From Portibacter lacus (lineage in GTDB: Bacteria > Bacteroidota > Bacteroidia > Chitinophagales > Saprospiraceae), in contig NZ_JAJNKA010000006.1 of the NCBI RefSeq assembly GCF_021533215.1, positions 186,001 to 250,000 of the forward strand: a stretch of 64,000 nt of DNA, given 5' to 3'. A program made the position numbers and the translations under genes. Of the stretch, positions 1 through 64,000 are shown one piece after another. Under the pieces are notes generated by a model. That model had not been told where the DNA came from. It saw nothing but the letters and a program-made list of their open reading frames with translations, and ran no database searches. The stretch's first letter is position 1. Every line of letters starts with the position of its first letter.

Positions 1-797
1 ATAGACCAGAAAATAAACTCCTGCCAGACACCTTGTACAAGCATCAATAGACAGACGATAATGAACATTCCGATGCCACCAATGGCCAAATAACTATATT
101 CGATAATTAGCTTTCGTAGATCCAGTTTTTGCTTCGCTAAGTGAATCGCACCGACACCAATGGTCATAGCCGCAATAAAGAAAATTCCATTTTGCTTTAT
201 GGTGGCCGACCATGCGACAGCTGCACCGGCAGCAATCAGCGCTAATTTATTTTCAGATTTGTAAAAATACGCCAGCATGAAAAAAGAAATACTGACGTAA
301 AAGATTAGTAAGTGTTCCGCTTGGACGGCGAAACCGGATGCATATGGATTGATACTCAGTATGGCATATACATAAGCCGCAACGATAGCTGCTAGCGGAT
401 TCATGATGAACTTAATCCCATAGGCTAAGAGGACGACCGTTACCATATTTACCACCATAAAACCTACGTGAAGATTCCTGGAGCTGGTACCGAATAGTGC
501 TTCTACAAAAGCATAACTATAGAATAACCCAGGAGGTTTTTGCTCGAAGACATCGACATATGGAGTGGCTCCCTCTAAGATTAACTTACCAGCTAGGCCA
601 TAATCTCCTTCGTCTCTTTCGAGTGGCATATCGAAAAAGTTCACTCTGATAAAGTAGATTAAAATGATTAACCCAATGAGTAATCCAAGGAATATATAGT
701 CATAATTGACGTTGATAGATTTTTTCGGTTTTGGATTAACACGTTTGGTTTGTGGCTTGACGCTAGCTTTTTTGGTATTTTTCTTCTTTTGGGCCAT
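1..797 (-). CDS. GT-C family membrane glycosyltransferase (ArnT/PMT-like), 3' end beyond window
   Basis: The frame is open from an ATG at 797 down to the window edge, giving 265 residues without a stop; the C-terminal part lies outside. After a Lys-rich cytoplasmic N-terminus (residues 1-28) there is a first membrane helix (about 34-52), then the loop motif LERDEGDYG with acidic residues D62, E63 and D65. This placement is the hallmark of GT-C enzymes such as ArnT and protein mannosyltransferases, which transfer sugars from polyprenyl-phosphate donors on the outer face of the inner membrane. DVFEQKPPG and KQNGIFF, further along, also fit the family. Several more hydrophobic helices follow. 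Sugar and acceptor cannot be read from the sequence. The next gene on the same strand lies 180 bp upstream, so this is probably its own unit. Confidence 0.8.
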   Translation of the reverse strand, partial: MAQKKKNTKKASVKPQTKRVNPKPKKSINVNYDYIFLGLLIGLIILIYFIRVNFFDMPLERDEGDYGLAGKLILEGATPYVDVFEQKPPGLFYSYAFVEALFGTSSRNLHVGFMVVNMVTVVLLAYGIKFIMNPLAAIVAAYVYAILSINPYASGFAVQAEHLLIFYVSISFFMLAYFYKSENKLALIAAGAAVAWSATIKQNGIFFIAAMTIGVGAIHLAKQKLDLRKLIIEYSYLAIGGIGMFIIVCLLMLVQGVWQEFIFWS

Positions 798-915
798 GCA
801 TGGACATATTTAGAGATCAGCTCTATAGATATAAATTAACTTGAATGTAATATGATCATTTTTCATAATATTTTAAATTTCTATCTGAGTTAATATTTGA
901 CATTAAACTAAAATA

Positions 916-947
916 GCCCGAAAAAAATCTTTCGATCTTCCCCGGGC
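916..947 (-). terminator. Possible weak terminator after the 978-2015 lipoprotein gene
   Basis: Arms GCCCG (916-920) and CGGGC (943-947) enclose a 22-nt loop containing a run of seven A, which reads as T on the minus strand. It lies downstream of the lipoprotein stop. The stem is short and the T run is in the loop, so this is a weak call. Confidence 0.25.
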
Positions 948-977
948 CCTGTTTACGAAATCTTGCAACTAACTATT

Positions 978-2015
978 TTATAAGTTTTCTATTTCTTTAA
1001 CGATTTCATCTATTGTAGTTTCTTCTGGTTCTATATATTCTAAATGATCTTCCACGATGGTTGCATCTTTTAGTGCAAAGTAATATTTGTCATCTCCTTG
1101 ATGTGAAATCACTATGAAAGTGACTTCGAACCCTTTAGGAGTAGCACCGTACGGCTCACACCATTGCATCTTTTCCGCATCTCCATTAAGTCCTAATATG
1201 GATTTAGATTCTTTGAATAACATGAAGATCGTCGTATTCTTGTTGGTAAACATTTCAGGGAGCTCCACACAAACTGTCGTTCTTTCATCCTCTGGAATGT
1301 CAACGAATATGTCCACATTAATCCAAGTGAATAATTCACAAGTAAATTCATACCCAAACCCTTGAAGAAAATCCTGACCTGTAGAATCTATATTAAGAAA
1401 CCACTCATTCAAAATAATGTCAGTGTTATTAGGTGATCCAGTCGCATCAGAAATCGGAGACCAGTTAAAATCATCTCCACTACCTTCTCCTCTAAAGAGC
1501 TGCATGCCTTCTTCTGGATTGTCATCTGGCAGCCTAACTCTTACACCCCTGCCACCTTTGAACGAGAGCTCCTTGCCTTCTTGTCTAGCCTCGAATCTAA
1601 AGACGCCATCGGTTCTAAGCAATTGCTTATTCGAAATAGTAGGCAGTCCATAAAAAGCATATTCAGCTGGATTAAGAACTTCGATGTATTTAAAATCTAC
1701 ATCACCGGTAACAAAATTTCCTGACTGATCGAGAAGTGATCCTGGGGACACTTCAATAATGGTTTGGTTTTCCGTCACAATGATTATTCCATCTTCAGCT
1801 TTGAAAACTAGAGAATCGAATTTGTTAGGAACCTGTGCGAAGAAATTACTGATGTCTCCTGGATCTACAACTTCTGGAGTTTCATCCGCTGTAAATTTGA
1901 ATTCATCTTTGTAACAACTACTAAAAAATATAACTATCGTAAACAGGAACGCGATTAATTTAAATTTCATCATTCCTTTTTTTAATTTATTATTATGACT
2001 CTTTGTCTTTCTCAT
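978..2015 (-). CDS. Lipoprotein with a ZU5-like region, last gene of an ECF sigma operon
   Basis: A 345-residue protein with a lipoprotein signal: a hydrophobic stretch at 17-31 ends in the lipobox FFSSC, placing the lipidated Cys at residue 34. The start could instead be Met15 (position 1973), preceded by an A-rich AGGA stretch and giving a more compact signal peptide. Residues about 68-165 (pattern IEVSPGSLL, VTGDV, then DGVFRFEA and VRVRLPDD) resemble the ZU5-like region found in Bacteroidota surface proteins; this is a pattern match by eye. The Cys-containing second half is not recognised. It lies 7 bp after the barrel gene (2023-3342), which overlaps the sigma factor, so the three form one transcription unit. 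Its role in the signalling unit is unknown. Confidence 0.7.
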   Translation of the reverse strand: MRKTKSHNNKLKKGMMKFKLIAFLFTIVIFFSSCYKDEFKFTADETPEVVDPGDISNFFAQVPNKFDSLVFKAEDGIIIVTENQTIIEVSPGSLLDQSGNFVTGDVDFKYIEVLNPAEYAFYGLPTISNKQLLRTDGVFRFEARQEGKELSFKGGRGVRVRLPDDNPEEGMQLFRGEGSGDDFNWSPISDATGSPNNTDIILNEWFLNIDSTGQDFLQGFGYEFTCELFTWINVDIFVDIPEDERTTVCVELPEMFTNKNTTIFMLFKESKSILGLNGDAEKMQWCEPYGATPKGFEVTFIVISHQGDDKYYFALKDATIVEDHLEYIEPEETTIDEIVKEIENL

Positions 2016-2022
2016 TCGTTGC

Positions 2023-3342
2023 TTAGTAATTAGGATTTCCTGAAAAATAATATCTAGCTCCTAAGGATAAGCCAGTATTCATGTAAGTCTGGTTAAATGG
2101 ACTAGAACTTACGCTCATGGTTCCTGGTGTGTATTTAAATGTCGGTCTCGCAAATAATTGTATGTGCTCATTAATGGAGTACAATGCACTTACAGAGAGT
2201 GAAAATCCTACACTGAGGCGGTCTTTATAAACATTATATGATCCAGATTCACCGTTTGTGAACCATTGAGCTTGATTAGACGGATCTACTATCTTACCTC
2301 TATTTTTATAGTAAATATTAAATATTGGTCCACCACTTAATTCTACTGCTAAATTGTTAAAATTCATTTGGTAGAGTGCATGGATAGGAATACTTAAAGT
2401 CCTATGATAATTATGAATCTTTTGAATTTCAGCCCCTGAAATTTGAACAACTGAAGTATCAGATGTCAGATCGAAAGTGCCATCTCCATTAAAGATCGTA
2501 TCTATTGTAATGACTGTTTGATTCCTAATCGCTGCTGGATCTTCATAAGTGAATCGTTCATTGATCACTTCATATTCAGCTCCTGCTTTCACACCGACAT
2601 TATAATCTGAAATCCAACCTACATTTATGCCTGTAGACCAAGAATACAGATTGCTTTCTGAATCTTTTCGCAGCTTGAGGTATTGCTCTCCGACCTCTGG
2701 ACTATTAGAAGACAGCTGTGAATAAGCAAAAAGCGGCTGATAATATGCTTCTATAAATAAGTTAGCTCTATTTCGTTTCGAAAATGTAGGACAACCTACA
2801 GGATCGCCGAATGACCTTTCATTATTGTTAATCAGTGCAGGCAGTGAAACCGTTATTTTAGGTATGTCAATTTTTAAATTTTCCTCCCTTTCTACAAGTA
2901 TCTTATGCTGTTCATTTTCTTGAGCCGATATAAGTACTTTCTTAATTTCTGGAATGCTAGGTTTAGAAATCTGCTGATGAACTAAATCTTTTCTGATTTT
3001 TTTTGTGCCATCTATTATAGGAATACTTAGTTCTTTTTCTTCTTTGTCAATGATACCTAGTTTTTCAACCTGCTGAGGTTCAGCTGGAATAGATTGTTCA
3101 ACAACATAAACAGGTGAAAGCGTAAGTGGTACGTTGCTCATTTGATCGCTATCCATAAAACCACTAAAGTATATCGTCGCTGATAGTATCCCTAGCAAAC
3201 CAATTCCACCGAAAAGGAACCAGATAAATCCTTTTTTCTTCTTCTTTTCGATCCCAGTTTCAATCTTACTCCAAAGATCATCTGGTAGTGCAGACTCATG
3301 ATTGTAAAGTTTTGACCGAAGTATTTTATCCATTTCCTTCAT
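2023..3342 (-). CDS. Predicted anti-sigma-type membrane protein fused to an outer-membrane beta-barrel
   Basis: A 439-residue protein in three parts. Residues 1-38 are a short charged segment (LPDDLWSKIETGI, then KKKKK), residues 39-62 form one membrane helix, residues 65-190 are a low-complexity linker, and about 190-439 show alternating beta-strand pattern ending in GLSLGARYYF, typical of a Bacteroidota outer-membrane barrel. The short cytoplasmic N-terminus plus one helix, encoded directly after an ECF sigma gene, is what anti-sigma partners look like in this phylum. There is no zinc-binding His/Cys motif. The gene overlaps the sigma gene by 4 bp, implying coupled translation. If the topology is right, one chain would span inner membrane, periplasm and outer membrane. 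The anti-sigma role is inferred from context. Confidence 0.65.
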   Translation of the reverse strand: MKEMDKILRSKLYNHESALPDDLWSKIETGIEKKKKKGFIWFLFGGIGLLGILSATIYFSGFMDSDQMSNVPLTLSPVYVVEQSIPAEPQQVEKLGIIDKEEKELSIPIIDGTKKIRKDLVHQQISKPSIPEIKKVLISAQENEQHKILVEREENLKIDIPKITVSLPALINNNERSFGDPVGCPTFSKRNRANLFIEAYYQPLFAYSQLSSNSPEVGEQYLKLRKDSESNLYSWSTGINVGWISDYNVGVKAGAEYEVINERFTYEDPAAIRNQTVITIDTIFNGDGTFDLTSDTSVVQISGAEIQKIHNYHRTLSIPIHALYQMNFNNLAVELSGGPIFNIYYKNRGKIVDPSNQAQWFTNGESGSYNVYKDRLSVGFSLSVSALYSINEHIQLFARPTFKYTPGTMSVSSSPFNQTYMNTGLSLGARYYFSGNPNY

Positions 3343-3917
3343 ACGGCAATTTTTTGAAGTTCAATGAATTTTTCCTGTAGCATTCTTCTTGCTTTTAATA
3401 GTTGTGATCTCGAAGTGCTTTCTCCTATTTCTAGTTGTTCAGCAATTTCTTTATGTGAATATCCTTCTATGGCATATAGATTGAAAACAATTTTATATCC
3501 AGTCGGTAATTCGTTGACTAATTTCATGATTTCTTCAGCTGAAAGCTTAGCATAAGTTCCAGCATCGATATCTTGATCGTAATTATCCGCGATACCGATG
3601 CTTTCCCTTTTAAATGCAGACTTTGAAACGTGTTTGAGTGCGTTGTTAATCATAATTCTTCTTATCCAAGTGCCTAGTTTGCTTTCTTCTTTGAATTTAT
3701 CAATGTGTCTAAAAACTTTAATAAATCCATCCTGCACAAAATCTTCAGCTTCCATTTGATGTCGAGCATATCTTCTGCACACAGATAGCATAATAGGTCC
3801 ATATTTCAGAAATAAAGCTTTCTGAGCATTGGATTTTCCTGCTTTGCATCCGTCTATAATCTCCTTTTCGGTCAACATTAATGGATTTAATGGCATACTG
3901 GGTAGACACCGGTTCAT
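3339..3917 (-). CDS. ECF-family RNA polymerase sigma factor
   Basis: A 192-residue protein with sigma-70 region 2 at about 25-95 (core recognition segment AEDFVQDGFIKVFRHI, then LGTWIRRIMINNAL) and region 4 at about 130-185 (YKIVFNLYAIEGYSHKEIAE helix-turn-helix, then SRSQLLKARRML). There is no region 1.1 or 3, so it is an ECF (group 4) factor. Alternative starts are Met8 (3896) and Met14 (3878); Met14 gives the usual length before region 2, so the first 13 residues may not be translated. It overlaps the next gene by 4 bp, and the operon continues to the lipoprotein at 978. It presumably directs transcription in response to an envelope signal relayed by the downstream partner. Confidence 0.9.
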   Translation of the reverse strand: MNRCLPSMPLNPLMLTEKEIIDGCKAGKSNAQKALFLKYGPIMLSVCRRYARHQMEAEDFVQDGFIKVFRHIDKFKEESKLGTWIRRIMINNALKHVSKSAFKRESIGIADNYDQDIDAGTYAKLSAEEIMKLVNELPTGYKIVFNLYAIEGYSHKEIAEQLEIGESTSRSQLLKARRMLQEKFIELQKIAV

Positions 3918-4066
3918 TTAATAACGTTGCCTACTCTGATTAATATTTTTGTAAATGTTAAACTATAAAATATAAAGATGCAGGTTTAAGCGTTAATTTT
4001 TTCATAAATTTTATCGTCTAATTCCTTATAATACAGGATTCTGTCTTTGAAAAGCTAAAATCAAAA

Positions 4067-4095
4067 TTGACGAGTCAAAAAACTTTATAACTTTG
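4067..4095 (+). promoter_or_regulatory. Bacteroidota-type promoter for the amidohydrolase gene
   Basis: TTG at 4067-4069 and TAACTTTG at 4088-4095, separated by 18 nt, match the Bacteroidota consensus (-33 TTTG, -7 TAnnTTTG). Transcription would start near 4102, leaving a leader of about 20 nt before the ATG at 4122. Confidence 0.6.
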
Positions 4096-4121
4096 ACAAC
4101 TCATAAAATAAATATACCTAC

Positions 4122-5204
4122 ATGAAACATTTTCTACTTGCATTTCTGTCCGTAATGAGTTTTACAGTATTTGCTCAACAAATGGATTTCGAATCATATG
4201 ATCCACCGTCGACATTAGTTGTTCCTGAAAATCCAAAGAGCCACGCTAAGTTTCCATTCATAGATGTACATTCCCATCACTGGAGAATGGCAGAGATGGA
4301 TCTTGGTAAGTTAATTGGAGAAATGGATTCGCTGAATATGCAAGTTATCGTAAATCTAAGTGGTAGAGGAGGGGAGCACTTGGTTGGAATCATGGAAAAT
4401 GTTAATAAAAGTGTCCACAAACCAAGAATTATCAACTTTACCAACATAGAGTTGAGAAGTATTGATGAACCAGATTGGACGTCAGAAACTGTAAAGCAGA
4501 TTGAGTTTGATTATAAAACTGGTGCAAGAGGACTTAAGATTTATAAGAGTCAGGGGATGACAAATGTGGATTCGAAGGGAGAAAGAATAAGAATAGATGA
4601 TCCACGAATAGGACCTGTATTTGAAAAATGTGGTGAGCTAGGGATTCCAGTGCTTATCCATAGTGCAGACCCGAAGTCTTTTTGGGAGCCAATGGATTCT
4701 CTAAATGAAAGATGGCTAGAATTGAAAACGCATTCTCGTCGTAAGCGTGGACCGAATGATCCAGCGCCATGGGAAACCATTATAGAAGAACAACATAATA
4801 TCTTTAGAGCGCATCCGAATACCAATTTCATTGCTGCGCATATGGGCTGGTATCCGAATAACTTAGGAAAGTTAGGAGAGTTACTTGATGAGATGCCGAA
4901 TATGTATGTTGAGATAGGTGCTGTTATAGCAGAACTAGGTAGACAGCCGAGAGCGGCGAATCGATTCTTTGAGAAATATCAAGATAGGGTGTTGTTTGGT
5001 AAGGATTCTTATAAGCCTGAGGAATATCCTACTTATTTCAGAGTGTTAGAATCTGATGATGAGTATTTTCCATATTATAAAAGATATCACGCTTTTTGGA
5101 AAATGTATGGATTAGCTCTACCTGATGAAATATTAAAGAAATTGTATTATAAAAATGCGATTAAGTTGATACCAGGAATTGATGCAAGTATGTTTCCGGA
5201 GTAA
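4122..5204 (+). CDS. Exported metal-dependent amidohydrolase (amidohydrolase-2 type TIM barrel)
   Basis: A 360-residue protein with a Sec signal peptide (residues 1-19, cleavage after FA). The barrel opens with FIDVHSHHW, whose HxH pair are the usual first metal ligands; later come VLIHSADP, AAHMGWYPNN and VLFGKDSY, which supply the expected His, His and Asp of this superfamily. These residues fit the amidohydrolase-2 (uronate isomerase/decarboxylase-like) group, hydrolases and decarboxylases acting on small carboxylic substrates. The signal peptide is worth noting because many relatives are cytoplasmic. The gene stands alone, divergent from the sigma operon, with its own promoter at 4067-4095. 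Substrate cannot be assigned. Confidence 0.8.
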   Translation: MKHFLLAFLSVMSFTVFAQQMDFESYDPPSTLVVPENPKSHAKFPFIDVHSHHWRMAEMDLGKLIGEMDSLNMQVIVNLSGRGGEHLVGIMENVNKSVHKPRIINFTNIELRSIDEPDWTSETVKQIEFDYKTGARGLKIYKSQGMTNVDSKGERIRIDDPRIGPVFEKCGELGIPVLIHSADPKSFWEPMDSLNERWLELKTHSRRKRGPNDPAPWETIIEEQHNIFRAHPNTNFIAAHMGWYPNNLGKLGELLDEMPNMYVEIGAVIAELGRQPRAANRFFEKYQDRVLFGKDSYKPEEYPTYFRVLESDDEYFPYYKRYHAFWKMYGLALPDEILKKLYYKNAIKLIPGIDASMFPE

Positions 5205-5262
5205 GATTCTGTGGAATAAATTTTAAGATCTATAAGCCGAGAATGGCTAGGTGTGTTGGCGA

Positions 5263-5436
5263 GGATTGCAGAGCTGAAAGGAATAAAAATGGCTCATCAG
5301 TCCCTACAGATTGTCATTGATAAAACCTCAATTAAGATATTACTAGGAATTAAATTTTCCAGATACAAGTATGCCCTCATTACGGGCTTAAAGGTCCATT
5401 TTTAGTGCGATTTTATACCCATCGGCTCTGCAATCC
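5263..5436. repeat. Repeat element copy 1, 174 bp with 12-bp terminal inverted repeats
   Basis: Left end GGATTGCAGAGC at 5263-5274, right end GCTCTGCAATCC at 5425-5436, perfect inverted repeats. The interior carries a 38-codon ORF starting at 5289 that is present in all copies but not conserved as protein. Confidence 0.85.
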
Positions 5437-5571
5437 CTTCATTATGATGTCCTTCAATTTTCATCATTATCAACTGCTAGAAGTGCAACCCACTATTCTT
5501 ATGCATGACCACGTTCGGGCGTACAGATCCAATTAGATCTGTAAGCCGAGAAGGGCATAGTGCGAAGGCTA

Positions 5572-5860
5572 GGATTGCAGAGCTGAATGTAAGAGCTCAT
5601 GGGGCAAAAAAAACTCATGATATCACCTCCAGGACTTGTCCGATTACCAGCGGAACTTGTCCGATTACCAGCAGATGCGTGAATGTTTTTTGGAGAGTGT
5701 TAGCTCATAAAAATGGCTCATCAGTCCCTACAGATTGTCATTACTAAAACCTCAATTAAGATATTACAAGGCATTAAGTTTTCCAGATACGAGTATACAT
5801 TCATTACGGGCTTAAAGGTCCATTTTTAGTACGATTTCATACCCATCGGCTCTGCAATCC
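5572..5860. repeat. Repeat element copy 2, expanded to 289 bp by an internal insertion
   Basis: Left end at 5572-5583 and right end at 5849-5860, the same 12-bp inverted repeats. About 119 nt (5588-5706) replace 4 nt found in the other copies, a net gain of 115 bp. The inserted DNA has an 18-nt sequence, ACTTGTCCGATTACCAGC, twice in tandem (5634-5651 and 5655-5672, period 21). Confidence 0.85.
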
Positions 5861-5994
5861 CTTCATTATGATGTCCTTTAATTTTCATCATGATTCACTT
5901 CCAGAAGTACAATCATTATTCTCAAGCAAGACCACGTTCGGGCGTACAGATCCATTTAGATCTGTAAGCCGAGAATGGCATAGTGCGAAGGCGA

Positions 5995-6168
5995 GGATTG
6001 CAGAGCTGAAAGGAATAAAAATGGCTCATCAGTCCCTACAGATTGTCATTACTAAAACCTCAATTAAGATATTACTAGGAATTAAGTTTTCCAGATACAA
6101 GTACACATTCATTTCGGGCTTAAAGGTCCATTTTTAGTACGATTTCATACCCATCGGCTCTGCAATCC
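5995..6168. repeat. Repeat element copy 3, 174 bp
   Basis: Left end GGATTGCAGAGC at 5995-6006 and right end GCTCTGCAATCC at 6157-6168. Same length as copies 1 and 4. Confidence 0.85.
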
Positions 6169-6302
6169 CTTCATTATGATGTCCTTTAATTTTCATCATG
6201 ATTCACTTCCAGAAGTACAATCATTATTCTCAAGCAAGACCACGTTCGGGCGTACAGATCCAATTAGATCTGTAAGCCGAGAATGGCTAGGTGCGCTGGC
6301 AA

Positions 6303-6476
6303 GGATTGCAGAGCTGAAAGGAATAAAAATGGCTCATCAGTCCCTACAGATTGTCATTGCTAAAACCTCAATTAAGATATTACTAGGAATTAAAATTTCC
6401 AGATACAAGTATGCCCTCATTACGGGCTTAAAGGTCCATTTTTAGCACGATTTCAGACCTATCGGCTCTGCAATCC
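6303..6476. repeat. Repeat element copy 4, 174 bp
   Basis: Left end at 6303-6314 and right end at 6465-6476, perfect 12-bp inverted repeats. The array ends about 100 bp downstream at the CAGATCC half of the junction palindrome. Confidence 0.85.
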
Positions 6477-6730
6477 CTTTATTATGATGTCCTTTAATTT
6501 TCATCATGATCAACTTCGAGAAGTACAATCACTATTCTCAAGCAAGACCACGTTCGGGCGTACAGATCCATCTATTTCAGATCCATTTTATAACAGGTCA
6601 TAATCGTTAAAATTATGTTATAGTTCTACATTCCAAGTCGACAGAAACTCAGATTAATTCGTTTGTTTACCAAATAAGCTCGCAATAAAAATCAGCTTAA
6701 AAGCAATAATCTTACAATAAAAATCAAATC

Positions 6731-7288
6731 ATGAAACAACTCTTCATCATTTTCAGCTTTGCTATTTTTCAATTAAATATATCTGCTCAAAATACGGAAA
6801 AGGTTGTGGGTCAACCAGAACTATCTAAATTTGAAATAGGAATACAACGTGGGAGCACAAGTTCCATCGGCGGTGGAATTTTAATTAGTTTTAATCGATA
6901 TTTATCCGAAAAAAACATACTCCATTTTAATTTTACACCTTACTATGCTGCATCATCCAATTCATTTCTAGGAACATTCGAATTTTGGAACGAGTATAGA
7001 AATTACCTTGGAAAAAGAGGAACTTTCTATCTATCCCATGGTCCAGAATTTAACCTCGGTGATCGAAATAAAAATTTGCTTCAAGTTCAAGGAGAACCGA
7101 TCAAGTCTAAATTTGCCGTCGGTCTCGGATATGGACTTGGTATAGGCCAAGTAATAAATGAACGATTAACTTTTACGGCTAATGTAAAATATAGATATAA
7201 CTACGTCACTACTTGGGACAATGGTGTTTCATCAGAATTTAAGCCAGAGATCAATCTTTCAATTGGTGTAAATTATAGATTTAAATAG
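6731..7288 (+). CDS. Small outer-membrane beta-barrel protein, function unknown
   Basis: A 185-residue protein with a signal peptide (residues 1-19, LNISAQ). The mature part alternates polar and hydrophobic residues with Gly and aromatic positions (GGGILISFNRYL, LHFNFTPYY, FAVGLGYGLGIG, LSIGVNYRFK), consistent with an 8-strand barrel that ends in the usual Tyr-x-Phe. No catalytic motif is visible. It stands alone between the repeat array and a convergent gene at 7320-8018. It is probably a small outer-membrane protein of the OmpW/PorT-like kind, but no family can be named with confidence. Confidence 0.65.
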   Translation: MKQLFIIFSFAIFQLNISAQNTEKVVGQPELSKFEIGIQRGSTSSIGGGILISFNRYLSEKNILHFNFTPYYAASSNSFLGTFEFWNEYRNYLGKRGTFYLSHGPEFNLGDRNKNLLQVQGEPIKSKFAVGLGYGLGIGQVINERLTFTANVKYRYNYVTTWDNGVSSEFKPEINLSIGVNYRFK

Positions 7289-7319
7289 CAACCGGATCTA
7301 GACAAATAAATAAAATTTC

Positions 7320-8018
7320 CTATCTGCCGCAGACTAGACGAAGCTGAGTCCCACAGGAAATATTATTTTTGAAGTTGCTGTTGATGCCAGTTAATTGTCC
7401 AGCATATGGTGCACTAATGCTATAGGTGAAAACCGTTCCTCTTTCAGATAATGCACCACTTGATGAAAGATAACTAAAGCAGTTATTATAGTTGGAAAAA
7501 CTCGTTAAGTTACTACCTACAGTTCCCGCCCTATAACTTGTGGACATTACCCAGTAATCAGTATTTAGACTTAATGTACCCATGTTATTATGAGACATAG
7601 CGTCATTAATTTCGCTAACATCGTAAAAATGTGCAGAAGGTTCCTCAGGGTAGGTTGCTTTACACATAGCGTCCGCAGCAACAAGTCCTGTAAATGAGTT
7701 ATAAGAAAAAGAGCCATCTGTTGTCAAATTAGATGGACCTAAAATATACTTTTCCCTGTTCAAGCTTAGAGGTATCCATGTCGCCCCATCAAAGCCGTAA
7801 AATAATCCATTTTCAAATTTTATAGCCCCTGGTTTTTCAGAACTTAATGTCCCCAAAATTACTCCTCGCTGTGCGTTAACCTCGCCATTAACTGTTAAAT
7901 TTCCTTGATGTACAATTAAATGTGCCGAATCAATTCCAGAGGATTCGATAACAACTGTGCTTTGACCATTTAGAAGATTTACAAATGAAAAAAGGAGGAT
8001 TAGATGATATAGTCGCAT
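7320..8018 (-). CDS. Secreted protein with a tail-fibre-like segment and a Cys-containing C-terminal domain
   Basis: The chosen start is the ATG at 8018, directly before a good signal peptide (MRLYHLILLFSF, cleavage near NGQ); the frame extends 20 codons further up to 8078, but those residues are not signal-like. The mature protein begins with a beta-rich segment (LIVHQGNLTVNGEV) and the motif FYGFDGATWIPL, seen in tail-fibre-like Bacteroidota proteins and echoed in the 15559-17979 protein. The C-terminal half has AADAMCKATYP, FSNYNNC, and the end CGTQLRLVCGR, so paired cysteines may form disulfides as in lectin-like secreted domains. No T9SS sorting tail is present. Function unknown. Confidence 0.6.
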   Translation of the reverse strand: MRLYHLILLFSFVNLLNGQSTVVIESSGIDSAHLIVHQGNLTVNGEVNAQRGVILGTLSSEKPGAIKFENGLFYGFDGATWIPLSLNREKYILGPSNLTTDGSFSYNSFTGLVAADAMCKATYPEEPSAHFYDVSEINDAMSHNNMGTLSLNTDYWVMSTSYRAGTVGSNLTSFSNYNNCFSYLSSSGALSERGTVFTYSISAPYAGQLTGINSNFKNNISCGTQLRLVCGR

Positions 8019-8389
8019 AGCATTGGATTTTATTTGAAGTAATGGTTTAAGTTTAGTTGTCGCCCTAGGAATTTGCATTGACCTAAAAATATAATGTCAA
8101 TGTAGGATCAATAATTGTCAACGACAACACTTGATTAGTTTAAGGTAAGAACCACTTGGTTAGGAGTCAATTCTATTATATATTCTGCTATGATTGTCCC
8201 GCTAAATGGTTGAAGCGGCCTTAATGTCAGAAACATTGATTAAACCAAAATTTTTCAATACTAGAAATAAGAATATTATTAATACACGTGTAAATAATAC
8301 ACATGTAGGACTTGATGCGGTATAAAATAGCATTTTGATTTAAGGTTATAGTTGATAAATTTTCATAAGTTCACGCAAGATTTTATCAA
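8019..8389. other. Intergenic region of about 370 bp without a recognised gene
   Basis: The stretch separates two divergent genes and should hold both promoters. No TAnnTTTG box stands out. Two near-identical segments, AATACACGTGTA and AATACACATGTA, sit 16 nt apart around 8279-8308, and TTGTCAACGACAA near 8115 is a short inverted repeat; either could be a regulator site, but nothing else supports that. Confidence 0.35.
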
Positions 8390-9544
8390 ATGAAACAATT
8401 AGCCCTCTTCTTCTCACTTTTCTTCCTGAGTACATCTATAAATGCTCAGAATGCAAATTCTTATTTTCCTGAAAAAGGCGACTGGGAAACAACAACTTCC
8501 AAAGCAGCTGGTTTCTCTGATGCCTTGCTAGATTCAGTAGTGAATTATGCAATAAAACATGAATATTCAGGTGCAATAGACTTAAAAGTTGCCATTTTGA
8601 AAGGCTTCGAAAGGGAACCTTATCATGAAATTTTAGGTCCAACAAAAGATAGAGGAAGACCAGCAGGTATCATTCTACATAAAGGAAGAATCCTTAAGCA
8701 GTGGGGCGATGTTGATAGAGTAGACATGACCTTCAGTGTCACTAAGAGTTATCTTTCTACGGTTGCAGGACTAGCAGTTGACGATGGATATTTCAAGGTA
8801 GATGATCCTGTTGCAAATTTGATTTGGGATGGAAACTTTGATGGTCGGCATAACAGCAAAATAACTTGGAGACATCTCTTAACTCAATCTTCAGATTGGT
8901 CAGGTGAATTATTTGGCGGAAAAGACTGGGCAGATCGACCACCATCAGAGGGTGAAATTGATGATTGGAAAAATAGATCTTTCAATGAACCGGGAAAAGT
9001 ATTCGAATACAATGATGTCAGAGTAAATCTGCTCGCTTATTCTTTATTAAATGTACTTAGAAAACCACTTCCTCTAGTTTTAAAAGAAAGAATCATGGAT
9101 AAGATCGGTGCTTCACCTACCTGGAGATGGTATGGATATGATCATTCTTGGGTTCCAATAGATGGCTTACAAATGCAATCCGTAAGTGGTGGTGGGCATT
9201 CTGGTGGCGGTATGTTTATTTCTACCCTTGATCATGCTCGCTTTGGACTTTTATTCCAGAATGAAGGTAAGTGGAAGAATGAACAACTGATAAGCAGCGA
9301 ATGGATAAGATTAGCGATCCAACCATCAGAGGCTAATGCTAGTTATGGCTTTATGTGGTGGTTAAACGACGAAAAGGGTAATCGATTTATGGAAGGTATC
9401 GATGAAAATGTATATTACGCGGCTGGATTTGGCGGTAATTTTATAGTGATTGATAAACAGAATGAGCTTGTGATTGTTACCAGATGGTTAGAACCTCGAA
9501 ATCTTAAAGATTTTTTAAATAAGGTCTATTCAGCAATGAATTAA
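8390..9544 (+). CDS. Exported serine hydrolase, class C beta-lactamase / penicillin-binding fold
   Basis: A 384-residue protein with a signal peptide (1-20). The catalytic SxxK motif is SVTK at residues 116-119, with S116 the likely nucleophile. A Tyr-based second motif lies in FEYNDVRVN near 205, and the third box is GGGHSGGGM near 268. This set is that of the beta-lactamase-related serine hydrolases, which include esterases, D-amino peptidases and peptidoglycan carboxypeptidases. Substrate is unclear; true beta-lactamases usually have YxN and KTG, which differ here, so an esterase or peptidase is more likely. The protein would act in the periplasm. It is upstream of a T9SS protein but 44 bp separate them. 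Confidence 0.8.
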   Translation: MKQLALFFSLFFLSTSINAQNANSYFPEKGDWETTTSKAAGFSDALLDSVVNYAIKHEYSGAIDLKVAILKGFEREPYHEILGPTKDRGRPAGIILHKGRILKQWGDVDRVDMTFSVTKSYLSTVAGLAVDDGYFKVDDPVANLIWDGNFDGRHNSKITWRHLLTQSSDWSGELFGGKDWADRPPSEGEIDDWKNRSFNEPGKVFEYNDVRVNLLAYSLLNVLRKPLPLVLKERIMDKIGASPTWRWYGYDHSWVPIDGLQMQSVSGGGHSGGGMFISTLDHARFGLLFQNEGKWKNEQLISSEWIRLAIQPSEANASYGFMWWLNDEKGNRFMEGIDENVYYAAGFGGNFIVIDKQNELVIVTRWLEPRNLKDFLNKVYSAMN

Positions 9545-9588
9545 TCATAAAAACAAAATTGAAATCGTTCTAGATTCGTATATTATTT

Positions 9589-11715
9589 ATGTCTATGAGA
9601 TTAAAAGTACATTTCCTTTTCTTTTTTATCCTTTCAAGTATTGCACTTAAGGCCCAATTCGGTGTCCCTTTAAATGATAATTGTTCGCAATCCATAAAAC
9701 TAACCCAACTTGAAAATTTCTGTAGTGACGATGTTGATTTGTTTTCTACAGAAGGTGCTACGATTGATACAACTGAAGGATTCGGTTGTCAGACCTCCTT
9801 TCAACCTTTAGGCGTGTGGTACAACTTTACGGCGATTACGAAATTTGTTCGGATTACAGTGGAAGGAGAAGATGCTGGAAATGGTTTACTTCTTACGGAA
9901 CCTATAATAGGAATTTATGAAGGAGGTTGCGGCAATCTGAATCAGTTAAACTGTGTGACTACTGCAACGGGTGTGAATGTAGCTGAAATCGTTATAACGA
10001 CGGTGCCTGGAAAGAATTATACCTTAATGATTGGTGCTAAGAATAATAGCCAAGGATCATTTAGATTGTGTTTGAATAGTTTTAATGTAGATCCAGAACC
10101 TTTACAGGACTGTGGACAAGCGAGAATATTATGTGATAAGTCACCGATAGGAGTGGAAAGTGTTGTTGGATTCGGGAGTATAAGAGATGACTTAGACTTA
10201 GGTTCTAATCCAGCCATTCAATTTCCAGCTTGTGGCGTTGTAGAAGATGCGAGTAACTGGTATAAATGGACATGTGATCAGCCTGGAACATTAGAATTCA
10301 CCATCACTCCTTTAAAACAGTTCGATGATATAGATTTCGTTGTATATGAGTTTCCAGATGGACTGGAAAATTGCAACACTAAAGTATTAATAAGAAATAT
10401 GATTTCTGGTGAGAACCAAGGTCAGAATATGAATCAATGGGCAGTCTGCGTAGGACCGACTGGGTTGATATCCGGTGATGGACAAGACGGAGAATCCTGT
10501 GGTTGCCAAAATGGTGACAATAATTTTGCGAATGCTATACAAATGGAAGCAGGAAAAAGTTACGGATTAATGGTGATGAATTTTTCACAATCTGGTGTTG
10601 GGTACAATCTTGATTTTGGTGGAACAGGGACTTTTGCAGGGCCAGTGCCTGAATTCAGTATAGAACCGATTACGGGATTGAGATGTGATCAAGCATTTAC
10701 GATAGAAGATAGAAGTAGGGATAATGGTAATCCATTAACTTACGAATGGTACTTTGGCGAAGATGCTACACCAGAAACAAGTACGGAGGCAGGGCCATTT
10801 GACGTGAATTATACGACATTTGGTCAGAAGTACATCGTTCTAACGGTGAAAGACCAGGTGAATGGATGTGAAGTAACTGAAATATTTGACATTTTCGCTG
10901 AAGCATGTTGCGAAGATATCGATCCATTGGTCCCTACACTTGTTAATGCGGTAGACCCTACTTGTCCTAATTTTAGCGATGGAAGTCTTGAATTAGCAGC
11001 TTCTGGCGGATCGAATTCTGGATATACTTTCTCTATAAATGGAAGCCCATTTGTTTCAGGTTCTGAATTTATGAACTTACCAGATGGTACCTTTAATATT
11101 GATGTCATAGATGATAAAGGTTGTGAAGGAAGCATTGACTTGAATCTCTTCGATCCGGATTCTATTATTGTGAATGCAGGTCTCGATTCCTTAATCGATC
11201 TAGGAGACATGATTGACTTAGAAGGGGAAATCGTTTCGGACAATGGGAGAGATTACGATATTGTATGGACTTGGAATTCTAATGGTACGGAAGTATCCTG
11301 TGTGAATTGTCTAGATCCGAATGTTTTCCCCTTTGGAGCTACAACTTTTACTTTAACGGCAATCGATGAATTTGGATGTGAATTTTCCGATCGAGTTGCT
11401 ATTGATGTTGACCTGAATTATCCACTCTATATTCCAAATGTTTTTTCACCTAATGATGATGGTTTTAATGATCGATTTACGGCATTCGGTGGAATTGCTG
11501 TACAAGAAATTGCGCTCTTGAAAATATTTGATCGGTGGGGAAATTTAGTGTATGAGGAGAGGAATTTTCCTATAAGTGATACGACTTTTGGATGGGATGG
11601 TATGTTTAACAACAGCTTAGCCGAACCAGGTGTATACACTTACATTTTTGATATACAATTCATTGATAATAATCCGCCAAGGGAATATTCAGGTGATATT
11701 ACTTTGCTTCGATGA
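9589..11715 (+). CDS. T9SS type B cargo protein with PKD and SprB-like repeats
   Basis: A 708-residue secreted protein with a signal peptide (1-22). Its last ~90 residues, from YIPNVFSPNDDGFND through IFDRWGNLVYE to SGDITLLR, are the gliding-motility-associated (type B) C-terminal sorting domain recognised by the type IX secretion system. Before it lie a PKD-type domain (EWYFGEDATPETS, about 380-400), and a SprB-like repeat (about 455-520, GSLELAASGGS with LPDGTFNIDVIDDKGC). The N-terminal 340 residues hold two Cys-containing beta modules of unknown type. The expected role is an exported adhesin or surface scaffold. The stop overlaps the start of the following prenyltransferase gene by 4 bp. 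Confidence 0.85.
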   Translation: MSMRLKVHFLFFFILSSIALKAQFGVPLNDNCSQSIKLTQLENFCSDDVDLFSTEGATIDTTEGFGCQTSFQPLGVWYNFTAITKFVRITVEGEDAGNGLLLTEPIIGIYEGGCGNLNQLNCVTTATGVNVAEIVITTVPGKNYTLMIGAKNNSQGSFRLCLNSFNVDPEPLQDCGQARILCDKSPIGVESVVGFGSIRDDLDLGSNPAIQFPACGVVEDASNWYKWTCDQPGTLEFTITPLKQFDDIDFVVYEFPDGLENCNTKVLIRNMISGENQGQNMNQWAVCVGPTGLISGDGQDGESCGCQNGDNNFANAIQMEAGKSYGLMVMNFSQSGVGYNLDFGGTGTFAGPVPEFSIEPITGLRCDQAFTIEDRSRDNGNPLTYEWYFGEDATPETSTEAGPFDVNYTTFGQKYIVLTVKDQVNGCEVTEIFDIFAEACCEDIDPLVPTLVNAVDPTCPNFSDGSLELAASGGSNSGYTFSINGSPFVSGSEFMNLPDGTFNIDVIDDKGCEGSIDLNLFDPDSIIVNAGLDSLIDLGDMIDLEGEIVSDNGRDYDIVWTWNSNGTEVSCVNCLDPNVFPFGATTFTLTAIDEFGCEFSDRVAIDVDLNYPLYIPNVFSPNDDGFNDRFTAFGGIAVQEIALLKIFDRWGNLVYEERNFPISDTTFGWDGMFNNSLAEPGVYTYIFDIQFIDNNPPREYSGDITLLR

Positions 11716-12572
11716 CCATTTATAGAAGCACAATACAACTATTAAGAATTCCCTTTTCGATCAATTTATTACCGATATTTTTATTTGCATTCTATAGTTG
11801 TGGTGAGAATATTCATACATGGAAAGCGGCATTAGTTTTTATACTCATTCACTTTGTTTTTTATCCAGCAAGTAATGCTTATAATAGTTTCATGGATGCA
11901 GATACGAGTAGTATAGCTGGGATTAAGAATCCGCCGGCACCTACGAAGCAATTGTACCAAGCATCTGTATTATTAGATATCGTTGGACTTAGTTTAAGTT
12001 TACTAATCAGTTTACCATTTTTTGCTATCAACTTTATTCTAATGCTGCTTTCAAGGGCGTATAGTTATAGAGGAATTAGGCTAAAGAAATATGCTGTTTT
12101 ATCTTTTATCATGGTGGCATTTGCTCAAGGTGGACTAAGTTTCTATAATATGTTTATCGGAATCCAGGGGCTTGACTATTTTCCTGCGCTGACTATAGAT
12201 CTAGCCCTCAAAGTTGCGGTTGCATCTTTATTTGTGGGAGCGATCTATCCGATTACCCAGGTGTATCAGCATGAGGAAGATGAAAAGCAGGGAGATCAAA
12301 CAATGAGTATGCTTCTAGGCGTTAGAGGTACCTTTGTTTTCAGTGGATTTCTGTTTTTATTGGCCAATGTTTGTCTATATTTCATCCTAACGACTTCTGC
12401 GTTTTTAATATTCGAAGCATTCATGATTTTTCCAGCTGGCTTTTTTATCTTTTGGGCATATCAATGTTTTAAAGATCCATTAAAAGCTAATTTTAAGAGT
12501 ACAATGCGAATGGCGATGTCCGCTTCTATTGCTATGATATTGGGATTTGCGGTGATTATTTTAACAACTTAA
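11712..12572 (+). CDS. UbiA-family prenyltransferase
   Basis: A 286-residue integral membrane protein with about nine predicted helices. The first Asp-rich motif is NSFMDADTS (N58, D62, D64), the NxxxD-type signature that binds Mg-diphosphate in UbiA enzymes, and the second is near residue 182-196 (YQHEEDEKQGD). SYRGIRLKKY matches the arginine/lysine-rich cytoplasmic loop. Such enzymes attach a prenyl chain to an aromatic or other acceptor (quinones, haem, chlorophyll, carotenoid-type lipids); the substrate cannot be told, and no quinone biosynthesis gene is near. Its ATG overlaps the stop of the T9SS type B protein (ATGA), an unexpected coupling. Confidence 0.8.
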   Translation: MTIYRSTIQLLRIPFSINLLPIFLFAFYSCGENIHTWKAALVFILIHFVFYPASNAYNSFMDADTSSIAGIKNPPAPTKQLYQASVLLDIVGLSLSLLISLPFFAINFILMLLSRAYSYRGIRLKKYAVLSFIMVAFAQGGLSFYNMFIGIQGLDYFPALTIDLALKVAVASLFVGAIYPITQVYQHEEDEKQGDQTMSMLLGVRGTFVFSGFLFLLANVCLYFILTTSAFLIFEAFMIFPAGFFIFWAYQCFKDPLKANFKSTMRMAMSASIAMILGFAVIILTT

Positions 12573-12701
12573 AACTAATGATAATATCGAGCCTTGATTT
12601 GAATCCTATTCTATAAATCAACTCATCTCATTGAAACAGTAAGTATTCTGGTTAATGAACTTCTAAAATTGACCTAAACCCAAAAAGAACTTAACTACGT
12701 G

Positions 12702-13556
12702 TTATAATTCAACAATAATATTCAAAGCTTTTTTGATCATATTATCTACTACTTTCCCAGGATTTTCAGCAAAAGTTCCCAATTGTCGATTGGCAAGAAT
12801 AGCATTGATAGAAACCGCGCGATGACCGAGTACACTCGCTAACAAATAGATCCCAGAAGTTTCCATTTCTAGATTGGTTATTCCTGCACTTACGACTTGG
12901 TTTATCCTGCTATTCGCCTTGATATTATATCTTATTGCACGACCTTGTGGTGCGTAAAATCCAATAGACGTTAGTGTTTTTCCTTTTATAAATTCCGGAT
13001 GACTCGCAAAGGTATTCACTAAACTTTTATCTGCCTTAACACTATAAGCATTTAGGTTTTTAGTGAAGAATCGAGTTACTTTCGTATCTGTGTAAAGATC
13101 TTGAAAAGCTGGTGGGACCTCATAGAATGCATTCATGTTATCGATGCCTACTGCTATTTCCGAGATCAAAAATTGACCTAAAGGAATATCTTCTTGTAAA
13201 CTCCCAGATGTTCCTAGGCGAATAAAATTAAGAACCGTAATTTCTTCTTTAATTTCTCGTGTTTCAAAGTCCACATTAAATAAAGCATCGATTTCATTGA
13301 AAACAATGTCGATGTTATCCGTTCCGATTCCTGTCGAGATCACAGAAATCCTCTTTGCGCCGATGTAACCCGTGTGACACGTGAATTCACGCTTGTGTTT
13401 TTTTATTTCGATTTCGTCAAAGTACTTCGAAATTTCGAAGACTCGTTCTTGGTCTCCTACAGTGATGATCGTAGTGGCTAGATCGCCAGGTAGCAGATTA
13501 AGATGGTATATCGAGCCATCATCATTCAAGATTAATTCGGAAGAAGCAATCGGCAT
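12702..13556 (-). CDS. udp: Uridine phosphorylase-like nucleoside phosphorylase
   Basis: A 284-residue cytoplasmic enzyme of the PNP/UDP superfamily, which cleaves nucleosides with phosphate. GDQERVFEI near the N-terminus (phosphate loop), ISTGIGTDNIDI, FIRLGTSGSLQ, and NLEMETSGIY near 230 match the family in order; the Glu-Met-Glu of the last motif binds ribose. Length is slightly longer than the usual 250. It is divergent from the ArsC-like gene and convergent with UbiA. Whether it prefers uridine or a purine nucleoside is not certain, and the symbol is a family-level assignment. Confidence 0.8.
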   Translation of the reverse strand: MPIASSELILNDDGSIYHLNLLPGDLATTIITVGDQERVFEISKYFDEIEIKKHKREFTCHTGYIGAKRISVISTGIGTDNIDIVFNEIDALFNVDFETREIKEEITVLNFIRLGTSGSLQEDIPLGQFLISEIAVGIDNMNAFYEVPPAFQDLYTDTKVTRFFTKNLNAYSVKADKSLVNTFASHPEFIKGKTLTSIGFYAPQGRAIRYNIKANSRINQVVSAGITNLEMETSGIYLLASVLGHRAVSINAILANRQLGTFAENPGKVVDNMIKKALNIIVEL

Positions 13557-13571
13557 AGATTATATTTTTTA

Positions 13572-13579
13572 TACCTTTG
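13572..13579 (+). promoter_or_regulatory. -7 box TACCTTTG upstream of the ArsC-like gene
   Basis: TACCTTTG at 13572-13579 matches the Bacteroidota -7 element. The TTG inside it (13577) could be read as a start, but as part of a promoter it cannot be translated, so the gene starts at ATG 13604. No clear -33 TTG is visible. Confidence 0.5.
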
Positions 13580-13603
13580 CAAGCTATAAAAAAATATGTT
13601 GAA

Positions 13604-13954
13604 ATGAGAAAAATCTATCACTTGTCTACCTGCAATACTTGCCAGAGAATTATTAATGATCTAGATCTTCACCACGAAGGTTTTGAGTTTCAAAACATTA
13701 AGGAAAAGCACATTTCAGCAGAAGAGTTAGATGATTTGGCGAAAAAAGAAGGATCGTATGAAGCACTCTTTAATAGGAGAGCGATGAAATATCGTTCTAT
13801 GGGCCTGAACGAAATGGATCTAACCGAAGACGACTATAGAAAATATATCCTTAGTGAATATACCTTTCTGAAGAGACCTGTTATCATCATCGATGACAAA
13901 GCATTCGTAGGGAATTCTAAAAAAGTAATCGCAGCAGCTCAGGGTAACCTTTAG
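13604..13954 (+). CDS. ArsC/Spx-family thioredoxin-fold protein
   Basis: A 116-residue protein. The start codon is set at ATG 13604 because the only upstream candidate (TTG at 13577) lies within the promoter -7 box. The N-terminus YHLSTCNTCQRI holds a CxxC pair at C9 and C12, where arsenate reductases use the first Cys; the tail KRPVIIIDDKAFVGNS is the conserved cis-Pro region (RPV). It is either a glutaredoxin-dependent arsenate reductase or a Spx-like regulator or redox protein; CxxC favours the Spx/YffB-like branch, and no ars operon is nearby. It is followed 35 bp later by the M43 protease gene. Confidence 0.75.
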   Translation: MRKIYHLSTCNTCQRIINDLDLHHEGFEFQNIKEKHISAEELDDLAKKEGSYEALFNRRAMKYRSMGLNEMDLTEDDYRKYILSEYTFLKRPVIIIDDKAFVGNSKKVIAAAQGNL

Positions 13955-13989
13955 CGAAGGAGGGATATAAGTCTATAAAAATATAGACT

Positions 13990-15432
13990 ATGAACACCCT
14001 TCATTTTACATTTCTTTTCACACTGATATCTCTTTTTTCCTATGGTCAGCGATCGTGTGGAAGCCATGATGAATTTCAAGAAGAGATGAAAAGTAATCCT
14101 GCTTTTAGAAATTTACAGAAGCTGTCTGAAAATGCCAGTATTAAACGTAATGCGGGTCCAAGTGGTATTATTACCATTCCGGTGGTTGTCCATGTAATCT
14201 ACAATCATTCAGGCGAAAATCTTAGCGATGCTCAGATTCAATCTCAAATAGACGTTCTTAATGAAGATTTCAGAAGATTAAATGCTGATGCAGATAATCT
14301 CTGGGGGCAGGCAGCTGATGCGGAAATTGAATTTTGCCTTGCTAGTAGAGACCCTTATGGTGATGCCACGTGTGGAATTACCAGAACTCAAACTGACAGT
14401 ATTAAGTTCTATTCTAAATTTACAATGAAATCGAGTGCAACTGGAGGAATAGATCCTTGGCCATATCAGGATTATCTCAATATTTGGGTTTGCGATATTT
14501 CAGGATTGCTGGGATTTGCTCGATTTCCTGAATATTCAGATCCAGAGCTTTATGATGGCGTGGTGACAGATTACTTAAGTTTCGGAAGGATAGGAAATCT
14601 GAAGGAAGATTTTAATCTGGGAAGAACGACTACACATGAAGTTGGTCACTGGTTAAATCTAAGGCATATCTGGGGTGATGGAGATTGTTTTTACGATGAT
14701 TTTGTGAGTGACACACCCGTTTCTGATGACCATAACTACGGATGCAACCCAGGTCATATTTCATGCGGAAGTGTAGATATGGTACAGAACTACATGGATT
14801 ATTCGGATGACGTATGCATGAATCTATTTACAATAGGACAGAAAAATAGAATGCGGGCATTGTTTGAACCTGGAGGATTTAGGACAAGTTTATTGACTTC
14901 GAAAGGTTGTGGAGAACCGCTGGAGTGTAATAAGTTGTTTTTAACAATCAACTTTGATGATTATCCTGCTGATATTTCTTGGGTCTTAAGAAATGCTGAA
15001 ACCTCAGAAACTGTAATGAATTCAGTTTACTATCCTAATACGCTTGCGAACACTTCACTTCATGTTTCCACTTGTGTGCCAGACGGAACCTATTCATTTT
15101 CCATAGATGATAGTTATGGAGATGGATTATGTTGCAATGAAGGAACGGGAAGTTATACATTGACAAGTACGTATGAAGATCTTATTATTTCTAATGGTCA
15201 ATTAGGCAGTGGAGAAACGACAGAAATCTTAGTGAACAATAGCAATTATAGATTCATTGGACCAGGAAGCAATTGGTATGATCCTGCGAATTGGAACAAA
15301 TTAGATCCTCCGTCAGACTGCTATGAGGGTCTTATTATCATAGAAAAATATTGCGAGCGGTCTCCATTTGAACTGAAAAGTACTAATAGTATTATCGTGA
15401 GACAAGGCGCGGAACTCAGGATTACGGAATAG
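13990..15432 (+). CDS. Secreted M43 (pappalysin-like) zinc metalloprotease
   Basis: A 480-residue protein with a signal peptide (1-20). The zinc site is HEVGHWLNLRH: H216, H220 and H226 as ligands, E217 as the catalytic base, the extended HExxHxxGxxH-like motif of M43. A Met-turn follows (VQNYMDY, near 275). After the catalytic domain come a Cys-rich beta module and a last segment (GSNWYDPANW) typical of Bacteroidota surface proteins. There is no recognisable T9SS sorting tail, unlike the two relatives at 29979-32925. M43 enzymes cleave extracellular proteins such as matrix or peptides; the target here is unknown. Confidence 0.85.
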   Translation: MNTLHFTFLFTLISLFSYGQRSCGSHDEFQEEMKSNPAFRNLQKLSENASIKRNAGPSGIITIPVVVHVIYNHSGENLSDAQIQSQIDVLNEDFRRLNADADNLWGQAADAEIEFCLASRDPYGDATCGITRTQTDSIKFYSKFTMKSSATGGIDPWPYQDYLNIWVCDISGLLGFARFPEYSDPELYDGVVTDYLSFGRIGNLKEDFNLGRTTTHEVGHWLNLRHIWGDGDCFYDDFVSDTPVSDDHNYGCNPGHISCGSVDMVQNYMDYSDDVCMNLFTIGQKNRMRALFEPGGFRTSLLTSKGCGEPLECNKLFLTINFDDYPADISWVLRNAETSETVMNSVYYPNTLANTSLHVSTCVPDGTYSFSIDDSYGDGLCCNEGTGSYTLTSTYEDLIISNGQLGSGETTEILVNNSNYRFIGPGSNWYDPANWNKLDPPSDCYEGLIIIEKYCERSPFELKSTNSIIVRQGAELRITE

Positions 15433-15523
15433 TTGATTTATAGGGATATAAAGCTAATCGGTGACAATATCAATTAGGAGTAACCACTGATTAAATGCAC
15501 AAGATATAATGGGAGTCTCAGAC

Positions 15524-15531
15524 TAGATTTG
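15524..15531 (+). promoter_or_regulatory. -7 box TAGATTTG before the adhesin gene
   Basis: TAGATTTG matches TAnnTTTG, 27 nt before the ATG at 15559. No -33 TTG at the expected distance, so moderate support only. Confidence 0.35.
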
Positions 15532-15558
15532 TGGATATAATTAAAAACCAGATCTAAA

Positions 15559-17979
15559 ATGAAACGTACCCTTAAATTTTTTTTGTTCCTAACTATGCTG
15601 ATTTATACTTTCCCTTCTCTGTTCGCACAATCGATAGGTATAAGTGAAAACAATTCAGAACCGAATGAGAATGCCATACTTGATATTAATTCCGATAATA
15701 AGGGTCTCTTAATCCCTCGTATGACTACTGTACTAAGAAATACTTTTGCTGGTTCGCTAGGGACAGAGGAAGCAGGTATGATGGTATTTGATACGGATGA
15801 AAATGAATTTTATTTTTGGAATGGAACAGGCTTTTCCGCTATTTCATTTGTTTCAAAGTTCGTAGACTCAGATGAAGATACTTATATCGAATTAGAACAA
15901 TCTCCTGATGATGATATTATTCGATTTATTACAGAAGGCGTTCAGCAGTGGGCAATTGTAGGCCCTAGACTTGAGCAGTCAAAAGATAACAAGAGCATTC
16001 TAATCGGTATAGATGCTGGTAGGATGAATAATCTAAACAATAGCAATATTGCTGTTGGTTCGAGTGCGTTATTTACCGCAGAAGATAGAATTGGTAACAT
16101 TGCTATCGGTGATTCGTCTCTTTATTTTAATGGACAAAATGCTGGTGGAACAACACAAGGGAATAATAATATCGCTATCGGAAAAGCAGCATTGAGAAAT
16201 AATGATGTTGGATGGGAAAGTATTGCCATTGGAACAGATGCTTTAAAAGGGAATGTGACCGGTTCTGGGAACATTGCTATAGGTCATAAGACATTAGAAT
16301 ATAATTCTGAAGGTAATAGCAATATAGCTCTAGGTCACCGAGCATTATTGCGGAATCGCTCAGGTCGTTATAATATCGGAGTAGGGACTAATGCATTATG
16401 GCGAACTACCACAGGAGAAAGAAATGTGGCAATTGGTGTCCTTGCCGGGAGTTCTACCAATACAGGAAATGGTAATATTTCTTTAGGCTTTGGCAGTTTA
16501 AATTTGAATCAAGATGGAAATAACAATGTGTCTATAGGTAATGGTGCGAATTATAATTATAGACTTTCCAATAATGTTGCTGTAGGGGATTCTGCACTTT
16601 TTCATGATGGATTAGGTTCGAATCTTAATGATACACATGCGAATACAGCCATCGGTTACAAATCTCTGTTTGAAAATACCATAGGTTATTCTAATACTGG
16701 ATTAGGATTTCGATCTCTGCATAACAACATAGAAGGAAATGGCAATGTTGCAATAGGTAGTGGAGCGTTACGGGAGAATGTTTCAGGAACTGGTAATGTT
16801 GCCATTGGAAATTCGGCGCTGCCATTTAATGTTGCAGGCAGTCAAAATATTAGTATTGGTCAATATGCACAAGCATATTCCTATAACAGTAATCAGAATA
16901 TTGCAATAGGAAGATATGCATTAGCTAGGAATAATAGTAATAGAAATGTAGCGATCGGTAACGGAGCATTGCTATATAATTCAACAGGTGAAGCGAACAT
17001 AGGGATAGGAGATTCTGCTCTTGCACTAGCAACGAGCCAGAAAGGAAGTGTAGCAATCGGTGATTCTGCATTGTACCAGTCTGTTGAAGATGCATTCTAT
17101 CATGGACAAGTAGCCATTGGTTTTAAATCACAATATGCAAACAAGACTGGGTATAATAATATTGGGGTTGGATATCAATCCTTGTTAAGAAATGTCTCTG
17201 GAATAGGAAATACTGCTATCGGACCTTCCAGTATGTACCAAAATAAGGCCGATTATAACACCGCTATCGGATATTCAGCGCTGCACAGTAATATGGACGG
17301 CGAAGAAAACACCGCAGTAGGTGTCTTCGCGTTGTTCGCTAATTCCACAAGACATCGAAGAACAGCAATTGGTTATTCTGCTAACTCTATAAATGATAAT
17401 GGAAATAATACAGGGATAGGCAATGATGCAGATTGTACCGCGGCGCATCAAGTGAGAATAGGGAATGAGGATGTTACTTCCATAGGCGGATTTGCTAACT
17501 GGACGAATGTAAGTGATGGGCAATTCAAAAAAGATGTTGAGGAAAATGTAGTTGGGCTAGAATTTATAAAACGCATTCGACCAGTTACTTATAAGTTAGA
17601 TATGAATGCAGTACGTGACTTTTATTTACGAGAATATGGTGAGGAAAGAAATAGAAGATATATAGATCAAAGTGAGGCACCTACTTTAATTCGTAGTGGA
17701 TTCATCGCACAAGAAGTGGAGGCCGTTGCAAAGTCTTTAGGTTACGACTTCTCAGGTATAGATGCGCCCAAAAATAAAAAGGATTTTTACGGAATTCGTT
17801 ATGCAGCCTTTGTTGTACCGCTAGTTAAAGCAGTCCAAGAGCAACAAGAAATCATTGAACAACAGAAAATAAAGATAGAAAATCAAGAACTTCAACTCGC
17901 TAATGTAAAAGAAGAAATGGCTGAGATTAAAGTTCTGTTGTCCAAATTGATAGAATCCAAATCATTAGTGCAACATTAA
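15559..17979 (+). CDS. Adhesin-like repeat protein with S74 intramolecular chaperone domain
   Basis: An 806-residue secreted protein. A signal peptide (1-24) is followed by a start segment (ISENNSEPNENAILDINSD, then FYFWNGTGF). From about residue 160 to 630 there are roughly 27 repeats of a short motif (N-I/V-A-I-G-x-x-A-L, spacing mostly 17-24 residues), which suggests a beta-solenoid such as the head repeats of trimeric adhesins. At about 652 DGQFKKDVEENV and RIRPVTYKLD mark the S74 tail-fibre chaperone domain, which self-cleaves in phage proteins. A coiled coil (EQQEIIEQQK, about 750-800) closes the chain. It is probably a trimeric surface fibre. The kinase and regulator genes follow 25 bp and 3 bp later. 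Confidence 0.8.
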   Translation: MKRTLKFFLFLTMLIYTFPSLFAQSIGISENNSEPNENAILDINSDNKGLLIPRMTTVLRNTFAGSLGTEEAGMMVFDTDENEFYFWNGTGFSAISFVSKFVDSDEDTYIELEQSPDDDIIRFITEGVQQWAIVGPRLEQSKDNKSILIGIDAGRMNNLNNSNIAVGSSALFTAEDRIGNIAIGDSSLYFNGQNAGGTTQGNNNIAIGKAALRNNDVGWESIAIGTDALKGNVTGSGNIAIGHKTLEYNSEGNSNIALGHRALLRNRSGRYNIGVGTNALWRTTTGERNVAIGVLAGSSTNTGNGNISLGFGSLNLNQDGNNNVSIGNGANYNYRLSNNVAVGDSALFHDGLGSNLNDTHANTAIGYKSLFENTIGYSNTGLGFRSLHNNIEGNGNVAIGSGALRENVSGTGNVAIGNSALPFNVAGSQNISIGQYAQAYSYNSNQNIAIGRYALARNNSNRNVAIGNGALLYNSTGEANIGIGDSALALATSQKGSVAIGDSALYQSVEDAFYHGQVAIGFKSQYANKTGYNNIGVGYQSLLRNVSGIGNTAIGPSSMYQNKADYNTAIGYSALHSNMDGEENTAVGVFALFANSTRHRRTAIGYSANSINDNGNNTGIGNDADCTAAHQVRIGNEDVTSIGGFANWTNVSDGQFKKDVEENVVGLEFIKRIRPVTYKLDMNAVRDFYLREYGEERNRRYIDQSEAPTLIRSGFIAQEVEAVAKSLGYDFSGIDAPKNKKDFYGIRYAAFVVPLVKAVQEQQEIIEQQKIKIENQELQLANVKEEMAEIKVLLSKLIESKSLVQH

Positions 17980-18004
17980 ACTTTATCCTTAAATTTAAAG
18001 CATT

Positions 18005-20974
18005 ATGAGAAAAACTTTAATACATATTGGGTTCTGTTTTATTCTTGTACTAAAATTAAATGCTCAATTTTTGCAAACCGTTAATTTCTCAAAGGAGGAG
18101 GTTGAGATCTATTCTGGTATCGTCGGAATGTATGAAGAAAAGTCTAGATTTTTATGGTTTTATGGCTTCGATGGAATTTCTCGCTATGATGGAAGTAATT
18201 TTGAGAAAATAGAAGATATCTACCCAGAAGCCATAAATTTACCATCAAAGAATTGCCTTTCACTGCATAGAAGTGAAGACTATTTTTGGATTGGAACTTC
18301 TTATCAAGGATTGTACACCATTGATCAAAAAGGAAGCTTTTCCAGTTTTCAAGAATTACTTAATTCTAATCAGAAATTTGAAGCAAAAAGTATAAAAAAG
18401 ATACTTACCTATAAGAATTACCTCTTTGTGCTCAGTGAATACGGCTTGGAAATATTTAAAAGAGACCAAGCGAAATATAGAAAAGTTGAACTAGCGTCAT
18501 TGAATTCTAAAAGTATCAATGACATTACCATTCAAGATGAACTGATCTACGCTGCAACACCTACATCTGTACAAATCGCTAATCTTGAGACCAAGCATGT
18601 AGAGACTTTTGAAAATTATAATGAAGCTCGATTTTTCAAGGATAGTGAGCGTAAAGTGTGGGTAGCATACTTGCAGAATGGCAATCATATCTCCTATTAT
18701 GAACCTAAGTTGAAACAGTTCATAGGTCCATCATATCAACCATATAAGAATTATAAGAGCTCTAGACATTACGTTTGGCTTGAGAATAATCGTCTGCTTT
18801 CGTTTCCTGTGAATGGATTGTTTATTGAAATCGTAGATTTTGAAAAAGAAGAAATTCAGCATATTTTAGAGTCACTATATGAACTAGGAGAAGAGAGGTT
18901 TTTACGGCAACCATTTCAAGATTCTAAGCAAAGGACTTGGCTATTCAGTAAAAACCTGCATTATATCATTAATGATAGTCCGTTTACTCCAACTTACCTT
19001 TCCAAGAATATAGGAAGTGTGAATGATATGGTGGTGATGGCGGATAAAATATTAATGAGCATAACCAATAAAGGACTTTACGTTTATCATAAAAAGACAA
19101 ATAAACTCGAGCATTTTACAGATAATAACAGCAAACTAGCGGATGATTTTATATCTAGCCTAGTAGATTTCGGAAAGGGTAGGATAGGCGTGTGTATGTT
19201 CAATTATTTTCAAGTATACAACACAGAAACAGGGTTCGAAGAAGCAGTAGAATTTCCTGGAATTATAAGAAGCGCAGTTGAAAACGATAATTACTATTGT
19301 TTAGGAGGTTATAAGAATGCATTTAAAGTAAATAAAGCTAATGGTGTAGTTAAAAAAATAGAAATACCCACATTTAATCCGAATGCTGGTAATGCGATCA
19401 ATGCTATTTTGCAAAAGGATGAATCGAATTTAATATTAGGATCGGCTAATTTAGGACTCATCAATTATAACTTAAATGAGGATGAAGTAGATGTTGCTAG
19501 TATCTTGGTAAGTGTACTACATGATTCATTAAAAATCACTAAAATTAACCACGCTGATATCTCACCTAATAAAAAACTGATTGCACTGGCAATGGATAAT
19601 GGTTTGATAATTAAGCATCTAAATGGTAAAAAAGAAAAGGTAAATACTAAAGACCATTTTTTTACAAATGTAGTTTTCGCAAGTGATTCGGTCTTATTTG
19701 CTAGTGCTAGAGATAAGATATTACGGGTTTCCCTCCCATCTTTTGAAATCAAATCATTCAACTACAAGCAAGGACTGATTAATAAGAATTATAACCTAAG
19801 GTCTTCTTACAAAGATGAGCATGGAAGGATTTTTTTTGGAGGAGAAAATGGTATAGACCAAATCATAGATGAAGGTTTAGAGCTACAAAATACAATAAAT
19901 GAAATCTTAATTGATCAGGTTTATTTCAATGGCGTCCCACAATTTATTGATCCTGATCAGAAAATAAAAATTCCTAATGATGTTAAAATATTAGAAGTTA
20001 AGGTGACCACCCCACAAGCAAGTTCCGGAGGAAGAAATACTTTCCAAGCCAGAATAGATCAAGAAGGTGCCTGGTTAAATCTGAGTGGAAAGAACCGATT
20101 TGTGTTATACAATCCTAAGCCAGGGAAAATGAACTTGGAATTTAGATCTGTCGATGAATATGGTAGCGTGACTAGTAAAGTTAAAGAGTTAGAAGCAACG
20201 ATAAAACAAAAGTGGTATGAAAACTTTGCGTTGTTAACAGGACTTGCGTTTTTGTGCTTAGCGGGAATTACGCTCGGACTTTTTAAGTATCAAAAAGTGA
20301 AAAACTCTAGAATTCAAGAGAAACTGATCCTACAAGAAGAACTAGCAAGGTTAGAGCTGACCGCACTAAACTCTCAGATGAATCCGCACTTCATTTTTAA
20401 TGCACTGAGCTCTATAAAGCAGTTGATCACCAGTAATGAAACGAAAACAGCAGAAATCTATCTGTCTAAGTATTCTAAGTTGTTAAGACATGTTATTCAA
20501 TATTCGACTCATCAGAAAATTAAGCTTTCGGAGGAATTAGACTTCATTAGAAATTACCTTGACCTAGAATTATTAAGATTCTCTGATGCTTTTGAATATC
20601 AAATAAATAACAAGGTTGAAAATCCGGAAAACATATTAATCCCGCCATTTTTTATTCAACCACAACTAGAGAATGCCATTAAGCATGGACTTCTTAACAA
20701 AAAAGAGCACAGTCTCATTGTTATCGAACTGATGGAGGAAAATGGAATGGTGAAAATCATTATAGAAGATAATGGGATCGGAAGAGAAGCTGCTAGTAAA
20801 ATGAAAATTTACAAAAACACAAACACAAAAAAAGGTATCTTTCTAACAGAAGAAAGAATTAAGAACTTGAACAAATTAAATTTTAAATCAAGCTTCTTTA
20901 TGGAAGATTTATACAAAAATAATATGGCTAATGGGACACGTGCTGTGCTCATGTTCGAAAAAAATAAAGCGTAA
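18005..20974 (+). CDS. LytS-type sensor histidine kinase with extracytoplasmic propeller
   Basis: A 989-residue sensor. Signal peptide 1-20, then a long beta-propeller-like region (about 25-620) with several Reg_prop-type strands (RFLWFYGFDGISRYDG, then GRIFFGGENGID), a Y_Y_Y-type domain (about 640-720), and one membrane helix near 740-762. The cytoplasmic part has the LytS/YehU-type His kinase signature LNSQMNPHFIFN with the phosphoacceptor His in NPHF near 794, and the ATPase N-box QPQLENAIKHGL near 885, with EDNGIG near 921. It passes phosphate to the LytTR regulator 3 bp downstream. Ligand is unknown; similar propeller sensors detect saccharides in hybrid systems. Placement after the adhesin suggests that the adhesin or its ligand is a target. 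Confidence 0.85.
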   Translation: MRKTLIHIGFCFILVLKLNAQFLQTVNFSKEEVEIYSGIVGMYEEKSRFLWFYGFDGISRYDGSNFEKIEDIYPEAINLPSKNCLSLHRSEDYFWIGTSYQGLYTIDQKGSFSSFQELLNSNQKFEAKSIKKILTYKNYLFVLSEYGLEIFKRDQAKYRKVELASLNSKSINDITIQDELIYAATPTSVQIANLETKHVETFENYNEARFFKDSERKVWVAYLQNGNHISYYEPKLKQFIGPSYQPYKNYKSSRHYVWLENNRLLSFPVNGLFIEIVDFEKEEIQHILESLYELGEERFLRQPFQDSKQRTWLFSKNLHYIINDSPFTPTYLSKNIGSVNDMVVMADKILMSITNKGLYVYHKKTNKLEHFTDNNSKLADDFISSLVDFGKGRIGVCMFNYFQVYNTETGFEEAVEFPGIIRSAVENDNYYCLGGYKNAFKVNKANGVVKKIEIPTFNPNAGNAINAILQKDESNLILGSANLGLINYNLNEDEVDVASILVSVLHDSLKITKINHADISPNKKLIALAMDNGLIIKHLNGKKEKVNTKDHFFTNVVFASDSVLFASARDKILRVSLPSFEIKSFNYKQGLINKNYNLRSSYKDEHGRIFFGGENGIDQIIDEGLELQNTINEILIDQVYFNGVPQFIDPDQKIKIPNDVKILEVKVTTPQASSGGRNTFQARIDQEGAWLNLSGKNRFVLYNPKPGKMNLEFRSVDEYGSVTSKVKELEATIKQKWYENFALLTGLAFLCLAGITLGLFKYQKVKNSRIQEKLILQEELARLELTALNSQMNPHFIFNALSSIKQLITSNETKTAEIYLSKYSKLLRHVIQYSTHQKIKLSEELDFIRNYLDLELLRFSDAFEYQINNKVENPENILIPPFFIQPQLENAIKHGLLNKKEHSLIVIELMEENGMVKIIIEDNGIGREAASKMKIYKNTNTKKGIFLTEERIKNLNKLNFKSSFFMEDLYKNNMANGTRAVLMFEKNKA

Positions 20975-20977
20975 TCT

Positions 20978-21736
20978 ATGGAATTAATAACTGCTGCGAT
21001 CATAGAAGATGAAATTCGTAATCAACAATTATTAAGTCATATGATTTCGAATTCTTGTCCTGAAATAAACATCATAGGTGTGCTAGAAGGTGTTCAAGAA
21101 TCAATCGATTTCATCAAGGAGCAAAAGCCTGAAATTATTTTTCTGGATATTCAACTGAAGGATGGAAGTGGATTCGATATTTTGAATGCTTTAGAAGAGA
21201 AAGATCAACCCAAGATTATATTTACTACTGCATATGATCAGTATGCCATCGATGCCTTTAGGTATTCTGCGGTGAACTATCTACTGAAACCGATAGATGA
21301 TGATGAACTGATCTCCTCGGTTAAGAAAGTCGTAGAGACGAAAGGAAAAGTTCAGTTAAGTAACATTCGAAATCTGTTAACGAAGATGATGGTAGACTCT
21401 GAAGAACAATTAATTGCGATTTCAGGAACAAGCACAACGGAGTATATTCGAATTTCGGAGATTATTCATATAAAGGCTATGGGAGCTTACAGCCAAATTT
21501 TCCTGAGGAATGGTGATTGTCACACGGTTTCTAAAGTCATTAAAATTTACGATGAGATGCTTTCGAAATTTAATTTTTTCAGAACTCACCAATCACATTT
21601 GATTAATCTGAAGTGCGTAAGAAAGTACATCAAAGGTGATAATATTGCGGTTCTCGTTAATGGCGATGAAGCGATTATTTCTAGGAATAAGAAAGACAAG
21701 TTCGTGATGGCAATGGATAAGATGACCTTGTCTTAA
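20978..21736 (+). CDS. LytTR-family response regulator
   Basis: A 252-residue protein: receiver domain with acidic pocket E10/D11/E12, phosphoacceptor D57 (FLDIQLKDGSG), the conserved Thr in FTTAYDQ and Lys in LLKPIDDDE; then a LytTR DNA-binding domain (about 140-250) with IIHIKAMGAYSQIFL, FFRTHQSHLIN and the final IISRNKKDKF. The gene follows the kinase by 3 bp and ends at a bidirectional terminator. It belongs to the AgrA/LytR class, activators that bind tandem direct repeats; targets are not visible here. Confidence 0.9.
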   Translation: MELITAAIIEDEIRNQQLLSHMISNSCPEINIIGVLEGVQESIDFIKEQKPEIIFLDIQLKDGSGFDILNALEEKDQPKIIFTTAYDQYAIDAFRYSAVNYLLKPIDDDELISSVKKVVETKGKVQLSNIRNLLTKMMVDSEEQLIAISGTSTTEYIRISEIIHIKAMGAYSQIFLRNGDCHTVSKVIKIYDEMLSKFNFFRTHQSHLINLKCVRKYIKGDNIAVLVNGDEAIISRNKKDKFVMAMDKMTLS

Positions 21737-21740
21737 AACA

Positions 21741-21778
21741 AAAAAAAAGTTGCCTCAGCCAGAAGCAACTTTTCTTTT
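21741..21778. terminator. Bidirectional intrinsic terminator
   Basis: Stem AAAGTTGC (21746-21753) with GCAACTTT (21765-21772), loop CTCAGCCAGAA, flanked by an A run on the left and TTCTTTT on the right. It can end both the LytTR regulator transcript (plus) and the DUF4252 operon (minus). Confidence 0.8.
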
Positions 21779-21796
21779 CACAATCTAGAACGGTTA

Positions 21797-22264
21797 TTAA
21801 TTTTTATAATTTTTTAATTCTTCAGATCCATCGAAGTCTAAGTCGATATTCTTAAAATCTTCAAATCTTATCTTCCCAGTTGCGTTGAACAAAACACTAC
21901 TATCATCTCCCTTCACGATCATGAAAAGCTCGGAGATAATCCCATTTTTCTCATTGACATAGATTTCTATTAAGTTTCCTTTAGATTTTATGGAATTCAA
22001 TAATTCCAAGTTGTTTTTTCTGACAGCATTCTTAATTTTAGAAACATCATTTTTAGAAAGGTAATCCTCTTCGTCAAAGATGTACAGCTGGAAATTGTCA
22101 ATTTCTGATTTGACATTGTCGCTGTTCTTGAAAGAGAATAAATTTCCACTCAACGATATTTTAGAGCATTCTCTATCTTCTACAAAGTCTTCTAAGAATT
22201 GGTTGAAATTAGAGCTTAGTAATGGGCATAAGAATAACAGGCTAATGATAGCTAACTTGGTCAT
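21797..22264 (-). CDS. DUF4252-like secreted protein, copy 3 of 3
   Basis: A 155-residue protein with a signal peptide (1-17). It is the most divergent of three tandem paralogues; it shares the pattern of a middle IKSK / NEKNGIISELFMIVKGDD block and the tail ISFEDFKNIDLD-like segment (here GKIRFEDFKNIDLDFDG). DUF4252 proteins are Bacteroidota-specific and of unknown function, usually next to ECF sigma genes. It is the last gene of the operon starting at 24657 and stops before the terminator at 21741-21778. Function unknown; likely a periplasmic or outer-membrane target or sensor protein. Confidence 0.65.
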   Translation of the reverse strand: MTKLAIISLLFLCPLLSSNFNQFLEDFVEDRECSKISLSGNLFSFKNSDNVKSEIDNFQLYIFDEEDYLSKNDVSKIKNAVRKNNLELLNSIKSKGNLIEIYVNEKNGIISELFMIVKGDDSSVLFNATGKIRFEDFKNIDLDFDGSEELKNYKN

Positions 22265-22288
22265 AATATTTGTTTTAATTGAGTTTGT

Positions 22289-22813
22289 TTAAATAGAAAG
22301 GAGTTCTTCCTCGTCTTTGTCGTAATCCCAGATTTTAAGATTCTTGAGATCTTCGATTTTGAATCTTCCTGAAAGACTCATTAAGATGGTTGCATCTTCA
22401 CTATTGATAAATGCGGCAATATTTCTGATTTGATTTCGCTTCTCACGAATTAATAAACGAACTTGAGTGCCTTCACTTCTAACGGATAACAACTCTTCGA
22501 ATTGCTCGTTCTGCAAGCCTTTGAGCAGTTTATTAATATCTTTCTTTTCCACCTCAGGTCCATCATCGATAATTAGGAATCTAATCCTGCTAATTTTATC
22601 GGTCAATTTTAAAAGCTCTTTCGCTTCTACATCATCGTCATCTATAAAATTTGATGAAAGTCCGATTGCATCCAGCATCCATCCTGGAACATTGATAGCA
22701 AGTGCATGATCTTCTACCTTATGGTGATTTATGAACTTGTTAAGGGATCTGGTTTGGGAAAATGCAATGTTTGTTACAAATAAAAGCAATGCAAGTATAT
22801 AGAGGTTTTTCAT
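22289..22813 (-). CDS. DUF4252 secreted protein, copy 2 of 3
   Basis: A 174-residue protein with a signal peptide (1-19, NIAFSQ). It follows the pattern of its neighbour at 22819-23334: RSEGTQVRLLIREKRN in place of RDDGTNVEFLVKDSG, INSEDATILMSLSGRF in place of VGGDEFVMMSFVGNI, then LKNLKIWD near the end. The genes are separated by only 5 bp, so this looks like an in-place duplication. The family is known but not characterised. It has no lipobox Cys. Confidence 0.7.
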   Translation of the reverse strand: MKNLYILALLLFVTNIAFSQTRSLNKFINHHKVEDHALAINVPGWMLDAIGLSSNFIDDDDVEAKELLKLTDKISRIRFLIIDDGPEVEKKDINKLLKGLQNEQFEELLSVRSEGTQVRLLIREKRNQIRNIAAFINSEDATILMSLSGRFKIEDLKNLKIWDYDKDEEELLSI

Positions 22814-22818
22814 TGGAT

Positions 22819-23334
22819 TTAATTTTTCTTGTCGTCTAAATTCTTAAGATGTTCCATTCCATCGATATCTACAGAGTTAGCAAGCTTTGCTATTTTCTTA
22901 AGATCGATGTTTCCGACGAAACTCATCATGACAAATTCATCACCACCCACAAGTAACAGGAGTTCGTTAATAATGTCTCCAGAGTCCTTCACTAAAAATT
23001 CTACATTGGTCCCATCATCTCTTACCGTCATTAAAATTTCGTATTCCTTAGTGTTGATCAGTGACTTTGCTTCTTTGTAGAAAGCTTTGGTATTATACTC
23101 AGTTGTTAAAATTCTAAGCCCTTTAAGATCTTTGATAACATCTCTGGTTTCTTGATCCATGTCTTCCGGTGCTATTTTCGCAACCATTTCAAACATTTTC
23201 GGGCTGATGTAAACCACCGTGAAATTCTCATCATCCATATACTTGTCAAAGTATTTTTCTATTGCGTCTGCTTGCCCGAATGATGAGGCGATGGCGACAA
23301 CCATCATGGTTAAGATTAAACTAATTTTTTTCAT
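22819..23334 (-). CDS. DUF4252 secreted protein, copy 1 of 3
   Basis: A 171-residue protein with a signal peptide (1-19). YFDKYMDDENFTVVYISP, KGLRILTTEYNT, MTVRDDGTNVEFLV and SFVGNIDLKKIAKLANS match the DUF4252 family closely. It follows the partner protein by 34 bp. Families of this kind in Bacteroidota occur directly after an ECF sigma factor and a membrane partner, so it may be the output or the sensor of that module; this is inference. No catalytic residues are apparent. Confidence 0.75.
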   Translation of the reverse strand: MKKISLILTMMVVAIASSFGQADAIEKYFDKYMDDENFTVVYISPKMFEMVAKIAPEDMDQETRDVIKDLKGLRILTTEYNTKAFYKEAKSLINTKEYEILMTVRDDGTNVEFLVKDSGDIINELLLLVGGDEFVMMSFVGNIDLKKIAKLANSVDIDGMEHLKNLDDKKN

Positions 23335-23368
23335 TTTAATAAATTGATATTGTTATTGAATGTTATTG

Positions 23369-24160
23369 CTAATTTTTAAAAATCTCGGTCTTTTTGAAAG
23401 CTTTCATTTTTTCTAAAGACTCTGTTCCTTTGTTAAACTGTATACCTAAGTAAGCTAAAGCTTCCATGGTCGTTTCTAAAGCTTCCTGAGCTTCAGCTTC
23501 TTCAATCTGTGCTAAGTGTAATTCTTCTTGATAATCCTGGTAAGAATTCATCACAAAGAGTGAACCTAATACGAGTGCTAATCCCGCGGCAATACCCATC
23601 ATTGTTCTTCTAACAATGTGTAGCGTCTTCGCTTCTTTTAGGTCAATTTTTTTCTCTAATACTTCTGTCTGTGCAATGGAAAAATATCCAAAAAGTTCTC
23701 CATATTGCTTATGTTCTTCCGCAACATCGTCACTATTAAAGTAAGATTTCAACCGCTGCTCTTCTGCGATGCTAGTTTCACCTGCAAAGTATTTTTCTAA
23801 AAGAAGACTCGTGCTATCTTCCGCATCGAACGTTACTTCTGCTTCTTCTTGGAAGAAAGCGAATAGATCTGCGTACTGCTTGTGCTCATCTGCTACGTCT
23901 CCGTGCTTATAATAGTGCTTTAAGCGCTGCTCTTCCGCTATAGTCGTTTCACCTTCGAAGTATTTCTCTAGTAATAAGTCGAAACTATCTTCAGCCGTAA
24001 ACTCGATTTCTGCTTCTGCATTGAAAAAACGGAAGAGATCACTATAAATCTTATGTTCTTCCGCTACATGCTCACCAGCGAAATACGCCTTAAGTGCTTT
24101 CTCATCTTCTAGAGAGGATTCTCCTTCGAAGTAGCGGTTTAATAATTCATTCATTTTCAT
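23369..24160 (-). CDS. Anti-sigma-like membrane protein with a triplicated N-terminal module
   Basis: A 263-residue protein. Residues 6-165 are three copies of one module with period 57: each contains (L)xxYF(E/A)GE, then EEQRLKxYxxxxDVAxEHKQYxxLFxxF and an acidic spacer (AEDS). YF at 10, 67 and 124 marks the copies. One membrane helix follows at about 188-204, then a short Glu-rich periplasmic part. Single copies of the module look like the cytosolic half of the anti-sigma factors found with Bacteroidota ECF sigmas. No zinc-binding motif is present. Its start codon overlaps the sigma stop (TAATG). That the three copies bind the sigma factor is inference; it could allow multivalent binding. 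Confidence 0.7.
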   Translation of the reverse strand: MKMNELLNRYFEGESSLEDEKALKAYFAGEHVAEEHKIYSDLFRFFNAEAEIEFTAEDSFDLLLEKYFEGETTIAEEQRLKHYYKHGDVADEHKQYADLFAFFQEEAEVTFDAEDSTSLLLEKYFAGETSIAEEQRLKSYFNSDDVAEEHKQYGELFGYFSIAQTEVLEKKIDLKEAKTLHIVRRTMMGIAAGLALVLGSLFVMNSYQDYQEELHLAQIEEAEAQEALETTMEALAYLGIQFNKGTESLEKMKAFKKTEIFKN

Positions 24161-24657
24161 TATTTAAGATTTAAAATTTGTTCTCTTAATTTCTTTCTTC
24201 CTCTGTGTAGATATACTTTGACTTGATCCTTAGTAAATCCTGAAACTTCTGCTATTTCATCATAGCTCATTTCTTCTATATCTCTTAAGTGAACAACTGT
24301 TCTATAATTTTCTGGTAAAGCGGAGATATAACCTTTGATTCGATTAACTGTTTCCGACGATTCCATTTGTCTTTGTGCACTTGCACCTTGATCCTGCATA
24401 TCAAACTGTGTTTCCATTCCTACAGTTCGTCTGTGCTTTGATCTAGTTGCATCGATCGCTTCATTTCTAGTTAGCGTCATACACCATGCTTCCATGTTCT
24501 TCACGGATTCAAGATGATCTCTTTTTTTCCAAACTTTAATCATAACTTCCTGAACCACATCTTCCGCTTCGTGCGAACTACCAACTATCCTTAAAGCAAG
24601 CCGGTACATTTTATTTTTAAAAGGTAAAACCATATTTTCAAATTCTTTGAGTTGCAT
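24160..24657 (-). CDS. ECF-family RNA polymerase sigma factor
   Basis: A 165-residue protein with region 2 at about 12-80 (HEAEDVVQEVMIKVW, then WCMTLTRNEAIDATRS) and region 4 at about 110-160 (YRTVVHLRDIEEMSYDEIAE, VSGFTKDQVKVYLHRGRKKL). It heads a five-gene operon with a membrane partner and three DUF4252 proteins, sharing a stop/start TAATG with the partner. It is divergent from the LptF/G gene with 120 bp between. It is the second ECF-operon in the window and not closely related to the one at 3339-3917. Confidence 0.9.
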   Translation of the reverse strand: MQLKEFENMVLPFKNKMYRLALRIVGSSHEAEDVVQEVMIKVWKKRDHLESVKNMEAWCMTLTRNEAIDATRSKHRRTVGMETQFDMQDQGASAQRQMESSETVNRIKGYISALPENYRTVVHLRDIEEMSYDEIAEVSGFTKDQVKVYLHRGRKKLREQILNLK

Positions 24658-24777
24658 TATAATGTCTTCATAATAGAGACGATATGAATAAATAAATGTT
24701 ACAAATCGCTCAAAATTTATTATTTTTTTTCTTCTTTGTGCGCTAATAGGTCGGATAAAAACGATATAGTATAGTAA

Positions 24778-26487
24778 ATGATTTTAAAAATACTAGACAA
24801 ACTGGTTTTAAAGAGTTTCGTAGGGCCCTATGTATTCTCTTTCTTTGTTGCCGAATTCGTACTGGTTATGCAATTTCTATGGAAATATGTGGACGAATTG
24901 GTTGGGAAAGGTTTGTCTTTTTGGTTTTTAGTAGAAATGGTTTTTTATTACGCGGTAACCATTATTCCGCTAGCAGTTCCGATTACCATTCTGATCTCCT
25001 CGGTCATGGTCTACGGGAACATGGCAGAAAAGTATGAGATTTCCAGTTTTAAGTCTGCGGGCGTTTCATTGCTTAGGGTGATGCGACCAGGAATTATGCT
25101 AGCCTTGTTTACATTCGCCTTTTCTTTAGTCTCTTCGAATTACCTGAAACCTAAAGCAAATCTAAAATTCTATCAAGCTTTCGAAAATGTCAGAAAGCAG
25201 AAACCATCGATGACCATAGAGGAAGGAATCTTTAATGATGATTTTCGAGGATTCAGTATTAGGGTAGGGAAGAAGGATCCGGATGATGTCGGAATTAAAG
25301 ACGTCATGATCTATGATAATACGGATAGAAGTTTCCTGAATCTTACTACAGCTCAGAAAGGAAAGATGTATACTATTAATAATGGTAAGTATTTCATTAT
25401 GGAGCTAGAAGATGTGAAGCAGTTTAGAGAGGTGATGGACAAGGACAGTAAGAATCGAAATAACCCGACTACCTTTCTGAGAAGTGACTTTAAGACGTGG
25501 AAGAAGACTTTTGATATGAGTGAGTTTGAATTTTCTGAACGGACTTCTGGACTTGCTCGTAGGAAGTATGATCTTTATAATACTTTCCAATTGTTATCTG
25601 GAATTGATTCTTTGAACAATGACTTAGTCAAAGTATCTTATAGAAATAAATACGCATTTAAGGAATTAGACTTAATCACCATAGATTCTACGAGACTAAA
25701 AGAAGTGGAGGCCAAAGAAAGTATGACTTCTGCTGAAATCGAGCGTAAGGCAATGGATGATCTGGCTGAAGAAGAAAGGATAAAGGGCGATTATAAGAAA
25801 AATGAAAGCCTACCCAAGTCTGTTGAAGAAAAACCAGCATCAGCTAAGAAGATCACCAATAAGACTGCAACATCTAAGGATAATTTGGCCAAATTAAACA
25901 ACAAGCTTAAGGAGGTTAAAAGTGTCCCTAAGAAAGTGATCAGAACTCCTAGAAAGAAAAGAGTCGAGACGGATATCGTCTTATTCAGAGAAGATGTAGA
26001 AATGGATTCAGTCACATCTATTGGCCAGATTCTCCCAAGTGACGCTGCCTCTTCGGTAATTTTTAGGGCGTTAAATTTATCCCAGACAGTGAACGAAAGG
26101 ATTAAATCTTCCTTGAATGAAGAAAGGATGAAAGATACGAATAAGCGGCGGTATGTTCTTCGACTTCATCAGATGTACAGTTGGGCGACTATATGTATCA
26201 TCTTTATGTTTATCGGAGCACCACTAGGATCTATCGTGCGTAAAGGAGGATATGGATACCCACTATTGATTGCGATTGTCTTTTTCATGGTATTTATTAT
26301 TCTGATGATTATGGGAGAGAAACTGAACAAAGGAGAATCGCTAAGTGCGGAAATGGCTGCTTGGCTACCTTGTATATCGCTATTTCCTGTCAGTGTATTG
26401 TTAAGTTACCTTGCGCTCGGGGATATCGGTGGTTTTAATTTTAATTGGCTGACTGATATTTTTGCGCGATTTAAGAAGAAGGAATGA
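24778..26487 (+). CDS. LptF/LptG-type permease of the lipopolysaccharide exporter
   Basis: A 569-residue membrane protein of the YjgP/YjgQ family: three N-terminal helices (residues 12-130, with KYEISSFKSAGVS in the loop), a periplasmic beta region, and three C-terminal helices (about 465-545). It would pair with LptB and a second permease to pull lipopolysaccharide out of the inner membrane. The protein is longer than the usual ~360 residues because of a Lys/Glu-rich insertion (about 300-405) within the periplasmic half. No LptB or second permease is near, and the sequence alone does not tell LptF from LptG. The next gene overlaps it by 4 bp. Confidence 0.85.
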   Translation: MILKILDKLVLKSFVGPYVFSFFVAEFVLVMQFLWKYVDELVGKGLSFWFLVEMVFYYAVTIIPLAVPITILISSVMVYGNMAEKYEISSFKSAGVSLLRVMRPGIMLALFTFAFSLVSSNYLKPKANLKFYQAFENVRKQKPSMTIEEGIFNDDFRGFSIRVGKKDPDDVGIKDVMIYDNTDRSFLNLTTAQKGKMYTINNGKYFIMELEDVKQFREVMDKDSKNRNNPTTFLRSDFKTWKKTFDMSEFEFSERTSGLARRKYDLYNTFQLLSGIDSLNNDLVKVSYRNKYAFKELDLITIDSTRLKEVEAKESMTSAEIERKAMDDLAEEERIKGDYKKNESLPKSVEEKPASAKKITNKTATSKDNLAKLNNKLKEVKSVPKKVIRTPRKKRVETDIVLFREDVEMDSVTSIGQILPSDAASSVIFRALNLSQTVNERIKSSLNEERMKDTNKRRYVLRLHQMYSWATICIIFMFIGAPLGSIVRKGGYGYPLLIAIVFFMVFIILMIMGEKLNKGESLSAEMAAWLPCISLFPVSVLLSYLALGDIGGFNFNWLTDIFARFKKKE

Positions 26488-27140
26488 AAGGAATAAATAA
26501 GATTTTTTTAGCGCTTTTTATATTAGCTTGGATTGGGGTTTTAGTTTTTCGCTTGTCGATAGACAAAGGTGAAGCATTATTAGAGCTAAGCATGTCACAC
26601 AGTGATGGCTTGAATTCATTTTTTATTATTACAACGCAATTTGCAGAAGAAATAACTTACACTTTATTCGCTCTGGTATTTCTTTTTATACGATATAGAG
26701 TTTCTCTTGCTATCGCATTTACTGGTATTGGCGTGACGATAGTTGCTGGAATTTTGAAAAAGATCTTCGCTTTTGACAGACCGTTTGCATATTTTCAGAA
26801 GATGGGAATGGAGACGATGTATAATAAAATAGAAGGCATAGAACCTTATACAGGTATGACTAGCTTTCCTTCTGGACATGCTATGGCAGGATTTGCGCTG
26901 ATGAGTTTATTGAGTTTGTACTTAAGAAATCCAGTATTGACGATCTTGTTTTTCTTAGTTGGATGTATTGTTGGAGTTTCGAGAATTTACCTTGGTCATC
27001 ATTTCCTTGAAGATGTGATATTTGGATCCTTACTAGGTGTGTTGGTTTCTTATGCGGTATATTTTCCAACTGAGCGTTGGAAAGCTCCTGTTCTGGACCA
27101 ATCTTTTCTAAGCTCTAAAAGAACGAAGCTTAATGCCTAG
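26484..27140 (+). CDS. PAP2-superfamily membrane phosphatase
   Basis: A 218-residue protein with five or six helices and the three PAP2 motifs: K92-x6-R99-P100, PSGH at 129-132, and SRxxxxxHxxxD at 166-177 (H173, D177). Such enzymes dephosphorylate lipid phosphates (undecaprenyl pyrophosphate, phosphatidic acid, lipid A). It overlaps the LptF/G gene by 4 bp (ATGA), which favours a role in envelope lipid metabolism, such as lipid A phosphate or carrier recycling. Its stop overlaps the convergent xseB stop by 4 bp. Confidence 0.85.
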   Translation: MKGINKIFLALFILAWIGVLVFRLSIDKGEALLELSMSHSDGLNSFFIITTQFAEEITYTLFALVFLFIRYRVSLAIAFTGIGVTIVAGILKKIFAFDRPFAYFQKMGMETMYNKIEGIEPYTGMTSFPSGHAMAGFALMSLLSLYLRNPVLTILFFLVGCIVGVSRIYLGHHFLEDVIFGSLLGVLVSYAVYFPTERWKAPVLDQSFLSSKRTKLNA

Positions 27141-27319
27141 TTTTCGTTTTCGAGCAAATTTTGGATTTGATTTTCAGCTGTTTTTAATTTAGTCTTGCAC
27201 ATTTTAATCAGTTCAGCAGCTCTGGATACCTTTTCTGAAAGTTGATCTATATCTACTTGATTACTGCTGATTTCAGCTAATATTCCTTCTAATTCGGTCA
27301 TTGCTTCTTTATAACTCAT
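27137..27319 (-). CDS. xseB: Exodeoxyribonuclease VII small subunit
   Basis: A 60-residue protein: MSYKEAMTELEGILAEI followed by DIDQLSEKVSRAAELIKMCK and a LKTAENQI tail is the XseB pattern. Exonuclease VII degrades single-stranded DNA and the small subunit stabilises the large one. It overlaps xseA by 4 bp (the xseA stop lies within the xseB start), and its own stop overlaps the PAP2 gene end. Confidence 0.9.
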   Translation of the reverse strand: MSYKEAMTELEGILAEISSNQVDIDQLSEKVSRAAELIKMCKTKLKTAENQIQNLLENEN

Positions 27320-28539
27320 ATTATTTTACTTTTGATCTTACCGTTGATAAATTCTGTTTCTATTTCTTTATTGGAGTCCAATTTTTTGACGTCTTTCACT
27401 ACTTTTCCATTTTGTCTCACGATAGCAAAACCCCGTTGTAGAATTTTGTCTGGTGCTAATAGGTCAATTTGAGATTCGAAAGAAACGAGTAAATCCTTCA
27501 TACTTTTTAAATTCAGCGTGCTGCCATGTTTGAGTTTGAGATCTAGCTCATTCAGTTTGTTTTGCTCTAACTGCTTTCTAAAGGAAAATGAATTTTTTAA
27601 TTGCTCGTAAATTAACACGAGCTTATTGTTTTCAGCTTGTAGAATGTCTTTGTAGGTTATTTGAATTTGCTGGCCGATATCTATCAGTCGGGATTCGAAA
27701 TGTAGCGTTGTTTCAATTAAAAAATCTGCTACAGCTGTAGGAGTTTTTAAATCGGTATGACTTACGATATCTGCTATAGACTGATCGATGTCATGTCCGA
27801 TTCCAGTAATAACAGGCAGTGAACATTTAGCAATTCTCTTAGCCAAATTATAATTGTCAAACGCTGATAAATCCAACTTGGCACCTCCACCTCTAATGAT
27901 GACGACACAATCATAGCCACCCTCACGCTCTATTTGATCTAATGAAGCGATGACTTCGTTTTCTACTGCCTGACCTTGCATTGCAGCCTGATACAGCGTT
28001 ATGTTATAGTGATATCCGTAGCTGTTTGTTCTTAGATGACTTAGAAAATCTTTATAACCTGCGGCAGTTTCTGAGGAGATGACTGCAATATTTTGAAGTA
28101 CAGCAGGAAGAGGTATTTCAGCATTGACATAAAGTAAGTTTTCTGCTTTAAGTTTGTTAAGAATTTCTTGTTTAACCATCTCTGCCTTTCCTAGTGTATA
28201 ACTAGCGTCTAGATCTTCGATAAGCAGACTGAAGCCATATCGTTCGCTGAATGAAATACTCACCTTCACTCTTACTTCATTACCAGTATCTAAGATTGAC
28301 TTAAAGAGCGATTTAAATTTTTTCTCAAGGAAAGCTGCTTTTTTAAACCAAATGATGGCTGAAGCTTGCGCTTTGATCGTATCTGAATGTTCTTCTTTCT
28401 GAATCAGGTCCAAGTAGTAATTACCACGAGAATATTTGACTTGTGATATTTCAGCATTAATCCATACGGAATCCTGAAAGTTAAGAGCGATTACCCTCTT
28501 AATGTATTCGTTGAGCTGAAATAATGAGTACGTTTCCAA
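27316..28539 (-). CDS. xseA: Exodeoxyribonuclease VII large subunit
   Basis: A 407-residue protein with an N-terminal OB fold (VWINAEISQVKYSRGNYYLDL) and the catalytic domain with AVISSETAAGYKDFL, DCVVIIRGGGAKLDLSAFD, ITGIGHDIDQSIADIV and KTPTAVADFL, the standard XseA series. A coiled-coil stretch follows (about 280-360) and the tail GFAIVRQNGK closes the family pattern. It is slightly shorter than E. coli XseA. It forms a two-gene operon with xseB. The strong terminator at 28646-28693 isolates it from sucC. Confidence 0.95.
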   Translation of the reverse strand: METYSLFQLNEYIKRVIALNFQDSVWINAEISQVKYSRGNYYLDLIQKEEHSDTIKAQASAIIWFKKAAFLEKKFKSLFKSILDTGNEVRVKVSISFSERYGFSLLIEDLDASYTLGKAEMVKQEILNKLKAENLLYVNAEIPLPAVLQNIAVISSETAAGYKDFLSHLRTNSYGYHYNITLYQAAMQGQAVENEVIASLDQIEREGGYDCVVIIRGGGAKLDLSAFDNYNLAKRIAKCSLPVITGIGHDIDQSIADIVSHTDLKTPTAVADFLIETTLHFESRLIDIGQQIQITYKDILQAENNKLVLIYEQLKNSFSFRKQLEQNKLNELDLKLKHGSTLNLKSMKDLLVSFESQIDLLAPDKILQRGFAIVRQNGKVVKDVKKLDSNKEIETEFINGKIKSKII

Positions 28540-28645
28540 TTGTGTATTTAAAGAAGAATTTAAAAAATATGAAATTACTAATTTTCCTTAACAAAGGAAT
28601 TGTTGTCTTATTCTATCCTGTCATCTAGAAAACAGGATAACACTT

Positions 28646-28693
28646 AAAAAAAAATCAGCCTTCTCAGACGTTGTACGGCGTTGAGAAGGCTGA
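28646..28693 (-). terminator. Strong intrinsic terminator of sucC
   Basis: Arms TCAGCCTTCTCA (28655-28666) and TGAGAAGGCTGA (28682-28693) form a 12-bp perfect stem, with a further ACG/CGT pairing inside. A nine-base A run at 28646-28654 is the T tract on the minus strand. It lies between the sucC stop (28724) and the xseA start (28539). Confidence 0.9.
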
Positions 28694-28723
28694 AAAATTA
28701 TAAAACACTTAAAGTTCTTAATT

Positions 28724-29926
28724 CTATGCGATTACTTTTTTTACGATATCAGCTGCTTCTTGAAGTTGAATAGCTGAGTGTACTTCTAAACCTGACTCGT
28801 CGATAATTTTCTTAGCGATATCAGCATTTGTTCCTTGAAGTCTAATAATGATAGGAACCGTAATATTCCCCATATTCTTGTATGCTTCTACTATACCATT
28901 TGCTACACGATCACATCTTACAATTCCTCCGAAAATATTAATCAAGATAGCTTTAACTTCTGGATCTTTCAGAATAATCTTGAATGCTTGTTCCACTCTT
29001 TCAGCATCAGCAGTTCCTCCTACATCTAAGAAATTCGCTGGTGAACCACCTGATAACTTGATAATATCCATCGTAGCCATTGCAAGTCCAGCTCCATTCA
29101 CCATACATCCAACATTTCCATCTAGATTCACATAGTTTAATCCGTATTCTCCAGCTTCTACTTCTGTAGGATCTTCTTCCAGCTTATCTCTAAGCGCAGC
29201 TAAATCTTTATGTCTATATAAAGCATTATCATCCAATGAAACTTTACAATCTACCGCAATGATTTCATCATCTCCATTATGCATACATGGATTAATTTCA
29301 AACATAGATGCATCAGAGCCTAAGAAAGCTTTGTATAAATTCGTGATGAATTTATACATTTCCTTCATCGCTTTTCCTGATAATCCTAAGTTGAATGCTA
29401 TTTTTCTAGCTTGGAAAGCCTGTAATCCTAATGCAGGATCTATAAATTCTTTATGTACTAATTCTGGTGTTTCTTCAGCTACTTGTTCGATATCCATTCC
29501 ACCTTGTACAGAATAAATAATTACATTTCTTTTACTTCCTCTATCAAGTAGGATAGAAACGTAGTATTCTTTACATGCATCAAAGTCTGGAGCATATGAA
29601 TCTTCAGCTAGCATTATTTTTCTAACTAATTTTCCTGGGCCATCCACACCTCCTGGAGTTTGCGGTGTTTTTAACATCATTCCTAAGATGTCACCTGCTT
29701 TTTCCTTTGTATCTTCTAGGTTTTTTGCAACTTTTACTCCTCCTCCTTTTCCACGTCCACCTGCATGAATCTGTGCTTTTACGACACAATACTCAGTGCC
29801 TGTTTCATCTTGCAATTTCTTATATGCAGCCTCTACTTCGTTGATATCTTCAACAACAACTCCTCTTTGAATTTTAACTCCATATGAGGCTAATAACTCC
29901 TTTCCTTGGTACTCGTGTAAATTCAT
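28724..29926 (-). CDS. sucC: Succinyl-CoA ligase (ADP-forming) beta subunit
   Basis: A 400-residue protein: MNLHEYQGKELL start, GGRGKGGGVKVAKNLED (ATP-grasp), EINPCMHNGDD, VGCMVNGAGLAMATMDIIKL, GGTADAERVEQAF and NIFGGIVRCDRVANGI are all textbook SucC. It catalyses the substrate-level phosphorylation step of the TCA cycle with SucD, which is not in this window. It is transcribed as a single gene from the -7 box at 29952-29959 and terminated at 28646-28693. Full length. Confidence 0.97.
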   Translation of the reverse strand: MNLHEYQGKELLASYGVKIQRGVVVEDINEVEAAYKKLQDETGTEYCVVKAQIHAGGRGKGGGVKVAKNLEDTKEKAGDILGMMLKTPQTPGGVDGPGKLVRKIMLAEDSYAPDFDACKEYYVSILLDRGSKRNVIIYSVQGGMDIEQVAEETPELVHKEFIDPALGLQAFQARKIAFNLGLSGKAMKEMYKFITNLYKAFLGSDASMFEINPCMHNGDDEIIAVDCKVSLDDNALYRHKDLAALRDKLEEDPTEVEAGEYGLNYVNLDGNVGCMVNGAGLAMATMDIIKLSGGSPANFLDVGGTADAERVEQAFKIILKDPEVKAILINIFGGIVRCDRVANGIVEAYKNMGNITVPIIIRLQGTNADIAKKIIDESGLEVHSAIQLQEAADIVKKVIA

Positions 29927-29951
29927 TTTTCTTTTTTATTGGATTCTTCGC

Positions 29952-29959
29952 CAAAAGTA
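29952..29959 (-). promoter_or_regulatory. -7 box of sucC
   Basis: On the minus strand the bases read TACTTTTG, matching TAnnTTTG, 26 nt before the ATG at 29926. A TTG 24 nt upstream (29984-29986) is a little far for a -33 box. Confidence 0.45.
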
Positions 29960-29978
29960 AAAAATTCTAAGTCAATAT

Positions 29979-31442
29979 TTATTCAATGACTATTTTCTTT
30001 TGAAACTTATGTAATTCGCCGATCCCAGTCATAAAATAAATGCCAGATGGCATACTTGCAGTGCTAATCTCTAGTTGATTAGAACCATTTCTTAAATAGT
30101 GTTCTTTTCTGTATGCATTTCTTCCATCTAAGCTTGTAATGGTCAATGTTATATTTTCTCCTGTCTGAGAATCAAGTGAAACATTAATGATATCATTTTG
30201 CGAAGCTGGATTAGGATACACTTGTAGATGCTCAGTATAGTAATCTGTAGTCGAACTTAACTCTCCTGTGACGAATGATTCAGTTTCTGTCATATTACCT
30301 TTGTAATCGAAGTCGTATTCATTAAGAGCTCTTACTCTCCAGTAATATTTTTTACCACTAGACAATCCGAAAACATCAAGTTCATTTCCTCTAACTAATT
30401 CTCTTAAGCTTAGTATCCCGAGGTTAGAAAATCTGCTTACTTCCACGATATAGAAGGTTGCATTTCCTTCTTCTTCCCACTTTAATTTTACTTCACCCAT
30501 TACCTCTTCTCCACCGATCGGATAGATCAATTCCGTTTCAGAAATATCAACTTTCGCTAGAGGATCTTTATTTGAAATAACTTCTGGCACCCAATTTTGC
30601 ATATAGCTGCACATGGCTTCGATCTGGTCACCTGAAAATCTAGACTGACAATCATCACTAGCATAAGACATAAATAAAGATCCATCTACTGCAAATGCCT
30701 TTCCGGAAGGATCTTTAAGAGAATCTGGAAATTCGTTATTATCATCACAAGACCATCTGTAACTTAGATAATCTGGAGGGGTGTCACAAAAGTTATCCGC
30801 AGATTTATTACAATTTTCTCCGTTTAATAATTCTACATTTTGACTACCTATAGAAGAAGGCGTATCCATAGAATCATCATACGTTGTTCTTTCCCAACCA
30901 TAAAAAGTGTGTCTTAAGCTAAGCCAATGTCCCATCTCATGAGCCCAAGTGTGATCACCAGGTTTAGAACAAGATTTCGCTAATGCTATAGCATCACCAT
31001 CATATGCACGATAGCCACAGTTGCCTGCAGGGTTTTGAACGATATAAGTATTGATTGTATTCGCAACATTGTTCGTATTCATCATCTGTGACCCAGAATT
31101 GAATTCTGAATGATCATACCAACTGGTTTTATTGATATAATTTAATGGACCAGCAAGATAGAAGGTTATCCCAGCTTCCTCAAAATCTTTGTTTAAAGTC
31201 TCTAGATTTTCAAAAATGGAAGAAAGTGGATGGTAACCGATACCATTATCATCTCCTAATATATGCACTGTTAATGGAACGTAAACTTCACAGTTTCTAG
31301 AAGTAACTAATAAGTCATTATTCTTTTCAAGAAAAGTTTCCCATTCTTCGTTTACACCTTCCGTTCCGCAATAGTCAAGAGTTTGTCCTATTAAGGTATG
31401 GGCAAAAATGGAGATGAAAAATATTATAAAAGATTTATTCAT
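29979..31442 (-). CDS. T9SS-secreted M43 zinc metalloprotease with C-terminal sorting domain
   Basis: A 487-residue protein with a signal peptide (1-20). The zinc site HEMGHWLSLRH has ligands H168, H172, H178 and catalytic E169. MSYASDDCQSRFS near 250 contains the Met-turn. A fibronectin-type module (about 300-390, YYWRVRALNEYD) follows, and the last ~80 residues (LQVYPNPASQND to FQKKIVIE) are a type A T9SS sorting domain. It overlaps the related gene upstream by 8 bp, so both are read from one transcript. Substrates are presumably extracellular proteins. It is close in design to 31435-32925 and, in the catalytic part, to 13990-15432. Confidence 0.9.
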   Translation of the reverse strand: MNKSFIIFFISIFAHTLIGQTLDYCGTEGVNEEWETFLEKNNDLLVTSRNCEVYVPLTVHILGDDNGIGYHPLSSIFENLETLNKDFEEAGITFYLAGPLNYINKTSWYDHSEFNSGSQMMNTNNVANTINTYIVQNPAGNCGYRAYDGDAIALAKSCSKPGDHTWAHEMGHWLSLRHTFYGWERTTYDDSMDTPSSIGSQNVELLNGENCNKSADNFCDTPPDYLSYRWSCDDNNEFPDSLKDPSGKAFAVDGSLFMSYASDDCQSRFSGDQIEAMCSYMQNWVPEVISNKDPLAKVDISETELIYPIGGEEVMGEVKLKWEEEGNATFYIVEVSRFSNLGILSLRELVRGNELDVFGLSSGKKYYWRVRALNEYDFDYKGNMTETESFVTGELSSTTDYYTEHLQVYPNPASQNDIINVSLDSQTGENITLTITSLDGRNAYRKEHYLRNGSNQLEISTASMPSGIYFMTGIGELHKFQKKIVIE

Positions 31443-32925
31443 TGACGATAAATTTCTTGTAAAATTGAACGTTTTCTTGCGTAAATTTAATCAAATAAAA
31501 TCCTGGAATTAGATTAAGGTTACTTATTTCTGTTATTTGCTTATTTAGAATTCCGCTAAAAAGCCTGCTACCATTGATATCTATGATCTCATAATTTACA
31601 TAATCAGAAACAACATTATTAAGGTCAATGTTTAGATTATTCCCTTTATTTGGATTTGGGAAAATATTTATTTCATCACCTAATTCTATTTGATTCGTGC
31701 TTGTAGTCATGGTTCCTGTTCTAAAAGAAAACGATTCTGAAAAATCTGCACAGGTATAAACATCACTATATGGCTTCACCATCCATCGATAAGCTTTATC
31801 TTCTTTCAGATCAGTTAGGAAGAGTTTGGTCTCGTCTGTTGTGTAATAAAATTTGAATAATCCCTGAGTTAATTCTATTAAATAATGAGAAGCATTTTCT
31901 ACAGGTGACCAAGATAATTCTACACTATTATAAAATGTAGTTGTTGAATTATCAGCAGGTCCCACGACGCTAGGTGATTCCGTAATGGAAACATCATTGG
32001 GCATATAGTTTACGCGTAAATAGGCTCTTCGTCCAGTATCATAATCTTTCAGTATAATTTCTTTCTGCATTTCAGAAAAGTAATAATCATCACAGCCTAG
32101 AAAATAGCCCATGAAGTTACTTTCATCTGGTGCAAGTAATTGACCACTGATATCTGCACAACCGCCATCATAGTCTCGGCAGCCATCCCATCCGAAGCCT
32201 AAATTATAATCTGCCGGTGTATCACATATCATATCACCCGCAATTTCACAATTGGAACTATCAGCTAATTCACTGAGAATTCCTCCTGGAGAATTCGCTT
32301 GAGTAACTGGTGTACCATCCCATGGTTCCTGATCCCATCCATTAAAGGTATGAGGAAGGCTAAAGAAATGTCCCATTTCATGGGCAAGGACAAACTTTCT
32401 TTGAGTATCATTTTGGACAATGGATTTTTTCAGAACGATAACGTCTTGACTAGGCGAATAATAACCCAATGTGGTCCCTTCAGAGCCCGTATCTGCATTA
32501 TCAGTAATGAAAATGTTAATTCCATTCGCGCCTGATTTATTCTTCTCTAAGGAAATTTTGGTAGATCCCGCAGCAGATGCTGGATTACTATAAATGGTAT
32601 TATCATTAAGTGATCTAACTTCTGAGTTTTTGAGATAAAACTTAATCTTCAATGGCTCAAAGTTTTCATTTAACGCACAAAGTTGATCTAACACACTTTC
32701 TATTCTAATCCTTCCTTCACCATCAGAATTTGCTACAAGGTGAAAAATTATCGGGATATAAGTAAAGTCACCAGACCTAGCAGAACTTGAAAGTGGTGCT
32801 TTTTTTAGCGCAATCAAATTCTTCATGCTTTGGGAATCAAAGACTGTTCCGCAGCTGGTTGTCTGGGCATTAAGACCCACATGGCTGATAAATATGGTTA
32901 AAAAAAGGCTTAGAATTTCTTTCAT
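31435..32925 (-). CDS. T9SS-secreted M43 zinc metalloprotease, tandem paralogue
   Basis: A 496-residue protein with a signal peptide (1-20). Its zinc site HEMGHFFSLPH has H182, H186, H192 and E183. DGGCADISGQLLAPDESN and FMGYFLGCDDYYFS include the Met-turn region. It is followed by a fibronectin-like module (about 310-400) and a type A sorting tail (INIFPNPNKGNN to YKKFIVNE). It shares the architecture of the next gene, with which it overlaps by 8 bp. The promoter -7 box at 32941-32948 probably drives both. The pair looks like a local duplication, with considerable divergence. Confidence 0.9.
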   Translation of the reverse strand: MKEILSLFLTIFISHVGLNAQTTSCGTVFDSQSMKNLIALKKAPLSSSARSGDFTYIPIIFHLVANSDGEGRIRIESVLDQLCALNENFEPLKIKFYLKNSEVRSLNDNTIYSNPASAAGSTKISLEKNKSGANGINIFITDNADTGSEGTTLGYYSPSQDVIVLKKSIVQNDTQRKFVLAHEMGHFFSLPHTFNGWDQEPWDGTPVTQANSPGGILSELADSSNCEIAGDMICDTPADYNLGFGWDGCRDYDGGCADISGQLLAPDESNFMGYFLGCDDYYFSEMQKEIILKDYDTGRRAYLRVNYMPNDVSITESPSVVGPADNSTTTFYNSVELSWSPVENASHYLIELTQGLFKFYYTTDETKLFLTDLKEDKAYRWMVKPYSDVYTCADFSESFSFRTGTMTTSTNQIELGDEINIFPNPNKGNNLNIDLNNVVSDYVNYEIIDINGSRLFSGILNKQITEISNLNLIPGFYLIKFTQENVQFYKKFIVNE

Positions 32926-32940
32926 ATGCTAATTATAAAA

Positions 32941-32948
32941 CAAAAATA
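32941..32948 (-). promoter_or_regulatory. -7 box of the tandem protease genes
   Basis: Minus-strand TATTTTTG matches TAnnTTTG and ends 16 nt before the ATG at 32925. No -33 TTG at the usual spacing. Confidence 0.35.
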
Positions 32949-33038
32949 TAAAAAATGGTTTATTAGTAATGTCCCATGATCTACAATAAATGTGTATTAA
33001 AGTGGCTCTTTCTAGGTAAATATCTAAAAAATATGTAA

Positions 33039-33046
33039 TACCTTTG
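33039..33046 (+). promoter_or_regulatory. -7 box of mdh
   Basis: TACCTTTG at 33039-33046, 40 nt before the ATG at 33087. The -33 region has no TTG. The same 8-mer occurs before the ArsC-like and cold-shock genes. Confidence 0.45.
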
Positions 33047-33086
33047 CAACTTCTATGAAAACGAATTTAATAAAAGAAAAATTATA

Positions 33087-34013
33087 ATGAGTAAAGTAAC
33101 AGTAGTAGGCGCAGGAAATGTTGGTGCAACAGTAGCAAATGTTTTAGCACACAAAGATTTAGTAAGAGAAATTGTTCTCCTTGATATTAAAGGTGATTTT
33201 GCTAAAGGAAAGTCACTAGATAGTTTCCAGCAGGCACCCATAGATTATTATAGTACACGTATGACTGGTTCGGAAGATTATGCAGATACTGCTGATTCTG
33301 ATATCGTTGTGATTACTGCAGGAATTCCTAGAAGGCCAGGAATGAGTAGAGACGATTTAATTTCTACAAACGCTAATATCGTGAGTACTGTTACAAAATC
33401 AATTATGCAGTATTCTAAGAATCCTATCATCATAGTGGTTTCTAATCCATTAGATGTGATGACTTATGCAGCACAAGAAGCTTCTGGTCTACCTGATACT
33501 CAGGTTTTCGGAATGGCTGGCATATTAGATACCGCTAGATATAGAGCTTTTCTTGCAATGGAATTAGAAGTTTCTCCTAAAGATATTCAAGCAATGTTAC
33601 TAGGTGGACATGGTGATACAATGGTTCCACTTCCTAGATATACAACTGTAGCAGGTATTCCGATTACAGAACTAGTTGCAGAAGATAGATTAAATGAGAT
33701 CGTAGAAAGAACAAAGAAGGGTGGAGGAGAGTTAGTGAAATTGATGGGTACTTCAGCATGGTATGCACCAGGAGCAGCAGCAGCTCAGATGGTTGCGGCT
33801 ATTGTCAGAGATGAAGATAGAATTTTCCCATGTTGCGCAAAATTAAATGGTGAATACGGCTTAAAAGACATCTTCTTAGGTGTTCCGGTTAAACTTGGAA
33901 AGGGAGGAATCAAGCAAGTTTTAGAATTAAAACTTGATGAAGCTGAAATGGCTTTGATGAAAGAATCTGCAGAGCACGTGAAAGCTGTGATAGATGTATA
34001 TAAAAATATGTAA
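33087..34013 (+). CDS. mdh: Malate dehydrogenase
   Basis: A 308-residue protein of the LDH-like MDH type: VTVVGAGNVGATVANVLA (NAD-binding Gly loop), DIVVITAGIPRRPGMSRDDL (substrate Arg pair and loop), VSNPLDVMTYAA, and LGGHGDTMVPLPRY with the catalytic His. IPRRPGM with Arg at the specificity position fits malate rather than lactate. It interconverts malate and oxaloacetate in the TCA cycle. It starts a unit that continues into the peroxiredoxin-like gene 23 bp later. Note the other TCA gene, sucC, 3 kb away on the opposite strand. Confidence 0.97.
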   Translation: MSKVTVVGAGNVGATVANVLAHKDLVREIVLLDIKGDFAKGKSLDSFQQAPIDYYSTRMTGSEDYADTADSDIVVITAGIPRRPGMSRDDLISTNANIVSTVTKSIMQYSKNPIIIVVSNPLDVMTYAAQEASGLPDTQVFGMAGILDTARYRAFLAMELEVSPKDIQAMLLGGHGDTMVPLPRYTTVAGIPITELVAEDRLNEIVERTKKGGGELVKLMGTSAWYAPGAAAAQMVAAIVRDEDRIFPCCAKLNGEYGLKDIFLGVPVKLGKGGIKQVLELKLDEAEMALMKESAEHVKAVIDVYKNM

Positions 34014-34036
34014 TTTGTCTTAACATAAATGTTATA

Positions 34037-34567
34037 ATGGATAATTCTGTTCTTGAAAAAATGGTTACCAGCGATGGTGAAAGTGTAATGGAGCTATCCA
34101 AAAAGAAACCCCTGCTTGTTGTTTTTCTCAGACACTTCGGATGCATTTTCTGTAGAGAAGCACTCCAGGATTTATCTAAATTGCAAGATGAAATTCAGGA
34201 GAAAGGCGGGGATCTTGTTTTTATTCATATGGCGAATAAAGAAACTGCTGAACAATATTTTAAAAAATATAAATTAGTTAACCCGAAGTGGGTGCAAGAT
34301 TCAGAATGTAAATATTACCAAGAATTTGGCCTAGTGAAAGGTACTTTTAACCAGTTGTTTGGATTTAAAAATTGGGTACGTGGTGTTGATGCAGCCATTA
34401 TCAAAGGTAATGGTGTTAGTTGGAAGCAATTAGGAGATGGATTCCAAATGCCAGGTGTATTTCTTATCGATAACGGTGATATAAAATATAGTTTTGTTCA
34501 TAATTCCGCGGCTGACAGACCTAATTATCTGGATATCTTATCTAAAGTTGAGCAGTTTAAAAACTAA
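34037..34567 (+). CDS. Peroxiredoxin-like thiol oxidoreductase (AhpC/TSA, PRXL2-type)
   Basis: A 176-residue protein. VVFLRHFGCIFCREAL carries C36 and C39 in a CxxC arrangement with an FRHFGC-type start, as in the SelL/PRXL2 branch of the thioredoxin-fold AhpC/TSA superfamily. FMPGVFLIDNGDIKYSFVH near the C-terminus is the second conserved block. It has no signal peptide. Reaction would be peroxide or disulfide reduction, but the branch is poorly studied. It follows mdh by 23 bp, suggesting cotranscription without a clear functional link. Confidence 0.75.
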   Translation: MDNSVLEKMVTSDGESVMELSKKKPLLVVFLRHFGCIFCREALQDLSKLQDEIQEKGGDLVFIHMANKETAEQYFKKYKLVNPKWVQDSECKYYQEFGLVKGTFNQLFGFKNWVRGVDAAIIKGNGVSWKQLGDGFQMPGVFLIDNGDIKYSFVHNSAADRPNYLDILSKVEQFKN

Positions 34568-34666
34568 TATCTATAAGCTTAACGCTTTATTAACCTTGTC
34601 CCAGCGCACTTAATGGAATTTTTTCGGCGTTAAACTTGTACTATACTTTACAAGCAAAAAATCTAT

Positions 34667-35533
34667 ATGAAATTCCTTTTTAGTTTAATCACGATTTTTA
34701 CCATATCGCTTTCACTAAGTGGTCAGCAGCAATTAGATCTTTCTTTTTGGAGTGACGTAATGATTAATGCGAATTCTGCTGAAAATAGAATCCTTGCGCT
34801 TGACCAATTCCAGAAATCATTTGATCAAATTATAGAAGATGGGAATGCTTTTGAGTTTGATTTCTCCACTACTCCAGAGTTGACTGTTCTTTCGGATAGC
34901 TTGAATAATTTTAAAATTGTCACTTGGCAAGTTCAGAAATCTGAGACATCATACGGATACTACGGTTATGTCCTTCATAAAGATGGCAAGACTTTCAAGC
35001 TTAACGATGCTTACAACACATTAGATGATATAGATTATCTAACGTTGGATAACGAAGAGTGGCTTGGAGGCATATATTATAATATGATTCAGATGGGAGG
35101 AAAGAACTATCTTTTTTCATATCGCCAACTGGATCAATTTACAAAATTTAAGAGTTTCGACGTTTTAAGTTTCGATGAGGATGGTAGACCTAGCTTAGGT
35201 GAAGAAGTATTTGTCATTCCTAATAAGGATACCAGAGACGTCGTAAAGAATAGAATTACTTTTACCTATTCAGCGGATGCCATTTTATCCTTAAACTATA
35301 ATGTCCAGATGAAAATGGTGGTGAATGATCACTTAATGCAAGTGATGGGGCAGTTAGAAGGCCAAGGTCCAACAATGGTGCCCGATGGAACTTATGAAGG
35401 TTATATCTATAAAGAGGGAAAGTGGGTGTATGAAGAAAAGCTATTCAGTCACACTTATGATGAAGCTCCACGACCTAATCAGATTCTAGGAAAGTCTAAT
35501 AAAGACGTATTCGGAAACGAAAGGAAGAACTAA
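34667..35533 (+). CDS. Secreted protein of unknown function
   Basis: A 288-residue protein with a signal peptide (1-19, SLSGQQ). The mature part is beta-rich with LNNFKIVTWQVQKSE, YGYYGYVLHKDGKTF, WLGGIYYNMIQMGGKNYLF and GTYEGYIYKEGKWVYEEKL. I do not recognise the family; similar proteins recur in Bacteroidota genomes. No lipobox, T9SS tail or catalytic motif. A 6-bp inverted repeat CTTGTA/TACAAG at 34635-34654 lies just upstream and could be part of the promoter region. Confidence 0.6.
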   Translation: MKFLFSLITIFTISLSLSGQQQLDLSFWSDVMINANSAENRILALDQFQKSFDQIIEDGNAFEFDFSTTPELTVLSDSLNNFKIVTWQVQKSETSYGYYGYVLHKDGKTFKLNDAYNTLDDIDYLTLDNEEWLGGIYYNMIQMGGKNYLFSYRQLDQFTKFKSFDVLSFDEDGRPSLGEEVFVIPNKDTRDVVKNRITFTYSADAILSLNYNVQMKMVVNDHLMQVMGQLEGQGPTMVPDGTYEGYIYKEGKWVYEEKLFSHTYDEAPRPNQILGKSNKDVFGNERKN

Positions 35534-35586
35534 TATCACCCTGCTGGGTGAAATCAAACTTAATAATTGTCTTTATTTTTGCTCTT

Positions 35587-35781
35587 ATGAAGCAAGAGTT
35601 AATCGATACCACTATCGATTTATATACTATTTCAAGGAAAATTAAGGAACATAACTTTGATTTTAATAAGAAATACCCCAAAATTCAAAGTCAGCTGGAC
35701 AGTGGCGATATTACTGAATCAATTTCCATTATGAGGCTTCTTTTAAATGAGTTATCTTCCTTTAAAATTTGGTCAAGATGA
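35587..35781 (+). CDS. Small protein of 64 residues translationally coupled to the histidine kinase
   Basis: MKQELIDTTIDLYTISRK to LNELSSFKIWSR: a short, mainly helical, charged protein with no signal peptide from this start. A GTG start at 35548 would add 13 hydrophobic residues and make it a membrane-anchored peptide. Its stop overlaps the kinase start (ATGA at 35778-35781), the usual sign of coupling, and it supports translation. I recognise no family. It may be a regulator of the kinase or only a leader ORF; evidence is mostly from context. Confidence 0.45.
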   Translation: MKQELIDTTIDLYTISRKIKEHNFDFNKKYPKIQSQLDSGDITESISIMRLLLNELSSFKIWSR

Positions 35782-37688
35782 ATTTACGGATCCTCACATA
35801 CTTTTTATTACTTCCTACTGTCGCGCTAGGCCAGTCTGTTCATCTAGATAGTCTCAAAACGATCATTTCATCTAATATCCCTTTAACTGAAAAAGAAGAA
35901 CCTATTTGGAAACTCTTAGAAGAAGTTTCTTGGACAGAGCCTTCTTTTTCAATGACGCTGGTAGACAGCCTATTAGCTATACCTGGTATCCACCAAGACT
36001 CTTCTAAATTCATGGAAGTGGTCAGGTATCAAGGAAAGACCCAGCGAGCTGTAGGAAATTATGTCAATAGCTTGAAAAAATATCAGCAACATTACGACTA
36101 TCATGAAAGAACGAAAGATACACTGGGCATGGCGCTATCTGCTAGTCAGATTGGCATTTTAAATCTCTTCAGTGGTAATATGACCATCGCACAAGACTAC
36201 CTTTTGAAATCTCATGCTTTCTATGTTGCGAAAGGAAGCCAAGCTGATATCGCAGGAGCAAATAATGGATTGGCTAGTTTTTATGCTGATATGGGACAGA
36301 ATGATAAAGCGATTGAACGCTATAAAATGGCATTAAAAGCTTATGACCTAGCAAAGGATACTTCCGGAATGGCTAATGTTCATGCTAATCTAGGTTTAGT
36401 CTACATTGACCTAAAAAAGTATGATGAAGCAGAAGCAAATTTGAGGCTGCAAGGAAAGTACGATTCTATTATCGGCACCAACTGGGGCCTAGGATTTTAT
36501 TTTGATTTTATGGGATATTTATATTCTGAGCAAGCTAGATACGAAGAAGCGTATGAAAACTATAATATCGCACTTAAGATTAGAGAAGGAGAACAAAGTC
36601 ATTATAACTTAGATGAATCGAGAGTTAGTTTGGCCAATGTTATGCTAAAAATGGGGCGTTATGATGAGGCCATTATTGAAGCCGAGAAAATATTTGAGAA
36701 TAAAGAAAAGCAACAGTCGCTGACTCACCAGCAATCTGCGTTCGAAATACTTTCAGAGGCGTATGAAATAACGGGCAATTATAAAAAGGCTTTCGAAAAT
36801 CAAAAGTCTTATAAGATGATTAGCGATTCTATATATAATCGAGATCACCTTGGAGAAATTGCGGAGAACGATGCGAAGTTTAATAAAGTGGAACAAGACA
36901 ATGAAATCGCTCTATTAAATTCAGAAAAAATGGCCTCTGCAAAAATTCTGAAGCAGAAAAATAGAACTATAGTTATCGGTGCAATCAGTTTATTTCTAAT
37001 AAGTTTTCTTTCTTTCCTATTGTATAGAGTGTTAAGGAAAGTGAATCTTCAGAAATCGGAACTATCTCTTGCATTGCGTGATAAAGACCTGCTGATTAAG
37101 GAAATTCACCACAGAGTTAAGAACAATCTCCAGTTAGTTTCTAGCTTGTTGTCTATGCAGTCGAGGACGATTTCGGATCCATCAGTGTCAGGAGCGATAG
37201 AAGATGGAAAGTCTAGGGTGCGATCTATGGCTTTAATACACAATGATTTATACCAGAATGAGAACCTGAAAGGAGTGAACGTGAAAAGTTATCTAGATGA
37301 TCTATGCACGGAATTATTTAATACTTACAACATTAATCCGAGTCGAGTAGAATTAGAACTAGATATAGATGATATTATTCTTGACATAGATACGATTGTT
37401 CCACTTGGTCTGATTATCAATGAATTAATTACAAATAGCTTAAAGTATGCTTTCCCGGATGAAAGAGAAGGTGTTCTTAAAATTAAATTGAGAACTGCTG
37501 AAGATCAGTTAATGCTAACCATTTCAGATGATGGAATAGGCTATGATATAGATTCCGCGGGTTCGAATAAGTCATTTGGAACAAAGTTAATTAAGGCTTT
37601 GACTAAGCAACTGAAAGGTGATATTTCTGTGGTGTCTGAAGATGGAACAAGAGTAGAAATTGCATTCAAAAAGTTTGAATTAGCTTAG
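35778..37688 (+). CDS. Orphan TPR-containing sensor histidine kinase (HisKA_2 type)
   Basis: A 636-residue protein. The start is set at ATG 35778, which overlaps the preceding stop; an upstream TTG (35769) is less likely. Signal peptide 1-18, then about five to six tetratricopeptide repeats (about 80-360, such as DIAGANNGLASFYADMGQNDKAI), a coiled coil, a membrane helix near 397-417, then the phosphoacceptor region EIHHRVKNNLQLVSSLL with the EIHHR His near 444, and ATPase motifs NELITNSLKYAF near 535 and SDDGIGYD near 580. HisKA_2 kinases often answer light, nutrient or general stress signals. No response regulator is adjacent, so its partner lies elsewhere. Confidence 0.85.
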   Translation: MNLRILTYFLLLPTVALGQSVHLDSLKTIISSNIPLTEKEEPIWKLLEEVSWTEPSFSMTLVDSLLAIPGIHQDSSKFMEVVRYQGKTQRAVGNYVNSLKKYQQHYDYHERTKDTLGMALSASQIGILNLFSGNMTIAQDYLLKSHAFYVAKGSQADIAGANNGLASFYADMGQNDKAIERYKMALKAYDLAKDTSGMANVHANLGLVYIDLKKYDEAEANLRLQGKYDSIIGTNWGLGFYFDFMGYLYSEQARYEEAYENYNIALKIREGEQSHYNLDESRVSLANVMLKMGRYDEAIIEAEKIFENKEKQQSLTHQQSAFEILSEAYEITGNYKKAFENQKSYKMISDSIYNRDHLGEIAENDAKFNKVEQDNEIALLNSEKMASAKILKQKNRTIVIGAISLFLISFLSFLLYRVLRKVNLQKSELSLALRDKDLLIKEIHHRVKNNLQLVSSLLSMQSRTISDPSVSGAIEDGKSRVRSMALIHNDLYQNENLKGVNVKSYLDDLCTELFNTYNINPSRVELELDIDDIILDIDTIVPLGLIINELITNSLKYAFPDEREGVLKIKLRTAEDQLMLTISDDGIGYDIDSAGSNKSFGTKLIKALTKQLKGDISVVSEDGTRVEIAFKKFELA

Positions 37689-37761
37689 CACATCACAAAG
37701 TGCGAATAAGACTTATCGGTAAGAATTGCAATTTTTACTAATTTCACTAAAAATTCGAAAA

Positions 37762-39411
37762 GTGAAATTAGTTTACCTTCTACTTATAGCCGCAGTCATA
37801 GTCAGCTGCTCATCAAAAAATAATCTGGCATCTAATGTTGCAAGCGGATATGACCAGGCTGCAATCCTTACTAAGAATGCGACGCATGAGAACAAGAGGA
37901 TGCAATACAAGCTTATAACTTCTAAGGTTCTAGATAAAAAAGCCATCCAGAAGTCAATTAAGAAGCAAATAAAGGGATTTACTAGTGAGGATTATGAAAC
38001 TCTGAAACCATTAATTTATGAGCAAGATATACCTACGATCCAAAATCATATTCAGCAAGGCTCGCTGACTTATAAGATGTTAGTGCAGTGGTATCTTTAT
38101 AGAATTAATAAGTTTGAATTTGAGCCGAATACATCTCTGCATACGATTATTGCCATAAATCCTAATGCAGTTGCTGACGCAGAGGCAAGGGACCTTTCGC
38201 GTTCCTCTGATGATCATGGTATCTTCGGAATGCCTATTTTACTAAAAGATAATATCAATGCGCAAGGAATGCCCACGACGGCTGGAGCAATTGCCCTAAA
38301 AGACAATTACGCTGAGGATGCATTCATCGTTAAGCAAATGAAAAATAAAGGAGCCATTATACTAGGAAAGGTTAATCTCAGTGAATGGGCTTACTTCTTT
38401 TGCAGTGGATGTCCAGTAGGATACAGCGCTATCGGGGGCCAGACCTTGAATCCATATGGTCGTACCATTTATGAAACGGGTGGGTCTAGTGCTGGGAGTG
38501 GAACTTCAATGGCTGCAAATTATGCTGCTGCAGCCATCGGAACTGAGACTTCAGGTTCCATTCTTTCGCCAAGTAGTCAGAATTCAGTAGTTGGGCTAAA
38601 ACCAACGATAGGTTTATTAAGTAGAAGCGGTATTGTACCCATTTCAAGCACGCTAGATACGCCTGGCCCGATGACTAGAAATGTAATCGATAATGCAATA
38701 GTTCTTTCAGCTATGGTAGGAAAAGATGCGCAAGATTCATATACCTCTCTAAGTTTTAATGAGAAAGATTATACCCAGAACTTGGAAGAGCTTGATTTAG
38801 TCGGGTTAAGATTAGGAGCGAATAAGTCCTTCATGAACAATGTGCCATTGTATGCAGATATAATGGTCGCCTTGCAGAAAATGGGTGCTGAGGTATTCGG
38901 TTATGAGCCTACGAAAGTGGACTTAGACGGTTTTCTGTCCATTCTTAATATAGATATGAGGAATGATTTGCCTGAATATTTGACCAATCATGCAGGACCT
39001 AAAGTTCAAGTCAGAAGTGTGAAAGACGTAATGATATTCAATCAGAAAGATATGGATACACGTGCACCATATGATCAAGAATTGTTTGCAGGCATTATCG
39101 CTGATGAGACAACCGATGACGAGCTGAAAGAAATTATAAGTAACGGACAAGCTGCGGCAAGAGCCTTCTTTGATGTGCCAATGGAAAAATTTGAATTAGA
39201 TGCCATAACATCTATTAATAACTATGATGCTTCTCGTGCTGCTATTGCCTACTATCCAGCCCTCACGATCCCTATGGGATATCAAGAGGACGGTGAACCG
39301 ATGAATCTTACCATCATTGCACCGAGTTTGTCTGAAGAGAAATTGCTTAAGATTGGCTATGTAATAGAACAAGCAACGAAATTGCGTGTGCCTCCTGAAC
39401 TAGGAAAGTAG
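37762..39411 (+). CDS. Amidase-signature-family lipoprotein
   Basis: The chosen start is GTG 37762, which gives a clean lipoprotein signal (VKLVYLLLIAAVIVSCSS with lipobox IVSC); a TTG at 37726 is possible. The amidase triad is Lys in ILLKDNI (about 163), cis-Ser in GGSSAGSG (about 237) and nucleophilic Ser in GTETSGSI (about 261). It is related to GatA and peptide amidases but is exported and without GatB or GatC near. Expected reaction: hydrolysis of a C-N amide bond at the periplasmic face of the membrane. It is followed by a terminator. Confidence 0.85.
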   Translation: MKLVYLLLIAAVIVSCSSKNNLASNVASGYDQAAILTKNATHENKRMQYKLITSKVLDKKAIQKSIKKQIKGFTSEDYETLKPLIYEQDIPTIQNHIQQGSLTYKMLVQWYLYRINKFEFEPNTSLHTIIAINPNAVADAEARDLSRSSDDHGIFGMPILLKDNINAQGMPTTAGAIALKDNYAEDAFIVKQMKNKGAIILGKVNLSEWAYFFCSGCPVGYSAIGGQTLNPYGRTIYETGGSSAGSGTSMAANYAAAAIGTETSGSILSPSSQNSVVGLKPTIGLLSRSGIVPISSTLDTPGPMTRNVIDNAIVLSAMVGKDAQDSYTSLSFNEKDYTQNLEELDLVGLRLGANKSFMNNVPLYADIMVALQKMGAEVFGYEPTKVDLDGFLSILNIDMRNDLPEYLTNHAGPKVQVRSVKDVMIFNQKDMDTRAPYDQELFAGIIADETTDDELKEIISNGQAAARAFFDVPMEKFELDAITSINNYDASRAAIAYYPALTIPMGYQEDGEPMNLTIIAPSLSEEKLLKIGYVIEQATKLRVPPELGK

Positions 39412-39472
39412 TTCAAATGTAAGCTTTTGATTATTTAGGTCAATTTTATAATTTCGGAAGAATAGAATACGC

Positions 39473-39515
39473 AATAAAAAAACCAGCACATTTTGAAACG
39501 TGCTGGTTTTTTTAT
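39473..39515. terminator. Strong bidirectional intrinsic terminator
   Basis: Arms AAAAAAACCAGCAC (39476-39489) and GTGCTGGTTTTTTT (39500-39513) form a 14-bp stem with a 10-nt loop, and end in A and T tracts on the two strands. It serves the amidase gene (plus) and the convergent TonB-type gene (minus). Confidence 0.9.
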
Positions 39516-39530
39516 TCTTGAAGCCTTTAT

Positions 39531-40532
39531 TTAGTTAATACCTTGATAGTTGTCGATTTTCAATGTATACCGACCACACTGTTCTTTAGGCGCAGTAAAA
39601 TCAGGTTCGTATTTGTATTTCTGTAAAGCTGCTAAAGCTTGTTTTAATAATTTCTTATCGTTAATGGTGGTCAGTGAGTTGATGATTTCAACATACTGGA
39701 CGCTACCTTTTCTGTTGATACATACCTTAAATGTTATTTTACCTGACTTTCCAGATGCATTAGCGACCATACTTGGATCTCGATAGGTAATCCTTCTTCC
39801 GAATACTCCATCACCACTATCGTCATATTCCCCGATTCCAGCTCCTCCGTCTCCGATTCCACTATCTCCATCATCACCACCGGCATCACTTCCTGCTCCA
39901 GGGCCAGCATCTGCTTTTCCTACACCAGTTGTTTTTCCACCATTCGGTGAAGTTGTTTTAGAATCGCTTCCTGATGTTTTTACGGCTCCTGAACTTCCTG
40001 AACCAGTCGTTTTCGTCTTGGTCGTTGGTTTTGTAGTCGGCTTAGGAGCAGGTTTCGGTGGAGTAGGGATGACTTCTGGCTCTGGCTCTTCTATGACTAC
40101 TGGCTCTTCCTCTACTGCAATTACATCTGAAATTTTATCTAGGATTCTTGTGAATACAGGTTTTGTTGGTTCTGGCGTTTCTACCACAACTGGTTCTGGT
40201 TCCGGCTCAGGTTCTGGAATTGGTTCTGGCTCCACTTCTGGTTCTGGTTCCGGCTCTTCCTCTGGCTCAGGAGTAACTTCAGCTTTCTGAAATTTCTCGT
40301 CTTTAGGTGCAGGTGCTCCAGCAGCTGCTTGACTTTTGAAACTTGCTGAACTCTTAGAATCTGAAAAATTTACCGCAACTGCAAATTGTCTATCGATGCT
40401 TTTATTTGGAACTTCTAAAGGCATTTTCCATAATAAAAACAATAGCAATAAGAGCAGTAAATGTATAGCCACAGAAAACCTCTTAGATCTTCTTTGGATT
40501 CTTTGTTCTTCTATACTTGCTGAAATCTGCAT
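39531..40532 (-). CDS. TonB-family energy transducer
   Basis: A 333-residue protein: an N-terminal segment with a membrane helix at 21-37, a long Pro/Glu-rich spacer (about 85-165, runs of EPEP) that would bridge the periplasm, a Gly/Ser-rich stretch, and a C-terminal beta domain (about 245-333) with KITFKVCINRKGSVQYVEII and LKQALAALQKYKY. This architecture and C-terminal pattern are those of TonB proteins, which couple ExbB/ExbD proton motive force to outer-membrane receptors. No ExbB or ExbD is near. Two Cys in the C-terminal domain (CINR, QCGR) are unusual. A TolA-like role cannot be excluded. Confidence 0.75.
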   Translation of the reverse strand: MQISASIEEQRIQRRSKRFSVAIHLLLLLLLFLLWKMPLEVPNKSIDRQFAVAVNFSDSKSSASFKSQAAAGAPAPKDEKFQKAEVTPEPEEEPEPEPEVEPEPIPEPEPEPEPVVVETPEPTKPVFTRILDKISDVIAVEEEPVVIEEPEPEVIPTPPKPAPKPTTKPTTKTKTTGSGSSGAVKTSGSDSKTTSPNGGKTTGVGKADAGPGAGSDAGGDDGDSGIGDGGAGIGEYDDSGDGVFGRRITYRDPSMVANASGKSGKITFKVCINRKGSVQYVEIINSLTTINDKKLLKQALAALQKYKYEPDFTAPKEQCGRYTLKIDNYQGIN

Positions 40533-40681
40533 AAACCTTTTTTATTTAAAGACTACAATTTAAAACCAAATTGTGTTAATGTATCCTTAATTATATATTA
40601 ATAAAAATATAAATACGACAAACAATGTGCCTAAGTTGCCCATCCAATAATAAACGCAAGGGTTTTTCTTAAAATTGCTAA

Positions 40682-41203
40682 CTATTTGTAATATTCTTGC
40701 TCATTGACAACAATATAACCTTTAATTATCTGTGCCAAGTGATGTTCAAGGTGAAAAATATAGTCCCACACAAGAAAAGAAAGCGTTCCTTTTATACTCG
40801 GATCAAGCTTATTCATCGCCATTTTATCAAAATGATGTTCCGAATACTCCTTTAACAATTCATCTTTGGGAATTCCAGCTATAAGAATAGCAAGGTGTTG
40901 CTGTGCTGAAATAAACGTCTGAATAACTTCCTCGCCACCTCTTAACTTATATTGGTTTAATGCAACCCATTGATCTTGATCATAAGACTGATAACTCATA
41001 TGTTTTTCGGTCAATGTTAGCACAATTCGCTGGTGATTATGATAAGCGGAATCTATAAGATGACCAAGGATTTCTTTGTATGTCCATTTTTGATTTTCAT
41101 TATGGCCATCCAGAAATTCAGGACCTAAAGATTCTAATAGGGATACACTCGAAATAATGATATTCATTAGTTTTTCCGCGTAGAGAACTGCAGGATTTTT
41201 CAT
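40682..41203 (-). CDS. DinB-like four-helix-bundle protein
   Basis: A 173-residue protein with the DinB/YfiT helical pattern: KWTYKEILGHLIDSAYHNHQ and FLVWDYIFHLEHHLAQI, where the His residues of the two helices would form the metal site of this superfamily (thiol S-transferases and related). No signal peptide, cytoplasmic. It overlaps nothing but lies 0 bp from the next gene (stop at 41204). Reaction unknown; known relatives are bacillithiol transferases, yet that pathway is not visible here. Confidence 0.7.
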   Translation of the reverse strand: MKNPAVLYAEKLMNIIISSVSLLESLGPEFLDGHNENQKWTYKEILGHLIDSAYHNHQRIVLTLTEKHMSYQSYDQDQWVALNQYKLRGGEEVIQTFISAQQHLAILIAGIPKDELLKEYSEHHFDKMAMNKLDPSIKGTLSFLVWDYIFHLEHHLAQIIKGYIVVNEQEYYK

Positions 41204-41701
41204 TTAAAAAGCACATTTAGGAGGTAAAGGAGATACAGTGTCTAGTGATATGGCGAATTGATCATCTAGGATTACCGTTTCAAAGCCCGATGCTACACTT
41301 CCACTCATTGCACTAAGACCATATCCGAAATTATTCATATGCCCCCTGATGATTACAGAATCTGATGCTAGTATTTGTACTGGAGATCCTGATCTAATAA
41401 AGGGTTGTTCATTGACATGACTATGACTCAGATTCCTTCTATAGATTAAATTTCCCGAAACATCGATGATTTCCCACCAGTCAGCATATTGGTCACAACC
41501 AGTATCAGGACTTTTCAGGGTAACATTAAAAAGATATGCATTTTCATTTCCAGAAACTGCAACCTTTTCGACGACCACTGAAGAGTCCTGATTGACGGTA
41601 TGTTCTTGATTTTCATCTTTATTCAACTGTTCATCTGATAAGGAACAATTAAAAACTAATAAACAATATGAAAACAAACATAATTTATACAACATCTGCA
41701 A
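41204..41701 (-). CDS. Small lipoprotein of unknown function
   Basis: A 165-residue protein with a signal ending in LLVFNCSL (lipobox Cys about residue 19). The mature domain has VSGNENAYLFNVTLKSPDTGC, DQYADWWEIIDVSG, and a C-terminal TVSPLPPKCAF with a Cys pair probable. I do not recognise the family. It is upstream of the DinB-like gene by zero bases, so the two are one unit. It begins downstream of the pyrophosphatase gene, with an inverted repeat (41740-41793) between. Confidence 0.6.
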   Translation of the reverse strand: MQMLYKLCLFSYCLLVFNCSLSDEQLNKDENQEHTVNQDSSVVVEKVAVSGNENAYLFNVTLKSPDTGCDQYADWWEIIDVSGNLIYRRNLSHSHVNEQPFIRSGSPVQILASDSVIIRGHMNNFGYGLSAMSGSVASGFETVILDDQFAISLDTVSPLPPKCAF

Positions 41702-41739
41702 TTCGTTTATAAGATGAAAAATAGAGGTAATGTCTTGTC

Positions 41740-41793
41740 ATACTTTACATTACTAACTCAATTTCATGCTTTAACTATGCGAATGTAAAGTAT
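41740..41793. repeat. 12-bp perfect inverted repeat in the ppa-lipoprotein gap
   Basis: ATACTTTACATT (41740-41751) and AATGTAAAGTAT (41782-41793) are exact reverse complements 30 nt apart, just after the ppa stop on the minus strand. No T tract follows, so it is not a classic terminator; it may be an attenuator, a processing hairpin or a binding site. Confidence 0.6.
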
Positions 41794-41799
41794 AGTGTA

Positions 41800-42339
41800 T
41801 TATTTAATTTCAAATTTCACTCTGTAATCTTCCATACTTTGCTTGATTACATCAATAGCTATACTTCTGTTTTGAAATTCATCAACGGTAACCGTTTTAT
41901 TTTCAAGTTTTTTATAATCTTCGAAGAAAGAACGTAATTCGTTAATCCAGTGTGCTGGTAGTTCTTCTATCTGTTCATAGTGATTTACACTCATATCATT
42001 CGCAGCCACGGCGATGATCTTATCATCCATTTCACCTCCATCCATCATTCTCATGACACCGATCACTTTAGCTTTAACTAAGGTCATAGGCACTATTTCT
42101 ATCTGAGAGAGTACTAGGATATCAAGCGGATCATTATCATCACAATAGGTTTGCGGTATAAATCCATAATTTGCTGGATAGTTAATAGACGAGTACAAAA
42201 CTCGATCTAGTATTAGCATTCCAGATTCTTTGTCTAATTCGTATTTCGCTCTACAATTCTTTGGTATTTCAATGATTCCAGTTACGAAATTAGGTGCTTC
42301 CGCACCAGTAGCGACGTCATGCCACGGATGTACATTCAT
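41800..42339 (-). CDS. ppa: Inorganic pyrophosphatase (family I)
   Basis: A 179-residue soluble protein. The signature DNDPLD is at 68-73, with the further acidic ligands in [22 protein letters not shown] before it and [11 protein letters not shown] near 105-115. It hydrolyses diphosphate to drive biosynthesis. It is the fourth gene of a minus-strand operon (kinase, regulator, map, ppa); the map stop is 14 bp upstream. Essential house-keeping gene. Confidence 0.95.
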
Positions 42340-42353
42340 TCTTTTATTTTTTA

Positions 42354-43118
42354 TTAATCCCAGACTCCATTCATCGAAGTCAAAATGATCGGTTCTTTAT
42401 CTGTTACTACAATTGTATGTTCATGTTGAGTTACGAAACCACCCTTATTACCTACTAGTGTCCATCCGTCTTCTAGTTCAACTGCAACAGTAGATTTGGT
42501 AGAAATAAAGGTTTCGATGGCAACTACGGCATTTCTCTTAAAACGATCTCTATTAAAGCGATCACGATAATTGAGGATATCTTCTGGTGGTTCATGAAGG
42601 CTTCTGCCTACACCATGACCAGCAAGATTCTTTATAACGGTAAATTTTCTTTTTTTCGCTTCGGATTCAATTATTCTCCCGACTTCATTGACTTTCACGC
42701 CACCTTTAATGGCAAATATCGCTTTGTGCAGAATATCTTTCGATGCTTGAACTAAGTCACTATGACCATGGATATCTTCTCCCATAATAAAAGATCCACC
42801 ATTGTCAGACCAAAATCCATTCTTTTCACCGGATACGTCAATGTTAATTAAATCACCTTCTTCAAGTTTTCTTCTTGAATGAGGAATGCCATGGGCTACT
42901 TCATTATTCACGCAGATGCAGGTATAACCTGGAAATTTGTAAGATTCATATGGCGCTGATTTCGCTCCATATTTTTTTAGCAGTTTACCACCAAATTCAT
43001 CGATCTCTTTGGTCGTCATGCCCACTTCAGCATATGCTCTCATTTCGCTTAGTGTTCTAGCTACAACTTCGCTAATTTCCTGCATGCCTTTGAGCTCTTC
43101 ATCACTCTTAATAATCAT
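42354..43118 (-). CDS. map: Methionine aminopeptidase, type I
   Basis: A 254-residue protein. Metal ligands are in order: D in INIDVSGE, D in FWSDNGG, H in [13 protein letters not shown] in VVAIETFIS and E in [13 protein letters not shown]; the second His of the S1' pocket is in EVAHGIPHS. No N-terminal extension, so type I. It removes the start Met of new proteins. It lies 2 bp after the response regulator gene and 14 bp before ppa; essential genes so close to a two-component pair is unusual. Confidence 0.95.
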
Positions 43119-43120
43119 AA

Positions 43121-43810
43121 TTACTTATCTGTAAATTTATATCCAATTCCTCTTACGGATTTAAAAAATTCTGGATTCTTAGGGTCCTTTTCAAAATATT
43201 TCCGAAAGGATAGAAGGAAATTATCTATCGTTCGCGTTGCTGGAAATACGTCATATCCCCAGACTGTCTTTAATATTTGCTCTCTAGAAACGGCTTCATT
43301 CTTTCGCTCTATCAGCAACTGAAGGAGCTGTGCTTCTTTTTTAGTCAATACTAGATCTTTACCATTTCCATGTGCTTCATACGAAGAAAAATTAATTCTA
43401 TTGTCTCCGAATTGGTATACTTCAGAGGTTGCTCGCTCCGTCTTCGTTCTCCTACTAATCAATTTTTCAACGCGCAAAAGTAATTCTTCTAAATTAAATG
43501 GCTTAGCTAAATAATCATCTGCTCCCATTTTCAATCCTAATACACGGTCTTCAGCATTATCTTTAGCCGAAACGATGATGATACCGATTTCTTTATTGTT
43601 TAGTCGGACTTGCTCACAAATTTCAAAGCCATTGACCTCTGGTAACATAATATCTAAGACAATTAGATCAAAATATTGGTTCTTAGCTAATTCTAGTGCA
43701 TCCTTTCCATTTGCTGAAACAATTACCTCATAACCTTCAAGTTCAAGATTCATTTTAACAACCTTCTGAATGGTTATTTCATCTTCGACTAATAGTATTC
43801 TTTTCTCCAT
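43121..43810 (-). CDS. OmpR-family response regulator
   Basis: A 229-residue protein: receiver with acidic pair E9/D10, phosphoacceptor D53 (IVLDIMLPEVNG), and Lys in YLAKPFN, followed by a winged-helix DNA-binding domain (about 130-229) with LTKKEAQLLQLL, VWGYDVFPATRTIDNFLLS and KSVRGIGYKF. It follows the sensor kinase by 7 bp and precedes map by 2 bp. Its own targets are not visible; it could control the operon it is in. Confidence 0.92.
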   Translation of the reverse strand: MEKRILLVEDEITIQKVVKMNLELEGYEVIVSANGKDALELAKNQYFDLIVLDIMLPEVNGFEICEQVRLNNKEIGIIIVSAKDNAEDRVLGLKMGADDYLAKPFNLEELLLRVEKLISRRTKTERATSEVYQFGDNRINFSSYEAHGNGKDLVLTKKEAQLLQLLIERKNEAVSREQILKTVWGYDVFPATRTIDNFLLSFRKYFEKDPKNPEFFKSVRGIGYKFTDK

Positions 43811-43817
43811 TGTCTTT

Positions 43818-44789
43818 TCATTTTGTAGGAATCACAAGCTCAAAAATACTGCCTTCTGGCTCATTATCCCTTACAAATACCTTAATATTTAATTTTGTGC
43901 ACAACTCTTTAACCAGAAACAAACCTAATCCAGTTCCTTTTGTCGTTCGGATATGTTCATCACCTATTCGATAGAACTGATCAAAGACTCTGAGTTTCTC
44001 ATCATCTATTATACCGATTCCTGCATCCAGGACGCGAAGATACACCGATGAGTTTTTCTTCAAAATTTCCACCTTTATTTCTTTGTTAACTGGCGAATAC
44101 TTAACAGCGTTATCTAACAGATTAGAAACTATTAAGCACAAGCTTGGTTCATTCGTATGGCAAATAAATGTGTTTACGTAAGGTGGAACCGTAAATTGGA
44201 AGTGCGGATAGTTCTTTTGATATTGAGCAATTATGGGATTAATCGCTTTCAGAATATCCACATTTTCTCTATCTAAGTTCTTCTTTGGATTAAGTCTGGC
44301 GGCGGTTAGCAAGTCTTCTACAAGTTTATTCAGACGGAAAGCTTCTTCTTGGCCATTTGTAATTAATTCTAAGGCTTGACTTTCATTTAGTTTTCTTCTT
44401 TTGAATGTATCTAGAATGAGCTGGATTGCAGTAATCGGAGATTTTAATTCATGTGTTACAGAAAGGAGGAAGTTTTTTTGTTGTCTTGCTGCGAAAATTT
44501 CAGCTCGGAATGCCCGATTAAGCAGAATTATTCCGAAAATCAGAATGGCGCCAAAAAAAAGTGCTTCACTTCCGATCATCCATCGTTGTCTGTTAAGTTC
44601 CTTCGCAGATTCGGGGATTTCTATGCCGCTTTCAAGGCGCAGGTCATGTATAATAAGGGCTTGCTTATGAAGAAGAATTGCCCACCAAGCAAGAGCAGCT
44701 AACATATAGCCGATAATGAGCATAGAGAAAATTCTTATTTTTTTCCTTCCTTGTCGCCATAGTTGACTAATTAATAACCCCATTTGCAT
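43818..44789 (-). CDS. Sensor histidine kinase (HisKA class) paired with the OmpR-type regulator
   Basis: A 323-residue protein with two membrane helices (about 17-42 and 72-91) around a short periplasmic loop (about 43-70), so its sensing part is small. H-box SVTHELKSPIT places the phosphoacceptor at H113; the ATPase domain has LCLIVSNLLDNAVKYSP, DAGIGI and GTGLGLFLVKELC. There is no HAMP domain. It heads the operon kinase-regulator-map-ppa. It is divergent from the HU-CCDC81 gene; the promoter lies between 44790 and 44863, where no -7 box stands out. Confidence 0.9.
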   Translation of the reverse strand: MQMGLLISQLWRQGRKKIRIFSMLIIGYMLAALAWWAILLHKQALIIHDLRLESGIEIPESAKELNRQRWMIGSEALFFGAILIFGIILLNRAFRAEIFAARQQKNFLLSVTHELKSPITAIQLILDTFKRRKLNESQALELITNGQEEAFRLNKLVEDLLTAARLNPKKNLDRENVDILKAINPIIAQYQKNYPHFQFTVPPYVNTFICHTNEPSLCLIVSNLLDNAVKYSPVNKEIKVEILKKNSSVYLRVLDAGIGIIDDEKLRVFDQFYRIGDEHIRTTKGTGLGLFLVKELCTKLNIKVFVRDNEPEGSIFELVIPTK

Positions 44790-44839
44790 TACGAATTTTC
44801 ATATACATAATAATATAATGTATCTTTACTTTTATATTA

Positions 44840-44847
44840 TATATTTG
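44840..44847 (+). promoter_or_regulatory. -7 box before the HU-CCDC81/SPOR gene
   Basis: TATATTTG at 44840-44847 matches TAnnTTTG, 17 nt before ATG 44864. No -33 TTG is visible at 17-23 nt; the region is AT-rich, so a chance match is possible. Confidence 0.35.
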
Positions 44848-44863
44848 TGAACCAATTAAGAGA

Positions 44864-45799
44864 ATGATGAGTATAGATCGTTTAGAATTAGGTCCAAATA
44901 TAAGGAACTACATTGAGCTTAACAATTCTTTAGATTTAGTAGGCATTGGCCGACTAGTTAAAAGGAATAAAAGCACAGTTTTAAATAAGGAGTCCAATTT
45001 TATATTGCCAAGTGCTAGTGCATTGGAGTTAGAGAGTAGTCATTCGACTTCTGATGGTAACTTCATTAATTTTCTGTCTAATAAGATGGACATTGCTTTA
45101 GAAGACGCACAAGTGATTTATAAGAAATGGTGTGCTGAACTTAGCTTTGACCTAGAGACGAAAGGTAAAGTAGCTTTAGGTGGATTGGGAAAGTTTATCA
45201 AAAGAGGCAATCAGTCTACATTCGAAATGGAAGATGCTGCGCTAGCAGGAAATACATTTGGTCTACCGGCTCTAAAATTGAGTCGTCTGACTCCAGTTAC
45301 ACCTCCCGTTGTTGCTAAGATAGAAGAAGACCTTGTTGTCAAATCACTTAGAATCAAAGACAAATCTGATAGAAATTTCTTACTGAATACTGCTGCTGTA
45401 GCTGCATTATTTATGTTATTGGTATTTTCTTATCATTATTATTGGCCATCTGAAAAGGTGAATCACTTGAGTCATTTGAAAGTTGACCAAGAAAGGTTAA
45501 ACAAAGATCCTGAAAAATTACTAGTCAGTGAAAAATTCATTCCTGAGCTCATTCCAGGAATAGTAGAACCAGAAGAGCACGTAGCAAGCTGTGCTTTAAT
45601 AATTGGTTCATTTTCTAGAAAGTCTAATGCGGATGAAATTCAAGAGAAAGCAATAACTGCTGGATATGAGGTTTTTACAGAGGAATATCACGAGTTTTAC
45701 AGAGTTGGTATTTCAATGCCTTGTAATGAGATTCAAGGTGCTGCATTTCGAGAAGTTGAAGAAGCTTTTGGTATAGATCCTTGGTTACTGATTCATTAA
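44864..45799 (+). CDS. HU-CCDC81/SPOR-domain membrane protein
   Basis: A 311-residue protein: residues 1-145 hold two HU-CCDC81 bacterial domains (LGPNIRNYIELNNSLDLVGIG, VALGGLGKFIKRGN), then a membrane helix near 172-187, a periplasmic linker and a SPOR domain (about 240-311, CALIIGSFSRKSNADEIQ, FYRVGISMPC). SPOR domains bind denuded peptidoglycan glycan strands at the division site; the HU-like part binds DNA in related folds and may act as a cytoplasmic interaction module. It may link chromosome or cytoplasmic factors to cell division; the family is found mainly in Bacteroidota and poorly studied. Second start at Met2 (44867) is possible. Confidence 0.8.
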   Translation: MMSIDRLELGPNIRNYIELNNSLDLVGIGRLVKRNKSTVLNKESNFILPSASALELESSHSTSDGNFINFLSNKMDIALEDAQVIYKKWCAELSFDLETKGKVALGGLGKFIKRGNQSTFEMEDAALAGNTFGLPALKLSRLTPVTPPVVAKIEEDLVVKSLRIKDKSDRNFLLNTAAVAALFMLLVFSYHYYWPSEKVNHLSHLKVDQERLNKDPEKLLVSEKFIPELIPGIVEPEEHVASCALIIGSFSRKSNADEIQEKAITAGYEVFTEEYHEFYRVGISMPCNEIQGAAFREVEEAFGIDPWLLIH

Positions 45800-46097
45800 C
45801 AACCTCGTGCTGTAGAATATACTTTTAAGAGAAATTGATTTTAACACTTAGCCTTGATTTTATACAAGGCTACAAGAGACTATTTTTGCTTTGTCTATAT
45901 AGTCTAGTGTACTCAAGAAAATCTAATTTCTAATTACCTGAGAATTCTGAAAAATGTACATTCGATTAAATACTGATCCAAAATTTCTAAGGTGCTTCAT
46001 TTCAGCAAGTACTTCATAACACAATTTAATTCCACTTCTTAGCTAAGTTCATTGTAATTCTTATATATTTATTAGAAGTATAAAAAAGACGAATTAT
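45800..46097. other. Intergenic region of about 300 bp; a small hairpin, no gene seen
   Basis: Between the SPOR gene and the first oxidoreductase gene. The arms TAGCCTTG (45849-45856) and CAAGGCTA (45865-45872) form an 8-bp stem with an 8-nt loop, possibly the terminator of the SPOR gene, without a strong T tract. The rest is AT-rich; no -7 box before 46098 was found. Confidence 0.45.
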
Positions 46098-47450
46098 ATG
46101 ACTATCGACTCAAATTCAAGAAGAAGTTTTGTGAAAAAAGCTGCACTTTCATCAGCTGCAATGATGGCAGGAGGAGTGTTACCAAAATTTAGTGCTAAAA
46201 GTTATGACAGGATCTTGGGTGCAAATGAGAAAATAAGAGCCTCTGTTATGGGAGTGAATAGCCGAGGGAATTCACTAGCAACAAATTTTGCTCAACAGGA
46301 TATTTGTGATGTCATTCATGTATGTGATGTAGATAGCAGAGCCATTACAAACTGTCTCACGAACCTCAAGGAAAGACAATCTATAAATGCCAAAGGGTTT
46401 ACCGATTTTAGAGAATCAATCGAAAGTAAAGATGTAGATGTATTAGTAATCGCTGCTCCTGATCATTGGCATGCACCTGCATCATTAATAGGTATGCAAG
46501 CTGGCAAACACATCTATGTGGAGAAACCATGTAGCCATAATCCACATGAGGGCGAAATTTTGGTACAAGCAGCTAAGCAATATGGTAAGGTCATTCAAAT
46601 GGGAAACCAGCGTCGTTCTTGGCCAAATGTGGTGGAAGGCATTAATGCAGTGAAAAATGGCGAAATAGGTCGTGTATATTTTGGCAAAAGTTGGTATACG
46701 AACAATCGTCCTTCTATAGAGATCGGAAAAATCACACCAGTCCCCGATTGGTTAAATTGGGATTTATGGCAAGGTCCAGCACCTAGAAAAGATTATAAGG
46801 ACAACCTACTTCATTACAATTGGCATTGGCACTGGCATTGGGGCACAGGGGAGGCCTTAAATAATGGAACGCACATGATTGATTTACTCCGTTGGGGTAT
46901 GGAAGTTGACTATCCGACTAAAGTCAGTTCAAATGGTGGGCGGTATAGGTACAAAGATGATTGGGAAACGCCAGATACTCAGGTCATCAATTTGGAATTT
47001 GGATCGGAGATGGCAATGACATGGGAAGGAAGAAGTTGCAATGGGAAAGACATTCAAGATAGTTCTGTAGGTGCTATTTTTTATGGTGAAGATGGAAGTC
47101 TTTTCATCCCTGGAGGAAACAGTTATAGCATTTTTGACTTGAACGGAAAACTGGTGAAGGAAGTAAAAGATACAAAAGAAATCGACCCAAGAAATGCTAC
47201 CAATCCGGCTGAACATCTCGATGCATTGCACATTAGAAATATGTTTAGTGCAATTAAAAATGGAACTTCACTGAATGCAGATATAGATTCTGGCCATAAA
47301 AGCACCTTACTGGTTCAGCTTGGTAACATCGCCCAGAGAACTGGTAACTCCTTAAATATTGATCCAAGTAACGGCCACATTATTGATGATAGTGAAGCTC
47401 TGAAATTATGGAGCAGGTCTTATGAAAAAGGTTGGGAAATGAAACTGTAA
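46098..47450 (+). CDS. Tat-exported Gfo/Idh/MocA-family oxidoreductase
   Basis: A 450-residue protein with a Tat signal (RRSFVKKAAL at 9-18, hydrophobic stretch to about 35). The Rossmann fold starts with IRASVMGVNSRGNSLA; VEKPC with Lys (EKP motif) is the family's catalytic/NAD-binding block, and the second part has GEALNNGTHMIDLLRWGM. It would oxidise a sugar or sugar derivative with bound NAD(P). Tat export lets it fold with its cofactor before crossing. It starts a presumed cluster with a second oxidoreductase, nagA and nagB, which suggests an amino-sugar substrate; the substrate is inferred. Confidence 0.85.
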   Translation: MTIDSNSRRSFVKKAALSSAAMMAGGVLPKFSAKSYDRILGANEKIRASVMGVNSRGNSLATNFAQQDICDVIHVCDVDSRAITNCLTNLKERQSINAKGFTDFRESIESKDVDVLVIAAPDHWHAPASLIGMQAGKHIYVEKPCSHNPHEGEILVQAAKQYGKVIQMGNQRRSWPNVVEGINAVKNGEIGRVYFGKSWYTNNRPSIEIGKITPVPDWLNWDLWQGPAPRKDYKDNLLHYNWHWHWHWGTGEALNNGTHMIDLLRWGMEVDYPTKVSSNGGRYRYKDDWETPDTQVINLEFGSEMAMTWEGRSCNGKDIQDSSVGAIFYGEDGSLFIPGGNSYSIFDLNGKLVKEVKDTKEIDPRNATNPAEHLDALHIRNMFSAIKNGTSLNADIDSGHKSTLLVQLGNIAQRTGNSLNIDPSNGHIIDDSEALKLWSRSYEKGWEMKL

Positions 47451-47527
47451 TTAATGGTATCGAAAGAAGAGGGCATTGCTTGTCAGAATTTATATCAGAA
47501 GATTAAATAAGAAATAAAAGACAATTT

Positions 47528-48520
47528 ATGGGTTCAAGAAGAAAATTTATTAAAACTGTAGGTAAAGGTGCAGCTTTTTCGACACTAGCTATGTCTACTC
47601 CAACGGGTCTTGCAGGGCACATGATTTCGGTAGAAAAGCCTCAATTAAAGAAAATGAAAATAGGAATTATTGGCGCTGAAAATTCTCACACAAGGGGATT
47701 TGGTAAGATGTTTAACATTGACAAGAAATTTCCAGGAATGGAAGTCAAATATGTCTGGGGTGAAACGGAAGCATTTGCTAAGGATGCAATGGAAAGAGGA
47801 GGAATTCCTAATATGGTCAAAGATCCCATAGAAATGATTGGAAAAATTGATGCTTTAATCGTAGATCATCGCCATGGAAAATATCACCTTGATGCCGCCA
47901 GACCTTTTATTCAGGAAAAGATTCCAATGTTCATAGATAAACCATTTTGCTATCGACTAGACGAAGGTATCGAATTCCTAAAAATGGCTCGCAAGCATGG
48001 CGCACCAGTGACGTCGTTTAGTTCTATTGCACATAGTGATGAGACATTTGATATAAAAGAACAAGTCAAAGAGATGGGCCAGATCAACCAAGTGATCCGC
48101 AGTGGTCGTCTGGATTACAATTCTGAATATGGAGGCGTGTTCTTCTATGGAGCCCACACCATTCAACCACTTATGTACATTTTCGGAGATGATGTGAAGA
48201 AAGTAAGAATCACCAAAAATGGTGCGAACAGTGGTGCGAATTTGATTTTTGCGAATGGTATGCTCGCTTCATTGGTCTTCACAACGAAGAAATATGGATG
48301 GCAGACATTTGTAGAAACGGAGAATGGAATTGAAGAATTAAAATCCAGAGTGGAGTCTGAAAATCCAGCAAGAAATTATGTAGACATGGTGACCATGTTT
48401 CAAACTGGTAAAGAACCAAGAAGTCATGAAAGTATATTAAAAGGAGTTGCCGTTTTAGAAGCGCTTGAAAAATCTGTGACAAGCGGCCAGTGGGAGGATG
48501 TTGCAACTTTTAGTTTATAA
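47528..48520 (+). CDS. Second Tat-type Gfo/Idh/MocA-family oxidoreductase
   Basis: A 330-residue protein, shorter than its neighbour and with a Tat-like signal (GSRRKFIKTVGKGAAF). KIGIIGAENSHTRGFG is the cofactor loop, and FIDKPFCYRLDEG is the EKP-type block with the Lys kept and the Glu replaced by Asp. The C-terminal half is reduced relative to typical members. It is 77 bp after the first oxidoreductase, so the two are likely partners acting on the same carbohydrate, or one may be degenerate in function. It precedes nagA by 64 bp. Confidence 0.75.
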   Translation: MGSRRKFIKTVGKGAAFSTLAMSTPTGLAGHMISVEKPQLKKMKIGIIGAENSHTRGFGKMFNIDKKFPGMEVKYVWGETEAFAKDAMERGGIPNMVKDPIEMIGKIDALIVDHRHGKYHLDAARPFIQEKIPMFIDKPFCYRLDEGIEFLKMARKHGAPVTSFSSIAHSDETFDIKEQVKEMGQINQVIRSGRLDYNSEYGGVFFYGAHTIQPLMYIFGDDVKKVRITKNGANSGANLIFANGMLASLVFTTKKYGWQTFVETENGIEELKSRVESENPARNYVDMVTMFQTGKEPRSHESILKGVAVLEALEKSVTSGQWEDVATFSL

Positions 48521-48584
48521 TCCATGAAAATGTTAAAAAAACATTGACATACCGAAAAATGAAACCACGAGAAATTAAAAATTT

Positions 48585-49802
48585 ATGAAAACAACAATGG
48601 CACTTATTGCATCACTATTATTTTCTTTTAACATGTTGATGGATTCTAAGGATAATTCAACTTCGGTAGAGGGAATCTTTTACCTGGATGAGGAAGAGGT
48701 GGTCATAACTTCCACCGATGGCGTTATTTCCAAAATAGAGCACATCACTAATGAAAATTCAGACCATAAGACCTATATAGCTCCAGGACTTATTGACTTA
48801 CAAATCAACGGATATTTGGGAGTAGATTTTTCAGGGCCCGACCTGACTTTGGAAGGCGTTCGGAAAGCAACCAAGGCACTATGGAAAGCAGGTGTAACTA
48901 CTTATTACCCAACGATCATTACCAGTGACTTCAGCAGAATGAAGGAAAATTTTGCGGTTCTGGCTCAGGCAATGAATGATCCTGAAATTGGTAAATCCAT
49001 TCCTGGATTTCATTTAGAAGGCCCATATATTTCTCCGGTAAAAGGGTTCAGAGGGGCACATTTAGAAAAATACATTAAAAATCCTGATTGGAAGGAATTT
49101 CAGGAGCTTCAAAAGGCAGCAAACAATGGAATTAAAATCATCACATTGGCACCTGAGCTAGAAGGTGCTATTCCTTTTATCCGTAACTGTGTGGAAAGTG
49201 GCGTACTTGTTTCGCTTGGGCACCACAATGGTAGTGCCGAACAAATTAAGTTAGCCATCGATGCAGGTGCTAAAATGGCGACCCATCTAGGAAATGGTTG
49301 CGCTAATGAAATTAATCGCCATCACAATCCATTGTGGCCGCAATTATCCGATGATCGAATTACGCCAAGCATTATCGCTGATGGTTTTCATCTCACCAAA
49401 GAAGAGGTGAGAAGTTTCTACAAGGTAAAGGGGGCAAATAAGCTTATTCTTGTTTCGGATGCGCTGGACTTGGCTGGGTTACCTCCTGGAGAATATATTC
49501 GCGGTGAAAGGAAACTACTGCTAACGCCTAACGTCGTGAAGCTTCCTAAAGAAAACGTATTGGCAGGAGCTGCTTCACCAATTAGTCTTTGTGTTGGTGT
49601 GGTAATGGATTATACCCAATGTAGATTGGTAGAGGCGATCCAAATGGCAAGTACAAATCCTGCGGAAATGATGTCCCTAGATCAGCTAGGTGAAATTGAG
49701 CAAGGTAAAAGAGCTGATTTTGTTTTGTTTTCTCTAGAAGACAAACAAATGAAAATTGAAAAAACGTATGTCGCTGGAGAGCTAGTCTATTCTGCAAATT
49801 AG
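48585..49802 (+). CDS. nagA: N-acetylglucosamine-6-phosphate deacetylase-like amidohydrolase
   Basis: A 405-residue protein with the NagA pattern: APGLIDLQINGYLGVDF, FHLEGPYISP (catalytic/metal Glu), SLGHHNGSA and ATHLGNGC (metal His), LVSDALDLAG (catalytic Asp). NagA removes the acetyl group from GlcNAc-6-phosphate. The N-terminus (MALIASLLFSFNML) is hydrophobic and looks like a signal peptide without a clean cleavage site; Met17 or Met19 (48633, 48639) would give a cytoplasmic start. HLGNGCANEINRHHNP differs from the usual HLFNAM. nagB lies 21 bp downstream, fitting a GlcNAc catabolic unit. Confidence 0.85.
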   Translation: MKTTMALIASLLFSFNMLMDSKDNSTSVEGIFYLDEEEVVITSTDGVISKIEHITNENSDHKTYIAPGLIDLQINGYLGVDFSGPDLTLEGVRKATKALWKAGVTTYYPTIITSDFSRMKENFAVLAQAMNDPEIGKSIPGFHLEGPYISPVKGFRGAHLEKYIKNPDWKEFQELQKAANNGIKIITLAPELEGAIPFIRNCVESGVLVSLGHHNGSAEQIKLAIDAGAKMATHLGNGCANEINRHHNPLWPQLSDDRITPSIIADGFHLTKEEVRSFYKVKGANKLILVSDALDLAGLPPGEYIRGERKLLLTPNVVKLPKENVLAGAASPISLCVGVVMDYTQCRLVEAIQMASTNPAEMMSLDQLGEIEQGKRADFVLFSLEDKQMKIEKTYVAGELVYSAN

Positions 49803-49823
49803 CGTTTCAAAAAGACAAGAAGC

Positions 49824-50588
49824 ATGAAAACAATTGACATCGACCAACTGAAAGTTTCGATTTATAAGGATACAGAAGAAATGGGGCAAGCTGCTGCTGA
49901 TTTTGCAGCAGATAAGATCAATTCGGCCATTGATGATAGAGGATTAGCAAATCTTATTTTGGCTACTGGAGCTTCGCAATTTTCCTTCCTGAAGGCGTTG
50001 AAGCAGAAAGAGATTGATTGGGCAAAGGTTGTGGTTTTCCATTTGGATGAATACATAGGACTTTCGGATTCGCATCCTGCGAGCTTTAGAAAGTATCTGA
50101 AAGATAGAATTCTAGATGAAGTAAAACCAAGCCAAGTCTTTTTATTAAATGGTGATGCGGAGGATATTGAGGCAGAAATTGACCGGTATTCGCAGGAACT
50201 GAGTGATAGATCCTTTGATCTGGCATGTATCGGTATTGGAGAGAATGGACATATTGCTTTTAATGACCCACCGATTGCCGATTTTAATGACCCTAAGCTT
50301 GTAAAGATAGCTGAGTTAGATGATGCTTGTAGGAATCAACAATTCGGTGAAGGTTGGTTTCCTTCTTTCGAAGCGGTACCTAAGAAGGCGCTAAGTTTGA
50401 CAATTCCAGCAATTATGAGATGCAAGACGATCTGTTGTGTAGTGCCAGATGAGCGGAAAGCTGAGGCGGTGAAAAATGCATTATTTGCTAAAATAAGCAC
50501 CGCATGTCCAGCTACTATTTTGAGGAAGCATTCTAACACCAGAATATTTCTCGATACGTTGTCAGCCAGTCAACTTGATATGTTCTGA
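49824..50588 (+). CDS. nagB: Glucosamine-6-phosphate deaminase
   Basis: A 254-residue protein of the NagB/6-phosphogluconolactonase type: VFHLDEYIGLSDSHPASFRKYL and LACIGIGENGHIAFNDPP are the canonical active-site blocks (catalytic Asp in LDEY; Glu/His in GENGH). The C-terminal part KALSLTIPAIMRCKTICCVVP also matches. It converts glucosamine-6-phosphate to fructose-6-phosphate and ammonia, the last step in amino-sugar catabolism after NagA. It follows nagA by 21 bp. No GlcNAc transporter or kinase is in the window. Confidence 0.92.
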   Translation: MKTIDIDQLKVSIYKDTEEMGQAAADFAADKINSAIDDRGLANLILATGASQFSFLKALKQKEIDWAKVVVFHLDEYIGLSDSHPASFRKYLKDRILDEVKPSQVFLLNGDAEDIEAEIDRYSQELSDRSFDLACIGIGENGHIAFNDPPIADFNDPKLVKIAELDDACRNQQFGEGWFPSFEAVPKKALSLTIPAIMRCKTICCVVPDERKAEAVKNALFAKISTACPATILRKHSNTRIFLDTLSASQLDMF

Positions 50589-50741
50589 CAGCTTGAAAGT
50601 TGGAAAATCCTCGTGTGCATTTAAAGGGTTGAGATAAATGGGACGTTTTTCCAGTCTGTGCAATCAATATTTTTGGACACAAAAAAGGTTTAATGCTTTA
50701 TGTCAATGTCTAATTTATAAATAGATTTTTCTGAACGCTTG

Positions 50742-52913
50742 CTAGTTTATACTCGTAATTTTTATTTCGACCCTTTGATTTCTTTTCCTTCCTTCTTTCG
50801 TCGTATTAGAGGCAATAGGATTTCGCTTTCCGTATCCGATATAGGTAATTCTGTCTTCTGTAATTCCTTTAGCATAAAGGTAGTCCGTTACTGATTTAGC
50901 TCTCGCAGTAGAGATATTATCACAATATTCATCAGGAGGTAGGTTGTTCGTATGACCACCTATTTCAATGTTTACACCTTTGTTCTGTTCAAGAAATTCA
51001 TAAATTTCATCTAGCACTTCAAAGGAATTATCACTAAGGTCAGTACTATCCGCTTCATAGTAGATGTTCTTAATCTCCAGTTTCTGACCTATTTTCACAG
51101 AGGCAATCTGCAACTCAGGCAGTATTCTAGCGCCTTTCAATTTAACTGCAGTAACCAGTTCGCAATTGTTTTGATCCGTGATGGTTAATTGATCTAAACC
51201 ACCTTCTAACCTTCTAGCTTTATCACCACTTTCTCCATTTTCCCATGATATGTTGTATGGGGCTGCACCACCGGATATTTTGACTTTAGTTTGTCCGTCT
51301 TTTCTATCTAGTGCGGTAGGAGAGGATTGTGATAACACACTTAGTGCTAGCGGTGAAACGTCCTTGATGATAATATTAGAGGAAACAGATTGTCCATCTT
51401 TGTCTGATACATTTAATTTGTAATTACCAGAAGGAAGTTGTCTACTTAATTGATCTGTGGTTCCGTCACTCCAGATTACTTTATACGGAGGATTTCCACC
51501 ATTTAAAATTACATTAACGGTTGCTAGGTCGCCATTGCATTTTAAATCACTTTCTATTTGTGCTAGAATATTGATCTTCGTTCCTGTAACCATTTCTACC
51601 TTTTTGCTAGTGCTATTCTGCGGTCGGCTACTTTCTTCAGAGTTTTCTTGATCGACAACAGTACTAGCACTTTGGCTTGAGGATTCTACTACAGATCCTT
51701 GCGAATCTCTTGTTGTTTTATCGGATTCTCTGGATGCTTTTTGATCTCCGATGACCCTTGATACTCCACTTGTAGATGCTACAGATGCAGTGGAGGATTC
51801 GGTATCAGCAATTGCATCAGATGTATTTTCTTCCTTTGTAGTGGACACTGTTTCATTAGAACTGTTTGCTGATGAAGGTGTACTTCCACTTGCAACAGTT
51901 TCAGGTTGATTAAGAGGTTCTACAATTGCTATTTCGACGCTAGGCTCATTATTGCCTTCCATTTTCTTATCTCTTGCGACCACCATTTCTTCTATTGTTC
52001 TTGCTTGATCGGCATAACCAAATAAGAAAAGTCCACCTTCTTTCGTACCTAACCAGATTCTGTTATCTCGATCACTTTCCACTTGGGTACAAACCTTACT
52101 GACGATTGCAGTATTTTCTGCGTAACTCTCTATGGTTTCATCATATGGATCATATCGAACTAATATTTCTGATGCCATATATAGTCTTCCAGTTGAATCC
52201 GCTGTGATATCTCTTATCTTTCCTTTTCTTAAGCCTTTATCAATAGCCGCTGGATACCATCTATTATATGGATCGACTACCCACATTTCTTCATTAGATA
52301 CCAACCAAAGTCCCTCATGATTATAATGCATCGCTTCCATGCTCAGCTTTTTCTCATAAGTCTTCCATTTATCCTTAGCATTAATGAATACGATTCCCTT
52401 GTCCGTTCCGATCCACATTTGTTTTTGATCGTCTATGTGAATAAATGAAATTTCATTAGACGGTAGACCAGATTTTTTTTCATAAACAATCTTTCCTAAT
52501 TCATTTGTTCTGGTAAGCACTGTCAGAATTCCCTGATTCGTTGCAATCCATATTTTGCCTTTAGCGTATTCTAAGTCCCGAACTTGAAGGCCAGGAGAGT
52601 TATAATTAGTGGTTTCTCCAGTAGACATATTCTGTATGTACTTTCCATCTACGGATGCCCATATTTCATCTTTTACGACATGAGTAACCGCATCTATGTT
52701 TTTTTTGCTGAGCAGTCTAGTCTCTAGATCATCCGTATCTATTTTGTACAAACCGACGTTTGTTGCAACATAAAGCGCTTCTTTATGTACCAAGATATCA
52801 TTAACAGTGGCATTATCTGGAATTGTTTTAACCCTTTCAAGCCTAAATTCATCTTGTGAATGAATAGCGAAGGTTGTAAATACGAAAAGGAGAATAGTGA
52901 GGTGCTTTAGCAT
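50742..52913 (-). CDS. OmpA-family protein with a propeller sensor-like domain and SprB-type repeats
   Basis: A 723-residue protein with a signal peptide (1-18). Residues about 20-300 are a Reg_prop-type propeller (IWIATNQGIL, QMWIGTDKGIVF, RIWLGTKEGGLFLF), about 325-440 is a Ser/Thr/Glu linker, about 450-590 has two SprB-like repeats (ILNGGNPPYKVIWSDG, KISGGAAPYNISWENG), and residues 605-723 are an OmpA domain (EIGGHTNN, ARAKSVTDYL, RNQRVEIKI) that binds peptidoglycan. The propeller resembles the extracytoplasmic part of sensor kinases, here without kinase. It probably sits between outer membrane and cell wall; function unknown. Confidence 0.8.
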   Translation of the reverse strand: MLKHLTILLFVFTTFAIHSQDEFRLERVKTIPDNATVNDILVHKEALYVATNVGLYKIDTDDLETRLLSKKNIDAVTHVVKDEIWASVDGKYIQNMSTGETTNYNSPGLQVRDLEYAKGKIWIATNQGILTVLTRTNELGKIVYEKKSGLPSNEISFIHIDDQKQMWIGTDKGIVFINAKDKWKTYEKKLSMEAMHYNHEGLWLVSNEEMWVVDPYNRWYPAAIDKGLRKGKIRDITADSTGRLYMASEILVRYDPYDETIESYAENTAIVSKVCTQVESDRDNRIWLGTKEGGLFLFGYADQARTIEEMVVARDKKMEGNNEPSVEIAIVEPLNQPETVASGSTPSSANSSNETVSTTKEENTSDAIADTESSTASVASTSGVSRVIGDQKASRESDKTTRDSQGSVVESSSQSASTVVDQENSEESSRPQNSTSKKVEMVTGTKINILAQIESDLKCNGDLATVNVILNGGNPPYKVIWSDGTTDQLSRQLPSGNYKLNVSDKDGQSVSSNIIIKDVSPLALSVLSQSSPTALDRKDGQTKVKISGGAAPYNISWENGESGDKARRLEGGLDQLTITDQNNCELVTAVKLKGARILPELQIASVKIGQKLEIKNIYYEADSTDLSDNSFEVLDEIYEFLEQNKGVNIEIGGHTNNLPPDEYCDNISTARAKSVTDYLYAKGITEDRITYIGYGKRNPIASNTTKEGRKRNQRVEIKITSIN

Positions 52914-52985
52914 AATTGTATTTTATCAAGACTGTTACACTATTAATGGTGTAAAAAAGCAAATGATTCCCTATGCAGAATGTAA

Positions 52986-53543
52986 TTATTTATTGATTCG
53001 TAACCAACCCTTTATATTGAAATCAGCAATTGTGTAAATTCCATCGTATTCAGCGAGTATTAATTTCTGTCGGGTTTTTGTTCCCATATTTTGCTGAACC
53101 AAGGTAACTTTCCCGTTTTTTATGGCGCTAATGATGCCCATATGACCAAATGGATTATCCTTAGATGGTCCGTATATGACTAAGTCGTCTACTTGAGGTT
53201 TATGTCTTCGAGTATTTCTAAATTGTAACATGTTTCTTGCCTCATTAAATTCCTGATCAGAAAGATCATCGTCGAAGAAATCTTTAGCATGACCATAAGA
53301 ATCTGGCATTTTGTGTCCATATTTCAGATAATAATATCTTTTTACAAATTCAATACACTGCCATTTAAGACCTAAATTATATCCATCTTTTGTGAGATTT
53401 CGGCCATTTGTGTTCTTGAAAAAACCGTTGTAATAGATTGGCACACCATTGTAATTATCAAGTACAGCGCCCACTTCAGGATTGTGGTTTGTAAAAGAAA
53501 GTGTAATTAAACCAATAAAAATAAGAACAAATTTTAGTCGCAT
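52986..53543 (-). CDS. Exported CHAP-domain amidase/peptidase
   Basis: A 185-residue protein with a signal peptide (1-18). The CHAP domain has the catalytic Cys in WQCIEFVKRYYY (C63), His in NPFGHMGII and Asn in QQNMG, in order. CHAP enzymes cleave peptidoglycan cross-links or, in the glutathionylspermidine amidase branch, amides of polyamine conjugates; the WQCIEFV pattern is closest to the latter branch. Its promoter overlaps in the 120-bp gap with that of ffh. Confidence 0.75.
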   Translation of the reverse strand: MRLKFVLIFIGLITLSFTNHNPEVGAVLDNYNGVPIYYNGFFKNTNGRNLTKDGYNLGLKWQCIEFVKRYYYLKYGHKMPDSYGHAKDFFDDDLSDQEFNEARNMLQFRNTRRHKPQVDDLVIYGPSKDNPFGHMGIISAIKNGKVTLVQQNMGTKTRQKLILAEYDGIYTIADFNIKGWLRINK

Positions 53544-53561
53544 TGCGTTTTATTTCTAGGA

Positions 53562-53593
53562 CAAAATTAAATTATTTTTAAGATAAAAGTCAA
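53562..53593 (-). promoter_or_regulatory. Bacteroidota-type promoter of the CHAP gene
   Basis: Minus-strand TAATTTTG (53562-53569) with TTG (53591-53593) 21 nt upstream fits the -7/-33 pattern. The leader would be short. Confidence 0.5.
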
Positions 53594-53611
53594 GTTCACG
53601 GTATTTAGTTA

Positions 53612-53640
53612 TTGGCTTCTGCCTATAACCTTTATATTTG
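53612..53640 (+). promoter_or_regulatory. Bacteroidota-type promoter of ffh
   Basis: TTG (53612-53614), 18 nt, TATATTTG (53633-53640) fits the -33/-7 pattern, 24 nt before ATG 53665. The -33 elements of this and the divergent CHAP promoter are 18 nt apart. Confidence 0.55.
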
Positions 53641-53664
53641 CTGGTCTAATTAGAATAGAAAAAA

Positions 53665-54999
53665 ATGTTTGATAGTTTACAGGATAAAATGGAATCCGCC
53701 TTTAAAAATCTTAAAGGTGAAGGGAAGTTAACGGAGATAAATGTAGCGCAGTCTATAAAAGAAATTCGAAGAGCATTAGTTGCTGCCGATGTTAATTATA
53801 AAATAGCAAAGGAATTTACGGATAAAATAAAAGACGAAGCGCTAGGTTCTAAGAACATACTGAAATCAGTTAAGCCAGGTGAGTTAATGGTTAAGATTGT
53901 CATGGATGAAATGACAACACTGATGGGTGGACAAGCTACGGGTATTAACGTAAAGGGAAATCCTGGAGTTGTTTTAGTTGCCGGTCTTCAAGGTTCTGGT
54001 AAGACGACATTTTCTGGGAAATTAGCCCTGTTTTTAAAAGAAAAGAAATCTATGAAGCCGCTATTAGTGGCTTGTGATGTATATAGACCTGCCGCGATAG
54101 ACCAGTTAACGGTATTAGCAGAGCAGATCGGTGCTGCAGTTTATAAAGAGCCGGAAAATAAAAATCCTGTTTCTATTGCTCAAAATGCAATTGCATATGC
54201 GAAAGGACATAGTCATGATGTAGTGATCGTCGATACAGCTGGTCGTCTAGCGATCGATGAAGTGATGATGACAGAGATCAGAAATATTAAATCTGGTATC
54301 AATCCGACGGAGACTTTATTCGTAGTAGATTCTATGACAGGGCAAGATGCTGTTAATACAGCTTTAGCTTTCAACGATGTAATCGATTATGACGGTGTTG
54401 TTCTAACGAAATTAGACGGTGATACGAGAGGTGGTGCTGCGTTATCTGTAAAGTACACAGTAGGAAAACCAATCAAGTTCGCTTCTACAGGTGAAAAGTT
54501 AAATACACTTGATGTATTCCACCCAGAAAGGATGGCTCAGCGAATCTTGGGAATGGGAGATATCGTTTCTTTCGTAGAAAAAGCACAAGATCAATTTGAC
54601 GAAGAAGAGGCGAAGCGTTTAGAAAAGAAAATAAAAAGAAACAAATTTGATTACAATGACTTCCTTCAGCAAGTTAATCAAATTAAGAAAATGGGTGATT
54701 TGAAATCACTTATGGGAATGATTCCCGGAATGGGAAAAGCCATTAAAGATATAGATATTAATGATGGAGCATTTTCTAAAGTGGAATCTATTATCTACTC
54801 TATGACTGAAGATGAACGATTGAAACCAGAGATATTAAACATGAGTCGTAAGCGTAGAATTGCGATGGGATGTGGACATAATATTCATGAAATCAATATG
54901 TTCGTTAAGCAATTCGAGCAGATGAGAAAGATGATGACTCAGATGAGTAAAGGAAAAGGAATGGAAAGAATGATGCAGCAAATGCAGCAAAAACGATAA
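53665..54999 (+). CDS. ffh: Signal recognition particle protein Ffh
   Basis: A 444-residue protein: N domain, G domain with LVAGLQGSGKTTFSGKLA (P loop), DTAGRLA, TKLDGDTRGGAAL, and the Met-rich M domain (LKSLMGMIPGMGKAI, MMTQMSKGKGMERMMQQM) that binds signal sequences and 4.5S RNA. It delivers nascent membrane proteins to FtsY. Single gene with its own promoter; no trmD, rpsP or 4.5S RNA found nearby. Confidence 0.97.
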   Translation: MFDSLQDKMESAFKNLKGEGKLTEINVAQSIKEIRRALVAADVNYKIAKEFTDKIKDEALGSKNILKSVKPGELMVKIVMDEMTTLMGGQATGINVKGNPGVVLVAGLQGSGKTTFSGKLALFLKEKKSMKPLLVACDVYRPAAIDQLTVLAEQIGAAVYKEPENKNPVSIAQNAIAYAKGHSHDVVIVDTAGRLAIDEVMMTEIRNIKSGINPTETLFVVDSMTGQDAVNTALAFNDVIDYDGVVLTKLDGDTRGGAALSVKYTVGKPIKFASTGEKLNTLDVFHPERMAQRILGMGDIVSFVEKAQDQFDEEEAKRLEKKIKRNKFDYNDFLQQVNQIKKMGDLKSLMGMIPGMGKAIKDIDINDGAFSKVESIIYSMTEDERLKPEILNMSRKRRIAMGCGHNIHEINMFVKQFEQMRKMMTQMSKGKGMERMMQQMQQKR

Positions 55000-55050
55000 T
55001 TTTGGTTGTCGTTTTATTGATATTCTAAATAATCTAGTTCATCTTAATTT

Positions 55051-55065
55051 ACTTGATGATCAAGT
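55051..55065. repeat. Near-perfect 15-bp palindrome upstream of the secreted protein gene
   Basis: ACTTGATGATCAAGT: two 7-bp arms (ACTTGAT/ATCAAGT) around one base, 71 bp before ATG 55136. It could be an operator, or by chance in AT-rich DNA. Confidence 0.35.
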
Positions 55066-55135
55066 TAAGTTTGAATTGGTCGTGGTCAGCAACTCTAGAC
55101 ATTGAATTAAAGTCTATTTTCATTTCAAAAACAGG

Positions 55136-56818
55136 ATGAAAGGCTTATTATTTTCAATTTTTATACTGACTGCGGTACTTGGGTCTAGTCAAGATCCGAC
55201 GGAATTACCACTTTTTTCAATAGAGCAATTGCAATATAAAGGTGGATTTAGATTACCTGCAAGTACATTTGGAGTTTCAAGTCTAAATTACTCTCAAGGT
55301 CCTATCGAATATAATAAGGATAATCACTCTTTATACATCGTAAGTCATACCTACCAGCAGGCGATCGCTGAATTTGCTATTCCAGAAATGATAGCGACAG
55401 ATGTTCTTTCAGAACTGAACATGGCAGGGAATCCTATTCAGAACTTTTCTTCCGTATTAGGCCGAGCAGAAACTGGTAATGTCGATAATATTGATCGCAT
55501 CGGAGGTATGGAGTACATTGATCATACCTTAATCGTTAATGGTTATCAATATTACGATGCAGGTGGCAATGTGACTGTCTCCACAATCATGGTCGATGAT
55601 AGTGATGATCTTGAAAATGCTACCGTTAAAGGGTTTTATTCTTATGACGCAAGAGCAGGAAATACCTCTGGTTGGATTTCTCCTATTCCAGAAGAATGGC
55701 AATCAATCTTAAGTGGTACACACATCACAGGACAATCTAGTGGAATTCCGATCATTTCGAGAACCAGCGTTGGGCCCACTGCTTATAGTTTTGATGCAGG
55801 AATATTTTCAGGTGAAATTGAAAATCCTGTGGAAACGAGTCAACTTTTAGACTTTAGTTATCCCAATGGGATTCATGAGGATTTATCGAATTCGGAGGGC
55901 GAAAATGATAAGTGGACGCATCTATCACAAGCAACTTATGGATTTATCGTTCCAGGAACGAGAACTTATTTGACCATCGGGAAGAGTGGGGGACATGAAT
56001 CAGGAGTTTGCTATAAATGTACGCAAGACAATGGTAATTTATGTGGTGGCTATTGTACACCAGTTGCTGCAGATAATTATCAATATTACTGGCTGTGGGA
56101 TATGAATGATTTAATAGAAGTGATGAATGGTGAACGTGTTGCTTATGATGTTCAGCCTTATGATTACGGTCAATTTAATACTCCTTTTCAAAATGGATTC
56201 AAAGTTATAGGAGGAGGGAGTTACGATCCGGAAAGCAATATCCTTTATCTTTCTATTAACGGAGCAGATAGAGAACAAGGTACTTACTCTAACCCGCCGG
56301 TTATTGTAGCCTATGAACCGGTCCAATCTGCAGTTGTGCCTGTAGAGTGGCTGAGTTTTGATGTTTTGATAAAAGATGAAATTCCTGTGCTTTCATGGTC
56401 AGTAGGTCATGAGAAGGATACAGAAGTTTTTGAAATTGAGCGAAAATCAACATTAGATTATGAAACAATCGGTAATGTATTAGGAAGCCAATCTGGTTCT
56501 TACCAATTCCAAGATCGAAATGCTCCTAATGGTCAACTCGAATATCGAATAAAGCAAGTAGATTTTAATGGCGATTATTCCTATTCTGAAACGAGAGTTA
56601 TTGATTTAAGACAGTCCTCAACGATATTTGTAAGCCCTAATCCAGTGGACGATATTCTTACCATTCACTCGAAAGAACCAGTGTTTGCTCGTCTGATTTC
56701 AGTAAGTGGCGCTGAACTATTTCATAATACAACTAATCAAATAGATCTCTCTGATTATGCGTCAGGTTTATACCTTTTGATTATAAACGGTCAGCATTAT
56801 AAAATCCTTAAGAATTAG
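55136..56818 (+). CDS. T9SS-secreted protein of unknown function
   Basis: A 560-residue protein with a signal peptide (1-18). The body (about 30-400) is beta-rich with several aromatic/Gly patterns (YKGGFRLP, SYDPESNILYLS, YDVQPYDYG) and a Cys cluster CYKCTQDNGNLCGGYC near 300-316; this could be a metal-binding or disulfide region. After a fibronectin-like stretch (about 400-475, LSWSVGHEKDTEVFEIERKS), a type A sorting domain follows (VSPNPVDDILTIHS to KILKN). I do not recognise the central domain. Its end overlaps the convergent sulfurtransferase gene by 11 bp. Confidence 0.75.
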   Translation: MKGLLFSIFILTAVLGSSQDPTELPLFSIEQLQYKGGFRLPASTFGVSSLNYSQGPIEYNKDNHSLYIVSHTYQQAIAEFAIPEMIATDVLSELNMAGNPIQNFSSVLGRAETGNVDNIDRIGGMEYIDHTLIVNGYQYYDAGGNVTVSTIMVDDSDDLENATVKGFYSYDARAGNTSGWISPIPEEWQSILSGTHITGQSSGIPIISRTSVGPTAYSFDAGIFSGEIENPVETSQLLDFSYPNGIHEDLSNSEGENDKWTHLSQATYGFIVPGTRTYLTIGKSGGHESGVCYKCTQDNGNLCGGYCTPVAADNYQYYWLWDMNDLIEVMNGERVAYDVQPYDYGQFNTPFQNGFKVIGGGSYDPESNILYLSINGADREQGTYSNPPVIVAYEPVQSAVVPVEWLSFDVLIKDEIPVLSWSVGHEKDTEVFEIERKSTLDYETIGNVLGSQSGSYQFQDRNAPNGQLEYRIKQVDFNGDYSYSETRVIDLRQSSTIFVSPNPVDDILTIHSKEPVFARLISVSGAELFHNTTNQIDLSDYASGLYLLIINGQHYKILKN

Positions 56819-57599
56819 TCACCAAATTATGGGTAAGTGCCCACTCAGTCCAAGATCCATCATATACTGACTTCGGATGGTCATGAGCGATCTCAGCAGC
56901 AAGCAGCAATATACATGCTGTTAACCCAGAACCACATGTGAATATCATGGGTTTTTCTGGATTGAATATTTGCTCAAGTTCTGATTTACTTTTATACTTA
57001 CCATTTTCTAGAACGCGACTAAATGGAATATTTACTGAACCTGGAATACTTCCACTTTTTAATTCAGCTCTAGGTTCCGGCGCCGTTCCATTAAATCTGC
57101 CTTCTGACCTCGCATCAATCAATTGTGATTTTCGAGAATCAATATTTTGTAGTATATCAAATGTTGACTTTATAGAATCCTCATTAAATTTAGCAGTAAA
57201 ATCACCAGATTCATATTTCTCATTGGACAAGTCTTCAGTTGTAAATTGTCGATCTTCCCAAGCAGGTAGACCACCATCTAAGACATGAACATCCTGATGT
57301 CCCATAGACTTAAACATATACCAGACTCTAGGAGCAGAATAAACTCCCATATTGTCATAAATAATAATCGTACTATCATTATTGATACCTAGTGCTCTTG
57401 CTTCTTTTTCGAACTGACTTGCAGAGGGCATGGTATTCGGGAATTGGCTTGATATATCACTGAATTTTCCGGGAAGGTCGAAATATCGAGCATTTGGAAT
57501 TTGGCAAACTCTTTCTTTCTTAGCTTTTAAACTTGCATCTAGAATAATAATGTTTTCATCATTCAGGTGTGCATGTAACCAATCTACACTTTTAATCAT
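56808..57599 (-). CDS. sseA: 3-mercaptopyruvate-type sulfurtransferase (tandem rhodanese)
   Basis: A 263-residue protein of two rhodanese domains. The second has the active-site loop MIFTCGSGLTACIL; CGSG(L/V)TA is the mercaptopyruvate sulfurtransferase loop. GSIPGSVNIPFSRVL and LIDARSEGRFNG also fit. It would pass sulfur from 3-mercaptopyruvate to cyanide or thiols. No signal peptide. It overlaps the next gene on the same strand (57596-58078) by 4 bp. Confidence 0.85.
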   Translation of the reverse strand: MIKSVDWLHAHLNDENIIILDASLKAKKERVCQIPNARYFDLPGKFSDISSQFPNTMPSASQFEKEARALGINNDSTIIIYDNMGVYSAPRVWYMFKSMGHQDVHVLDGGLPAWEDRQFTTEDLSNEKYESGDFTAKFNEDSIKSTFDILQNIDSRKSQLIDARSEGRFNGTAPEPRAELKSGSIPGSVNIPFSRVLENGKYKSKSELEQIFNPEKPMIFTCGSGLTACILLLAAEIAHDHPKSVYDGSWTEWALTHNLVTNS

Positions 57600-58078
57600 A
57601 GTTTTTCTTCTAGGTTTAAAATTATATTTCCGTAATCATATTGCAAATCTTCGTGAAGTTTTTCCAATTTCTTCTTAATAGAAGCCAATTCTCTTTCCAG
57701 TAATCCTCTTAAAACGGAACTCCTTCTAATCGAAGGTGAAAATTCTACCATTTGGTTGCAAAAATACAAGAGTAATTCTACTTCAGTTTCCTTATTCTTA
57801 GAATATCGGATGTATTTTTTAGTTTCTCTTAAGATTTTTCGAATACCCTTTTTTATGTAGTAGTAGGAGGAAGCATTAATTTCTTTAAATCGCTCCTCTA
57901 TTTCTTCTTTGATCGTATCGCGATAAGCTTCCTCATTTCCAGATTCAAACAGCAAGTAAGTCAGTAACTCTTTACTCTCTTTTTTGAATTTGGCCAAGTT
58001 CAAGCAAATTTCCATTAATTCACTGTGGGTTCTTAAACCAAGTTCTTTTTTTAATTCTCGTATACCAGCTGCTTTCAT
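57596..58078 (-). CDS. Conserved hypothetical helical protein
   Basis: A 160-residue, fully helical, charged protein: IRELKKELGLRTHSELMEICLNLAKFKKESKELLTYLLF, then SSYYYIKKGIRKILRETKKYIRYSKNKETEVELLLYF. I recall similar unnamed proteins in other Bacteroidota but cannot give a family number. No signal, no catalytic motif. Overlaps the sulfurtransferase start by 4 bp, so the two are cotranslated; it is preceded by the cspA terminator. Confidence 0.6.
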   Translation of the reverse strand: MKAAGIRELKKELGLRTHSELMEICLNLAKFKKESKELLTYLLFESGNEEAYRDTIKEEIEERFKEINASSYYYIKKGIRKILRETKKYIRYSKNKETEVELLLYFCNQMVEFSPSIRRSSVLRGLLERELASIKKKLEKLHEDLQYDYGNIILNLEEKL

Positions 58079-58092
58079 AATCCAAAATTAAT

Positions 58093-58120
58093 AAAAAAAG
58101 CCCGTCTAATAGACGAGCTT
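58093..58120 (-). terminator. Intrinsic terminator of the cold-shock gene
   Basis: On the minus strand AAGCTCGTCT-ATT-AGACGGGCTT forms a stem of about 10 pairs with one mismatch, followed by seven T. It lies just after the cold-shock gene (58150-58341) and before the start at 58078. Confidence 0.8.
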
Positions 58121-58149
58121 GCATGTAAATAAATATCTTAAGCGGATGA

Positions 58150-58341
58150 TTAGATTACTCTAACATTAATCGCGTTTAATCCTTTTTTACCTTCTTTTAA
58201 TTCAAACTCTACTGCGTCTCCTTCTCTGATATCATCTACCAATCCAGAAACGTGCACGAAGTGCTCTTCGTTTGAACCATCTTCTTTAATGAAGCCAAAA
58301 CCTTTGGTATCATTGAAGAATTTAACTGTACCTTTGTTCAT
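58150..58341 (-). CDS. Cold-shock domain protein (CspA family)
   Basis: A 63-residue protein: RNP1 motif KGFGFI at residues 13-18 and RNP2-like EEHFVHVSGL. It binds single-stranded nucleic acids and melts RNA structures. The usual Val-Phe-Val-His of RNP2 is His-Phe-Val-His here, which I recall as common in Bacteroidota. The promoter -7 box at 58374-58381 gives a short leader (about 25 nt), unlike the long cold-sensing leader of E. coli cspA. It ends in its own terminator. Confidence 0.92.
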   Translation of the reverse strand: MNKGTVKFFNDTKGFGFIKEDGSNEEHFVHVSGLVDDIREGDAVEFELKEGKKGLNAINVRVI

Positions 58342-58373
58342 TGTGAATAATACTTATATATGATTTAATGTTA

Positions 58374-58381
58374 CAAAGGTA
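58374..58381 (-). promoter_or_regulatory. -7 box of the cold-shock gene
   Basis: Minus-strand TACCTTTG, 32 nt before ATG 58341. The same 8-mer precedes mdh and the ArsC-like gene. No clear -33. Confidence 0.45.
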
Positions 58382-58586
58382 AATTAAATTTTTCATTTAA
58401 TTACGTTTTTGACACTTTCTTAATATTTTTTATATATTAAATATTTATATAATATAAATCTATTATCGCTGTTTTATTGGCATCTGAAAGGTATCTTAAC
58501 CATAAATTATTCTCTCACTATTTATATTTATTGAATTTAAAGAAGAAGAAAATTGACATAAACCATTTTCTGATTACAAATGGACT

Positions 58587-61091
58587 TTATATTTTTAAGA
58601 ATCGATACGCTTCAGCTTGGTCTCGATTGCTCACTTTGATAAAGTAAATTCCCTTCGGCCAAGCACTTACGTCTATTTTATCTTTGCTTTCATCTGTCAT
58701 GAAGAATACCCCTTGTGTATTATAAATCGAAATCGACTTATCGGAACTTATTCCAAGATGGATGTAGTCAGAAACTGGATTGGGATAGATAAGTATTTGT
58801 TCTTCTTCTATCGTTTCTGTGTTCGATACCATAATTTCGAAGTTAATATCATTCAAGCATCCAAGTCCATCTACAATTCTCAAAGTATGCTCTCCATTCT
58901 CTAAATCTGAAATATTGGTGCTCCCAGTCTTACCATCCCACCTATAAGTAAAAGGTGGTGTTCCTCCTTCCAGTATAACTTCGGCAGAATTTCCATCTAT
59001 TAATAAGTCATAAGAATAATGAATGTCATTGGGAATAAAAATAGAATCGTTACCAATGCAATTAAAATTTCCATAAGCATTTAAATGATACCATCCAGCG
59101 GATTGAATATAGGGTGACTCAAGATTAGATGTGAATGAATCTGGTCCATTCCATTGATAAGTAAAGTTTTCTAGATTCCGATCTAGTATCAATTTTCGTT
59201 CGCCTTCTTCGCAATTAATTTCCCCCAGTAATAAATCAAAATTTACATTATTACCTTTACTTGAAACATCGATGAAATATTCCGAGACACAATCATTTTC
59301 TTGAGTAAAAGTAAAGGTGTACAATCCAGGGAAGCTTACTTCACTACTTAGTTCATCAGATGTGAAATTATTAGGTCCGTTCCAGAAATAGGTGCCGGTA
59401 AGCGTATCTACGTCAGCATTTATTTTTCCAGTAAAAGTATTACAGTCTAACTCTTCCATAGACAGGGAAATAGCTTCGAGTTGGTGCTTTTGAGCAGTAA
59501 TGGTCGTCGTACATTTAGTTAAGCTATCACCATTAATATAAGTAAAAACTAATTGGTTAATCCCAGGTGAAAAGTTACTTGTGTAATCTTGACCAGGCTG
59601 AACAAAGTCATTGATAATGATAGAATCATTGGCATCAATTATTTCTCTTAGCACTTTTAAGTTATCGCAACCATTGATTAATTCAGGGGTAGTGTAAGTG
59701 AAGTTATTCATGCAAGAAATATTACTTTCTACCGTAATGTCAGTAGGACATTCACCCAACTGGACATCGCTTTCTACAATCACATTTATATCAGCATTAG
59801 AAGTATCTGACTGCATCGATTCATCTGTTACCATTAAGCTTACTTTATAATTTCCGGGATCTAGGTCAATGTTATAAGTCATTCCCTCCGAACCATTTTC
59901 ATTATAAATCGTGTGCTGCGTTGCTAGATTAATGACCACTATTCTCGAATCTATAATTTGGCAATTTTCAATTACTGCAGGAAATTCTATAGAAAAACTT
60001 CCTTTACAATTTTGAGGAGAAGTGAAGATTGTGGTATCCTGAATTTCTTGTGCAAGTTGTGGTGGTTCTACATCTACTAATGTAACTATAAACTGACAGA
60101 TGCCTACATTCCCTTCTTCATCTTTTGCTTCATAAATAATCTTATTCTCGCCAAGCGTCATGCTGTCTTGGCTATTACTCATTCCAGCAATGGCTTCTCT
60201 TTCAGTTAAGAGTTCCCCCTTGCTTGAAAATATGGATAGCATATAAGAGGAAATAGAAGTGTTATCTGTTACAATTGGATCTGTATATTCAAAACTTCCG
60301 ATGCATTCTCCTGGAATATTTTCTATATTTTGATCTTCACTACAGTTAGAATAAACTGGTTTATCTGTATCTCCATTTATTTGTGTTTCACAATCCATTC
60401 CATTCTCCTCAATTCTAAATTTCCGGTTCTTAACGCTTTTGAGTACTTCTTTGATCCATGAACAATTATTCAAAATTGGATTTTCCGTAATGATTAAACT
60501 ATCAGTTATAGAGAGTAAAAGTGGAAATTCAATAGCACTATTGAAGTTTTGATTCCGCTGCAAGGTGAGACGCTCTATTCTTTTCAATAAATCAAAAGAC
60601 CCAATGGAATCTAAACTATCTAGATTATTAAAAAATAAAGAAATATTCAGAGTTGTTAGATTGTTCAATCCATTAATCTCTAAAAGTTCTCGGTTATTTT
60701 CTACGATCAAAATAGAATCAATATGAGAAAATTGGAATGGGGAATTTAGTGTATCAGAATTGAAGACTTTCAGCGAGTCATTATCAGAAATGATGAATTG
60801 TGTTCCGATAGAATCAATCAAATCTAATCCGTCTAGGTGCTTTAGTTGATGGCAATTCATGATCACTAAATCACCTGCGATAAAATTCAAGCCTGCATTT
60901 CGAAGTGGCAATAGTGATGTGATCGGATCCACACCATCGTTATCGTCCACGATATATAAATCACCCATCACCCGCTCACAACCCAAAGTCTCAATATCCG
61001 TCTGACTTTGCAACAATAAAGCGTCACACTGAGCAATTCCGTGATTTAAGAAAATCAGGAATATAAAATTGATAATAGGTAATGTTTTCAT
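58587..61091 (-). CDS. T9SS-secreted multi-domain surface protein with LRR-like N-terminus
   Basis: An 834-residue protein with a signal peptide (1-20). Residues about 30-245 show receptor L-domain-like repeats (HLDGLDLIDSIGT, LLEINGLNNLTTL, LDSIGSFDLLKRIERLTL), about 250-470 are two or more HYR-like domains (GENKIIYEAKDEEGNVG), then PKD/SprB-like modules (about 540-740, VILEGGTPPFTYRWDG), and a type A sorting domain (IYPNPVSDYIHLG to AYRFLKI). Typical large surface adhesin of T9SS bacteria. It is followed by the cold-shock gene 245 bp downstream. Function (binding to polymers or cells) is inferred from domains. Confidence 0.82.
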   Translation of the reverse strand: MKTLPIINFIFLIFLNHGIAQCDALLLQSQTDIETLGCERVMGDLYIVDDNDGVDPITSLLPLRNAGLNFIAGDLVIMNCHQLKHLDGLDLIDSIGTQFIISDNDSLKVFNSDTLNSPFQFSHIDSILIVENNRELLEINGLNNLTTLNISLFFNNLDSLDSIGSFDLLKRIERLTLQRNQNFNSAIEFPLLLSITDSLIITENPILNNCSWIKEVLKSVKNRKFRIEENGMDCETQINGDTDKPVYSNCSEDQNIENIPGECIGSFEYTDPIVTDNTSISSYMLSIFSSKGELLTEREAIAGMSNSQDSMTLGENKIIYEAKDEEGNVGICQFIVTLVDVEPPQLAQEIQDTTIFTSPQNCKGSFSIEFPAVIENCQIIDSRIVVINLATQHTIYNENGSEGMTYNIDLDPGNYKVSLMVTDESMQSDTSNADINVIVESDVQLGECPTDITVESNISCMNNFTYTTPELINGCDNLKVLREIIDANDSIIINDFVQPGQDYTSNFSPGINQLVFTYINGDSLTKCTTTITAQKHQLEAISLSMEELDCNTFTGKINADVDTLTGTYFWNGPNNFTSDELSSEVSFPGLYTFTFTQENDCVSEYFIDVSSKGNNVNFDLLLGEINCEEGERKLILDRNLENFTYQWNGPDSFTSNLESPYIQSAGWYHLNAYGNFNCIGNDSIFIPNDIHYSYDLLIDGNSAEVILEGGTPPFTYRWDGKTGSTNISDLENGEHTLRIVDGLGCLNDINFEIMVSNTETIEEEQILIYPNPVSDYIHLGISSDKSISIYNTQGVFFMTDESKDKIDVSAWPKGIYFIKVSNRDQAEAYRFLKI

Positions 61092-61136
61092 TTTGGTTTT
61101 TTGGTTGATAACATTAATACGATCACATCATTCTAA

Positions 61137-62114
61137 CTAACTAGCAATCCAGGCAAATTTATATCCTTTTTCAGGTACCTTAATTCTATCTGAAATTCTC
61201 TGAAGTCGATCGGGTAGTGCTACGACATAATCTCTTGCTTTTTCTGCTGCATCATTAAATCCAGTTAGGTTTTCTATATTCCATTCGTTAGTCAACGATT
61301 TCATAATATCGATGTAATCCTGCGTCGTGTATACCATCGTTCTTTGTGCAGCATCTGAAAAATGGGTAAATAATTCACCTATTTTTCCACCTGTTTCTCT
61401 TAAGAAATGAGCAGGCATTACAATTTTCTTTTTCATCATGTCAGAAAAAGCAATCATCATTTCACTAGGGTCTATTTCAAATATCCTTCTAACGAATTCC
61501 GTATATGCTCGAGCATGACGTGCTTCGTCTGCTGCAATAACCCCACACATTTTCGCTAGAAGTGCATTACCTGATTGTTTTGCTAAGGTCGCAACTCTCC
61601 TATGGGAAACATTAGTGGCTAATTCTTGAAAACTGGTGTATACGAAATTTTTATAGGGATCGGTTCCTGTCTGAATATCAAAGCCATCATTGATTAAGTG
61701 TTGAGTAGAAACTTCCATTTCTTTCATATTTACCCTTCCGCTTAGATATAAATATTTATTCAATAAATCTCCATGACGGTTTTCTTCAGCAGTCCATGCC
61801 CTAATCCACTTAGACCATCCACCGCCTATTTCTTGGTTTACACCTTGTACACTCATTAACCAAGATTCGTATGTGGGAAGTGCTTCCTCAGTAATCGTAT
61901 CTCCGATGAGTACGGCGAATAAATCATAATCCATTTCTCTAGAAAGTTCCTGAATTTCATCGATGCGATCTTTGAAATCTTCTTTTGAGGAATCAGGAAG
62001 GAAGTCGGAAGGTTGCCAATTGGTATCGATTGATTTCAGATAAGTAGAAATCAAATCATCCATTGATTTTTCAATCGTTCCCATTACTTCTGCTCTGACA
62101 TTTATACTACTCAT
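61137..62114 (-). CDS. Acyl-ACP desaturase (di-iron, plant type)
   Basis: A 325-residue protein with the two di-iron boxes: TAEENRHGDLL (E110/E111, H114) and DEARHARAY near 196-204, plus a first Glu in the TEEALPTYESW region. This is the stearoyl-ACP desaturase family, which introduces a cis double bond into saturated acyl-ACP. It overlaps the PqiA-like gene by 4 bp (ATGA), and both may shape membrane lipids. No ferredoxin gene is adjacent. Confidence 0.88.
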   Translation of the reverse strand: MSSINVRAEVMGTIEKSMDDLISTYLKSIDTNWQPSDFLPDSSKEDFKDRIDEIQELSREMDYDLFAVLIGDTITEEALPTYESWLMSVQGVNQEIGGGWSKWIRAWTAEENRHGDLLNKYLYLSGRVNMKEMEVSTQHLINDGFDIQTGTDPYKNFVYTSFQELATNVSHRRVATLAKQSGNALLAKMCGVIAADEARHARAYTEFVRRIFEIDPSEMMIAFSDMMKKKIVMPAHFLRETGGKIGELFTHFSDAAQRTMVYTTQDYIDIMKSLTNEWNIENLTGFNDAAEKARDYVVALPDRLQRISDRIKVPEKGYKFAWIAS

Positions 62115-62611
62115 AATTTTTCTGTTTGATCAATTTTGAACATTTGAAAAGCCAAAATTGAAATAATACAATAAGCTAAAAAAAAATAAAATCCAATATG
62201 TATAAAGGCATGTATATTATCATCCGTTGACGTTGATAAAAATGCAATAAAAATAGCAACAATGAAGACATCTGCCATTGACCATTTTCCAATTACACCT
62301 AAGAAACGCTGAATCTGATGCTTTCTTGTTGAATTTTTAGAAACTATTCCCGTAATGATTAAAATTGCCTTGATAAACGGAATAAGAATACTAAAAAACA
62401 AAATTAGAAAACCGACTAAACCATTTCCATTTTTAAACAAATTTTTTACAGTTTCTACAATACTCTGTTGGGTATTATGCAAACTTATTTCTCCTAAAAT
62501 AGGAATTTTTGCACCAATATCAATACTCAAAATAGGAAGAATTAATCCTGGAATCAGTAGACCAATAGAAATGATGGTTAATGCAAGTGTCCCGATGTTT
62601 CTGCCACTCAT
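62111..62611 (-). CDS. PqiA-like small membrane protein
   Basis: A 166-residue protein with about four helices and the PqiA half-domain motif (RFLGVIGKWSMADVFIVAIFI). Canonical PqiA has two such halves and zinc Cys; this one is half-length and lacks the Cys pairs. PqiA proteins are inner-membrane parts of MCE lipid-transport systems. It overlaps the desaturase by 4 bp and may help lipid homeostasis; no MCE gene is present. It lies 9 bp after the S10 carboxypeptidase gene. Confidence 0.75.
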   Translation of the reverse strand: MSGRNIGTLALTIISIGLLIPGLILPILSIDIGAKIPILGEISLHNTQQSIVETVKNLFKNGNGLVGFLILFFSILIPFIKAILIITGIVSKNSTRKHQIQRFLGVIGKWSMADVFIVAIFIAFLSTSTDDNIHAFIHIGFYFFLAYCIISILAFQMFKIDQTEKL

Positions 62612-62620
62612 TCGTTCTTT

Positions 62621-64000
62621 TTAATATTTCGCTGGAACATTGTCTCCTGGCAATGTACTTTTTATAAAAGATCTGATATCATTATTAGCTTTCTCTAAGT
62701 CTACTCTCCTAAGATACATCATGTGTCCGCTTTCGTAACCTTTGAAACTTAGTCGATCCTTCATTACTCCAGATGGATCTAATTGCCACATATTATATTT
62801 AGCATTGAAATAAGTTGTTGCACCATCAAAATATCCAGATTGGGTTAACACATGTAAGTAGGGATTTTGCGCCATGGCTTGTCTTAAATTTTCTCCCGTA
62901 TTATCTCCAGATCTGTCCCAAGGATGAACAGGTCCGAACATGTTGTATTTCGCATCAGTGATATAATTCAAATCATTCTTGAAGTAATAATTGATAGCAG
63001 GCGTGAATGAATGCAACCATGAAGTTAATTCTGAATTAAAATCAGGTCTCATTCCTGCTGCCATTTTATCGATGCCTTTATATCTAGAGTCAAGTCTTCC
63101 GATTGTATATCCTTCTTTTCTTAATAACTCTTTCCAGAAAAAATTGGTACCTACATCTAGATTGTTCTGAAGTATTGCTTCTTTAGAAATGCCTGAATAA
63201 TAAGCCATTTTTTCGGCTACTTCATTTCGCTTATCATTGGCAAGAAATCCGCCCTTTGCAATTGCTGGAATTAAGTCATTAATCGCGTAGTCTTCCACTT
63301 CTTCTAGCATTTTCTCAAGTGGCATATTCTGTAATTCCGGCGATAATTTCTTATGATACCAAGCCGCAGCTGCAAAGTAGGGTAGTCGATTTCCAGCTTC
63401 TACGGCACCTTCTCTCTTAATACCAAGATCTGTTGGTGAGACCAATATCACTCCATTGAGGTACATCCATTGGTTGTTTTGTAGTTCAAGAGCAAGACCT
63501 GAAACCCTTGTCGTTCCATAACTTTCGCCGATTAGATATTTCGGAGAAGTCCACCTGTTGTTTCGAGTAACGAAGGTATTCACCCATTCCGCTAGATATT
63601 TAATATCTTGATTGACACCGAAAAACATTTTTTTATCAGTTTCTTCACCGATCATTCTGGAATATCCTGTATTAACTGGATTAACAAATACGATATCAGC
63701 CACATCTAAAATGGAAAACGGATTATCCTTAATTCCATAAGGTTGAATAGGATATCCTTCATCGTCAATTTTTAGAATTCGAGGACCTGTATACGCAATG
63801 TGCATCCACACGGATGCTGAACCAGGACCGCCATTGAAAGAAATAACAAGTGGCCTGTTCGTATTATCTTTTATATCTGTTCTTTCGTAGTATGTGTAAA
63901 ATAATCCTGCAACTACTTGGTCTTTATCGTCCCATACTGGCTGAGTTCCAGTGGTTGCTTTATATGGAATAGATTTGCCATTAATTGTAGTCTGATGTGT
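62621..64000 (-). CDS. Serine carboxypeptidase (S10 family), 5' end beyond window
   Basis: The frame is open from the stop at 62621 to the window edge (459 codons visible); an internal ATG at 63811 is not the true start, because the upstream codons encode the S10 oxyanion motif FNGGPGSAS. The catalytic Ser is in LIGESYGTTR, Asp in SGYFDGATTY and His in YESGHMMYL, in the proper order. These enzymes trim C-terminal residues of peptides at acidic pH; bacterial members are often secreted. The N-terminal part and signal peptide are outside. It leads an operon with the PqiA-like and desaturase genes. Confidence 0.88.
   Translation of the reverse strand, partial: THQTTINGKSIPYKATTGTQPVWDDKDQVVAGLFYTYYERTDIKDNTNRPLVISFNGGPGSASVWMHIAYTGPRILKIDDEGYPIQPYGIKDNPFSILDVADIVFVNPVNTGYSRMIGEETDKKMFFGVNQDIKYLAEWVNTFVTRNNRWTSPKYLIGESYGTTRVSGLALELQNNQWMYLNGVILVSPTDLGIKREGAVEAGNRLPYFAAAAWYHKKLSPELQNMPLEKMLEEVEDYAINDLIPAIAKGGFLANDKRNEVAEKMAYYSGISKEAILQNNLDVGTNFFWKELLRKEGYTIGRLDSRYKGIDKMAAGMRPDFNSELTSWLHSFTPAINYYFKNDLNYITDAKYNMFGPVHPWDRSGDNTGENLRQAMAQNPYLHVLTQSGYFDGATTYFNAKYNMWQLDPSGVMKDRLSFKGYESGHMMYLRRVDLEKANNDIRSFIKSTLPGDNVPAKY

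Follow-up and report, generated by a model that had tools for sequence, protein, structure and literature searches.

A tandem array of inverted hairpin doublets in Portibacter lacus, a probable REP/REPIN family of a Saprospirales RAYT clade

The window analyzed here, a 64,000-nucleotide stretch of the Portibacter lacus genome, contains a gene-free array of direct repeats, and the question raised by this locus is what kind of element was repeated and how it came to be so. Based on the analyses described below, we consider it highly probable that the array represents a REP/REPIN family (REP, repetitive extragenic palindrome) that lacks the usual tag and belongs to a Saprospirales clade of RAYTs (REP-associated tyrosine transposases, with an HUH/Y1 fold), presumably mobilised in trans and tandemly amplified together with its flanks.

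Layout of the array

The array occupies positions 5226-6569 of the window (+ strand) and consists of four direct copies of a 308-bp unit, which begin 21 bp past the stop codon of an amidohydrolase-like gene (4122-5204, + strand; named by inspecting its protein, without a family search). The only ORFs of at least 60 aa within it, of 80, 89 and 89 aa, run through the repeat, and the array holds no credible gene. The coordinates and this ORF check confirm the first-pass annotation, which had described a four-copy, gene-free direct-repeat array with no transposase beside it, the latter being true locally. A search of the array against Rfam gave zero matches at the gathering score and four chance-level snoRNA matches (E 6-9).

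The sequence GGATTGCAGAGC starts at 5263, 5572, 5995 and 6303, and GCTCTGCAATCC ends at 5436, 5860, 6168 and 6476. These perfect 12-bp inverted repeats enclose a segment of 174 bp in copies 1, 3 and 4, as first annotated, and of 289 bp in copy 2, where an extra stretch of approximately 115 bp, at about 5596-5708, had gone unmentioned. Successive elements start 309, 423 and 308 bp apart, and the repeated spacer, given before as 134 bp, measures 134-135 bp. Compared with the reference copy over 300 nt without gaps, the remaining three show identities of 69, 96 and 81%, the low value of 69% being due to an offset.

The 174-bp segment had been interpreted as an element with 12-bp terminal inverted repeats, an interpretation that we reject: the repeats are the 3′ arms of two opposed hairpins, and the hairpin alone recurs widely. 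Each unit comprises a short hairpin (50 nt, + strand) and a long hairpin (106 nt, - strand), which belong to a single imperfect-hairpin family and face opposite ways; both have GGATTGCAGAGC as 3′ arm and GATCTG as 5′ arm, and 4 nt separate a long copy from the following short copy. The short copies are located at 5226-5275 (arms 5226-5238 and 5263-5275, with one stem difference, TCTATAA), 5535-5584, 5958-6007 and 6266-6315, and they match R1, a structure model built from 39 copies, with 65.4 (match 5214-5287), 77.3, 80.0 and 76.3 bits, respectively. The long copies are located at 5424-5530 (arms 5424-5436 and 5518-5530), 5848-5953, 6156-6261 and 6464-6569, with R1 scores of 29.6 (match 5412-5542), 26.0, 29.2 and 20.0 bits, respectively; the last of them forms the right border of the array. 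The first AGATCTATAAGCC begins at 5226, while the last GGCGTACAGATCC finishes at 6569; thus, the array borders are indeed halves of a CAGATC/GATCTG palindrome, now read as the 5′ arms of the hairpins.

The insert in copy 2 belongs to a second hairpin family (AAAAAAC..ATCAC / GTGAT..GTTTTTT), which resembles a two-way terminator and is also present in units 1 and 4 of locus L009, in L018, and in arrays on contigs C41 (L010), C11 (L011), C22 (L024) and C6 (L025). By eye, a similar hairpin adjoins the RAYT-like gene at C2:97196 (L169, 1680-1770).

Hairpin structure and dispersal in the genome

The element is composed of a 13-nt arm RGA-N7-GCY, a loop, and a second 13-nt arm RGA-N7′-GCY, where the loop spans 24 nt in the short form and about 80 nt in the long form; the core has the 5′ arm AGATCTGTAAGCC, a loop of near-fixed length and the 3′ arm GGATTGCAGAGCT. 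The stem shows compensatory variants once more divergent copies are compared (TCTG/CAGA, TCGG/CCGA, TCAG/CTGA and others); a set of 41 diverse copies has both-side changes in 11 of 15 pairs and a covariation score of 0.278, a value reached in none of 500 shuffles, which ignore relatedness. The A.G and G.A mismatches at the stem borders were each retained in 40 of these 41 copies, and their retention while the pairs covary argues against mere palindrome correction. In a set of 39 distinct stems, 88% of the stem positions pair, vs 72% after shuffling (none of 2000 shuffles was as high); this count rests on 154 of 182 elements that could be parsed, with the frame imposed by the pattern and the best-pairing arms chosen. 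In the same stems, G.T cells outnumber A.C cells (42 vs 13), indicating that a single strand folds, namely the + strand. Single-strand DNA folding energies of two window copies were only slightly better for the + strand than for the - strand, one copy favours a different fold, and an element of locus L174 was clearly better on the + strand. RNA folding gave z < -3 in 3 of 10 copies, with the remainder at about -2 to -0.9, and a search for a conserved inner hairpin within the loop found none. The element is, in short, an imperfect palindrome with a conserved single-strand fold, as in REP/REPIN sequences; by eye, no GTAG/GTGG or CGTC 5′ foot of canonical REPs is conserved among the elements inspected.

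An exact match to the core pattern is present at 55 places in the host genome, compared with 0 for a reversed control pattern, which excludes chance. A sequence search of the genome returned 95 matches, including a near copy of the entire unit approximately 13 kb off (C40:176567-178326); the remaining matches correspond to the 50-70 bp core, the copy 2 insert or a long form at C2:166014. The R1 model gave 118 matches at E≤0.01, a minimum, given that scoring was limited to 122 candidates. The fetched host loci hold at least 134 R1 matches, each at a place of its own; 124 are short and 10 long, and 121 of the 134 span 73-76 nt including flanks. The proposal of a non-autonomous, REP-like, dispersed element is supported by these 118 matches, and its amplification by a process that also duplicates the flanking sequence is supported by the arrays with repeated spacers. 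These arrays of the core have periods from approximately 80 to more than 400 bp and several spacer types, some of which are common to different arrays. Inverted doublets, besides those of the window units, were found in L012, L115, L125 and L146.

Contigs C3, C7, C17, C40 and C41 begin or finish within a few hundred bases of an array, as does C6 with the second hairpin family; the copy numbers of the draft are therefore lower bounds. In L013, L015 and L018, the spacers carry a CGCAGATT(T/A)CGC..GATT repeat.

The setting of the family, which has at least 118 copies, is extragenic: in simple ORF calls, no ORF of at least 100 aa covers any of 39 clusters. Both neighbours were called for 28 clusters, whose flanking ORFs are convergent in 13 cases, co-directional in 12 and divergent in 3; the other 11 clusters, lacking a neighbour in the fetched stretch, stand outside this count. 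The scarcity of clusters between divergent ORFs fits elements tolerated away from promoters. No recurrent gene family that would point to an enzyme was found beside the host elements, where 123 ORFs yielded 7 between-locus protein pairs at E≤1e-5.

A structured RNA element of 3′ UTRs (an mRNA stabiliser, attenuator or ribozyme, for example), duplicated and kept for its RNA function, would also account for the folding of one strand, the compensatory stem changes, the avoidance of ORFs and of divergent gene pairs, and the start of the window array just past a stop codon. Nevertheless, we regard this explanation as unlikely: the two members of an inverted doublet face opposite ways; of the 12 clusters flanked by co-directional ORFs, 8 lie on the strand of the genes and 4 on the opposite one, with no clear bias; the array is without an Rfam match; the loop is the fastest-changing part; and the link to RAYT genes, described below, is accounted for by the REP reading. 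A secondary role of the elements as RNA is possible.

The perfect inverted repeats in all four window copies could also be those of a MITE, with 12-bp terminal inverted repeats recognised by a DDE-type transposase, a reading close to the MITE option of the first-pass annotation. Its distribution makes this very improbable. The segment enclosed by the 12-bp repeats is present in the window array, in the neighbouring array on C40 and, in a shortened version, at a single locus of C2, whereas elsewhere the hairpin alone recurs; no recurrence of the repeat-bounded unit at unrelated sites with target duplications was found. When GGATTGCAGAGCNGNA was searched with at most one mismatch, 62 of its 65 places fell within element clusters, the three exceptions being two on C6 and one at C40:336228. 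Additionally, no transposase gene bounded by the 12-bp repeats was present among the fetched loci, and the genes with related flanks encode HUH enzymes.

RAYT genes beside the hairpins

The repeat initially appeared to be private to the species. Plain DNA similarity matched 1 of 60 genomes, the host genome itself; R1 matched none of 39 relatives; and the exact pattern had no match in 84,980 species genomes or viral contigs, a collection that possibly does not include the host genome. This notion was overturned by the wider-family matches of R2, a structure model built from diverse host copies, which matched the host genome and 7 of 149 others of the family, some of them weakly. In G025, the R2 matches are arranged in tandem arrays, and in G093 and G063 as inverted doublets; single weak matches in relatives may be due to chance. 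The search in relatives that the first-pass annotation had suggested thus gave a divided answer: sequence comparison detected the unit in this genome alone, whereas the structural family extends to other Saprospirales.

A search with the Pfam Y1 model PF01797 revealed two IS200-like genes and one RAYT-like gene in the host genome, none linked to the element, and the best element score in 11 IS200/RAYT loci from Pfam matches was 13.6 bits. This null result reflects the insensitivity of PF01797, which was overcome with NCBIfam NF047646; the latter detected eight RAYT-like genes in the host genome, all below its cut-off. With the filters off, R2 located the element on both sides of the host RAYT-like genes at C2:185086 and C4:122877 and of one RAYT-like gene of G136; next to partial matches in G125 and G028, it lay on a single side. 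Altogether, 20 R2 matches above 20 bits lie within 5 of 30 NF047646 loci, 3 of which have copies on both sides. Different repeats accompany four other host RAYT-like genes (L143, L147, L161 and L031), L169 has two other hairpins on one side, and no flanking repeat was found at L152.

Two of these loci deserve a description of their own. L031 (780-2450; C38:204333-204824) contains a RAYT-like gene with the unusual Y motif YIIHNARKH and an unrelated tandem repeat of about 120 bp on both sides. In L147, palindromes of the CTCGTACTTCAGTACGAG type (1289-1484 and 2198-2353) flank the RAYT-like gene and resemble spacer pieces of the arrays L016, L017, L019, L020 and L027, forming a mosaic of several REP-like families.

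A profile of three RAYT-like proteins retrieved 505 relatives from public genomes, and in the loci of the best 80 of the 505, R2 gave 27 matches at E≤0.1 in 8 loci, all from Saprospirales (Flavilitoribacter nigricans is placed in Lewinellaceae, Membranihabitans in Saprospiraceae); one of them, L182, coincides with L146. Turning the filters off and allowing E≤0.5 gave matches in 10 of 16 selected loci. JABDMH010000101.1 (a Saprospiraceae MAG) and contig C5 of G136 carry identical elements. Copies were present on both sides of the gene in 7 of the 10 loci. In all, 29 of 52 matches fall no more than 250 bp from a gene end, a zone that holds 13.6% of the bases, and zero lie inside the matched gene stretch, a distance count that is weakened because matches of one array are not independent. 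The RAYT-linked matches score only about 20-43 bits, with rough E-values. Members of the structural family flank RAYT genes, in the arrangement known as a REPtron.

For the main TCTGTAA/TTGCAGA subfamily, to which the elements of the window belong, no flanked RAYT was found in the 43-contig draft when its 8 RAYT-like genes and 2 IS200-like genes were scanned to about 1.5 kb in both directions. The earlier suggestion of a transposase with the same ends is accordingly borne out at the level of the hairpin family and not at that of the subfamily. The best candidate is the RAYT at C4:122877, which may handle the window's elements, because the elements beside it have the outer stem AACATTTAG in common with many main-subfamily copies.

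The RAYTs with such hairpin flanks mostly appear to form one clade. When 86 proteins were placed in a tree, all but one of the 11 RAYTs with elements, together with L175 (a weak match), constituted one group with support 99/87, a statement for which row L181 (a mistranslation with a branch of 9.6) was set aside; formally, three changes of the element label are required, and the bootstrap was not yet stable. The proteins contain the motifs NHFH and Y-x-HHNP. A 14-sequence profile had TnpArep 4er8 as its sole PDB match (E 3e-6), and PDB searches with one or with three of the proteins gave zero matches. The AF2 model of the F. nigricans RAYT (L174; pLDDT 94.9) has 4er8, a RAYT bound to a REP hairpin, as its best fold match (E 6e-8, TM 0.55/0.68), with the ISDra2 and IS608 enzymes ranking below. 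Motifs, profile and fold are thus those of a TnpA-REP protein, while the NCBIfam scores, 42-55 bits, remain below the curated cut-off of 80, and one of three RAYT proteins has no match in Pfam.

Likeness to known systems and origin of the array

REP families are, to our knowledge, less well characterised outside Proteobacteria; among the papers listed by our literature search, none dealt with REPs or RAYTs of Saprospiraceae, and no detailed description of this form of hairpin was found. The REP/REPIN/BIME sequences of E. coli and Pseudomonas fluorescens, as portrayed in the relevant parts of PMC3116915 and PMC3733652, share with our elements the form of extragenic imperfect palindromes in high copy number and inverted doublets, the flanking of RAYT genes by copies, and clusters repeated in tandem with flanking DNA. 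In contrast to them, the elements described here lack a GTAG or CGTC foot and have 13-nt arms with two fixed purine mismatches, loops of 5 to about 80 nt and many tandem arrays. A second possible parallel is the TnpA-REP subclass 2.6 (RAYT group 5 according to its authors), which is mostly from Bacteroidetes: where PMC6006769 treats this subclass, it reports genes with a table length of 179 aa, flanked by “atypical secondary structures” that lack a GT[AG]G foot and have copies elsewhere in the genome. The hairpin family may be one well-resolved case of these structures, a comparison made by description only, as no consensus is given in that part of the source. The subclass motifs NH[LIV]H and YIH[QN]NP (PMC6006769) compare with NHFH and Y-x-HHNP here, so that a placement of the Saprospirales clade in subclass 2.6 would be one of loose motif likeness only. 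The main text of PMC12306157, in which the word RAYT is absent, detects REPs by generic palindromes. Like IS200/IS605 ends, our elements are single-strand hairpins associated with an HUH/Y1 transposase; unlike them, the RAYT genes lie amid many hairpin copies, with no discrete two-ended element.

The repetition of the array spacers along with the elements raises the possibility that a chance palindromic segment was duplicated locally, without mobility. Tandem duplication does explain the array itself; for the family, however, dispersal speaks against it, since over 100 copies are spread across 39 clusters whose spacers are of several unrelated types, and there are related elements beside RAYT genes in other genera, and we give this account slightly less credence than the MITE. 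That the array consists of gene-less integron attC sites (CALIN-like), which are likewise imperfect hairpins with conserved mismatched bases, one-strand folding and occurrence in arrays, is hardly credible, since the arms are RGA-N7-GCY, the RYYYAAC/GTTRRRY core sites of attC were not seen by inspection, and linkage to RAYT is observed instead of cassettes with ORFs.

Membership of the window array in a RAYT-linked REP family is well supported, and its history at this site can be approached through two congeners that lack the array after their orthologue of the amidohydrolase-like gene. There, this frame is followed by one matching window positions 8390-9544, at once in G002 and after approximately 120 bp in G001. 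The absence in both congeners means that the array was either gained here or lost in both. The window ORFs at 6731-7288 and 7320-8078, directly after the array, are also absent, so the congener site is not a clean empty site, and the array lies at the edge of a larger lineage-specific stretch.

Within arrays, the divergence is 0.046 in arms, 0.092 in spacers and 0.130 in loops; in the window array, the values are 0.019, 0.073 and 0.213, respectively. The loop changes faster than the spacer in 12 of 18 arrays (1 tie), and the arms change more slowly than the spacer in 14 of 18 (1 tie). The faster change of the loop relative to the neighbouring spacer would fit mutagenic exposure of an extruded single strand. 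No DGR-like, adenine-specific pattern was detected in the loop: columns grouped by their majority base had 0.32 (A), 0.39 (C), 0.23 (G) and 0.35 (T) variants each, and the share of transitions is 0.46 in loops and 0.47 in spacers.

By analogy with E. coli, where RAYT binds the folded single strand, cleaves it and rejoins it (according to the parts of PMC3733652 and PMC6006769 on its activity), a RAYT would act on the hairpins in trans and thereby spread the REPs; the mobilisation in trans of the TCTGTAA subfamily of the window is inferred on this basis. Once REPs are neighbours, unequal recombination or replication slippage between them could multiply the enclosed segment, yielding arrays whose borders often fall at an element arm. 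Array borders are in fact frequently near an arm, the outcome that recombination or slippage between two direct copies on either side of a segment would produce. Clusters of REPs in tandem with flanking DNA are already known (described in parts of PMC3733652 and PMC3116915). A tentative and rather doubtful extension is that the Saprospirales RAYTs and REPs could form parallel recognition pairs, in which every enzyme would recognise a fixed, A.G/G.A-flanked RGA-N7-GCY frame and the enclosed, covarying 7-bp stem would drift among subfamilies, with several of these per genome.

For the organism, the arrays may explain breaks in the draft assembly, such as those of the five contigs that start or end close to one. 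For the family, structures beside Bacteroidetes RAYTs have so far been termed only “atypical” in what PMC6006769 says of them. The consensus obtained here, with its covarying stems and fixed mismatches, together with the RAYT clade, makes the specificity of enzyme and hairpin testable in a new lineage.
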